Below, in pieces: positions 1 to 40,027 of a stretch of DNA of 40,027 nucleotides (its first letter is position 1; every line of letters starts with the position of its first letter). The stretch comes from Chitinophaga pinensis (GTDB taxonomy: Bacteria > Bacteroidota > Bacteroidia > NS11-12g > UBA9320). The notes beneath the pieces are model-generated. The model did not search any database, was not told where the DNA came from, and saw nothing but the letters and a program-made list of their open reading frames with translations. The translations under genes and the position numbers were made by a program. The stretch covers positions 1 to 40,027 of the forward strand of contig CAMDSC010000021.1 of NCBI GenBank assembly GCA_945907065.1, written 5' to 3'.

Positions 1-1
1 G

Positions 2-235
2 GTTGAAAAAGACTTATATAAAATTACTACCGGTATAAAAGTAGTGGCCTTAAAAGCCGGACGAATATCCCAAATGGGATTGAGCGAAGGGTATATTATT
101 GTTTCGGTAAATCAAAAGAAAGACAAAACAGCCGAAGAAATTATAAGCATTTTAGAAAATTCCAAAGGCCGAGTTATTATCGAAACCGTTTCACCCGGTG
201 GTGAAAAGAATGTGACTCAGTTTTATTTTTATTAG
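2..235 (+). CDS. DegP/HtrA (Do)-family serine protease, C-terminal PDZ fragment (partial)
   Basis: This frame is open from the first bases of the window to the TAG at 233-235, so only about the last 77 residues are present and the true start lies outside. The fragment reads as the second PDZ domain of a periplasmic Do-type serine endoprotease: a GIKV strand, then VVALKAGRISQMGLSEGYII, then a helix (TAEEIISILENSKG) and a final strand ending in FYFY. In the family the PDZ domains bind misfolded envelope proteins and control the trypsin-like domain. The catalytic triad is not in this window, so protease activity cannot be checked. A GTG at 44 is an internal codon, not a start. A hairpin follows the stop codon closely. 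The family assignment rests on PDZ resemblance alone. Confidence 0.75.
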   Translation, partial: VEKDLYKITTGIKVVALKAGRISQMGLSEGYIIVSVNQKKDKTAEEIISILENSKGRVIIETVSPGGEKNVTQFYFY

Positions 236-284
236 ATTTTGCCACTCAAACACGAGTGGACAAAATTTCACTAAGTTTTTTTTT
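236..284 (+). terminator. Probable terminator after the protease gene
   Basis: Directly after the TAG, ATTTTG+CCACTC (236-247) pairs with GAGTGG (254-259) and CAAAAT (261-266) around the loop AAACAC, with one bulged A at 260. A long T tract (about 276-284) lies some 10 nt downstream. The gap before the T tract is longer than in a classical intrinsic terminator, so function is inferred. Confidence 0.5.
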
Positions 285-327
285 CAATTGGTGTTTTAGA
301 GATTTTGTGGCAAGGCATTTTTTTTCC

Positions 328-417
328 TATCCATTGGCTAAAGCGCAACGGCAATGGATATAGCTGCAAGCCATGTATTGCAGTTCTCTTTAGTGAACTG
401 TAGCAAAGGCTTTAGCC
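328..417. repeat. Cluster of nested inverted repeats, intergenic
   Basis: Four pairs of complementary arms lie within 90 nt: TATCCATTG (328-336) with CAATGGATA (352-360); GGCTAAAGC (336-344) with GCTTTAGCC (409-417); CTGCAA (364-369) with TTGCAG (378-383); CAGTTC (381-386) with GAACTG (395-400). Some pairs exclude one another, so the region could switch between folds. It looks like a dispersed intergenic palindromic element; no coding frame or protein similarity was seen. It makes up most of the 270-nt gap between the protease and the uvrA-family gene. The rest of that gap is AT-rich with no other signal except the promoter at 490. Confidence 0.5.
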
Positions 418-489
418 TCATAAATGAATCACAACGCCTCTATTAAGAATTAATCATTAACAAGTAACAATTAACCATTAACCAAATAT

Positions 490-497
490 TACCTTTG
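490..497 (+). promoter_or_regulatory. Bacteroidota -7 promoter box for the uvrA-family gene
   Basis: TACCTTTG matches the TAnnTTTG consensus exactly. Only 7 nt separate it from the GTG start at 505, so transcription would begin at or within a few bases of the start codon. No clear TTTG -33 element is visible at the expected spacing. Confidence 0.6.
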
Positions 498-504
498 CAT
501 CCTA

Positions 505-3321
505 GTGACCCCGAAAGAAAAATTCATCGAAATAAAAGGAGCCCGGCTTCATAATCTTAAAAATATTGATATTAATATTCCGCGAAACAAACTGGTTGTA
601 GTAACCGGGGTTTCTGGTTCAGGCAAATCATCGCTGGTATTTGATACCCTTTTTGCCGAAGGCCAAAGACGTTATGTGGAAAGTCTTTCATCCTATGCCC
701 GTCAGTTTTTGGGCAAGCTTGAAAAACCCGAAGTGGATTATATCAAAGGCCTTTCGCCATCCATTGCCATTGAGCAAAAAGTAAATACCCGAAATCCGAG
801 AAGCACAGTAGCCACCAGTACAGAAATTTATGAATATTTAAAGCTTTTATTTGCCCGGGCAGGCCACACCATTAGCCCGGTGAGTAGCAAGGAGGTAAAA
901 TGTTTTGAAGTAAAGGATGTGGTTAATTTTTTGGTGGAACAAACTGAAGGTATCCAACTTTACATCTGTGTAAAACTGCAAGACGATAAAAAAGCCGAAG
1001 AAAAAATAAAGGTTTTGATGCTGAACGGTTTTACAAGGCTTTGGCACAATGGAGGCTTGGTAAAAATTGAAGACATTTTACAAGAGAAAAAAATAACCTT
1101 AAAAAATTCGTATTTAATAATTGACCGCCTTGTAAAAGACAATACCGATACTTCGCAAGACAGTCGCATGGCCGATTCTGTGCAAACTGCTTTTTATGAA
1201 GGCATGGGCGAAATAAATATTTTGGTAAGAGAAGAAGGTAAAGATATTTGGCACAATTTCTCTAACAAATTTGAACAGGACGGTATAAAATTCGAGAAAC
1301 CTTCTGTAAATCTTTTAAGCTTTAACAATCCTTATGGGGCTTGCAAACGCTGCGAAGGTTTTGGAACTGTGATAGGTGTGGATGAGGATTTGGTAATCCC
1401 TGATAAAAATATGTCGGTATTTGAAGGTGCTGTGGCTCCATGGCGAAGCGAAGGCATGAGTGAATGGAAGGCTACCTTTATTGCCACCACCGCAAAGCTT
1501 GATTTTCCGATTCATCGCTCCTACTATTTATTATCCGATGAAGAAAAAGACCTTTTGTGGCAAGGTAAAAATCATATTCTAGGTATTAATCAATTCTTTA
1601 AATTTATTGAAGAACAAAGCTATAAAATTCAGTATCGGGTAATGCTGAGTAAGTATCGAGGCAAAACACTGTGCCCCGAATGCCGTGGTGTTCGATTGCG
1701 AAAAGATGCAGAATACATCAAACTTTTGCATACCAATAAATTGAGCGCTGAATTTAAGTTTAGAGATAAATATGCCTCCATCAGCGATATTTTATTATTG
1801 CCTGTTGAAAATGCCTTCAACTACTTTGAAACTTTAAAATTAGAAGACAACGATGAAAAAATATCCGTTCGTCTTTTAACAGAAATAAAAAATAGATTGC
1901 TTTACCTGAAAGATGTTGGACTTGGCTATTTATCGCTTAACCGATTGAGCAATTCCTTAAGCGGCGGCGAATCGCAGCGTATTAACCTTGCCACTTCGCT
2001 TGGAAGCAGTTTAGTTGGCAGCACATACATTTTAGATGAACCTAGCATTGGTTTACATCCCCGTGATACCGAGCGATTGATTGGTGTACTTCAAAATTTA
2101 AGAAACATGGGCAATTCGGTGGTGGTGGTAGAACACGATGAAGAAATGATGGCCGCCAGCGACCAGTTAATTGATATTGGCCCCTTAGCCGGAACTCATG
2201 GTGGTCATGTGGTTTTTCAAGGCTATTTTAAAGATATTTATACAAGCGAAAGCCTTACAGGACAATACCTAACCGGTAAAGTAAAAATAGAAGTACCGGC
2301 ACAACGCAGGCAATGGAGCAATTTTATTGAAATAAAAGGCGCCCGATTAAATAACCTTAAAAATATTGATGTCAAGTTTCCATTAAACATAATTACGTGT
2401 GTTACAGGAGTAAGTGGCAGCGGCAAAACATCTTTAGTTAAAGGTATCCTCTACCCTGCTTTGCAAAAAGCCATTGGAAATTATACAACCATTAGAACTG
2501 GAGATATTGATAGTATTTCGGGCGATATTAAACAAATAAAACAAGTTGAACTGATAGACCAAAATCCTATTGGAAAATCGACTCGCAGCAATCCCGTAAC
2601 TTATGTAAAAGCTTGGGACCACATTCGCGATTTATTTTCCGACCAACCGCACAGTAAGCAAAAAGGATTTAAACCCCAACATTATTCATTTAACGTGGAA
2701 GGTGGCCGCTGCGAGCAATGCAAAGGTGAAGGAGAAGAACTGGTAGAAATGCAGTTTATGGCCGATTTGCACTTAACCTGTGAATCGTGCAAAGGCCATC
2801 GTTTTAAAGACGAAGTGTTGGAAGTAACCTATAAAACCAAATCCATTTATGATGTGCTTTGCCTCAACGTGGAAGAAGCCATTTCTTTTTTTGATGGCAG
2901 ACCAAACATCATCAGTAAACTGAAACCCTTGTACGATGTAGGTTTAGGTTATGTAACTCTTGGCCAAAGTAGTGCTACCCTGAGTGGCGGCGAAGCCCAA
3001 CGTGTAAAACTAGCTTCCTTTCTTTCCATGGGTAAAAACCCTGATCCTGTTCTGTTTATTTTTGATGAACCTACTACCGGCCTCCATTTTAACGATATTA
3101 AAAAACTGTTGGCTTCCTTTAATGCCCTAATAATACAAGGCCATACCATTCTAATTATTGAACATAATGTGGAAGTAATAAAATGTGCTGATTGGTTAAT
3201 AGACATTGGCCCCGATGGCGGCCAACATGGTGGAAACCTTTTGTATGAAGGAACTCCTGAAGGATTGGTAAAATGTGGGGAAAGTTATACGGGAAGATAT
3301 TTAAAGGAGAAACTGTCCTAA
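505..3321 (+). CDS. uvrA: UvrA-family excinuclease ATPase (possibly a paralogue of the main UvrA)
   Basis: Cytoplasmic DNA-damage recognition ATPase of nucleotide excision repair, which in the family loads UvrB at lesions. The 938 residues carry two ABC modules: Walker [10 protein letters not shown] at residues 35-43 and GVSGSGKTS near 634; signatures LSGGESQR near 485 and LSGGEAQR near 826; Walker B-like ILDEPS and IFDEPTTG. The second zinc module is complete (CEQC near 735, CESC near 758). In the first module only the CKRC pair near 279 is present; the preceding CxxC of E. coli UvrA is absent (that stretch reads NKFEQDG). CPECRG near 390 matches the insertion-domain Cys pair. Length equals a full UvrA with UvrB-binding region, not the shorter UvrA2. 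GTG 505 is the first start in the frame, with the -7 box just upstream. Its stop overlaps the convergent MFS gene by four bases. Confidence 0.9.
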
Positions 3322-4634
3322 GCCACTAATTCCTCTTTTTTCAATGTCGCCGCATCATGTTTATTAATCCTCAACAACAATAAGAATCCGAAGACAAATA
3401 ATACAACTAATAGTAAAATACTTTGTCTCATATCATGAGTTATACCTTCAATAAATCCAAATAAAAACACTCCAATTACCAAACCTATTTTTTCTGAAAC
3501 ATCATAAAAACTAAAATAAGAGGCATGGTCACGAGTTTCAGGCAATAGTTTTGAGTAAGTACTTCTACTCATACTTTGTATGCCTCCCATTAAGAATCCT
3601 ATTAAAGCAGCTAAAAAATAAAACTCATTTTGAGTCCTAATCATATAACCGCAAATACAACCAATCACCCACAAAAACACTGTAATTTTTATGACATTAA
3701 TATTTCCAATTCTTTTTGATAAACGACTCATGAATATTGCACCAACAGCAGCTAATAACTGTATAATTATTACCGCTACAATCAATCCTGATTTATCGTC
3801 ACCGGTAAAAATTAATTTATTTGCAAATGGCACAGCAACAATTAAAACTGTTTGCACTGCACAATTATAAATGAAATAGGATAAAAGAAATTTTTTCAAT
3901 ACTGTAAGCTTCCTAATTTCCTTATTAACCTTTATTATTTCTTTAAACCCATTAAATAATGAATTACCACCCGATTTACGTGATAATGATTTGGGTAATC
4001 TGCTATAAGTAATCTGGGCAAAACTAACCCACCACAAACCCACTATAACAAAAATGTGTTGTGCTTTAAAAGCCGGTTTAAACATATTTAAAGCTAATAA
4101 GCATAATATTAAAACCAATGTACTCCCAATATAACCTAATGTAAAACCCTTTGCACTTAGTTTATCATGTAAATGTGGATCGGCTATTTCAGGTAAATAT
4201 GCATTATAAAAAACCAGACTTCCCCAAAATCCAACACATGCCAACATTACAGGAAGCATACTCCACTCCAGATAATTTTTATCAAAAAAGACTAGACATA
4301 CACAACTTATGGCTCCTAAATAACAGAATAGTTTTAAAAAGAATTTCTTATTACCAGAGTAATCAGCCACCCCACTTAGTAAAGGAGCCGTAAATACAAC
4401 TATTAAATAGGCCAAAGAAAAAACATAATTATATAAAACTGTATTAGATAATTGGTAACCGAAAAAAGAAACAGTATCTATTAGTTTGCCGGTTATTTTA
4501 TCTACACTGCTGGTTTGTATTCCATAAAAAATAGGAAATATAGCAGAAGTAATTACTAGGTTATAAACTGAATTAGCCCAATCATACATGGCCCATCCAA
4601 ACATTACACGAGGATTATTTTTTTCGACTGTCAT
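3318..4634 (-). CDS. MFS transporter of the UMF1/Atg22-like family
   Basis: A 438-residue integral membrane protein with about twelve hydrophobic segments, beginning with RVMFGWAMYDWANSVYN, which is characteristic of the UMF1 (YxiO/Atg22-like) branch of the major facilitator superfamily. LMGGIQSMSRSTYSKLLPE in the second half is the conserved family loop. Members are annotated as effluxers, some linked to amino-acid export, but the substrate cannot be told from sequence. The stop codon TAG interleaves with the uvrA-family TAA (CTAA at 3318-3321), so the two genes converge with no terminator space between them. ATG 4634 is a plausible start; the sequence upstream has only imperfect -7 matches. 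It is divergent from the L,D-transpeptidase gene. Confidence 0.85.
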   Translation of the reverse strand: MTVEKNNPRVMFGWAMYDWANSVYNLVITSAIFPIFYGIQTSSVDKITGKLIDTVSFFGYQLSNTVLYNYVFSLAYLIVVFTAPLLSGVADYSGNKKFFLKLFCYLGAISCVCLVFFDKNYLEWSMLPVMLACVGFWGSLVFYNAYLPEIADPHLHDKLSAKGFTLGYIGSTLVLILCLLALNMFKPAFKAQHIFVIVGLWWVSFAQITYSRLPKSLSRKSGGNSLFNGFKEIIKVNKEIRKLTVLKKFLLSYFIYNCAVQTVLIVAVPFANKLIFTGDDKSGLIVAVIIIQLLAAVGAIFMSRLSKRIGNINVIKITVFLWVIGCICGYMIRTQNEFYFLAALIGFLMGGIQSMSRSTYSKLLPETRDHASYFSFYDVSEKIGLVIGVFLFGFIEGITHDMRQSILLLVVLFVFGFLLLLRINKHDAATLKKEELVA

Positions 4635-4815
4635 GGTTCAAACCAAACCTTTTAAATTGATTTTTTGTCATATTATTTTTAAAAAACTGTTTTTTAGGCA
4701 TTTAAAATATTTTAATTAGAGCTAAATACTTTTCGGCATAACTATTGCGTTTGCCTTGCAGACTATAAAATTTTTATTTTCGCCTAATTATGTTTTATTT
4801 GCCAATCTCAAAAAA

Positions 4816-5625
4816 ATGAAGAACAAATGGATTATAAACCAAGCAGTTTCAGTGGTACTTGTATCATTGATATTTCTTTCTTTTCAATCTACCACATTTA
4901 AAAGTTTATCGAAAGATAATATTGAAATCGGTAAAGAACAATTAACATTAGAGGTTACTAATAAAGAAGCCTCTGGTGATTCAGCATACAGCTATTACGA
5001 ACACTCTACTGTTACTCTTTATAATTCTTTTCATTTCAATAAATGGAATAAACTTAATTATGATGTTTTTGAAAAAGCTTACAAAGGTTATATAGTAATG
5101 AAAAGTGAGGGTATGATTTCAAACAGCCGTTACCTAACTGTGATGGATTTTGAATTATCAGCCAATCAGCGCCGTATGTGGATATTTGATTTGGCAAAAC
5201 ATAAAATAGTTATTCACGACCTTGTATCACATGGCCGAAATAGTGGAGAAGAATATGCCCGATCATTTTCAAATCAAGCAGAAAGTTTTAAAAGTAGCCT
5301 TGGTTTTTATGTTACCGGAACTGATTATATTGGAAAAAATGATTTCTCATTAAGATTACATGGTATAGAGGAAGGTTTTAATGATAATGCATTTGATAGA
5401 GGAATTGTGATGCACGGTGCTGATTATGTAAATAACCGTTATATCCGCTCAAACAAGCGTCTTGGGAGAAGTCAGGGCTGCCCAGCTGTTTCAGAAAAAA
5501 TAAGTAAATGGGTTATCAATACAATTGAAGGTGGCTCTTGTTTATTCATATTTTATCCCGACAAAAATTATCTTAAAAAGTCGGAACTCATCAATGCCGT
5601 TTATCCTTCTAAAGATTTCTTTTAA
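4816..5625 (+). CDS. Murein L,D-transpeptidase catalytic domain family protein (YkuD_2-like)
   Basis: Predicted exported L,D-transpeptidase that makes or edits 3-3 cross-links or attaches proteins to peptidoglycan. I start it at ATG 4816 (MKNKWIINQAVSVVLVSL), which gives 269 residues with a proper N-terminal hydrophobic signal segment. An in-frame TTG at 4756 would add 20 residues ahead of the signal and is less likely. The catalytic region is near the C-terminus: VMHGADYV supplies the histidine, and RLGRSQGCPAVS supplies the nucleophile Cys, about residue 222. The N-terminal half has no recognised domain. It stands directly before a second, unrelated-length L,D-transpeptidase on the same strand, 124 nt away. 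A long-looped inverted repeat and a -7 box between them suggest separate transcription. Confidence 0.85.
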   Translation: MKNKWIINQAVSVVLVSLIFLSFQSTTFKSLSKDNIEIGKEQLTLEVTNKEASGDSAYSYYEHSTVTLYNSFHFNKWNKLNYDVFEKAYKGYIVMKSEGMISNSRYLTVMDFELSANQRRMWIFDLAKHKIVIHDLVSHGRNSGEEYARSFSNQAESFKSSLGFYVTGTDYIGKNDFSLRLHGIEEGFNDNAFDRGIVMHGADYVNNRYIRSNKRLGRSQGCPAVSEKISKWVINTIEGGSCLFIFYPDKNYLKKSELINAVYPSKDFF

Positions 5626-5659
5626 ATTTAATTTAAGTTTACTTTCTAGTCATTTGCAA

Positions 5660-5716
5660 TTTGGAATACCCTTTTGAATTTCTTTGTATAAATAAACAGA
5701 ATAAGGGTATTTCAAA
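5660..5716. repeat. Long-loop inverted repeat between the two L,D-transpeptidase genes
   Basis: TTTGGAATACCCTT (5660-5673) pairs with AAGGGTATTTCAAA (5703-5716) at 13 of 14 positions around a 29-nt loop. It ends 15 nt before the -7 box of the next gene. It could be a weak terminator of the first gene or an operator; no T tract of note follows. Confidence 0.45.
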
Positions 5717-5731
5717 ATATATAGGAAGCAT

Positions 5732-5739
5732 TAAATTTG
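5732..5739 (+). promoter_or_regulatory. -7 promoter box for the large L,D-transpeptidase gene
   Basis: TAAATTTG is an exact TAnnTTTG match. It lies 10 nt before the TTG start at 5750, giving a leader of only a few bases if the start point is at the usual distance. The -33 region is not clear. Confidence 0.55.
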
Positions 5740-5749
5740 CCTAAAATAA

Positions 5750-7552
5750 TTGGGTATTAAAATTAATTTAAAACTAGTTGTACTTTTTGTTTCAGGATTA
5801 CTTCTGGCAACTATTTATTCATGTAAAAAAAAACCTACTGAAGATATTGGAACACCGGTTGAAGAACTTATCAAAGGTTTAAATCCTGAAAAATTATCTG
5901 ATTTTATACTCGTAAAAGTGAAGGACAACACCTACAAACCGAAAGGAATTTACGATACAAGATTTGCCGATACTTTAAATAAATTTTATATCGAACAAGA
6001 TGGAATCCCTGTTTGGTTAAGCTTTTTAAAGGATTCAATGGTTCGGGTTCATTTAAATGAAATTCTGTTTTGTAGCGAAGAACATGGTTTAAATCGTAAA
6101 TTTTATAATGGTGAGTTAATAAAAATTCACCTTAAGCGATTTGACCGACTCAAAGAAATTAAATCTGATGATGAATATCAATTTCTAGCAGATTTGGATT
6201 ATCTGATATCAATGTCAGTTATCAGTATTTATAAGGATTTAGCTTTGGGCAGAATTGATCCACACAAATTTTATAAACCGTTTTATGAAATGCCTTTGGC
6301 CCGAGCCAAGTCTTTCAATATATTTTCAGTTTTACACCACCCTCGCTCTTTTCATGATTCTATTACCATAAAAAGGCCATGGTCTGTAAAATATCATTCG
6401 CTTCAATTGATATATAAAAAATATTGCGATTATTTAAAAACGCATACCATTATTGACATTGACACATCTCATAACATTCTTTCTAATTATAACGGTAAAG
6501 TAGTGAATCAACGGATGGAAATGATTTGGCAGGCACAAACTGATTCAACTGAAAATATAAAAGCTCAATTAGAAGCCAACCGTGAAAAGTTTATTTCAAA
6601 AACACGTGAACTATTTAGTTTATCTCCCGGTAAAATTGATTCAGTTTTTATCCAAACAGTTTGCGGACCAGCTTCCAATCTGGTTGATAATATTTTGGTT
6701 AGCATGGAACGTGAACGATGGTTTTCACAACCAGACACGGGTAAATATGTATATGTAAATCTTACTGAATTTGTAGTTTCTATGCATAATGACAGTACCA
6801 TAAAAATGAAAGTTTGTGTGGGTAAAAGTAAGGCTGAAAATTATGATGAAAAATATAAAGAGTATTTAAAAACCCGAAATGCACGAGCCAAACCAATCAA
6901 CACTGAAACACCTGTTATTGGATCATTAATTAGGGAAATAGTAATAAACCCAACTTGGACAGTGCCTAACAGTATTATAGGTAAAGAAATGTATCATCAG
7001 ATTGTGAACAATCCTAATTACCTTACTCGTAAAGGTTTTGAGGTATTGCTGGATGGCAAAGTTGTATCCCCTGTCAGCATCAATTGGAAAAAATACAAAC
7101 CGTATGAAGTACCTGTAAAAATTCGTCAAAAGGCGGGAGACGCTAATTCATTAGGCAAACTGAAATTCAATTTTCCGAACGGCCATAATATTTATATGCA
7201 CGATACTCCTGAAAAAGGAAAGTTTAGCCAAACTAACCGCTCTGTAAGTCACGGCTGTGTTCGATTAAATTATCCTGTAGAAATGGCTGAATTTTTATTG
7301 CGGCTTCAAGGCGACAGTTCATTAGTTGATAATTTTAGATTAAAAATGGGATTGCAGCCCTATGACAGCACTTTACAAATTGAAGATTCATTACTAAAGC
7401 CAATTAAAACCACTGAAAGCATACGACTTAAAAATACTGTTCCGGTGTATATCGATTATAGAACAGTTGTTTTTAATAACGACGGAAGTATTCGGTTTTT
7501 AAAAGATATCTATAGAAAAAATAAGGCAGTTGCTAAAAAATTAAAGGAATAA
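5750..7552 (+). CDS. L,D-transpeptidase lipoprotein (YcbB/LdtD-like)
   Basis: A 600-residue peptidoglycan L,D-transpeptidase. The N-terminus is a lipoprotein signal: hydrophobic LVVLFVSGLLLATIYS followed by Cys25, so the mature protein is probably lipid-anchored. The middle has the helical scaffold typical of large YcbB-type enzymes. The YkuD catalytic domain covers roughly residues 320-530, with IYMHDTP and the active-site block SHGCVRL at 500-506 (nucleophile Cys503). The start is unusual: there is no ATG near the signal peptide, and TTG 5750 is the only common start in the frame that keeps it. A -7 box 10 nt upstream supports this choice. It converges on the adenylate cyclase gene with 14 nt between the ends. 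Together with the preceding gene it makes a tandem pair of cell-wall transpeptidases. Confidence 0.88.
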   Translation: MGIKINLKLVVLFVSGLLLATIYSCKKKPTEDIGTPVEELIKGLNPEKLSDFILVKVKDNTYKPKGIYDTRFADTLNKFYIEQDGIPVWLSFLKDSMVRVHLNEILFCSEEHGLNRKFYNGELIKIHLKRFDRLKEIKSDDEYQFLADLDYLISMSVISIYKDLALGRIDPHKFYKPFYEMPLARAKSFNIFSVLHHPRSFHDSITIKRPWSVKYHSLQLIYKKYCDYLKTHTIIDIDTSHNILSNYNGKVVNQRMEMIWQAQTDSTENIKAQLEANREKFISKTRELFSLSPGKIDSVFIQTVCGPASNLVDNILVSMERERWFSQPDTGKYVYVNLTEFVVSMHNDSTIKMKVCVGKSKAENYDEKYKEYLKTRNARAKPINTETPVIGSLIREIVINPTWTVPNSIIGKEMYHQIVNNPNYLTRKGFEVLLDGKVVSPVSINWKKYKPYEVPVKIRQKAGDANSLGKLKFNFPNGHNIYMHDTPEKGKFSQTNRSVSHGCVRLNYPVEMAEFLLRLQGDSSLVDNFRLKMGLQPYDSTLQIEDSLLKPIKTTESIRLKNTVPVYIDYRTVVFNNDGSIRFLKDIYRKNKAVAKKLKE

Positions 7553-7566
7553 TTAATCCCTTTTAT

Positions 7567-9018
7567 TTAAGATTTTCTTTCAACAAAATACATATCAATT
7601 TGTCCTTTGTTTTTAGCTTCTATTTTACCACGATGAATAAAATGGTACTGATCTTTCATCATATTATAAGTGCTTGACGAAACATTTACTTTTCCTGGTT
7701 CACTATTTTGTTCCATACGGGCAGCTGTATTTACTGTATCTCCCCAAATATCATAGGCAAATTTTTTGCGACCCACTACTCCCGCTACCAAAGGACCACT
7801 ATGAACACCGATGCGAATTCTAAAAAATGGTTTTCCTTCTGCTATTCTTTTCTCATACATACTTGCCATAAAATCAATTATTTCAAGGGCTGCATTTATA
7901 ACCTTTGCTGGGTCGTGTTGCTTTTGTGAAGGTAAATCATCATTTGCCAATCCTTGAGCACATAAGTAAGCATCACCAATAGTTTTTATTTTCTCTATAC
8001 CATATTTTTCGGTAATATTATCAAACTCTATGTAGCACATATCTATAACATCTACCAAATCTTTAGGGCTTAGCTTTTCACTGACCAATGTAAAATCTTT
8101 AAAATCGGTAAACAATACCGTTACCATTTCATAATCTCTGGCTATTGCTTTACCATTTGCTTTCAGTTCATTAGCAGTTTGTAAAGGCAAAATATTAAGA
8201 AGTAATTCGTCCGAACGCTTTTTCTCTGCTATAATTATTTCAGTTTTTATAGCTAATTCCTTGGCAGTTCGTTGTTTTGTTTTAAATAAATTAAACAGTA
8301 CCAAAGCCAATGCAAATAAAACTCCTACAAATAGTAGTAAAAAATATTTTTGGGTTTTTAGGCTTTTGTTTTCAAGTTTTCGCTGTTCTACTTCAAGCTC
8401 TTTTATTTGTTTTGCTTGTTCCAACAGTTTATTTTCGGTACTAAGTTTCTGAGCCGCTTCAGTCATCACATCTAATTGCCCTGAAGTTTTAGATAATTCT
8501 TCCTGCTTTTGGGCAATAAGTTCTTTGTTAGCAGATTTATCTTTTTCCAAAACTTGAACTTCTTGTTTTATTCTTTCTTCATTGGCCTTTTGTTTAGCAA
8601 TTTCCTCATTCTTCCGTTTCATCTCCGCCTCTTGTCTTTCTATTTCCCTATTTTGCTTTTCTATTTGATCGCTTTTTTCTTTCACTTCTTTACTTATGTC
8701 AACTGTTGTGGCTTTGGCTCTGTACTTCAAAGCTTTAACTTTATAATCTAATACAGTATAAATTTTATCAAGTTGCTTATAACTCCGCTGCATTCCCATT
8801 CTATAATCCAGCCGCTCAGCCATTGCAGCGGCTTCAAGCGCAATTGGTTCAGCAGTTTTGCAACCTGCTTCTGATGAATTGGCTAAAAATTTATCGGCTC
8901 TGTCATTTAATAAATCTACTTTTTCTTTACTATCATTAGGCAAAGGTGATTTATCTTTATTATTACTGAATGAAAAGAAGGCTGTTAGAATTAAGCCTAG
9001 TAAATATAAATATCTCAT
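7567..9018 (-). CDS. Membrane-anchored class III adenylate cyclase with extracytoplasmic coiled coil
   Basis: Predicted to make cAMP from ATP. The 483 residues are: a signal-like segment (1-18), a helical region to about 110 that may be TPR-like, a long charged coiled coil (about 110-225, many EKQNREIERQEAEMKRK-type heptads), one transmembrane segment (YFLLLFVGVLFALALVLFNL, about 228-247), then the cyclase domain (about 280-480). Catalytic residues are in place: metal-binding Asp in LFTDFKDF and IGDAY. The base-selecting pair is Lys in IEKIKTIGD and Asp in AYDIWGD, matching adenylate rather than guanylate cyclases. Transition-state Asn and Arg are present in NTAARM. The coiled coil would lie outside the membrane and may sense or dimerise. 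No cAMP receptor gene is in the window. Confidence 0.88.
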   Translation of the reverse strand: MRYLYLLGLILTAFFSFSNNKDKSPLPNDSKEKVDLLNDRADKFLANSSEAGCKTAEPIALEAAAMAERLDYRMGMQRSYKQLDKIYTVLDYKVKALKYRAKATTVDISKEVKEKSDQIEKQNREIERQEAEMKRKNEEIAKQKANEERIKQEVQVLEKDKSANKELIAQKQEELSKTSGQLDVMTEAAQKLSTENKLLEQAKQIKELEVEQRKLENKSLKTQKYFLLLFVGVLFALALVLFNLFKTKQRTAKELAIKTEIIIAEKKRSDELLLNILPLQTANELKANGKAIARDYEMVTVLFTDFKDFTLVSEKLSPKDLVDVIDMCYIEFDNITEKYGIEKIKTIGDAYLCAQGLANDDLPSQKQHDPAKVINAALEIIDFMASMYEKRIAEGKPFFRIRIGVHSGPLVAGVVGRKKFAYDIWGDTVNTAARMEQNSEPGKVNVSSSTYNMMKDQYHFIHRGKIEAKNKGQIDMYFVERKS

Positions 9019-9125
9019 AGTGTTTATTACAGGAATTGTTGCTCAAATCAAGTGATTTTTTTTGATAAAATAAAGTAATATTTAAATTTGAGCATAGATT
9101 TAATAATGATATTACAAATCTAGTA

Positions 9126-11459
9126 TCAAATCTTCCAATTAACTTGAATCATAAAACTTCTTGGTGGCCGCATATCACAAGGGCGAGTCATATATTGTCT
9201 ATTAAAAAGATTATTAATTAATAAGGAATATTTCATTTGCTTATAGGTTTTAGCAAATCTTAAATCAATAATATAATCGCCATGCCTTCCTTTGTCTCTA
9301 ATAGTTTGAATACCAGGGACGGCTAATGCAATTGGTATTGAAACAAAGGCTAAATCAATATTTTGAAGGTAGCTGTTGTATCGGCCACTCACTCCTGCTT
9401 CCCAGCCTTTGTGTTCAAATTGCACATCCAATCGGGCCAAATGCTTGGGGCGATATTTTAAATAATTACCAATGGTATCGCTGCTTGTAGATTTAAAGGA
9501 AAGTTGGTGACCCAATGAGTCGGTGTAAAAAACTTCATTAGGTTTGGTGGCTATGGCCTTTGAAAAGGTGTAACCTCCCAACCACTTAAGTTCGGATTGT
9601 TTCCACCTTCGGCTGCCGGCAAATGAAATATCAATCCCTTGAATTTGAGCATCTGAAACATTTAGAGATTTGAAACCTGCACCATAAGAAGGAGGACTGG
9701 AGTTGGTTTCCCATTGGGCAAAAGTAAATTCCATCATGCGATCATATTCCATCCAAAATGCAGCCAAATCCAACAATGCATTCATTCTTCCTACTTTCAT
9801 TCCCTGCTTCACTCCTAGTTCCGCATTCCAGCCTTTTTCAGATTTTAAATTATTATTGGGGTAAATTTTTATTGGCCCAACCGAAGTTTGAACATACGAC
9901 TCAGCAATAGTTGGAAAACGATAGCCTTGGCCAAACGAAGCTCGTAAAAAAGTAGCCCGTGTTATTTCGCGACTGACTCCGGCGCGAATTACAGGTTTGG
10001 ATTCTTTGTATTTATTAAGTCGGTAATTTTCATAACGTATCCCAGCATCTAAATTCCATTTACCCGCTTTTTGGTTGGCTTGCAAATAAATGGCTTTATT
10101 CGTAGCCGTTTGGTTTCCTTGATAAAGTGGAGATTGTGATACTACATAATTTCCTGTAATCCCTCCAATTACTTTAAGATTTTTTGTTATAACTTTTGAC
10201 AATTGATATTCGCCAAACCACGAATTGGAATAGTTGCTTTGATTGCTGCTGCCCGCCGAATTATTTGCAATTGTATTGCCTAGCCTGAAATAGCGGCCTT
10301 GTATTAAATGCCTCCATCCCTTGCTACCACTTGGATTAATTATTAAATAAGGGTCAAAATTCAATCTAAAAGTATTGCTTCTTGTATAGTTGCTATCCAA
10401 AGCTGTATAGGCTAATTTGCTATTTTCCCAAAGCAAAAACGAACTACTTTTACTTGTTTGAATATTTCCGTTTATTCCTGCCAATCCATTTATTTTATAG
10501 TTTTTATAATTTGAAATATCGCGACTGTATTGGGCTCCTAAGCGAATCCGTTGGTCGCCATCACTCATTCTATAGCCGTCATCATTAAATCCATTGAGTG
10601 TTATTGCCAATGAATTTTTACCCACCTTTTGCGAGTGAAACGCTCGAATACCATATACCGACAATAATTTATTGTTATTCCAATTTAAACCATCGTTGGC
10701 GGGTTTACCATAAAATCCATAAAAGGTTGAAATCTTGGTTTCGGGCACAATTTTAGGTTTGCTGGTTCTAATATTTATAACTCCATTCAAAGCGGATGAA
10801 CCAAATAAAACGGAGGAGGCTCCTTTTATCACTTCAATATTTTCAATATTTTCTACCGGTAAAAACGACCATTGCACTGCACCTCCATCACCCGAAAGCA
10901 TTGGCATTCCATCCAACATTACCATCACTCGGCTGCCGGTTCCATAGCTCCAACCACTTCCGCTTCGTATCACTACTTGCCCGTTTACGGTTTGCACTCC
11001 AGGTATTTGATCAACTGTATTTTCAGCCGTTGCAGGATTTTTATTGTATATTAAATAGGGTTTTATAACCTCCATCGATACAGACGTGTTTTTTAAAGAT
11101 TGATCGCCCTTTGAAGCCGAAACCACAATTTCATCCAGCAAATTTTCGGATACGGAAAGTGTTATATTTAATACCGTTTCTCCGGCAAATACGAACTTCT
11201 TGGTTAAAAATCCTGTTTTGCTAAACTCCAGTTGGTCGCCTTTATTGGCTACAATTTTATAAAACCCTGAATCGTTGGAAACAGTTCCAGATTGGGCAGT
11301 CAAATTTTTGACTGATGCATTGCTCAACCGATTTACCGAATCGGTGGTCATAATAATTCCTCTTACCAAAATTTGAGCCGGCAAAAATCCTCCATAGATT
11401 AATACTGTTATCGAAATAATTTTGACACCACCCTTAAATAGTTTATATTTGTTTCCCAT
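9126..11459 (-). CDS. TonB-dependent outer-membrane receptor
   Basis: A 777-residue outer-membrane receptor. The order is: hydrophobic signal (IISITVLIYGGFLPAQ), a carboxypeptidase-regulatory-like beta-sandwich (VRGIIMTTDSVNRLSNASVK through the NITLSVSE strand, about 30-110), a plug domain (about 115-230, with VMLDGMPMLSGDGG and IEVIKGASSVLFGSSALNGV), then a 22-strand-type barrel ending in SFMIQVNWKI with a C-terminal hydrophobic residue. Such receptors import siderophores, cobalamin, metals or sugars using TonB/ExbBD energy; the substrate cannot be inferred here. There is no SusD-like partner gene, so it is not a SusCD glycan system. Its start codon is only 14 nt from the start of a divergent secreted-protein gene, and that gene's promoter lies inside this gene's first codons. 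Confidence 0.92.
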   Translation of the reverse strand: MGNKYKLFKGGVKIISITVLIYGGFLPAQILVRGIIMTTDSVNRLSNASVKNLTAQSGTVSNDSGFYKIVANKGDQLEFSKTGFLTKKFVFAGETVLNITLSVSENLLDEIVVSASKGDQSLKNTSVSMEVIKPYLIYNKNPATAENTVDQIPGVQTVNGQVVIRSGSGWSYGTGSRVMVMLDGMPMLSGDGGAVQWSFLPVENIENIEVIKGASSVLFGSSALNGVINIRTSKPKIVPETKISTFYGFYGKPANDGLNWNNNKLLSVYGIRAFHSQKVGKNSLAITLNGFNDDGYRMSDGDQRIRLGAQYSRDISNYKNYKINGLAGINGNIQTSKSSSFLLWENSKLAYTALDSNYTRSNTFRLNFDPYLIINPSGSKGWRHLIQGRYFRLGNTIANNSAGSSNQSNYSNSWFGEYQLSKVITKNLKVIGGITGNYVVSQSPLYQGNQTATNKAIYLQANQKAGKWNLDAGIRYENYRLNKYKESKPVIRAGVSREITRATFLRASFGQGYRFPTIAESYVQTSVGPIKIYPNNNLKSEKGWNAELGVKQGMKVGRMNALLDLAAFWMEYDRMMEFTFAQWETNSSPPSYGAGFKSLNVSDAQIQGIDISFAGSRRWKQSELKWLGGYTFSKAIATKPNEVFYTDSLGHQLSFKSTSSDTIGNYLKYRPKHLARLDVQFEHKGWEAGVSGRYNSYLQNIDLAFVSIPIALAVPGIQTIRDKGRHGDYIIDLRFAKTYKQMKYSLLINNLFNRQYMTRPCDMRPPRSFMIQVNWKI
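11421..11451 (+). promoter_or_regulatory. Complete -33/-7 promoter for the T9SS cargo gene, inside the receptor's coding start
   Basis: TTTG (11421-11424), a 19-nt spacer, then TATATTTG (11444-11451) fit the Bacteroidota -33/-7 promoter consensus exactly. Transcription would start about 15 nt before the ATG at 11474. The whole element overlaps codons of the divergent TonB receptor gene. Confidence 0.65.
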
Positions 11460-11473
11460 AAATAATTATTCAA

Positions 11474-12184
11474 ATGAGCAGAAATCTTCTTATACTTTCA
11501 CTATTTTTTTTATCAGTATTAAAAGTTAGTGCCCAATGCACCCCTGATAATTCAATCACCAAACCGGGCTTTTACCCTTCATTGCTGCCCGATGCCGCAG
11601 TTGGAGTAGCCTATAATCAGGTATTACAATTTAAAATAATAAAAGATACCACCGTTATCGTTTTTGGAAATCCTACGGCTGCCACCATTGATTCGGCCAC
11701 TATTGTAAAAGTGAACGGGATGCCTGATGGATTGACTTTTCAATTAAATAAACCCCGAAAAACCTACACTCCTGCCGAAGTAGGTTGTGCTTTAATATCA
11801 GGAACCCCTACCAAAGCCGGAACCTTTAAACTTCAAATAGTATTAAAAATTTATGCTAAATTGGGAATCTTAGCCGTGGCGCAAGCCGATACTATCAAAA
11901 ACTTTTCGATAGTAGTTACAGGGACTTCAGGGACTCAAGAAATAATAAGTAACTCAAAAATCGTTTATCCAAATCCGTTAACAACCGACAAACTCACCAT
12001 TAATTCAAATACAGTGTTGTCGGGCACTTTAATGTCTATTTACAATTGTCAAGGTCAATTTATAGCTGCGCAAAAACTGGAAGGCCATGAATATTCGATT
12101 TCTTTTAATTATCCAAAGGGAATGTATTGGATTAGTTTTGATGATGGTAATTTTACAAGAAGGGTGAAGGTGGTAAAGGAGTAA
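11474..12184 (+). CDS. Small secreted protein with T9SS type A sorting domain
   Basis: A 236-residue protein with a classic signal peptide (MSRNLLILSLFFLSVLKVSA, then QC). The middle (about 25-155) is beta-rich, with putative Ig-like strands (DGLTFQLNKP, GCALISGTPTKAGTFKLQIV) resembling an Ig-like cell-surface domain. The last 75 residues form a T9SS C-terminal sorting domain: KIVYPNPLTTDKLTI, then LMSIYNCQGQ, then YPKGMYWISF and a final RRVKVVKE. Such domains direct export through the type IX system and attachment to the cell surface. It is divergent from the TonB-dependent receptor and 6 nt upstream of the DUF4256 gene, which is probably co-transcribed. The binding target is unknown. Confidence 0.85.
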   Translation: MSRNLLILSLFFLSVLKVSAQCTPDNSITKPGFYPSLLPDAAVGVAYNQVLQFKIIKDTTVIVFGNPTAATIDSATIVKVNGMPDGLTFQLNKPRKTYTPAEVGCALISGTPTKAGTFKLQIVLKIYAKLGILAVAQADTIKNFSIVVTGTSGTQEIISNSKIVYPNPLTTDKLTINSNTVLSGTLMSIYNCQGQFIAAQKLEGHEYSISFNYPKGMYWISFDDGNFTRRVKVVKE

Positions 12185-12190
12185 AAGTTT

Positions 12191-12757
12191 ATGAAAAGTA
12201 ATAAAAAAGAGTTACCAATAGACCAATGGGAAGAACTCTTCAATACCCTTAAAGCTCGATTTGAAAAAAATAAGAGCCGACATAAAGATATTGAATGGAC
12301 ATTAATACTCGCAAAGCTGGAAGCAAATATTGAAAAACTATGGTCGCTAAGTGAAATGGAAAGAACAGGCGGTGAACCGGATGTGGTGGGTTATGATAAA
12401 AAATTGGACGAATATATTTTTATGGATTGCTCAGCCGAAAGTCCAAACGGCCGAAGAAGTGTTTGTTATGACCATTATGCACTAGAGAAAAGGAAAGAGA
12501 ATAAGCCAAAAAATAGCGCTGTTAATATGGCTGATGTTATGGGTATTGATATTTTGACAGAAGAACAATACTGTGAACTTCAGAAACTTGGAAATTTTGA
12601 TACCAAAACTTCCAGTTGGATTATAACACCTTCAGATATTAGAAAACTAGGGGGTGCTATTTTTGCGGATTATCGTTATTGCAAAATTTTCGTGTATCAC
12701 AATGGTGCAGAATCTTATTATGCATCCAGAGGGTTTCGTGGCTCGCTAAGGGTATAA
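12191..12757 (+). CDS. DUF4256 domain-containing protein
   Basis: A 188-residue soluble protein recognised as DUF4256: the block RTGGEPDVVGYD, then FMDCSAESPNGRRSVCYDH, then MGIDILTEEQYCELQKLGNF and a C-terminal GGAIFADYRYCKIFVYHNG fit the family along nearly its whole length. No function is established for the family. It has no signal peptide or membrane segment. ATG 12191 follows the stop of the preceding secreted-protein gene by 6 nt, so both are likely on one transcript, though a functional link between a cytosolic protein and a surface protein is not obvious. It converges on the disrupted patatin gene across about 100 nt. Confidence 0.85.
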   Translation: MKSNKKELPIDQWEELFNTLKARFEKNKSRHKDIEWTLILAKLEANIEKLWSLSEMERTGGEPDVVGYDKKLDEYIFMDCSAESPNGRRSVCYDHYALEKRKENKPKNSAVNMADVMGIDILTEEQYCELQKLGNFDTKTSSWIITPSDIRKLGGAIFADYRYCKIFVYHNGAESYYASRGFRGSLRV

Positions 12758-12854
12758 AATTCCACAAAAGAGACAATCGCTTTATGTCTTTTCAAGAATG
12801 CATTCCCCATTCAAAACTAATTTAGGCTAAAGACCTTGATTAATCTTTATTTTA

Positions 12855-14005
12855 CTAAGCAATCTTAAATTTGATTGGGAAATGCTCTTCCTTTATTTCA
12901 ACTGAAGCCTTTTCTCCAATTTTATAAAGAAGTTCTCTGTTTCCAGCATTGCTCATTTCTACAATACCATCCACATCTTTTTGGTTAAACGTTTTTCCCA
13001 AATTCATGCTATTAAGATTTTCTTGAGTTAGTGGACAGTTATAACGAAGGTAACTTAGTTTAGGGTCGCCTGAAATAACATCACCATTTAAATCTCCCAT
13101 TTCCATATCCATAGTTTTGGCAGTTGGCGAATTACTAAGCCATTGCAATACCAATTAATTTTGCCAACTGGCGTCCTGCATCAGCATATCCGGAACATTA
13201 GATGCCCAAGTGAGCAAGGTAGCCTCATCAATATCTTTTACCATTTTTTTGAAAACACTAAAACCGGTTCCTATAGAAACTACTAATAAATTATCTTCAC
13301 CAGTAGGCCAATGAAACGGAAAGCCTTTTAATGTTGCCACCATCAAAAGCGTTAGTGCAGGATTATTAGCCATACTCACTCCTCCATCTACAAATGCAGC
13401 CCGTTGCCCTTCCCCTACATCAATCATTTGAGGTACAAAGTATGTTGGAGCAGCTGAACTTGCACGAATGGCTTGCCATAAAGCTATATTTTATTGCGAC
13501 CATCGGCTGAGTCATAAAATTTACCTTCGGGATGATTAATCAAAGGCCAAATACTATTGGTATCCGCTCTTTTGGCCACCACACATAAGCCTGTTTTTAT
13601 TTTATCGCTTCCCAAAGTTATATCACCAAAGGCTGATTTTAATCCTTTTTCAAGATTAGCGTGGTTATAGCCTGCCTTTAAAAATTTAGCAGTTTCAAAC
13701 GGATTCCACCAACTATGTTTTTCTCCAAATATTTTGCCTCCTAAATCCATATATAGATTTTTTATTTCATCCACACTCATGCCAATGCATAATGCACCGG
13801 CTATTATCGAGCCAGTAGAAGTTCCTCCTATTAGGTCAAAATAATCACTTAGCCTGAAGTTTGGATTATTGCCATGTTGCTTTTTAAGGATGTCCTCCAC
13901 TTTTTTAAGATAGCCTAAGGTTAGTGCTCCACGGATACCACCGCCATCTAAAGATAAAATACGTTTTGGTCCGGGTGATTTGAATCGGTTTATTAAGTTG
14001 TTCAT
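12855..14005 (-). pseudogene. Patatin-like phospholipase, broken by a frameshift and a stop codon
   Basis: Three consecutive minus-strand pieces together make one patatin-family lipid acyl hydrolase of about 380 residues. Piece 1 (14005-13484) has the oxyanion loop DGGGIRG (residues 20-26) and the GTSTG nucleophile elbow (Ser63). Piece 2 (to 13155) has the catalytic Asp motif VDGG. Piece 3 (to 12855) completes the C-terminus, from VLQWLSNSPTAKT onward. Between pieces 1 and 2 the frame is lost in an A run (after DGRNK, about 13487-13492): adding one A restores NKNIALWQAIRASSAAPTYF. Between pieces 2 and 3 the frame is unchanged but a TAA (about 13155-13157) interrupts SWQN-stop-LVLQW, most simply from CAA or AAA. 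Two independent lesions argue for a true pseudogene rather than one sequencing error. Confidence 0.82.
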
Positions 14006-14046
14006 AGAAATTTATTTTAAGGTTTATAAAAAATTAATGGTTGGCT

Positions 14047-14054
14047 CAAAAATA
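14047..14054 (-). promoter_or_regulatory. Possible -7 box of the patatin pseudogene
   Basis: Read on the minus strand, TATTTTTG fits TAnnTTTG and lies about 40 nt upstream of the ATG at 14005. The region is very AT-rich, so a chance match is possible. Confidence 0.3.
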
Positions 14055-14198
14055 GATTTATCAGAGGGTTTTGAGTAAATAAATTTTATCGTAAAAAATA
14101 TTTATTCAATACATATTAAATTCAATATCTATTGTACCAAATATTTATAATCTATCGTTTAAATAAAATAATATTGCAATAAAATTGAAGCACAAGTT

Positions 14199-14669
14199 AT
14201 GAATCATTTAAAACCTATAATATTAGCAGTTATTGCCACAGCAATTTTTAGCCAATGTCGAACCAAGAAACAAACACAAGTTGCGAATAAAACAGTTTGC
14301 ATTCATTTTACCGAAAATTACTGTGGTGGTGCTGCTCCGCCAGATGAAATGATTCAAGAAATGCGAAAAATGAAACCTTTCGCTAATCAGCAAATTGAAG
14401 TTTTTAAAAGCAATTCAGATGACTTTAAACCCCAAATTTATAAAACCAATGATAAAGGAGAAGTTATATTACCGTTAAGTTTAGGAAATCAGGTTTTTAT
14501 TAGTTGTTATCCATCGGATGAAAATTATGCTTTAAAACCTAAAAAACAGGATTGCTATAGAAAGTTTATTACCAATAATCTTATCATGGCGGATCTAACA
14601 GCAAAGGATAGCATTGTAAATTTATTTATAGATATTCAATGTAATCCTTGCATTCCCGTCGCCCCATAA
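14199..14669 (+). CDS. Small lipoprotein of unknown function
   Basis: A 156-residue protein I do not recognise. It begins with a lipoprotein signal: MNHLKPIILAVIATAIFSQC, with the lipidated Cys at residue 20. The mature part contains further cysteines (TVCIHFTENYCGGAAPP; ISCYPSDE; DCYRKF; IQCNPCIPVAP), which may form disulfides in the periplasm, and a beta-rich middle (GEVILPLSLGNQVFISCYP). The N-terminal CIHFTENYCGG block could be a short carrier or receptor fold, but this is not certain. Its stop is 5 nt before the ATG of lgt, so a lipoprotein substrate is encoded next to the enzyme that lipidates it; co-transcription is likely. No clean promoter box was found upstream. Confidence 0.7.
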   Translation: MNHLKPIILAVIATAIFSQCRTKKQTQVANKTVCIHFTENYCGGAAPPDEMIQEMRKMKPFANQQIEVFKSNSDDFKPQIYKTNDKGEVILPLSLGNQVFISCYPSDENYALKPKKQDCYRKFITNNLIMADLTAKDSIVNLFIDIQCNPCIPVAP

Positions 14670-14674
14670 AAAAT

Positions 14675-15487
14675 ATGTATCCTAAAATAATAAGCTTTCA
14701 TACACCTAAGTTTTTAAGAGGTATTTTTCCAGATCATTTGACCATTAATTCATATGGTTTGTGCATTGGCATTGGTATTATTGCAGCCTATTTTATAATC
14801 TATTACAAAACCAAATTTAAAGGAATAAATAAAGACAATTTATCAGAACTATTTCTTTGGTGTTTTTTAGCAGCTTTTATTGGCGGCAAGCTATTATTTT
14901 ACCTTGAAGATCCTTCAAAATTTTTGAATAATCCTGCTTTAATGCTAAAAAACTTAGGAAATGGATTTGTATTTTATGGCTCACTATTATTAGTGGTGCC
15001 AACCATGTATTTTTGGCTTCGTTATTATAAGATTCCTTTTTGGCCCTTTATGGATGGGGTTGCTTTTGGTGGGCCTGTGTTGCATTCCTTTGGTCGGCTA
15101 GGATGCTTTTTGGCAGGTTGTTGTCATGGAAAAATTTGCTCAAATAGTTTCGGAGTAATTTTTTCGGACCCAGATTCCGCTGCTTCCATTAAGAATGTTC
15201 CACTCTATCCAACACAGCTTTTTGATATTGGAATTAATTTAATGACGTTATTAATTGTATATTTGGTTTCAAAAAAGCAACAATTTAAAGGACAATTATT
15301 TTTAATCTATATTGCTCTATACGCCATTGGACGTGCTATTAACGAAAATTTCAGAGGAGATGATGAACGGGGTTTTTTATTTGGTGGATTGATTACTTAT
15401 TCACAGTTTATTGCCGCAATATTAATTATGCTTTCAGCCACTGCGTGGTATTTTTTATCAAAAAAATCTAAATTAAAAGAAAATTAG
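14675..15487 (+). CDS. lgt: Prolipoprotein diacylglyceryl transferase (Lgt)
   Basis: An inner-membrane enzyme that transfers diacylglycerol from phosphatidylglycerol to the lipobox cysteine of prolipoproteins, the first step of lipoprotein maturation. From ATG 14675 it is 270 residues with about seven membrane segments. The N-terminal INSYGLCIGIGIIAAYF, the central HSFGRLGCFLAGCCHGK (the family signature with its Arg) and the C-terminal AIGRAINENFRGDDERG (second conserved Arg) fit Lgt, in the Cys-rich version frequent in Bacteroidota. An upstream TTG at 14648 would add nine residues overlapping the previous gene and is not needed. The gene converges on porQ with 5 nt between them, leaving no room for a separate terminator. 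Confidence 0.88.
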   Translation: MYPKIISFHTPKFLRGIFPDHLTINSYGLCIGIGIIAAYFIIYYKTKFKGINKDNLSELFLWCFLAAFIGGKLLFYLEDPSKFLNNPALMLKNLGNGFVFYGSLLLVVPTMYFWLRYYKIPFWPFMDGVAFGGPVLHSFGRLGCFLAGCCHGKICSNSFGVIFSDPDSAASIKNVPLYPTQLFDIGINLMTLLIVYLVSKKQQFKGQLFLIYIALYAIGRAINENFRGDDERGFLFGGLITYSQFIAAILIMLSATAWYFLSKKSKLKEN

Positions 15488-15492
15488 ACTCG

Positions 15493-16536
15493 TTATTTCT
15501 TTTTAAAATCAGACATATTTTTCATTACTGAAAAATTGAAACTTGGCTGCCCGGGGTAATAGGATGCCATTCCATAAGTAAAGCGGTATTTAAGTAAATT
15601 AAAAGTTAATCCCCATGAAAACCCTGTAACTACCTTACGTTGTTCAGGTGAAAGTTCTTTACGACGTTGGTAATTATAACCAAATATTACATTAAAATTA
15701 TCTGTAAAAAGCAATTCGCCAGCAAAGTTAAAATGACGCATTACTTTTTCTGGAACCCGTATTTTTTCAACCTTTTCTTTTTGAGTTTCTAAATCAATTG
15801 TTTTGTTACGTTTATTGGGATTATTATAGGTTAAATCCCAGGTTTGTAAGTCATGGGCAATAATCGAGAACCTTAAAGGATTGTATTTTAATTTTTTTGA
15901 AATTCCCAGTTGAATATCTAAAGGTAGCGGTTCCTTATGTTTTCCATAATAAGGAATAAACTGAACTCCTAAATTTTTAACCACTAAAGATGCGGTGAAT
16001 TGTTTTTCTTTATCAAAATATATACCTCCCAAATTAAATGAACCTGCAGTAGAAACATAAGCTTCTAAGGCTGAATAAATAAAATTAAAATTAACACCGT
16101 ACCATAATTTATCTTTCCAATGCTGGCCATAACCTATTTGAAAATTATAGTCTTGAGAAGTGAATTCACGGGTATAGTTTCCATTTTGGTCATAGCCTTT
16201 TATTTTTCCATAATTAACAAAAAATAAATTAGCAGAAAATGTGCCTACACTATCATAATGCTTTACATAACCTGCATAAGCATTATTTATTCCACCCAAA
16301 TAATTCATGTACGAGAGGCTCGCATGATTGTGCATACTTTTATTTAGCAATGCCGGATTTTGATAAGCTAATGAGATGTCGTTATCTCTCACAGTTATTA
16401 GGCTTCCACCGGCTGCAGCCACTCTAGCACTATGGTCTAAATTTAAAAATGGGTAAGTTCGGGTGCCACCAATTTGAGATTTTGCCAATTGATTAATCAA
16501 CAAGCAGGTTAGAAACAAAAATTTATACTTCATCAA
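15493..16536 (-). CDS. porQ: Type IX secretion system protein PorQ
   Basis: A 347-residue outer-membrane barrel of the T9SS attachment complex, which with PorU, PorV and PorZ processes cargo sorting domains and links cargo to the surface. Features: signal peptide MMKYKFLFLTCLLINQLAKS then QIGGTRTYPFLNLDHSAR, which is the conserved PorQ opening; AAAGGSLITVRDNDISLAYQNPALLN; repeated aromatic-ended strands; and a C-terminal FSWGLTFNLLKYRFTYGMAS region. It is the only T9SS machinery gene in the window, which agrees with the several sorting-domain proteins found here. It starts 39 nt after the end of paaZ on the same strand, but there is no reason to think it belongs to phenylacetate metabolism. 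Confidence 0.88.
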   Translation of the reverse strand: MMKYKFLFLTCLLINQLAKSQIGGTRTYPFLNLDHSARVAAAGGSLITVRDNDISLAYQNPALLNKSMHNHASLSYMNYLGGINNAYAGYVKHYDSVGTFSANLFFVNYGKIKGYDQNGNYTREFTSQDYNFQIGYGQHWKDKLWYGVNFNFIYSALEAYVSTAGSFNLGGIYFDKEKQFTASLVVKNLGVQFIPYYGKHKEPLPLDIQLGISKKLKYNPLRFSIIAHDLQTWDLTYNNPNKRNKTIDLETQKEKVEKIRVPEKVMRHFNFAGELLFTDNFNVIFGYNYQRRKELSPEQRKVVTGFSWGLTFNLLKYRFTYGMASYYPGQPSFNFSVMKNMSDFKKK

Positions 16537-16575
16537 TATCGGTAGCTTTTAAAACGCTTTAATTAATATAATATT

Positions 16576-18615
16576 TTAATTTTGGTTAAGTTTTTTAACC
16601 ATCGTCAAAATAGTGGCAACAGCTATGGTTTCATTGGTTTCATCATACACTTCCACATAAAATTTAACGATTCCTTTTGCCACATCTTCTTCATTTTTCT
16701 TTTCCTGATCCGTTTTTTCCTTCACTGTAAGTTTCACGCCTATTGTACTTCCGGCATAAACTGGTTTTGTAAACCGGCAATCTTCCAATCCATAATTTAA
16801 TAATACAGGACCTTTAGCTGGGTCAACAAACAAGCCGGCTGCGGCACTTAGTATAAAATATCCATGCGCTACTTTTTCAGTAAATAAAGTTCCTTCCAAC
16901 GAAGTGGCATCGGTATGAGCATAAAAATGATCCCAACTTACATTGGCAAAATTTACAATATCTGCATCCGTTATTGTTCGCTTATGAGTGATAATTGTTT
17001 CACCAATTTCCAACTCTTCAAAATACTTTCTAAACAAATGCTTTCCGGGATCTTTGTAATCTCCACCGGGCTGATAGGTTCCAGTAATATGCGTTAATGT
17101 GGTAGGTGAACCCTGAATGGCAGTGCGTTGTAAATAATGCATCACCCCTCGCTTTCCGCCCATTTCCTCTCCTCCTCCGGCTCTTCCGGGGCCACCGTGA
17201 ACCAACATTGGTAATGGCGAACCATGACCAGTACTTTCTTTGGCACAAGCCTTATTTAAAACCAAAATTCGTCCATGATGGGTAGCGGTTCCCAAAACAT
17301 AATCTCGAGCTATATTATCATTTCCTGTAGTAATACTGCTACATAAAGAACCTTTTCCCATCTTAGCCAATTCTATAGCCTCATCCATATTTTTATAAGG
17401 TAAAATAGTACTCACCGGCCCGAAAACTTCCACATTATGGGTGGTTTTTTTGGTAAATGGCGAATTGTTAAGTAATAGAATTGGTGACATAAATGCACCT
17501 TTTTTAGTATCCAATCCTTCCATTGGCTGATCTGGAAATCCATAAACTATTTCAGATTCAGTTAACAAAATTTTTAAATTTCTTTTCACATCTTCAAGCT
17601 GCTCCAATCCTGCCAAAGGTCCCATTCTCACTCCTTCTTTTCTTGGGTCACCAACAACGGTTTCTGCTAAGGCTTTTCCTAAAGCAATTTGCACATCTTC
17701 CACAAATTGTTCAGGAACTATGATTCGTCTTACTGCAGTACATTTTTGTCCGGCCTTTACAGTTATTTCTTTTCTTACTTCTTTAATAAATATACCAAAT
17801 TCTTCCGTTCCCGGAGATGCATCTTCACCTAATACCATGCAGTTCAATGAATCTGCTTCCATGGTAAAAGGAACTGCTTCTTCTAATAACCGAGGATGAG
17901 ATTTAAGCATTTTGCCTGTTTCGGCGCTACCCGTAAATGTTACAACATCTTGGTAAGTGACATGGTCTAAAATTCCACGGGCTGAACCACAAATCAACTG
18001 TAATGAACCTTCAGGTAAAATTCCTGATTTAATTATTTCCTTAGTAACCGCTTCTGTTAAAAAACTGGTTAAAGTAGCTGGTTTTACAATAGCCGGCATT
18101 CCTGCTAAAAGATTCACAGCTATTTTTTCAAGCATTCCCCAAACAGGAAAATTAAAAGCATTGATATGTATGGCTACTCCTTCTTTTGGTACCATAATAT
18201 GATGACCGATAAAAGAACCACCTTTACTGGAAGAAACCATATCTCCATCCACATAAAACCGCTGATTTGAAAATTGCCTGCGTAAACTGGCATAACTAAA
18301 TAAATTACCTATTCCACCTTCAATATCAATCCAACTGTCAACACGGGTTGCCCCAGTTTTATAACTTATTGGATAAAATAATTCCTTGCGTTCTTGTAAA
18401 TAAAAGGCCAAAGCTTTGAGCATATTGCCCCGTTCATGAAACGTCATTTTGCGCAATGCAGGCCCACCTTTGGTTCGAGCATAATGCATCATTGCTGCCA
18501 AATCAAGCCCTTGACTGCTGGCTGTTGCTATAAATTCACCCGTGCTGGCATCTACTAATATTTGACCTTCTTGTCCGGCTATCCATTGCCCTAGTGCGTA
18601 ATTTTGAAGTTGCAT
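16576..18615 (-). CDS. paaZ: PaaZ: bifunctional oxepin-CoA hydrolase / 3-oxo-5,6-dehydrosuberyl-CoA semialdehyde dehydrogenase
   Basis: This 679-residue fusion enzyme opens the oxepin-CoA ring and oxidises the resulting aldehyde in aerobic phenylacetate degradation. The N-terminal aldehyde dehydrogenase (about 1-515) shows the general base Glu253 in MEADSLN and the nucleophile Cys near 292 in GQKCTAVRR. The C-terminal MaoC-type hydratase (about 530-679) has the hydratase motif DADIVNFANVSWDHFYAHTD and VAHGYFILSAAAGL. Length and domain order match E. coli PaaZ. ATG 18615 opens directly into YALGQWIAGQEG, the normal start. It is the last paa gene in this cluster; a terminator hairpin (18723-18752) upstream separates it from the previous gene, so it probably has its own promoter, though none is clear. 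Confidence 0.95.
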   Translation of the reverse strand: MQLQNYALGQWIAGQEGQILVDASTGEFIATASSQGLDLAAMMHYARTKGGPALRKMTFHERGNMLKALAFYLQERKELFYPISYKTGATRVDSWIDIEGGIGNLFSYASLRRQFSNQRFYVDGDMVSSSKGGSFIGHHIMVPKEGVAIHINAFNFPVWGMLEKIAVNLLAGMPAIVKPATLTSFLTEAVTKEIIKSGILPEGSLQLICGSARGILDHVTYQDVVTFTGSAETGKMLKSHPRLLEEAVPFTMEADSLNCMVLGEDASPGTEEFGIFIKEVRKEITVKAGQKCTAVRRIIVPEQFVEDVQIALGKALAETVVGDPRKEGVRMGPLAGLEQLEDVKRNLKILLTESEIVYGFPDQPMEGLDTKKGAFMSPILLLNNSPFTKKTTHNVEVFGPVSTILPYKNMDEAIELAKMGKGSLCSSITTGNDNIARDYVLGTATHHGRILVLNKACAKESTGHGSPLPMLVHGGPGRAGGGEEMGGKRGVMHYLQRTAIQGSPTTLTHITGTYQPGGDYKDPGKHLFRKYFEELEIGETIITHKRTITDADIVNFANVSWDHFYAHTDATSLEGTLFTEKVAHGYFILSAAAGLFVDPAKGPVLLNYGLEDCRFTKPVYAGSTIGVKLTVKEKTDQEKKNEEDVAKGIVKFYVEVYDETNETIAVATILTMVKKLNQN

Positions 18616-18722
18616 TATTTCTATTTGATGTTATGAAATTAAGAGTTACGAAATTAGGATTTTTTAAAAACTTATAGTCTATCAATCTAGTATAAGTTGA
18701 GATTCTGTTTTTGTATAAAAAC

Positions 18723-18752
18723 AAAATGCCGGATTAAATAACCCGGCATTTT
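18723..18752 (-). terminator. Intrinsic terminator after the small membrane-protein gene
   Basis: AAAATGCCGG (18723-18732) and CCGGCATTTT (18743-18752) are perfect 10-bp arms around a 10-nt loop. On the minus strand the stem runs into TTTTGTTTTT. It lies 20 nt past the stop of the gene at 18773-19195 and before paaZ. This is the clearest terminator in the window. Confidence 0.8.
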
Positions 18753-18772
18753 CAAAATAAAATTAAAAATTA

Positions 18773-19195
18773 TTAGGCGGAAGCGGAATTCCCTCTTCCT
18801 AACATCCATCCAATTAAGCCACCAACGATGGCAGTCATTACCGTACTTGCCAATACATCAACAACCAAGGCAGTTGAATTACTAAAATAAGTAGACATAG
18901 AATGCATCATTAAATCAAAGGTAAAAGCATACAATAATCCAACAATAGCCGCTTTCATAATCCCCCCCATAAAATTTGTAACATTTGCCCAGCTCAGAAT
19001 TAAAGCCATTACCAATCCTGACGTTAAATTACCAATTACCATCAGCATCATGTTCATGTCTTTCATTTCAAGAGCGGCACATTGATTTGTGTTTTCTTTC
19101 ATAAAAGCATCAAGGGCCATCCCATAAACAACCCATCCTAATAAAAACGCGGCCACGCCACCGACCAATCCGGCGATTAAAGTTTTTGTGTTCAT
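18773..19195 (-). CDS. Small four-helix membrane protein of unknown function
   Basis: A 140-residue protein with about four membrane segments: IAGLVGGVAAFLLGWVVYGM, MLMVIGNLTSGLVMALILSW, IMKAAIVGLLYAFTFDLMMH and VLASTVMTAIVGGLIGWMLG. Glycine-rich helix ends (GGVAAFLLGW, GGLIGWMLG) resemble small uncharacterised Bacteroidota membrane proteins, some labelled DUF1761-like; I cannot assign a function. It sits between paaJ and paaZ on the same strand but has its own TACTTTTG box at 19290-19297 and its own strong terminator at 18723-18752, so it looks like an independent unit inside the phenylacetate cluster rather than a pathway gene. ATG 19195 gives a leader of about 90 nt. Confidence 0.75.
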   Translation of the reverse strand: MNTKTLIAGLVGGVAAFLLGWVVYGMALDAFMKENTNQCAALEMKDMNMMLMVIGNLTSGLVMALILSWANVTNFMGGIMKAAIVGLLYAFTFDLMMHSMSTYFSNSTALVVDVLASTVMTAIVGGLIGWMLGRGNSASA

Positions 19196-19289
19196 AATTT
19201 TGTTTATTTAGTTAAAGTTATTTCAAGTGTTGGTAATAAAAATTTAAAAACACAATAACCGTACTAAAAATTAAAACACAATTTATAAA

Positions 19290-19297
19290 CAAAAGTA
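19290..19297 (-). promoter_or_regulatory. -7 box upstream of the small membrane-protein gene
   Basis: The minus-strand sequence TACTTTTG fits TAnnTTTG. It sits 4 nt past the paaJ stop and predicts a leader of nearly 90 nt before ATG 19195. The -33 spacing is poor (a TTTG only 15 nt upstream). Confidence 0.4.
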
Positions 19298-19300
19298 AAT

Positions 19301-20506
19301 TTACACTCTTTCCAAAACCACTGCATATCCTTGCCCCAAACCTATACACATGGTACACAATGCATATTTTTTATTGGCTAATTGCAATTGCAATGCGGCT
19401 GAATACGTAATTCTTGCTCCACTCATTCCCAATGGATGCCCTAAAGCAATGGCTCCTCCATTTTGATTTATTCTTGGGTCATTGTCCGCCAAATTCCACT
19501 GACGGGTGCAAGCCAAAGCCTGAGCTGCAAATGCTTCATTCAGTTCAATAATATCTATATCATTAAAAGTCAATCCTGCCCTTTGCAAAGCTAAATTACT
19601 GGCAGCCACCGGACCAATTCCCATGATTCGAGGCTCCACGCCTATTACGGCTGAAGAAACTATTCGGGCCATTGGTGTAAGGTTTTGATTTTTTAAGGCA
19701 TTTTCTGAAGCAATTAAAACCGCTGCTGCTCCATCGTTCAAGCCACTGGCATTGCCTGCAGTCACAGTTCCATCAAGTTTAAAAGCCGGTTTTAGCTTTG
19801 ATAAAATTTCAAGTGTGGTTGTAGATTTTATAAATTCATCGTGTGAAACAATTTCTTCTATTCCTTTTCCTTTTGAATACGAGATAGTAGAAATTTCTTT
19901 GGCTAACCGTCCGGATTCATTAGCAATTGAAGCCTTTTGTTGACTCCATAAAGCGAATTTATCTTGATCTTCACGGCTTATTTTATACATTTCTGATACA
20001 TTTTCAGCCGTCATTCCCATAGCATCTGTGCCATATAGTTGCTGCATTTTTGGATTGATAAATCGCCAGCCGAAACTGCTGTCAAACATTTTTGAATCTG
20101 TTCCAAACGGCTTAGCCGATTTCGATAAAACATAAGGAGCTCGGGTCATGCTTTCAACCCCGCCGGCAATAATTACTTCGGCGTCACCGCAGTTTATTGC
20201 CCGTTTGGCGTGAACAATGGCATTCATTCCGCTGGCACATAATCTATTTACCGTTTCTCCCGGAACGGTTTGTGGCAAACCGGCCAATAATAAAGCCATC
20301 CGAGCCACATTGCGATTATCTTCTCCGGCCTGATTAGCACAGCCAAAAATAACGTCGCCAATTAAGGTTACATCAAGATTTGGGTTTATTTTTATAAGTT
20401 CGGCAATAACATGGGCGGCCATGTCATCGGGGCGGATTTGAGACAAGGCACCTCCAAAATTTCCAATAGGAGTTCTTGTTCCTGAGATAATATATGCTTG
20501 GTTCAT
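19301..20506 (-). CDS. paaJ: PaaJ-type thiolase (3-oxoadipyl-CoA / 3-oxo-5,6-dehydrosuberyl-CoA thiolase)
   Basis: A 401-residue thiolase. In the pathway it cleaves 3-oxo-5,6-dehydrosuberyl-CoA and, at the end, 3-oxoadipyl-CoA to succinyl-CoA and acetyl-CoA. Motifs: acyl-accepting Cys in VNRLCASGMNAI (about residue 90), NEAFAAQALA, the His of GGAIALGHPLGMSGARI and the C-terminal base Cys in LCTMCIGLGQG. From sequence alone it could also serve as an acetyl-CoA acetyltransferase; the paa context makes PaaJ the best call. Its ATG is 20 nt downstream of the paaH stop, so the two are co-transcribed. A separate promoter starts just after its stop. Confidence 0.9.
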   Translation of the reverse strand: MNQAYIISGTRTPIGNFGGALSQIRPDDMAAHVIAELIKINPNLDVTLIGDVIFGCANQAGEDNRNVARMALLLAGLPQTVPGETVNRLCASGMNAIVHAKRAINCGDAEVIIAGGVESMTRAPYVLSKSAKPFGTDSKMFDSSFGWRFINPKMQQLYGTDAMGMTAENVSEMYKISREDQDKFALWSQQKASIANESGRLAKEISTISYSKGKGIEEIVSHDEFIKSTTTLEILSKLKPAFKLDGTVTAGNASGLNDGAAAVLIASENALKNQNLTPMARIVSSAVIGVEPRIMGIGPVAASNLALQRAGLTFNDIDIIELNEAFAAQALACTRQWNLADNDPRINQNGGAIALGHPLGMSGARITYSAALQLQLANKKYALCTMCIGLGQGYAVVLERV

Positions 20507-20526
20507 TTTATATTTTCAACAACGTA

Positions 20527-21687
20527 TTAAACAAATTTAAACTGAGTTTTCTTTTCTACCATAACTCTTAATAAAGGACAAACCCTGTACCGCATATCGT
20601 GGTATTTATTAAATAAGCCATCCAAAATGGAAACTGTTTTTTCAATTCCTAATTCATTGGCCCAGGCCAGCAATCCTTTAGGATAATTTACTCCTTTGGT
20701 CATGGCAGTTTCCAAATCTTTGGGCGAAGCAATTTTCATATAAATAGCATCAGCCGCTTCGTTTATCAGCATAACCAAAACCCTTTCAAATATTTCAACG
20801 GCTAACGTTTCATTTTTTAAAGGTTCAGGTTTTATACTTCCTTCGGCATAATCATAAAAACCTTTTCCTGACTTTCGGCCTAAAAAATTGGCTTCTACCA
20901 ACCGTTTTTGCGAGATACTTGGCCTAAAACGAGCGTCAAAATAAAAAGCAGACCAAACGGATTCTGTTACTGCATAATTTACATCATGACCAATAAAATC
21001 GGTGAGTTCAAAGGGCCCCATTTTAAAACCGCCCTTTTCTTTTAAAGCCCAATCAATAGTTGCCATATCTGCCAATCCTTCTTCCATTATTTTAAATGCT
21101 TCGCCATAATAAGGACGAGCCACACGATTTACAATAAAACCTGGAGTATCTTTCGCTTTTACAATGGTTTTGCCCCATGAGGCTATAATTTCACAGGATT
21201 TTTTCAGGGTTTCTTCATTGGTTTGTATTGCTGGAATAATTTCAACCAAAGGCATGATAACAGCGGGGTTAAAAAAATGAATACCTATAACACGGTCGGG
21301 GGTTTCGCAAGCAGCTGCAATGGATGTTATAGATATTGATGATGTGTTGGTGGCAATTATACAAGTTTTGGAAACAATCATTTCCAGTTCGCGAAAAACT
21401 GTTTTTTTTATATCTAAATCCTCAACGATTGCTTCAATGATTAATTCACAATTTGAACACGCAGAAAGATTGCTCACGTAGGTTATATTGCCTAAGATGC
21501 GTTCTGCTTCATCTTTTGATAGTTTACCTTTTTGAACTTGAACTTCCAGTCCTGCAGCAGTCTTTTCAGCTGAACGATGAAGGGCTCCCGGATTATTATC
21601 AAAAATCAGAGTGGCGTGAGATGCCGTTGCGGCTATCTGCGCTATTCCGCTACCCATGGCGCCTGAACCAATTATTCCTATTTGCAT
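20527..21687 (-). CDS. paaH: PaaH: 3-hydroxyacyl-CoA dehydrogenase
   Basis: An NAD-dependent dehydrogenase that oxidises 3-hydroxyadipyl-CoA to 3-oxoadipyl-CoA. From ATG 21687 it has 386 residues: a Rossmann domain opening MQIGIIGSGAMGSGIA (GxGxxG), the catalytic His in GIHFFNPAVIMPLVEI, the linker KDTPGFIVNRVARPYYGEA, and a helical C-terminal domain with a second copy-like module (KGVNYPKGLLAWANELG), which explains the length above a minimal 280-residue enzyme. An in-frame TTG at 21717 is rejected as start because the -7 box (21693-21700) and part of a palindrome lie between it and ATG 21687. That box is only 5 nt from the ATG, so the message would be essentially leaderless. It is followed by paaJ. 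Confidence 0.92.
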   Translation of the reverse strand: MQIGIIGSGAMGSGIAQIAATASHATLIFDNNPGALHRSAEKTAAGLEVQVQKGKLSKDEAERILGNITYVSNLSACSNCELIIEAIVEDLDIKKTVFRELEMIVSKTCIIATNTSSISITSIAAACETPDRVIGIHFFNPAVIMPLVEIIPAIQTNEETLKKSCEIIASWGKTIVKAKDTPGFIVNRVARPYYGEAFKIMEEGLADMATIDWALKEKGGFKMGPFELTDFIGHDVNYAVTESVWSAFYFDARFRPSISQKRLVEANFLGRKSGKGFYDYAEGSIKPEPLKNETLAVEIFERVLVMLINEAADAIYMKIASPKDLETAMTKGVNYPKGLLAWANELGIEKTVSILDGLFNKYHDMRYRVCPLLRVMVEKKTQFKFV

Positions 21688-21692
21688 TGGGG

Positions 21693-21700
21693 CAAATTTA
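21693..21700 (-). promoter_or_regulatory. -7 promoter box of paaH-paaJ
   Basis: The minus-strand sequence TAAATTTG is an exact match, 5 nt from ATG 21687. It fixes the start codon and implies a leaderless transcript. It lies 6 nt from a perfect palindrome. Confidence 0.65.
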
Positions 21701-21706
21701 GATTTT

Positions 21707-21739
21707 AGATTTGACAACTTTTAAAAAGTTGTCAAATCT
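21707..21739. repeat. Perfect 33-nt palindrome between paaD and paaH
   Basis: AGATTTGACAACTTTT (21707-21722), a single central A (21723), then its exact reverse complement (21724-21739). It begins 7 nt after the paaD stop and ends 6 nt before the paaH -7 box. No T tract follows it, so it is not a textbook terminator. It occupies the place expected for an operator, or it may be a dispersed palindromic repeat. Confidence 0.75.
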
Positions 21740-21746
21740 GTATTTA

Positions 21747-22253
21747 TTAAATACATTTAAAATAATCAAACGGTTCTTTGCAATCAAGACATTTGTAAAA
21801 AGCCTTGCAAGCTGTGGAACCAAACTGGCTAACCAATTCAGTATTCACAGAATCGCATTGAGGACATTTAACTTGAGATTCCGTTCCAAACAAAGACAGC
21901 TTGGAGTTCGAACTTTTTTGAGGAGGTGCAATTCCATAACCTTCCAGTTTTTTTAAGCCATTTTCACTTATCCAATCTGTTGTCCAAGGGGGAGACAAAA
22001 TAGTTCGTATTTCAAATTCAGAAATACCTGCAGCCAATAATGCCGTTCTCATTTCTACTTCTATCATTGTCATAGCAGGACAGCCACTGTAGGTAGGAGT
22101 TATTGTAATAATCGGTTTTGACCCTGAGGTATCAACCCCTCTTATTATTCCTAAATCTTCAATAGATAAAACCGGTATCTCTGGGTCAGAAATTGAGGAT
22201 AAAATATCCATTATCTGGCGAATAGAATATATTTCAATATTAGATTCAGGCAT
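21747..22253 (-). CDS. paaD: PaaD: 1,2-phenylacetyl-CoA epoxidase maturation subunit
   Basis: A 168-residue MIP18/DUF59-family protein thought to help assemble the iron centre of the phenylacetyl-CoA epoxidase. The N-terminal domain has ISDPEIPVLSIEDLGIIRGV and TPTYSGCPAMTMIEVEM with its conserved Cys. The C-terminus is a zinc ribbon: CPQC, then about 20 residues on CLDC, ending FDYFKCI. I start at ATG 22253; the TTG at 22268 lies within the -7 box TAAATTTG (22266-22273) and would not be transcribed. It is separated from paaABC by the SPFH and channel-like genes, which is unusual, since paaABCDE are often contiguous. The palindrome and a new promoter follow before paaH. Confidence 0.93.
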   Translation of the reverse strand: MPESNIEIYSIRQIMDILSSISDPEIPVLSIEDLGIIRGVDTSGSKPIITITPTYSGCPAMTMIEVEMRTALLAAGISEFEIRTILSPPWTTDWISENGLKKLEGYGIAPPQKSSNSKLSLFGTESQVKCPQCDSVNTELVSQFGSTACKAFYKCLDCKEPFDYFKCI

Positions 22254-22265
22254 AATTTTGTTATA

Positions 22266-22273
22266 CAAATTTA
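22266..22273 (-). promoter_or_regulatory. -7 promoter box of paaD
   Basis: The minus-strand sequence TAAATTTG is an exact match, 12 nt from ATG 22253, giving a leader of only a few bases. It lies in the divergent gap of about 60 nt shared with the channel-like gene. Confidence 0.6.
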
Positions 22274-22313
22274 AGTATTCAGATTATTTATATTGCACCA
22301 CAATTTTAGAAAT

Positions 22314-22619
22314 ATGAAACATTATATAAATCCCCTTCAAACGAAGCATCTATTTTACGGTTCCTTATTTATGCTTTTTTCTTTAGCAATAGGAATCCTT
22401 GGTTACAGTTATTTCGGAAATCTTTCTCCCATTGATTCCTTAATTAATGCCTCTATGATTTTGACAGGGATGGGACCAGTGGACAGGATGACTACTTTCG
22501 GAGGAAAATTATTTGCTTCCTGTTATGCTCTTTACAGTGGTGTAGCCTTTTTAACTTCGGTGGGTATTTTATTAGGACCAGCAACTCACATGTTTTTTAA
22601 ACGCTTAAATATGGAGTAA
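22314..22619 (+). CDS. Small two-helix membrane protein resembling a degenerate K+ channel pore
   Basis: A 101-residue protein from ATG 22314 (a TTG at 22293 would add 7 residues with no benefit). It has two membrane helices (LFYGSLFMLFSLAIGILGYSY and FASCYALYSGVAFLTSVGIL) flanking a re-entrant-like segment DSLINASMILTGMGPVDRMTTFGGK. This is the layout of a two-TM potassium channel pore, with LTGMGPVD where a TVGYGD filter would stand, so ion selectivity is doubtful. Similar proteins are sometimes annotated as two-pore-domain channel family. It is the only plus-strand gene within the paa cluster, divergent from paaD and convergent with the SPFH gene (15 nt apart). No exact promoter box was found. 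Confidence 0.65.
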   Translation: MKHYINPLQTKHLFYGSLFMLFSLAIGILGYSYFGNLSPIDSLINASMILTGMGPVDRMTTFGGKLFASCYALYSGVAFLTSVGILLGPATHMFFKRLNME

Positions 22620-22634
22620 TAAAAATTAAGTTGT

Positions 22635-23552
22635 CTATTTTTTATCACCTTGCATTTTTTGCATGGCCATCATTTGCTTCACAGTTTTTTCCATACCATC
22701 CACTGAACCGTCAAGGAAAATAACATTACCCTTTCCGTTTTCGGCTACATGTTTTAAGGTTTCTGTCCACATGGTAAACAAGATAACAGAATTATCCAGT
22801 TCAGAAGCTTGCATTTCTTTAGCGGCAATACTCATACCTCTGGCTACTTCTTCACGGAATGAAGCCACAGCCTGACCACGCAACATGGCTGCCTGACGTT
22901 CAGCTTCTGCTGCAATTCTTACAGCGTTTCCATCCGCTTCAGCGCCTTTGGTTTTGGTTATTAATAAAGCTTGACCTTCATTTTCAGCAGCGGCTTTCAA
23001 GTTATTGGAAGCCACAACTTTAGCCATACTGCGCATCACTTCTTCATCAAAGGTAATGTCGTTCATTTGCAAATCTATTAAATGATACCCCCAAGTTTCT
23101 AAAATTAAGTCCAAATTATCTTTTACATACAATACTATTTCATTGCGAAGTGTTAATATTTCACTTTGTTTTTTTGTAGCAACAAACGATCGCACATTTC
23201 CTTCAATTGTTCGAATTAAGGATTGATTAAAACTGCGTTCATCAATAAATTTAAAAGCTACATTCTTAATAGTTTCTTCATCATGATTAATAACTGAATA
23301 AACAACCAACGCTGTAAAGTTAACATTTGCCTGATCAAGAGTTACAGCTGCAAAACCTAATTCAGAAGAACGGTTTTGAATACTAATTCTCTTAAAAATC
23401 ATTTCAATTACTGGAATGCGGAAATTTAAACCAGGCCTAAGAACACGGTTATATTTTCCAAAAATAGTGGTGACACCAATCATACCCTGACGAATGGTAA
23501 CGAAAGATAGCATAATCAAAAGAACTACTGGTATAAGATATATTAATTCCAT
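22635..23552 (-). CDS. SPFH/band 7 domain membrane protein (stomatin/prohibitin-like)
   Basis: A 305-residue protein with one N-terminal membrane helix (LIYLIPVVLLIMLSFVTI), an SPFH domain (about 25-200, opening GMIGVTTIFGKYNRVLRPGL), then an alanine/glutamate-rich coiled coil (AAENEGQALLITKTKGAEAD, AAEAERQAAMLRGQ) and a Met-rich tail (MMAMQKMQGDKK). Proteins of this type form oligomeric rings or membrane microdomains and often partner with proteases or organise complexes. It is placed between paaC and paaD on the same strand, but has its own -7 box 16 nt upstream of the ATG, so it is probably not needed for phenylacetate breakdown. The family is certain; the specific role is unknown. Confidence 0.88.
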   Translation of the reverse strand: MELIYLIPVVLLIMLSFVTIRQGMIGVTTIFGKYNRVLRPGLNFRIPVIEMIFKRISIQNRSSELGFAAVTLDQANVNFTALVVYSVINHDEETIKNVAFKFIDERSFNQSLIRTIEGNVRSFVATKKQSEILTLRNEIVLYVKDNLDLILETWGYHLIDLQMNDITFDEEVMRSMAKVVASNNLKAAAENEGQALLITKTKGAEADGNAVRIAAEAERQAAMLRGQAVASFREEVARGMSIAAKEMQASELDNSVILFTMWTETLKHVAENGKGNVIFLDGSVDGMEKTVKQMMAMQKMQGDKK

Positions 23553-23568
23553 AGGTTTTATTTTTTGT

Positions 23569-23576
23569 CAAAGATA
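23569..23576 (-). promoter_or_regulatory. -7 promoter box of the SPFH gene
   Basis: The minus-strand sequence TATCTTTG is an exact TAnnTTTG match, 16 nt before ATG 23552. It lies in the short gap after paaC. No -33 element is evident. Confidence 0.5.
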
Positions 23577-23618
23577 AATATTATTGAATAAAAGAAGTGG
23601 TAATTTTATAACTAAAAC

Positions 23619-24368
23619 TTACCAACTATTCCCCGGATATGCCCGTTGCAAATACTGCAAATCTGTAAGCATTATTCCTAAATATTCAGTATGAGTTCCT
23701 GTTTTTCCTCCCGATTGAAACCAAGTAGCTTGGGGAACTTGTAAGGTGGCTTCGCTAAATATTTCATTTCCCCGGGTGTGCCAGTCATTTTTTAAAGAGG
23801 CAATATTAGGAGCTATTCCTTTTGATGCCATTTCTGTTTCATAAGTGGTTGGCACAAAAAACTCACCGGTATATTCCCAAAGATTATTGGCCGCATCCTG
23901 AATTCTTTTATGGCTTTCATCGGTTCCGTCGCCCATTCTAATAACCCATTCACTGCTAAATTTTAAATGATAGTTTACTTCCTTTATTGCCTTGGAGGCA
24001 ATGGCGGCAATTTGTTTGTCACTACTAGATAATAGACTAGTGTAAACCAATTGCATAAAGTTATCATAAAAAAACTGACGCATAATGGTATGAGCCCAAT
24101 CCCCATTTGGTTGCTCTATCAATAAAAAGTTTTTAAATTCCCGTTCATCCCTGAAATAGGCATAAAAATCCTCCTCTTTTCCTTGTCCATCTACCTCCGC
24201 TGCATATTGGTAAAAATAACGGGCTTGCCCTAATACGTCCAAGGCAATATTGGTAAGAGCTATATCTTGCTCCAATACCGGGCCGTGTCCGCACCATTCA
24301 CCCAAACGTTGGGCAAGGATTAGGCCGTTATCGGCAAGATGAAGTATGTAGTTTTTTTTTGAGTTCAA
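23619..24368 (-). CDS. paaC: PaaC: 1,2-phenylacetyl-CoA epoxidase structural subunit
   Basis: A 249-residue ferritin-like subunit that pairs with PaaA in the epoxidase core but in the family has no working di-iron centre. Diagnostic stretches are LAQRLGEWCGHGPVLEQDIA near the N-terminus, LDVLGQARYFYQYAAEVDG, and EVNYHLKFSSEWVIRMGDGT in the middle. The start is TTG 24368 (NSKKNYILHLADNG); no ATG is available in this frame nearby and the N-terminus fits PaaC, so the rare start is accepted. About 100 nt containing a dispersed palindromic repeat separate it from paaB, longer than usual within this operon. Confidence 0.93.
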   Translation of the reverse strand: MNSKKNYILHLADNGLILAQRLGEWCGHGPVLEQDIALTNIALDVLGQARYFYQYAAEVDGQGKEEDFYAYFRDEREFKNFLLIEQPNGDWAHTIMRQFFYDNFMQLVYTSLLSSSDKQIAAIASKAIKEVNYHLKFSSEWVIRMGDGTDESHKRIQDAANNLWEYTGEFFVPTTYETEMASKGIAPNIASLKNDWHTRGNEIFSEATLQVPQATWFQSGGKTGTHTEYLGIMLTDLQYLQRAYPGNSW

Positions 24369-24406
24369 TGGCTTTAATTTTTTAAATTATTGGTACTAAA
24401 TTATTG

Positions 24407-24465
24407 TTTGTCATGCTTAGGCACGAAGCGTCTCATTTAGATTCCTCCTTCGTCGGAATGACAAA
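24407..24465. repeat. Intergenic palindromic repeat, copy 1
   Basis: Terminal arms TTTGTCAT (24407-24414) and ATGACAAA (24458-24465) are perfectly complementary; inside, CGAAG (24424-24428) pairs with CTTCG (24448-24452). The first 29 nt recur at 35115-35143 with 26 of 29 identical. It lies between paaB and paaC, so it may affect mRNA processing or be a REP-like element. Confidence 0.7.
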
Positions 24466-24471
24466 TTAAAA

Positions 24472-24762
24472 TCACATGTGCTTTAATTCGTCCGGCAAAT
24501 TATAGAAAGTAGGATGACGGTAAACTTTATCAGCGGCAGGGTCAAACATTTCATCGTTTATTTTAGGATCAGAGGCTGAAATATTTTTAGATTCCACAAC
24601 CCAGATACTGATTCCTTCTTGCCTGCGGGTGTATACGTCTCTGGCATTTTCTAAAGCCATTTCAGAATCAGAGGCATGAAGGCTGCCAACATGCTTGTGA
24701 TTTAAACCGTTTTTACTTCTTATAAAAACCTCCCAAAGAGGCCAATTTTTAGTATTACTCAT
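24472..24762 (-). CDS. paaB: PaaB: 1,2-phenylacetyl-CoA epoxidase subunit
   Basis: A 96-residue bridging subunit of the phenylacetyl-CoA epoxidase, which in the family holds PaaAC dimers together. It opens NWPLWEVFIRSKNGLNHKHV, continues VGSLHASDSEMALENARDVY and TRRQEGISIWVVESKNI, and closes FYNLPDELKHM, all typical of PaaB, at the usual length. Its ATG overlaps the paaA stop as TAATG (one shared base), indicating translational coupling with paaA. The palindromic repeat follows its stop. Confidence 0.95.
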   Translation of the reverse strand: MSNTKNWPLWEVFIRSKNGLNHKHVGSLHASDSEMALENARDVYTRRQEGISIWVVESKNISASDPKINDEMFDPAADKVYRHPTFYNLPDELKHM

Positions 24763-25715
24763 TATGCTACTTGTTTTGATTCATTTTTACGTTGCTCCCT
24801 TTTTTCGGCATAAGCAGTGGCTGCCTCTCTAACCCATTTTCCATTATCCCACGCTTCGTTGCGTTCCCTTAATCTAATTTTATTACACACACCATTACCT
24901 TGTACTACATTATGAAATTCTTCCCAATCTATTTCACCATACTCCCAATGTCGAGTTTGTTCATTGAATTTCAAATCAGGGTCGGGTATAGTTAATCCTA
25001 AAATATCGGCTTGTGGTTTGGTTGCATCTACAAATTTTTGACGAAGTTCATCGTTCGAAAACCGCTTAATTTTTGTTTTCATAGAATACTCAGAGTTAGT
25101 TGAATCGGCGTCGGAAGGACCAAACATCATTAACGATGGCCACCACCATCGGTTCAACGAATCTTGAGCCATTTGCTTTTGATCCGCCGAACCATTGCAA
25201 AGCGTTAATAATATTTCATACCCTTGGCGCTGGTGAAAACTTTCTTCTTTACAAACCCTCACCATTGCCCTCGCATAAGGACCATAAGAACATTTGCACA
25301 AAGGCACTTGATTAAGAATTGCAGCACCATCAACCAACCACCCAATAGCACCCATATCAGCCCAGCTTAAAGTAGGATAATTAAAAATACTTGAATATTT
25401 TGCTTTACCTGAGTGAAGTTCTTCAATAAGTGTATCTCTTTCTACGCCCAAAGTTTCGGCTGCACAGTATAAATATAAACCGTGTCCTCCTTCATCTTGT
25501 ATTTTGGCTAGTAAAGCAGCTTTGCGTCGCAAACTTGGTGCTCTTGAAATATAGTTGGCCTCAGGCAACATTCCCACAACTTCAGAATGGGCATGTTGTG
25601 CAATTTGCCTTATCAAGGTTTTGCGATACTTTTCAGGCATCCAATCTTTGGGTTCAACCTTTTCATCGGCGGCTACCCGCTTCATAAATTGCTCTTCAAG
25701 ATCTATTGTTGTCAT
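24762..25715 (-). CDS. paaA: PaaA: 1,2-phenylacetyl-CoA epoxidase catalytic subunit
   Basis: The di-iron oxygenase subunit, 317 residues, that inserts one oxygen atom of O2 into the aromatic ring of phenylacetyl-CoA. Iron-ligand regions are seen: [16 protein letters not shown] (Glu), [17 protein letters not shown] (ExxH) and [15 protein letters not shown] (ExxH). The CoA-binding family stretch [18 protein letters not shown] is also present. The length equals E. coli PaaA. The gene follows paaE by 51 nt and overlaps paaB by one base. Electrons would come from PaaE encoded just upstream. Confidence 0.96.
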
Positions 25716-25766
25716 CAGTGGTTATTGAGTTATTGGTTATTTTGCCTCTTGCTAATTGCGAATTGA

Positions 25767-26837
25767 TTAGGGTTCATCAAATGTAACTACTACTTTTTTA
25801 GTTAATGGATGCGATTGACAGGTTAAAATATATCCATTTTCCAATTCGTCAGGTTCTAAACTGTAGTTAACATCCATATCCACTTTGCCATCCAATAATT
25901 TTGCACGGCAGGTACAGCAAACGCCACCTTTACAGGCATATGGTAAATTGGCTCCGTTTTTTAGGGCAGCATCTAAAATATTTACATCAGTAGTTTGCAG
26001 GTTAAATTTAAATTCATCACCATCTACAATGATCGTAACCTCACTTAACACATTTTCTTCAATTACTTGTTCGTCGTGTTTCTTTTTGGCAATGCCTGAA
26101 GTAACAAATAATTCGTAATGAATATATTTTTCAGGAACTCCTAAATCCATTAAAGTATCTTTCAGATCGATCAACATTTCTTCAGGACCACAAATAAATA
26201 CTGCATCTGTATTGCTGGGTTCAAATAAATTTTTGGCAAACTCGATACACTTTTCACCAGTGATATGTCCTTTAAATAATGGGCTTCCGATGGCTTCACG
26301 ACTCATAATATAATTCAAAGAAAGCCGGCCCATATATTGGTTTTTCAAAGCTTCAAGTTCTTCTCTAAAAACCACCGACTCAACATTTTTATTACCATAA
26401 AAAAGAGTAAAGCTACTATTTGGTTCCTCAAATAAAACTGTTTTTAGAATGGAAATGATTGGAGTAATTCCACTTCCAGCTGCAAAACCTAAATAGTTTT
26501 TTGAACTAGAAGCATCTATCGGAGTAGTAAATTTGCCTAATGGTGGCATCACTTCTAGCACATCTCCAACTTTAAGTTGCTTGTTTGCAAACGTTGAAAA
26601 TATTCCATCATACATTTGCTTAACAGCAACCCTAAAATCGTTGTCATGTGGGCTTGTGCATAATGAATAGGAACGGCGAATCTCTTCACCATTAAATTCC
26701 TTTCGGATGGTAATATACTGCCCATGAGTAAACTTAAAAATATCTTTTTGCTCCTCAGGTATTTCAAAAGCTATGGAAACACACTCAGGGGTTTCCTTTC
26801 TTATTTCCCTTACTTTGATTTTATAAAATTCTATCAC
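25767..26837 (-). CDS. paaE: PaaE: phenylacetyl-CoA epoxidase reductase subunit
   Basis: A 356-residue flavin and iron-sulfur reductase that passes electrons from NADPH to the PaaA di-iron site. Order: ferredoxin-reductase FAD domain (HGQYITIR, RRSYSLCTSP), NAD(P) domain (YLGFAAGSGITPIISILK, VFICGPEEML), then a C-terminal plant-type [2Fe-2S] domain with ligands in CKGGVCCTCRAKLLDG and ILTCQSHPL. The start is GTG 26837, immediately preceded by an in-frame TAA. Here the reductase gene comes first (paaEABC), whereas E. coli has it after paaD. No promoter box is visible in the 55-nt gap to the TerB-like gene, so that gene may head the operon. Confidence 0.93.
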   Translation of the reverse strand: MIEFYKIKVREIRKETPECVSIAFEIPEEQKDIFKFTHGQYITIRKEFNGEEIRRSYSLCTSPHDNDFRVAVKQMYDGIFSTFANKQLKVGDVLEVMPPLGKFTTPIDASSSKNYLGFAAGSGITPIISILKTVLFEEPNSSFTLFYGNKNVESVVFREELEALKNQYMGRLSLNYIMSREAIGSPLFKGHITGEKCIEFAKNLFEPSNTDAVFICGPEEMLIDLKDTLMDLGVPEKYIHYELFVTSGIAKKKHDEQVIEENVLSEVTIIVDGDEFKFNLQTTDVNILDAALKNGANLPYACKGGVCCTCRAKLLDGKVDMDVNYSLEPDELENGYILTCQSHPLTKKVVVTFDEP

Positions 26838-26892
26838 TTAGTTTTATTGCTAAATTGTTTAACTGTTAAATTGCTATTTCTCTAATTCTTAA

Positions 26893-27240
26893 TTAAATGC
26901 CCCACCAAATAAACAAATGACTGATTAATTTATCTTCTTCACGAGCCACTTTTTCATCAGCATTAATCAGTTTCATGGCAAATCTTAAAAAATCGATACG
27001 TTCGTTTTCGGTTGATTCTTCCATAAAATCATAAGCTGCTTTTTCAAAATGTTCCAGATAATCATCTTCATCCAATAAGGTAAGTTCGTCCAATGCTGCA
27101 TCCAAATTACTTCCTAATGGAAAGTTTTTTTTGATGTAATCTACTATTACTCTCCCTTCTTCAGGCTTAAAATCGCCATCAACCTGCGATAGTATCGACA
27201 GCATTTGAAACCCTAATATATCTTTATTGTTTTTTTTCAC
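26893..27240 (-). CDS. TerB-like helical protein
   Basis: A 115-residue acidic, all-helical protein beginning at GTG 27240. The pattern ILGFQMLSILSQVDGDFKPE at the N-terminus and FAMKLINADEKVAREEDKLI near the end, with acidic D-x-D/E turns, resembles TerB/tellurite-resistance-type domains, which bind metal ions and occur in many non-tellurite contexts. It sits 55 nt upstream of paaE on the same strand and may be the first gene of the paaEABC transcript. A direct link to phenylacetate metabolism is not shown. The family assignment is by pattern and is moderate. Confidence 0.65.
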   Translation of the reverse strand: MKKNNKDILGFQMLSILSQVDGDFKPEEGRVIVDYIKKNFPLGSNLDAALDELTLLDEDDYLEHFEKAAYDFMEESTENERIDFLRFAMKLINADEKVAREEDKLISHLFIWWGI

Positions 27241-27343
27241 TTCGTTACTATTATTAAACTGTTGGATTGATAAAATTGTTCTGCCATTATGTTAAATTTT
27301 CAAATCCCTTTCTTGTAAATTCGCCTACAAACTTATAGCAATT

Positions 27344-27958
27344 ATGGCAAGGTTAAAAATGATAATTATCAGTGTGTTTATTTTCTTTTTTTTTGCACAA
27401 GTAAAAGCTCAAAATTTCAATGCACAATTACTTGGCGGAATGAATGTGTCACAGGTGGACGGCGATAGTTACGGGGGTTATAATCAACCGGGAATATTGG
27501 GTGGATTTAGTATTTATCGCAATGCAAATGATAAATATAATTATGGTTTTGAAATGCTGTATTCACAAAAAGGAAGTCATAAAAAAACAACTCCCGATGA
27601 CCCATTGATTTTCAGATTGCGATACAGCTATATCTGTATGCCGCTGTTCATAGATTTTAAACAATTGGGTGTAAGTCTTAAAAAAATTACTATTCGTGCA
27701 GCAGTATCACCCAATATTAAAATAACTTCAAAAGTAGATTTTGGTTATGATTGGCAATATAACAGCATCCGTCCTTTTGAAATTAGTGGACTGGTAAGTA
27801 TAAACTATAAATTTAATGAGCAATTAGGAATTATGATTCGCCATGAAAATAGTTTGATATCCATAGGCACACCTGCTAATAATTCCAATTATAAAACGAG
27901 CCGTCGGGGATTGTATAACCGCTTGGTTTCGTTTGTTGTGAGTTATGATTTGAAGTAA
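27344..27958 (+). CDS. Outer-membrane beta-barrel protein (porin/PorT-like family)
   Basis: A 204-residue protein with a signal peptide (MARLKMIIISVFIFFFFAQVKAQ) followed by alternating amphipathic strands typical of an eight-stranded outer-membrane barrel: NAQLLGGMNVSQVDGDSYGG, GILGGFSIYR, NYGFEMLYSQKG, YSYICMPLFIDFK and a final VSFVVSYDLK. The GGMNVSQVDGDSYGGYN opening is a common start of small Bacteroidota OMP_b-brl proteins. No substrate can be predicted. It converges on a second small barrel gene with only 4 nt between stops. A near-consensus TAAATTCG at 27316-27323 may be the -7 box. Confidence 0.8.
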   Translation: MARLKMIIISVFIFFFFAQVKAQNFNAQLLGGMNVSQVDGDSYGGYNQPGILGGFSIYRNANDKYNYGFEMLYSQKGSHKKTTPDDPLIFRLRYSYICMPLFIDFKQLGVSLKKITIRAAVSPNIKITSKVDFGYDWQYNSIRPFEISGLVSINYKFNEQLGIMIRHENSLISIGTPANNSNYKTSRRGLYNRLVSFVVSYDLK

Positions 27959-27962
27959 AATT

Positions 27963-28541
27963 TTACAACCTAACCTTAAATCCTATCGGGAAAAAAGTAC
28001 CGGCATAAAAATCCTTGTAACTCGAAGCATTCATTGGGGAATAATAAAATCGGTTTATAGGAGCCAAAACTATAAGTGGGGAGGTTTCTATAAAAAACCG
28101 TTTTGTTACCCTGATATTAAGCGTTATGCTGGCATTAACCGTTGGTCCAAATTCATCATTGTCATCCCAATTAACATGCGCCACTCCTACTCCCAAGCCC
28201 GAGGTCCAAAATATACGGTCTTTGTATAATTTCAGCTTGTAATAGTAATTAAGACTTAGCAAACTAAGATTGGCTGAAAGGTTGTCAGAATGATCGGTAG
28301 CTGCCCTCCCTAAATGCCTTACATGCTCGTATGAAATTCCATTCTGCAAGTTTTTTTTCAGGTCTTTTTGGTATTCAAAAAAAGTTCGGACTCCAAATGA
28401 ATTGTATATATCTACCATCCCTCCGGTTTGAAAACTTAAATAATTTGGTTTGGGAGGTTTTTCATTGATTTGAGAATATATATTAGTATTTGAAACAGCA
28501 ATTATTAAAGTTAATAAGAGGGTTTTTTTTAACTTATTCAT
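27963..28541 (-). CDS. Small outer-membrane beta-barrel protein, downstream partner of the large T9SS cargo gene
   Basis: A 192-residue protein with a signal peptide (KTLLLTLIIAVSNTNIYSQ) and amphipathic strands separated by turns (YLSFQTGGMVDIYNSFGV, LSLLSLNYYYKLKLY, IFWTSGLGVGVAHVNWDD, ASITLNIRVTKRFFIETSPL), ending in FFPIGFKVRL with a terminal hydrophobic-aromatic pattern. I do not recognise a named family; it is too short for PorP/SprF. Its ATG is 7 nt after the stop of the 1253-residue cargo gene, so they form one operon. Large gliding-type T9SS proteins are often encoded next to an outer-membrane protein that retains them, so this may be such a partner; that is an inference. Confidence 0.7.
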   Translation of the reverse strand: MNKLKKTLLLTLIIAVSNTNIYSQINEKPPKPNYLSFQTGGMVDIYNSFGVRTFFEYQKDLKKNLQNGISYEHVRHLGRAATDHSDNLSANLSLLSLNYYYKLKLYKDRIFWTSGLGVGVAHVNWDDNDEFGPTVNASITLNIRVTKRFFIETSPLIVLAPINRFYYSPMNASSYKDFYAGTFFPIGFKVRL

Positions 28542-28548
28542 TACTAAA

Positions 28549-31500
28549 CTATTTTATCACCGTCACCGTTCCTCGCTGGTAATGTGTGCTGCGGTCCCAG
28601 CCGGTGTAGGTTACCTGCCAAATATAAACTTCCTGCCCCTTGCTGTCGTTGATATAATTGCCATCCCAATCCTGATGTTTATTTTCAGAATCAAATACTT
28701 TTTCGCCCCAGCGGGTATAAACCTGCATGTGATAGGTTTTTACAAATACCGGAACAAACCCCCAGGTTTCATTGAGGCCATCATAGTTTTTGGTAAACGC
28801 ATTGGGCACATGAAGCAATGGCGGCTGTATTAAATAAATACTGTTGCTGCGGCTTTGCGCCGAATAACCTTTGGGATTTTCATTGGCCACCACGGTATAC
28901 CAATACCCGCCCCAATCATAATCCAGTTCATGGTCGTCGTAGGTTCTTTGGCTGGCCAAAATAGAAAGGATGGGTCGCTGTGAGCCTGTATCTACCGAAC
29001 GTTCTAAGGTGTAAGTGCTAATGCCTGCCTGCCACTGGCGGTAAGGCTGCCAATCTAATACATGAAAAAATGGTTTGCTTTCGCCAGTAAGTATAATGTT
29101 ACAACCAATGTTGGATTTAACACTCGATTGCCCGCATTTATCATGCACTACTAATGAATAGCAATAGGACTGCGTTTGCACATCAAGGGTATTATCAACA
29201 TAAAAAGTATCATTAATACTTCCAAAATCTTTGACGTATTCAAAATTAAGAGTTGGTGTATTTACACTTCGGTAAATGGAATAGGTTCCAAAATCGGCCT
29301 CGGTACTTTTGAGCCAATGTATTGAAACATCTTTATTATTAACAACGGTTGCCGTAATTACTTTGGTAGGTTTAATGGGCGATTCACTTTCCTGAACGGA
29401 GGAAACTTTATATGACAAAGCACCTTCCACCCCACAAATATTTACAACCTTTAAATAATAGCTGTAATTTTTATTTCGAGGGTCGGTCACATTTTTATCC
29501 AAATATTTTCCATCAGCTACGGTTCTAAAAGTATCTATAACCGTGGTTTTTCCATCGGGAGAAATTTTATACAAAACGGTATAACTATAGAACCGTGAAG
29601 CTGGAAGTGCTGACCAGGAAAGCTGAATGTCGTCACCGTTTGTAAAGACCAAACAAATGGTTTCAGGTGGCGGCAAAACGGGCGGCGGGGTTACCAAAAT
29701 TTTTATTTTACCACTATTCGATTTAAAATCAGGGCAACCTCGGTCTCTAACTTCCGCATTTATAACAAACGTATCTTTACCTGCATGCACACACTTAGGC
29801 GACCATTTAAAATTGGAAACTGACTTAGCAACGCCATGCTCAGTAGCTGGAAACCGTATAAAATCTTTCTCAATATTTTGAAGGGATGTGAAAACTGTAT
29901 TTATAGTATCATCATCCGGGTCGGTTATTGTATAATCAAATAATAACGTATCAAATGCCATTATGGTAAAAAAGGTATCGCGGAGTTCGGGTTTTCGGTT
30001 TAGGTTTTCTACTGCAAACTTAAAAGCGGCATTGCTGCATCGTGGACTAATATTTTTTTCAGCATAAGCTCCCTTTGTAGTTGGAAAATCACTTATTGGC
30101 CCTACCTGATTTCCCATAGGACAACTGGAACAAACCGATTGGTAAATAACCCCACGTTTGTCAAACCTGCTTGTGCCACCATCCACATGGTCGGCAGTTT
30201 GAGTACCTCCAAAATAAGTGGCATACAGAAGATGTTTTAATTCCTTTGAAAAAACTAAGATATAAAAATCACTGCCGTCAGTAGTCTTTTGAAAAGCATC
30301 GGGTGTTATTGGTAGATTACTTGTGGTACTAAACGATTTTTCACTTGTTCTTCCTCCCCAACCTGAAATAAATACCCGATTACATTCGGCCACCATAAAG
30401 GCATTAATAGTAATATCCGGTCGGTTATCACCACCACCAAAGGTAGCACTGTAAATAACCGATGTTAAATCATGGTTAAGCATGGTTAAAAACTGCCCCG
30501 TGTTTCCTGTATTATAAACATTACCTTTAACCGGGATAGTGCCATCTGTTTGCCCTACAACATATACCCTGTCCTGGTCATCCAGCTCTAATGAAATTAT
30601 TTGATCGTATTTATTTGAACCAAAATAAGTGGCTTTTATCAAGGTTCTGCCATCGGCAGATATGTTGGCAATATATCCATCGGCAGTACCTCCCAAATAA
30701 CTGGGGTTTAAAGTACCTGCGGTATTTGATAAGCCTGCCCCGCTAATTCCACCCGAAACAAATATATTTTTACTTTTATCAAAATCAATACTATAAATAC
30801 TTGAATTTTTATCCCCCCCAATATAACTGGACCAATAAAGTTGCGATGCATCGGGCGAAAATTTAAAAATTAATCCTTGTTGAACTTGATTAGAATTCGT
30901 GGTTTTAAATCCGTTTTTTATATCAATATCATCCGACAACGTAGAAACTACGCCATACATATTTCCTGCATCATCACAAATAACATCGCCCCTAAAATTA
31001 TCAGCGTAAAAATACCGTGTTGGAAATAACTCGTTTAATCCATCATTCTTAGTTCCACCAAAAAATGTAGAACCTACCAAAGAATTCCCATTTGTACTTA
31101 ATTTTGTTAAAATAATATCTGACCCACCAGATTTAAAGGAGGAATAAGCAGAATTGGTTACCGGATAATCTCTTGAAAATGTAGAACCTAAAATAACCAG
31201 GTTTCCTGATTTATCTACCACAATGCTATGAGGATATTCGTTATCTACTCCGCCAATATAGGTAGCATACATAAGTTGCGATCCGTCGGCTGAATATTTA
31301 CTAATTGTTATATCACATGGAAAAACATAATAAGGATTAATATTATCATCCCTTCCACCATTGTAGGTTTGCATAAATGCACCGGGTGTTGTAGGGTATT
31401 TACCATTAGGAATTTCGGCATACGCTTCGGTAGTTATTCCTCCGGCATACAAATTTCCTTGTTCATCATAGGTGGCAGTAAACCCAAAATTATCGGCTGT

Positions 31501-32310
31501 AGTGCCTGAATAGGTTGAAAAAATTAAAATGGGATCAATAACTAAAGTTGATTTTGAATTGAAGAAATCTTCAGGAATATTGGTAAATGAAAGAATATTT
31601 CCCTCCAATTTCATATTAACCAAAACCGATTCACTGCCATTGGTTTTGCTTATCAAATAACTGGCCGGAACCATTTCGGTATAATCAATTACCGAAGTTT
31701 TAATTTTTAAAGCATTTCCTAATAACTGAAGTGCTTCGGCTCCATTATATTTTATTTGTATATCAGCCGGATTACTGCCAACTCCACAAATAAAATTATA
31801 CTTTAGTTCAATTCCATTCGATAAAAGCTCCAAATCAATATCCGTATAAAGTTCTTTTATTAGCAAACGATTAAATAGCTTTACATCGGTTGCCCACTTG
31901 GTTTTGTCATTACCCAAAAAATAATTATGTTTGGTAATTTGCTCTGATGATTCGCTAATATTTTGTTTCTCTATTTTGCCACCTATAAATTGTTGTTCAA
32001 TGCTGTGATACTTAATTTTTAAAGGTTCAGAATTTTGCTTTTTGAATAGTTCCAGCTTGCTATCATTAGCATGATGTGATTTTTCATACAGTTCCTGAAA
32101 TTTAGCATTATCATAAAACAGATAAGAAATTCCTTGTTCGGAAATTAAAACGTTACCTGAAACAATTGGCTTTGTATAAAGAATTTTTGAATCCAACTGC
32201 CCTTTGTTTTCAATGAATTGAGCGGATGTGTTGAAATAAAAATAAAGGAGAATAACTGATGATATTACTCTAAAGTACGGTCTTAATATTTCTAATACTT
32301 TAAAAGTCAT
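28549..32310 (-). CDS. Large T9SS cargo protein with SBBP repeats and gliding-motility-type C-terminal domain
   Basis: A 1253-residue secreted protein. The N-terminal hydrophobic segment (VISSVILLYFYFNTSAQ) is the signal, preceded by a longer than usual charged region. It is followed by FIENKGQLDSKILYTK, the opening of the DUF7948 domain that precedes SBBP repeats. Residues about 270-760 carry repeated seven-bladed-type units of the form YATYIGG...D or YFGG (YATYIGGVDNEY, GSTFFGGTKND, SATFGGGDNR, YATYFGGTQ), then Ig/fibronectin-like domains, and finally a CHU_C/gliding-associated domain: NAFTKNYDGLNETWGF, then VYTRWGEKVFDS and DGNYINDSKGQEVYIW. This ending is the type B signal for T9SS export. 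Function is probably adhesion or surface structure. The small barrel gene follows within 7 nt. Confidence 0.88.
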   Translation of the reverse strand: MTFKVLEILRPYFRVISSVILLYFYFNTSAQFIENKGQLDSKILYTKPIVSGNVLISEQGISYLFYDNAKFQELYEKSHHANDSKLELFKKQNSEPLKIKYHSIEQQFIGGKIEKQNISESSEQITKHNYFLGNDKTKWATDVKLFNRLLIKELYTDIDLELLSNGIELKYNFICGVGSNPADIQIKYNGAEALQLLGNALKIKTSVIDYTEMVPASYLISKTNGSESVLVNMKLEGNILSFTNIPEDFFNSKSTLVIDPILIFSTYSGTTADNFGFTATYDEQGNLYAGGITTEAYAEIPNGKYPTTPGAFMQTYNGGRDDNINPYYVFPCDITISKYSADGSQLMYATYIGGVDNEYPHSIVVDKSGNLVILGSTFSRDYPVTNSAYSSFKSGGSDIILTKLSTNGNSLVGSTFFGGTKNDGLNELFPTRYFYADNFRGDVICDDAGNMYGVVSTLSDDIDIKNGFKTTNSNQVQQGLIFKFSPDASQLYWSSYIGGDKNSSIYSIDFDKSKNIFVSGGISGAGLSNTAGTLNPSYLGGTADGYIANISADGRTLIKATYFGSNKYDQIISLELDDQDRVYVVGQTDGTIPVKGNVYNTGNTGQFLTMLNHDLTSVIYSATFGGGDNRPDITINAFMVAECNRVFISGWGGRTSEKSFSTTSNLPITPDAFQKTTDGSDFYILVFSKELKHLLYATYFGGTQTADHVDGGTSRFDKRGVIYQSVCSSCPMGNQVGPISDFPTTKGAYAEKNISPRCSNAAFKFAVENLNRKPELRDTFFTIMAFDTLLFDYTITDPDDDTINTVFTSLQNIEKDFIRFPATEHGVAKSVSNFKWSPKCVHAGKDTFVINAEVRDRGCPDFKSNSGKIKILVTPPPVLPPPETICLVFTNGDDIQLSWSALPASRFYSYTVLYKISPDGKTTVIDTFRTVADGKYLDKNVTDPRNKNYSYYLKVVNICGVEGALSYKVSSVQESESPIKPTKVITATVVNNKDVSIHWLKSTEADFGTYSIYRSVNTPTLNFEYVKDFGSINDTFYVDNTLDVQTQSYCYSLVVHDKCGQSSVKSNIGCNIILTGESKPFFHVLDWQPYRQWQAGISTYTLERSVDTGSQRPILSILASQRTYDDHELDYDWGGYWYTVVANENPKGYSAQSRSNSIYLIQPPLLHVPNAFTKNYDGLNETWGFVPVFVKTYHMQVYTRWGEKVFDSENKHQDWDGNYINDSKGQEVYIWQVTYTGWDRSTHYQRGTVTVIK

Positions 32311-32388
32311 TACATTTCCTATACAAATAGACGCTATTAAATTGAAATTAGTTGTTTATAATTTACGAATGGCAATCTTTTTACTTTT

Positions 32389-33324
32389 TCAAGGGGTAAA
32401 ATCAAAGAGTTTAACAGTATAGTAGTAGGTTTTATTTCCTTTTAATTTTATGGTTACATCAATTTTATCTCCTTCTTTAAGTTTTGATGTATCCAATTCA
32501 GGAGTCCAAACTAAAGTTGGTAAACCATAGCCTTCCACTACAGTTTCAAGCTTTAGTTTAATAGGCACTTTGCCTATCATCATGGTTACTTGAGCATCTT
32601 TCAAATCATTATAAATACTGAACGACCATTTTTTAAACAAAAACATTTTATTGATATAGCCGTTATAAGGCCAGGCTATAAAATTGCTAGAATAATATAA
32701 CGTATCACGAGTTCGGGAGTCATCAAGAGCCCATAAGACGCATTTGGATTTAGTGCTTCCATGGCCCCAAACCATGCTAAAAGGATATAACATCCAACGG
32801 CGATTGCCAAGAGTTGGGTGAGTTTGATCGGCCACAAATGAAGTAACCGCTAATGTAGTGGTAGCATTTTGGGTTAGCAAACCATATTTGGCAGCTTCGG
32901 CTGCTTCAGCACCATAGCAACTCCAAATTTTTGGTATTTCATGGTTCAATTTGTTATTGCTTTCCATTACCAATGCAGCCCTTTGGCACCAATCATTAAG
33001 TTGTGAATCTAAATAAATTGGAGGCACACCAGCACTTACTCTAAAATAATTTATCCGGTCTTCAACTTTCTGTTGAATATAATTAGGAATCACACCCATT
33101 TTACAAGCTTTGGTATCACCTATCCATTCATATTCCAAAATTGTTTTGGCTCCATCCTGAATTTTAGCAATTCGGGTATTGTAATAATTGATTCTAAAAT
33201 TTTCCTTAGAAAGGGCTATTTCAATCTGATCAAGTTTAATGTCTTTCGAATCCTTTAATTTTTCTGCCTGTAATATTTGAGAGGCTTTTACTAACTCACC
33301 TTCCTTAATATAAGCATTTAGCAA
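32389..33324 (-). CDS. CAP (SCP/PR1-like) domain protein, probably the 3' half of a TPR-CAP gene
   Basis: From TTG 33324 this gives 311 residues containing a CAP domain (about 105-235): VEDRINYFRVSAGVPPIYLD, LNDWCQRAALVMESNN, then NRRWMLYPFSMVWGHG, and a C-terminal beta domain. CAP proteins are normally exported, yet there is no signal peptide here. The same frame stays open upstream to 33474 for 50 more codons without any ATG, GTG or TTG, encoding a helical stretch (SRDRFSINTIFKGIKLPAPE). It overlaps the end of the upstream TPR gene at a run of ten A (minus strand, 33450-33459). A -1 slip there would join the two frames into one 766-residue secreted TPR-CAP protein. TTG 33324 is therefore a formal start only. 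Confidence 0.7.
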   Translation of the reverse strand: MLNAYIKEGELVKASQILQAEKLKDSKDIKLDQIEIALSKENFRINYYNTRIAKIQDGAKTILEYEWIGDTKACKMGVIPNYIQQKVEDRINYFRVSAGVPPIYLDSQLNDWCQRAALVMESNNKLNHEIPKIWSCYGAEAAEAAKYGLLTQNATTTLAVTSFVADQTHPTLGNRRWMLYPFSMVWGHGSTKSKCVLWALDDSRTRDTLYYSSNFIAWPYNGYINKMFLFKKWSFSIYNDLKDAQVTMMIGKVPIKLKLETVVEGYGLPTLVWTPELDTSKLKEGDKIDVTIKLKGNKTYYYTVKLFDFTP

Positions 33325-33434
33325 GGCATAAAGATTTTCTTTATAAATGATTTTGAATTCGGGTGCTGGAAGTTTTATTCCTTTAAAAATAGTATTAATA
33401 GAAAACCTGTCACGAGAAGTAAGCGGCTTTTTTA

Positions 33435-34688
33435 TTATTTCGTTAATAATTTTTTTTTTAGCTCCGCTAACTCTTTAGAGGCTGGATAATCAGTGGTAGC
33501 TTGCGTAATGAGCAGTGCCAAAAATCCGGGTGACTCATTTTCCTTGGCAAATTCAATAATTTTAATCCACCTGGCGGCTATTTCTTTTTCCGTAGGAACA
33601 AGAGTATCATTATTAACAGAGGTCTTAATAATATATTTTTTAGCTAAATAAGATGCCGCCTTGTCGTGAGTGTTGGTGTAATAATAATCACTCATTTTCC
33701 AAAGCACATTTTCAGCAAAAGGTTGAAGAAAAATATCAATTTTTTTCAGATTTTCAAAGGCAGGATTATTACCCTTTAATGCTTTATTTCTAGCAAATTG
33801 AAATATCATAGTATCCGTCTCAGCAGGATTTGGGCCATCAATAGAATTGCGGATTAGATACATTGCCAAAGCATTTTCTTTTTTTATTAAAAAAGTATCT
33901 GCAGGATTATAAACAAGTGCTTTACGAACTATTTCCATCATAAGCGACGAAGGTGGTTCTTTAGCTATTTGGTCTTTAGCTATAAGGTATTGATAGAAAT
34001 TTACTTTTGAATTTTTATCACCAAAAACCTTTCGGGCTAATTCTAAATAATAATTAGCTGAATCGTAATTCTTCTTTTTCCAATACACATCCGTCATAAA
34101 AAGAAAAGGGTCTACTATTGGATTTTCAATTTCCTGACCTGAATTTTTGGTATCTTCATATCCACTTATTAATTTTTTATAATACGATTTGGCAGAAGCC
34201 GTATCACCGCTCATTTGATAGGATTTGCCAATCATAAAAAAAGCAATTATATCCTTATTAAGTCCGTAGGAAATAGTATAAAGTTTGATGGCTTTAGGGT
34301 ATCTGTTTACCTTATATTCCTCCTCGGCCAAGGCGTTATTTATTTTTACTAATTCAGCTATAAACTCATCATACTTACCTTCATACTTTTTATCCTTATC
34401 TCTTAGTTTTGCTTTGGCCACCATTTTACAGGCATCTTTAAAAGCCTCCGGATTTTTTTTAACAAAAAAATCTTGCTTTGATAATTCAAACAAAGAAATG
34501 GCATGTAAATAATAAGTTAAAGGGTCTTTTTTTGTAACCTCATTTTCAAGTGCATCCGATGTTAATTTATAGGCTCTTTCAAAATAACCTTCGTCAATGG
34601 CCTTTTGAGCTTTATCGAGATTTATCTGCTGCGATTTTGCAATTCCAGCTGATAGGAAGAGACAGATTAAAATTATTATTCTTTGCAT
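33435..34688 (-). CDS. Secreted TPR-repeat protein (probable 5' half of a TPR-CAP gene)
   Basis: A 417-residue exported protein. The signal peptide is MQRIIILICLFLSAGIAKSQ. Tetratricopeptide-like helix pairs follow: AQKAIDEGYFERAYKLTSDA, YPKAIKLYTISYGLNKDIIA, AFFMIGKSYQMSGDTASAKS, TDVYWKKKNYDSANYYLELA. TPR domains mediate protein contacts in the periplasm or at the outer membrane. The promoter is one of the best in the window (-33 and -7 at 34726-34729 and 34699-34706), with the -7 box 10 nt from the ATG. It ends ELKKKLLTK-stop right after an A10 tract; in the -1 frame translation would continue into the CAP domain. Either the stop is real and the downstream frame is orphaned, or slippage yields the long form. 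Confidence 0.8.
   Translation of the reverse strand: MQRIIILICLFLSAGIAKSQQINLDKAQKAIDEGYFERAYKLTSDALENEVTKKDPLTYYLHAISLFELSKQDFFVKKNPEAFKDACKMVAKAKLRDKDKKYEGKYDEFIAELVKINNALAEEEYKVNRYPKAIKLYTISYGLNKDIIAFFMIGKSYQMSGDTASAKSYYKKLISGYEDTKNSGQEIENPIVDPFLFMTDVYWKKKNYDSANYYLELARKVFGDKNSKVNFYQYLIAKDQIAKEPPSSLMMEIVRKALVYNPADTFLIKKENALAMYLIRNSIDGPNPAETDTMIFQFARNKALKGNNPAFENLKKIDIFLQPFAENVLWKMSDYYYTNTHDKAASYLAKKYIIKTSVNNDTLVPTEKEIAARWIKIIEFAKENESPGFLALLITQATTDYPASKELAELKKKLLTK
33450..33459 (-). other. A10 homopolymer at the TPR/CAP frame junction (possible slippage site)
   Basis: On the minus strand the codons read CTA AAA AAA AAA TTA in the TPR frame and GCT AAA AAA AAA ATT in the CAP frame. The TPR frame stops at 33435-33437, a few codons later; the CAP frame runs on for 354 codons. 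Ten A residues can cause ribosomal or RNA-polymerase slippage, and are also a common place for indel mutation or sequencing error. Confidence 0.55.
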
Positions 34689-34698
34689 TTTTATTTTT

Positions 34699-34729
34699 CA
34701 AACATAGGGCGAAAATTTACATTTTCAAA
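34699..34729 (-). promoter_or_regulatory. Complete -33/-7 promoter of the TPR(-CAP) gene
   Basis: On the minus strand, TTTG (34729-34726), a 19-nt spacer and TATGTTTG (34706-34699) match the Bacteroidota consensus at the expected spacing. ATG 34688 is 10 nt past the -7 box, so the leader is about 5 nt. Confidence 0.7.
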
Positions 34730-34753
34730 CTTCAAAACTAATCTTCTGTTTTT

Positions 34754-35038
34754 TTATTGTTCTTCAGCACTCCAAGCTTCAGGTTTATCACTAAAAAGTG
34801 CTTTAGTTTTAGTCCACGTATCATCAAAAAATACTGATTTTCGGTAGGCATTCAGGCTATTCTCATTCTCCCATTTACTGTATGTAAAAAATACACACGA
34901 ATTATTTACATCTCTTAAAAGTTTAACACTTTTGCATCCTTCAAAGTTTGCTATTTTATTTTTAACAACTTCAAAAAGTTTTAGAAAAGCTTCTGTATTT
35001 TCCTCTTTAAAAGTCATTTTTACTATCCTGGTTATCAT
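34754..35038 (-). CDS. Antibiotic biosynthesis monooxygenase (ABM)-type small protein
   Basis: A 94-residue dimeric alpha-beta barrel type protein. The pattern MITRIVKMTFKEENTEAFLK, then NFEGCKSVKLLRDVNN, then SCVFFTYSKWENENSLNAYR and a C-terminal FFDDTWTKTKALF fits the ABM/quinol monooxygenase superfamily, which covers oxidation of quinols and many small-molecule roles. ATG 35038 is preferred over the TTG at 35050 because MITRIVKM is the usual beginning. It is cytosolic with no signal peptide. It is flanked by the TPR gene promoter downstream and a palindromic-repeat copy upstream, so it is probably a single-gene unit. The substrate cannot be predicted. Confidence 0.75.
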   Translation of the reverse strand: MITRIVKMTFKEENTEAFLKLFEVVKNKIANFEGCKSVKLLRDVNNSCVFFTYSKWENENSLNAYRKSVFFDDTWTKTKALFSDKPEAWSAEEQ

Positions 35039-35114
35039 AAAAAAAAGCAAAGAAAGCCATAACAGGTTGAAACCAGAAATATATTTTTGAATTAAATAAT
35101 TTGATGACGAATAT

Positions 35115-35143
35115 TTTGTTATGCTGAGGCACGAAGCATCTCA
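35115..35143. repeat. Intergenic palindromic repeat, copy 2 (truncated)
   Basis: The 29 nt starting TTTGTTATGCTGAGGC match the first 29 nt of the element at 24407 with three differences. The far arm (ATGACAAA) is missing, so this copy is truncated where the neighbouring gene ends at 35148. On the minus strand ATGCT and AGCAT within it can form a small hairpin just after that gene's stop. Confidence 0.65.
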
Positions 35144-35147
35144 ACCT

Positions 35148-38100
35148 CTATTTTGAAATAAATACCTTTTGATTCCACACCACACCATCATTTTTCACCC
35201 TCATCCAATACATTCCATCGGCCACATTTAAATCTAAACTATTCACTTTCCCAACCTTTTCAACCCTTCCAACCATTTCACCCAAAAGGTTAAAAATTTC
35301 AATGGAAACATCTTTAGAAGGATTCTCAATTTCAATGGTAAAACTTCCAGAATTTGGGTTTGGGTAAATTTTAAAGCTTTGTTGAGAAAGCTTTAAAATT
35401 CCTACAGAAATATTTTTGCAAGTTTGGCTGCTACAACCGGAAATATCCGTGGCTGTAAGGCACACCTTGGTTTGGTCGGAGGATTTGATGGTGTGAGAAT
35501 AAGTGGTAGCCGAGGTTTTGGCACTGTCAGTAGTTCCAAATTTCCATTGGTAGGAGTTGCCGGCTTTGATAATTTTAAGGTCTACTTTGGTGCCATTGTA
35601 AGTATAGCTAAAATCAGAACTTGGATTTTTGTTGATAGTAACGGCTTTGGAAATTGAATCTGCACAACCATTTGCAACTTGAGCTACAAGTGTAACATTA
35701 TAAGTTGTTGTGCTTGAAATTTGGAATTTGTGCTTTGGATTTTGGAATTTTGAGGTTTGACCATCTCCAAATTTCCAGTTGTAACCTGTGGCATCTTGCG
35801 ATTTATTGATAAAAACAGCGGAGTCTGTTTCACACACGTCCGTTGCAGTAAAATCAGCCTTTGATTGCGGTTTTATTACCACATCTTTTTTTATTGTATC
35901 GGTGCAACCGTTGCTTGCAGTGGTGGCTAAACTTATTTTTTTAGTTCCTGCAAGGGTAAATAAATACGACGGATTTTCGAGATATGAGGGGCTTTCGTTG
36001 TTGAAATTCCAATGAAAAATTGTGGTGATGGGGCTGTTGGGTTTTGTACCGGTAAACTGAAATTTTGTAACCGTCCGGCTACACGCCAAATCCCAGCTGA
36101 AATCAGCCTTGGGACTTGGGTTTACGGTGATTGCCTTTTTAACGGTATCATTCAGGCTGCAATTATCTTTTGTGATTAATTTTAAGGTAGAGGTTAAGGC
36201 TGAGGTTAAGGTTAAGGATGAGGTGGTGTCGATTTGTTTGCCGTTTAGCAACCAATAAAATTTATAATTTTTACCAATTCCACCAGTGGCTTGGGCGGTG
36301 TAGTTCAAGGTTTTTCCTGCACAAATGATGGTATCTCTTAAATTTGTGATGGCTTTTAACTCAAGCTTTACGTTAACTTCAAACACAGCCGTATCTCCCA
36401 AGGTTTCACAACCATCGTTCACTATCAGTTGAATTTTTAAAGGGTTTTTTGTTAAAAATTTTAAACTATCCGTACTTGAAAGAATGGAATTGGTTACCAA
36501 ATCCTTCCACTGATAGCGGTATTGTTTGGGAACTCCACCGCTGGCTGTGGCTTTGTAGTTTAAAAGGTTTCCAAAGCAAAGGGTGGTGTCGCGATAAGTA
36601 GATTTTATTATTACCGGCTTGCGTTGGCTGATGGTTAAATAAGCGGTATCGGCTTTGTTGGTGCAGCCATCTTTGAGTATGATGGCCAGTTTTTCCAATG
36701 GGTCGCTTGGGGTATAGGTTAACGTATCGCGCAATACATTTAGGCCTCCTTTCATAGTGAACCACAACTTAGGATTGCTCACAAAATACCATTGAAATTT
36801 ATAGTTTATAGAATCACCACCTGTAAAATAATACGGAACTCGCAACGCTCCATCCCCGCAAACGGTAGTATCATTAAAGGCCAAAACCGTTTTTAAGGCC
36901 GGCCTCACTATTACTTTTTTAAAGGCGGTATCGGGTGCACCGCAGCCGCTACTATCGGCTATTATTATTTTGTAAAGGGTGTCTTTAATTGGCCAAGCCC
37001 AAGGTTGACGTTTGGTGCTATCGTCCATTCGGTATTTTGGACTCCAAGTCCATTTGGTGCCGCCGTATGTGTTTAGTTTAATGCTGTCGCCCATGCAAAT
37101 GGTTTCCCGTAGGCCAGGGTCGGCTTTGTCGCGAGAGTAGATTAATAAGCGGAGGGTATCTCTTAAATAATAGCTTTGCACTGCTGGTTTAGTGCTAAGT
37201 ATTCTAATTCTGTAATTGGGAGATGAACTGACATTGAACATGGGCAAAACGCCTTTTATTGTTCCATCTTTATTAGTTTTTAGTCTCCCTAATTCACGGT
37301 ATCCATTTTCAAAATTTCCGTTTTCATCGCTTAATTGAGCTATGAAAAAATTGGAGGTATCAAAATCTCCTAATTTGCTATAAGGTATTTTTATGGTATC
37401 TCCTGCACAGTATGGGCCGTTGCTTACTTTGCCACGGGTAATGGAATAGTCGGTAATTTTGGTGAGCCAGCCGTCAAACTGATTACAAGCACTGCAACTG
37501 CTAATATAACCTTTAGAGCTGTCTTGGTGTTTGCCTAGTTTTATTTTTCCCCTGAACCACCCAGAAGCAAAAACGGATTTTTCTGCAATCGCATCCATAC
37601 AAAATGCATATCCATTTGAATTTCCAGCCGTTGACCATAAAACATTACCCAAAAAATCTGTTTTAAAAAGTATAGGAGTTACGCCTATAGCGGGGGGAGA
37701 AAGGATATTATTTTCTATCAAAATCTTTGTATTGATAGCACCTACGTAATAAAGATATCCTCCACTATTTTTTACCTTTGTAACAAGGTTTCCACTTCGA
37801 GTTGTGTCCAAAATTTTTGGGCGGAAAAACCACCGGGTTTGAAACGAAGTGGTTATAGAAGCTGCAAATAATTCATTATTTTTATTTACACTTAAAGTTT
37901 TAGGATATTCTGGGGCAATTTTTTGTTTACCCCAGGTAAGGGTGTCAGAAAAATGCCCGCCTATATAAAGGAATTCTCCATCTGTAGTAATACATCTTAT
38001 TCGTGTGGAAGGCTTTTTACTATAAGTAATGAACCGTTTTTTATATTTACCTACGGTATCGGTTTCGGCTACAAATCCTCCGGCGTTAAAGGTATCTTTG

Positions 38101-38897
38101 CCAATCATTATTCTGGTTCCAGTATAGCCCGAAAAGTATAATTTCTGTTTAAGATTTATCATTCCGGTTATCTCCAAATTTTCTCCCGCATTATTGTTAT
38201 ATAAATAATCAGACCAAATAATAGTTCCATCGGCTCGGTTGATTTCACCATAAAAATAAGTATAGGCATTGTTAAAACTATAATTGATTGTACCAATTTT
38301 AGTATTTCCAAAACTATTTCCAATAAAATAAATATGCCCGCCTGAGTAAATAAAAGCGACTGGGCCTGAAGTAGATGAATTACCGGTTTGAGAAGCCCAT
38401 AAAAAATTAAAGTCTTTATCAAATTTAGCAAATACAATTCTCCCATTAGTTTGGCTCATGGAAATGGAGCCAACCTGATTAGTGCCAGATAAACATCCTG
38501 CAACATAAAAATCACCATCCTTATCTCTGCACATTTCTACTCCTGAGCTATTATAGGAACCCACTTCTGTGATATTAAAAGTCCCAATTGAACGTGCTTT
38601 TACAACCTTACCGCTACTATCAAGCCGAACCATATATGCACCCCATTGAGCGGGAGTTGGTGTTGGAAACTTAATACTATCAAACTTAAGCGTATCAGGC
38701 ACCGATGAAGAAGTAGCAAACGAATCGCGACCCAAAAGAAATACACAACCACCAGATGGCTCAGCACTTAAGCCAGAAATGCTTTCAAAGAAATTTTTTG
38801 TACCATAGGCCTTTAACCATTCAAAGTTTTGAGAATGTGCAGACCTTGGTAGTGAAACCAATACTATGAGGAGTCCAAAAAGCCTTATAAGAGGCAT
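35148..38897 (-). CDS. Large secreted PKD-domain protein with T9SS type A sorting domain
   Basis: About 1249 residues from ATG 38897 (MPLIRLFGLLIVLVSLPRSAHSQ, a clean signal peptide). The TTG at 38921 lies inside the -7 box TATATTTG and is rejected. Residues 25-480 are a repeat-rich beta region resembling SBBP/propeller-type repeats (FEWLKAYGTKNFFESISGLS; LYFSGYTGTRIMIGKDTF). About 500-900 are Ig-like units with repeated VCGDG/CFGN/CAGKTLNY starts. About 930-1150 hold PKD domains (WNFNNESPSYLENPSYLFTL; YNWKFGDGQTSKFQNPKHKF; YQWKFGTTDSAKTSATTYSH). The end is a type A sorting domain (FKIYPNPNSGSFTIEIENPS, IFNLLGEMVGRVEKV, VADGMYWMRVKN). Probably a surface adhesin or filament protein. Its 3' end is nearly identical to the gene at 39619-40027. 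Confidence 0.9.
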   Translation of the reverse strand: MPLIRLFGLLIVLVSLPRSAHSQNFEWLKAYGTKNFFESISGLSAEPSGGCVFLLGRDSFATSSSVPDTLKFDSIKFPTPTPAQWGAYMVRLDSSGKVVKARSIGTFNITEVGSYNSSGVEMCRDKDGDFYVAGCLSGTNQVGSISMSQTNGRIVFAKFDKDFNFLWASQTGNSSTSGPVAFIYSGGHIYFIGNSFGNTKIGTINYSFNNAYTYFYGEINRADGTIIWSDYLYNNNAGENLEITGMINLKQKLYFSGYTGTRIMIGKDTFNAGGFVAETDTVGKYKKRFITYSKKPSTRIRCITTDGEFLYIGGHFSDTLTWGKQKIAPEYPKTLSVNKNNELFAASITTSFQTRWFFRPKILDTTRSGNLVTKVKNSGGYLYYVGAINTKILIENNILSPPAIGVTPILFKTDFLGNVLWSTAGNSNGYAFCMDAIAEKSVFASGWFRGKIKLGKHQDSSKGYISSCSACNQFDGWLTKITDYSITRGKVSNGPYCAGDTIKIPYSKLGDFDTSNFFIAQLSDENGNFENGYRELGRLKTNKDGTIKGVLPMFNVSSSPNYRIRILSTKPAVQSYYLRDTLRLLIYSRDKADPGLRETICMGDSIKLNTYGGTKWTWSPKYRMDDSTKRQPWAWPIKDTLYKIIIADSSGCGAPDTAFKKVIVRPALKTVLAFNDTTVCGDGALRVPYYFTGGDSINYKFQWYFVSNPKLWFTMKGGLNVLRDTLTYTPSDPLEKLAIILKDGCTNKADTAYLTISQRKPVIIKSTYRDTTLCFGNLLNYKATASGGVPKQYRYQWKDLVTNSILSSTDSLKFLTKNPLKIQLIVNDGCETLGDTAVFEVNVKLELKAITNLRDTIICAGKTLNYTAQATGGIGKNYKFYWLLNGKQIDTTSSLTLTSALTSTLKLITKDNCSLNDTVKKAITVNPSPKADFSWDLACSRTVTKFQFTGTKPNSPITTIFHWNFNNESPSYLENPSYLFTLAGTKKISLATTASNGCTDTIKKDVVIKPQSKADFTATDVCETDSAVFINKSQDATGYNWKFGDGQTSKFQNPKHKFQISSTTTYNVTLVAQVANGCADSISKAVTINKNPSSDFSYTYNGTKVDLKIIKAGNSYQWKFGTTDSAKTSATTYSHTIKSSDQTKVCLTATDISGCSSQTCKNISVGILKLSQQSFKIYPNPNSGSFTIEIENPSKDVSIEIFNLLGEMVGRVEKVGKVNSLDLNVADGMYWMRVKNDGVVWNQKVFISK

Positions 38898-38918
38898 ACT
38901 AATCAAATTACATTTTTT

Positions 38919-38926
38919 CAAATATA
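38919..38926 (-). promoter_or_regulatory. -7 promoter box of the large PKD/T9SS gene
   Basis: The minus-strand sequence TATATTTG is an exact match, 21 nt before ATG 38897. It overlaps an in-frame TTG, which is how the start codon was chosen. No -33 element at the right spacing was found. Confidence 0.55.
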
Positions 38927-38991
38927 GAAGAAATAAAATGGTTTACCTGTTTGGAATTTTAAAATATTTTAAATATTGAGTTACTACAAGT

Positions 38992-39474
38992 TTATGGTTT
39001 TATTTCTACAAGCAAATGAACATCTCCACTTGCAGGAGGGGGAGTGCAAATTCCAGTTCCAAATCCCCCAGCACATGTAATACTTGAAGTACAGGAGGTG
39101 CAAGATGGTGTAACTGCGGTATAAGGAAAGCTTCCCCCTGAACCAAAAGGGATAGTAGTGCAACCTGGTTTAGATAAGGTTATATAGTCTGGAACTCCGG
39201 TACCACAGCCTTTAATCACACTGCCACCCGTTGAAGGGCAAGAATAGGTTGCAAGGACATTTGGAGGTGAAGCATTATCATAAACGGTAATAGTCCAGGT
39301 ACAAGGTAGGGTGGTGGTTGTGTTCACTACATCAATTGTAAAGGTTTGCGCTTTTGCTTTAAATCCAAAGCTTGTAAAAGCTAGAACAGCTAATACTAAA
39401 ATTTTTTTTTTGAAGAAATTTCTCGTGTTGGTGTTTTCACCAATCTTGGTTGGGTTTGTTGTTTGTGTTTTCAT
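38992..39474 (-). CDS. Small cysteine-rich secreted protein of unknown function
   Basis: A 160-residue protein I do not recognise. It has a long N-region (MKTQTTNPTKIGENTNTRNF) before a signal core KKKILVLAVLAFTSFGFKAKAQ. The mature part is rich in Thr, Ser, Gly, Pro and Cys: PCTWTITVYDNASPPNVLAT, YSCPSTGGSVIKGCGTG, then CTSCTSSITCAGGFGTGICT and PPPASGDVHLLVEIKP. Nine cysteines, several in CxxC-like spacing, suggest disulfide bonding or metal binding outside the cell. There is no sorting domain. It sits between two PKD/T9SS proteins with nearly identical ends, all on the same strand. Its own -7 box (TAAGTTTG at 39498-39505) gives a leader of about 18 nt. Confidence 0.7.
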   Translation of the reverse strand: MKTQTTNPTKIGENTNTRNFFKKKILVLAVLAFTSFGFKAKAQTFTIDVVNTTTTLPCTWTITVYDNASPPNVLATYSCPSTGGSVIKGCGTGVPDYITLSKPGCTTIPFGSGGSFPYTAVTPSCTSCTSSITCAGGFGTGICTPPPASGDVHLLVEIKP

Positions 39475-39497
39475 GTTTTTTTTTAATTAATGTTTCT

Positions 39498-39505
39498 CAA
39501 ACTTA
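39498..39505 (-). promoter_or_regulatory. -7 promoter box of the Cys-rich secreted protein gene
   Basis: The minus-strand sequence TAAGTTTG is an exact TAnnTTTG match, with ATG 39474 about 23 nt downstream. No -33 element is clear. Confidence 0.5.
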
Positions 39506-39540
39506 AAATCAATTAAACCGTTAAACCTAACATTTAGCCC

Positions 39541-39595
39541 AAAAATCATTAGAAATAGGGATGCAAAAATTGAAAAATCATTAGAAAGTGGGATG
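39541..39595. repeat. Short direct repeat (two 23-nt copies)
   Basis: 39541-39563 and 39573-39595 both read AAAAATCATTAGAAA-nn-GGGATG and match at 21 of 23 positions; the unit offset is 32 nt. It lies upstream of the Cys-rich protein promoter and after the end of the partial T9SS gene. It could bind a regulator or be a local slippage duplication. Confidence 0.55.
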
Positions 39596-39618
39596 GCCTA
39601 AGATAGAAAATATTGCTT

Positions 39619-40027
39619 TTAGTGATTGATTTTATCACGGAAAGAAACTAGAATTTTTTGATTCCAAACCGAATTACCATTTTTCACCCTCACCCAATAC
39701 ATTCCATCGGCCACATTTAAATCTAAACTATTCACTTTCCCAACCTTTTCAACCCTTCCAACCATTTCACCCAAAAGGTTAAAAATTTCAATCGAAACAT
39801 CTTTGGAAGGATTCTCAATTTCAATGGTAAAACTTCCGTTGTTAGGATTAGGGTAAAGTTTAAACCCGTCGGATTTTAAAAGCTTTAAAATTCCTACCGT
39901 TACGTTTTTACAGGTTTGGGATGAGCATCCGGAAATATCTGTAGCAGTAAGGCACACCTTGGTTTGGTCGGAGGATTTGATGGTGTGAGAATAGGTGGTG
40001 GCCGAGGTTTTGACACTGTCTGTAGTT
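39619..40027 (-). CDS. PKD/T9SS type A sorting-domain protein, C-terminal part (partial)
   Basis: The frame is open from the window edge to the stop at 39619-39621, so only the last ~135 residues are seen and the start lies beyond 40027. The first visible part is the end of a PKD-like domain (DSVKTSATTYSHTIKSSDQT, VCLTATDISGCSSQTCKNVT), followed by a type A sorting domain (FKLYPNPNNGSFTIEIENPS, IFNLLGEMVGRVEKV, VADGMYWVRVKN). Protein and DNA are nearly the same as the end of the gene at 35148-38897. Its last residues (ILVSFRDKINH) run past the usual VFISK ending of the paralogue, so the tail has diverged or been extended; effects on sorting are unknown. Confidence 0.88.
   Translation of the reverse strand, partial: TTDSVKTSATTYSHTIKSSDQTKVCLTATDISGCSSQTCKNVTVGILKLLKSDGFKLYPNPNNGSFTIEIENPSKDVSIEIFNLLGEMVGRVEKVGKVNSLDLNVADGMYWVRVKNGNSVWNQKILVSFRDKINH

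Follow-up and report, generated by a model that had tools for sequence, protein, structure and literature searches.

The window analyzed here is a stretch of 40,027 nt from an assembly of Chitinophaga pinensis. On its minus strand, a frame encoding a TPR-like protein overlaps a frame encoding a CAP-domain protein at ten consecutive As (A10), which raises the question of whether these are two genes, one broken gene, or one gene whose parts are joined in the course of expression. The preliminary description of the locus offered three readings, namely two products made by slippage, a recent split by a single-base change, and a homopolymer read error. The conservation of A10 in all six species of the genus with a covered junction, together with purifying selection on both frames, favors the first of them: in all likelihood, this is one secreted TPR-CAP gene that is kept out of frame at A10, with polymerase slippage yielding two products.

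The overlap of the two frames at A10 had been placed correctly to the base (Table 1). The frame-0 codons across the tract are CTA AAA AAA AAA TTA TTA ACG AAA TAA, hence the short form ends with LLTK; in the window's gene the stop is directly followed by a second TAA. In the -1 frame the same region is read as CTA AAA AAA AAA ATT ATT AAC GAA ATA, and reading the codons reproduces the continuous protein of 766 residues suggested earlier (413 + 353, with ELKKKIINEIIK around the junction). The -1 continuation comprises the end of the helical repeat region, then the CAP domain and a C-terminal beta region. The open CAP frame extends from 50 codons ahead of TTG 33324 to the stop at 32389-32391, and the claim that these 50 codons contain no ATG, GTG or TTG holds.

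Table 1. Features of the TPR-CAP locus (window positions) and the dnaX tract of the same genome.
Feature	Position	Strand	Remarks
Frame 0, secreted TPR-like protein	33435-34688	-	417 aa, stop included; the short product under standard decoding
Signal peptide MQRIIILICLFLSAGIAKS	34632-34688	-	judged by eye from the sequence, without a predictor
Bacteroidota-type promoter-like motif TTTG-N19-TATGTTTG	34699-34729	-	just upstream of the TPR ATG
A10 tract, frame-0 phase (Y)TA AAA AAA AAA	33450-33459	-	identical length, phase and codon position in six species
Frame-0 stop (TAA/TAG)	33435-33437	-	12 nt past A10; six of six species
-1 continuation	32389-33459	-	353 codons after three Lys, stop included
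CAP (cysteine-rich secretory protein) domain, PF00188	32782-33060	-	Pfam profile above cut-off
Own-genome dnaX tract	G000:C2:208508-208519		L052, L115

The TPR frame begins with MQRIIILICLFLSAGIAKSQQ. The signal peptide ascribed to it is present, and the single-frame orthologues discussed below have similar, hydrophobic signal-like N-termini. The promoter described ahead of this frame corresponds to a promoter-like motif, and a motif of this type (TTTG-N17-23-TANNTTTG) is found in all six species, with one match per species across the leader and the gene, at -39 to -42 from the TPR ATG; the same search of leader and gene in the six species revealed none ahead of the CAP part. Matches of the TPR frame to TPR_2, TPR_6 and TPR_12 (residues 130-178) are weak and fall under the Pfam cut-offs. 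The C-terminal part resembles the CAP superfamily in scoring above the Pfam cut-off (31-32 bits against 21.1, E-value 4e-7 to 5e-7), but differs in that the predicted CAP domain is joined to an N-terminal TPR-like repeat region, and no NCBIfam model for a TPR-CAP protein was found. The AlphaFold model of the -1 frame part is of poor confidence (mean pLDDT 48, CAP region below 50), the helices just past the junction being the exception. In annotation, such a pair would be called a TPR protein and a truncated CAP protein without a signal peptide, which is a pitfall.

The product of the gene directly downstream (28549-32310, minus strand) is 1253 aa long and carries DUF7948 together with a CHU_C type IX secretion signal. 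An ORF of about 1250 aa follows TPR-CAP both in the genus and in G010, so that the gene order is conserved.

The relatives and the family were searched with the CAP part, and two groups emerged. In the window's genus, the CAP frame is separate and has about 360-400 codons in the contigs that cover it. Outside the genus, every family genome with the junction covered has a single frame of about 760-800 residues with the CAP domain at its end; thus, single-frame TPR-CAP homologues do exist in the other genera of the family. The -1 fusion aligns with them through the junction without a gap, and all of them lack an A-run at the junction site. Since the other genera are collinear and single-frame, the fused protein represents the ancestral state, from which the split is derived. 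No orthologue has a CAP part that starts by itself and carries a signal peptide, which would have spoken for an independent protein. Apparent splits outside the genus were rejected, being caused by contig ends (G043, G053, G012) or by a run of N in the assembly (G010) and not by a frame break.

The genus consists of freshwater Bacteroidota, and seven of its genomes were sampled. The junction is covered in six (the window's own genome, G006, G004, G003, G001 and G002), while the contig of the seventh, G005, starts about 30 codons past it. Five genus genomes also have MAG records in a second collection, where at least two naming series are represented; all named genus records are MAGs, and four of the five carry isolate names of one style. 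The title Chitinophaga pinensis on MAG records of the genus (L061, L063) is probably a mislabelling: the genomes are small, about 2.4-3.0 Mb, and cluster with Bacteroidetes MAGs. The six species are 66-93% identical and fall into two clades, hence they are not six independent tests; both frames are kept in all of them. Each has exactly ten As at the same codon, flanked by T on the 5' side and by T or C on the 3' side, with the same -1 offset and with the frame-0 stop (TAA or TAG) at the same distance past the tract. The offset tract, whose conservation among homologues the preliminary description had left as a point to check, is thus conserved within the genus, and the nine or eleven As that it associated with a plain single gene are seen in none of the six assemblies.

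T-A10 is the longest invariant stretch in the codon alignment of the six genes. In particular, the Leu column within it is the sole one of 35 invariant Leu columns with final A in all six species, and the Ile column overlapping the frame-0 stop is the sole one of 20 invariant Ile columns with ATA in all six. An invariant A-run of at least the observed length (counted as 11, as the last A is read twice) arises in 0.3% of permutations of synonymous columns. The conservation of A10 exceeds what is explained by the amino acid sequence and by chance.

Both frames are under purifying selection. Pairwise dN/dS values for the six species, taken where synonymous change is unsaturated, range from 0.07 to 0.17 in the TPR frame, from 0.10 to 0.25 in the first 117 codons past the junction and from 0.04 to 0.13 in the rest of the -1 frame. 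The first 42 codons of the -1 frame, which lie before any possible start in the window's gene, yield 0.11-0.44, this range being less well determined because of few codons. The -1 frame has no stops in the first 117 codons, compared with 6-19 in the other two frames. Synonymous divergence among the genus species is mostly above 1, and purifying selection maintained over such saturated divergence excludes the recent single-base split. The first ATG, GTG or TTG past A10 is found at codons 41-52 in four species, at codon 77 in G004 and at codon 120, adjoining the CAP domain, in G001. Given purifying selection and the lack of a conserved start, the region between the tract and CAP is evidently translated in the -1 frame and reachable only from the TPR frame; the downstream frame is coding and depends on the shift.

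The frequency of such tracts was estimated by pattern searches in the 2.7 Mb genome, which yielded 142 exact A9 tracts (the first 30 were inspected individually), 12 exact A10 and one run of A11 or more. The sharp drop from A9 to A10 matches expectation, because polymerases slip and long runs are selected against; such selection has been described for many bacteria (PMC1088944). In the A10 context readout, which covered ten of the 12 tracts (L055 and L057 lie near contig ends), only the TPR-CAP tract and the one in dnaX (a 568-codon frame) are situated well inside long genes. L057 is the A10 at 39402-39411 (minus strand) of the window, near the N-terminus of a 160-aa ORF (38992-39474) and just ahead of the hydrophobic part of its signal peptide (FFKKKILVLAVLAF).

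In all 27 readable relatives (L116-L142), dnaX contains 9-12 consecutive As close to where domain III ends, and in 23 of them the run has exactly ten. The gene is open through the run in 15 relatives, with the slipped frames ending within a few codons, and split in the other 12, where the -1 frame runs on for about 200 codons. Hence dnaX appears to be an order-wide slippage site that switches between two arrangements. Since the run is present in all 27 relatives, A10 very probably functions as a slippage element in the order, and, judging from the sequences, TPR-CAP very probably uses this element in the two-ORF arrangement. The single-frame sister genera, the split in all sampled genus members and dnaX as an internal control provide a clean before-and-after comparison.

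The proposed mechanism is as follows. The only promoter-like motif is the one upstream of the TPR start. RNA polymerase would slip on the ten As, so that some mRNAs gain one A or lose two. On the unslipped mRNA, ribosomes would stop four codons past the tract and produce a secreted TPR-only protein, while on the slipped mRNA they would enter the CAP domain, and the product would be a secreted TPR-CAP protein of 766 aa, similar to the one in the neighboring genera. Single-base insertion predominates among the slips on A- and T-runs of E. coli and Buchnera and increases exponentially with the run length (PMC5574713). We infer that slippage occurs in transcription rather than on the ribosome, as well as its efficiency and the usefulness of both products.

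The alternative that survives best is that the frame break arose by accident, became fixed in the common ancestor of the genus and is tolerated via leaky slippage, the short product having no role. It shares the slippage mechanism with the preferred reading, so that its probability overlaps with that of the latter, and it differs in the usefulness of the short form; we consider it rather unlikely. In its favor, Blochmannia and Buchnera provide known cases of such rescue (PMC3017870), and the ancestral protein is the fused one. Its weak point is the persistence of the break. Changes in homopolymer length are frequent mutations, yet no species has returned to an in-frame tract despite the extent of synonymous divergence, and the frame-0 stop has been kept as well. 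Moreover, this is not an A-run-rich endosymbiont genome, its 2.7 Mb containing only 13 A-runs of at least ten.

The two parts could also be joined by programmed -1 ribosomal frameshifting on A_AAA_AAA inside A10, the mRNA being unedited. The heptamer is present in the tract in the right phase (X_XXY_YYZ), and it is a known motif of -1 ribosomal shifts (PMC3711429). However, seven As are enough for the ribosome, while ten are kept, including the third base of the Leu codon, and no stimulator of ribosomal shifts is conserved alongside the tract. No conserved structure was found downstream of A10 (consensus fold energy 0 kcal/mol for the six species), the window's own sequence has no stable downstream fold (z about -0.7), and a search for known RNA families likewise gave none. 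As for a conserved SD-like sequence, GGAG occurs upstream of the run in four of the six species only. Given the excess of As over the seven required, the lack of conserved signals on either side of the tract and the rarity of A-runs of this length in the genome, transcriptional slippage seems likelier, and we regard ribosomal frameshifting as improbable.

Phase variation, that is, a tract length varying among cells at the DNA level and switching the CAP part on and off, is very unlikely. A-runs readily undergo replication slippage, and phase variation often affects surface proteins (PMC3711429), but a switching tract should vary among at least some of the genomes, whereas all six consensus assemblies have ten As.

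Even less probable is a cytoplasmic CAP protein translated apart from the TPR part, with initiation at TTG 33324 or coupled to termination at the TPR stop. This TTG is in frame, and the four species with early start-like codons would fit, but the start is not conserved in the other two, and the codons upstream of it evolve as a protein. Moreover, the CAP frame has no signal peptide, while a lipoprotein-like signal (LINSCKK) is carried by the genome's standalone CAP paralogue (G000:C1:235975-236811, L002), which is about 30% identical and not joined to a TPR region.

Finally, a sequencing error or a recent pseudogene, which came into question as the homopolymer junction stems from a 63-contig draft assembly, has practically no probability left: the tract has the same length and offset in six separate MAG assemblies of different species and therefore is not the error of one assembly, and a pseudogene is ruled out by purifying selection on both frames.

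Slippage of polymerase at A10 can be compared with several studied systems. In Thermus thermophilus dnaX, transcriptional slippage on an A9 run yields both tau and gamma (PMC1088944, PMC3711429); dnaX genes of the two-ORF type that carry ten As have been assigned to transcriptional slippage too (PMC3711429). As in dnaX, the TPR-CAP gene has a run of 9-10 As inside, the short product would end a few codons later and the long one would be made via the other frame; as in the two-ORF variant, the long product would require slippage. Unlike the replication protein DnaX, TPR-CAP is predicted to be secreted, and its split is confined to one genus among those searched.

In tssM1 of Citrobacter rodentium, with an A11 run, both forms and their ratio matter (PMC4256274). 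Here, too, the A-run is situated just before the premature stop, and in tssM1 added As restore the full length. At that, tssM1 encodes a type VI secretion membrane protein of a gammaproteobacterium with an experimentally proven mechanism, while TPR-CAP is known from sequence. The parallel provides a lead, suggesting that the ratio of TPR-only to TPR-CAP may be useful.

Slippage on a U-run is needed for the longer product of Shigella mxiE (PMC1088944). Both genes have two overlapping frames, which slippage joins (in TPR-CAP, putatively) into a functional long protein, but the mxiE run consists of T/U and the product is a regulator, whereas TPR-CAP has a run of A and would be secreted. Blochmannia genes contain more than a hundred runs of at least nine As, and the breaks in them are seen as rescue (PMC3017870). 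TPR-CAP is similar to the poly-A genes of Blochmannia and Buchnera in that frame breaks in A-runs are conserved across species without gene decay, and differs from those of Blochmannia in the rarity of A10 in its genome.

Among the known slippage genes, TPR-CAP thus stands as a new, well-supported candidate for programmed slippage. To our knowledge, programmed transcriptional slippage is well supported in few bacterial genes that are cellular and non-mobile. Tentatively, the genus may have installed the A10 element of the order's dnaX in a second gene, with a TPR-only to TPR-CAP ratio that is set by slippage and selected; if so, A10 would be a built-in stoichiometry device for an exported protein.

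Two more observations were made elsewhere in the window. ORFs at 35148-35330 and 39619-39957, one of them at the contig end, have near-identical C-terminal sequences (FTIEIENPSKDVSIEIFNLLGEMVGRVEKVGKVNSLDLNVADGMYW). A patatin-like phospholipase motif (SLDGGGIRG...) extends over three consecutive ORFs on the minus strand (13484-14005, 13155-13427 and 12855-13154; in total 12855-14005), which looks like a broken gene.
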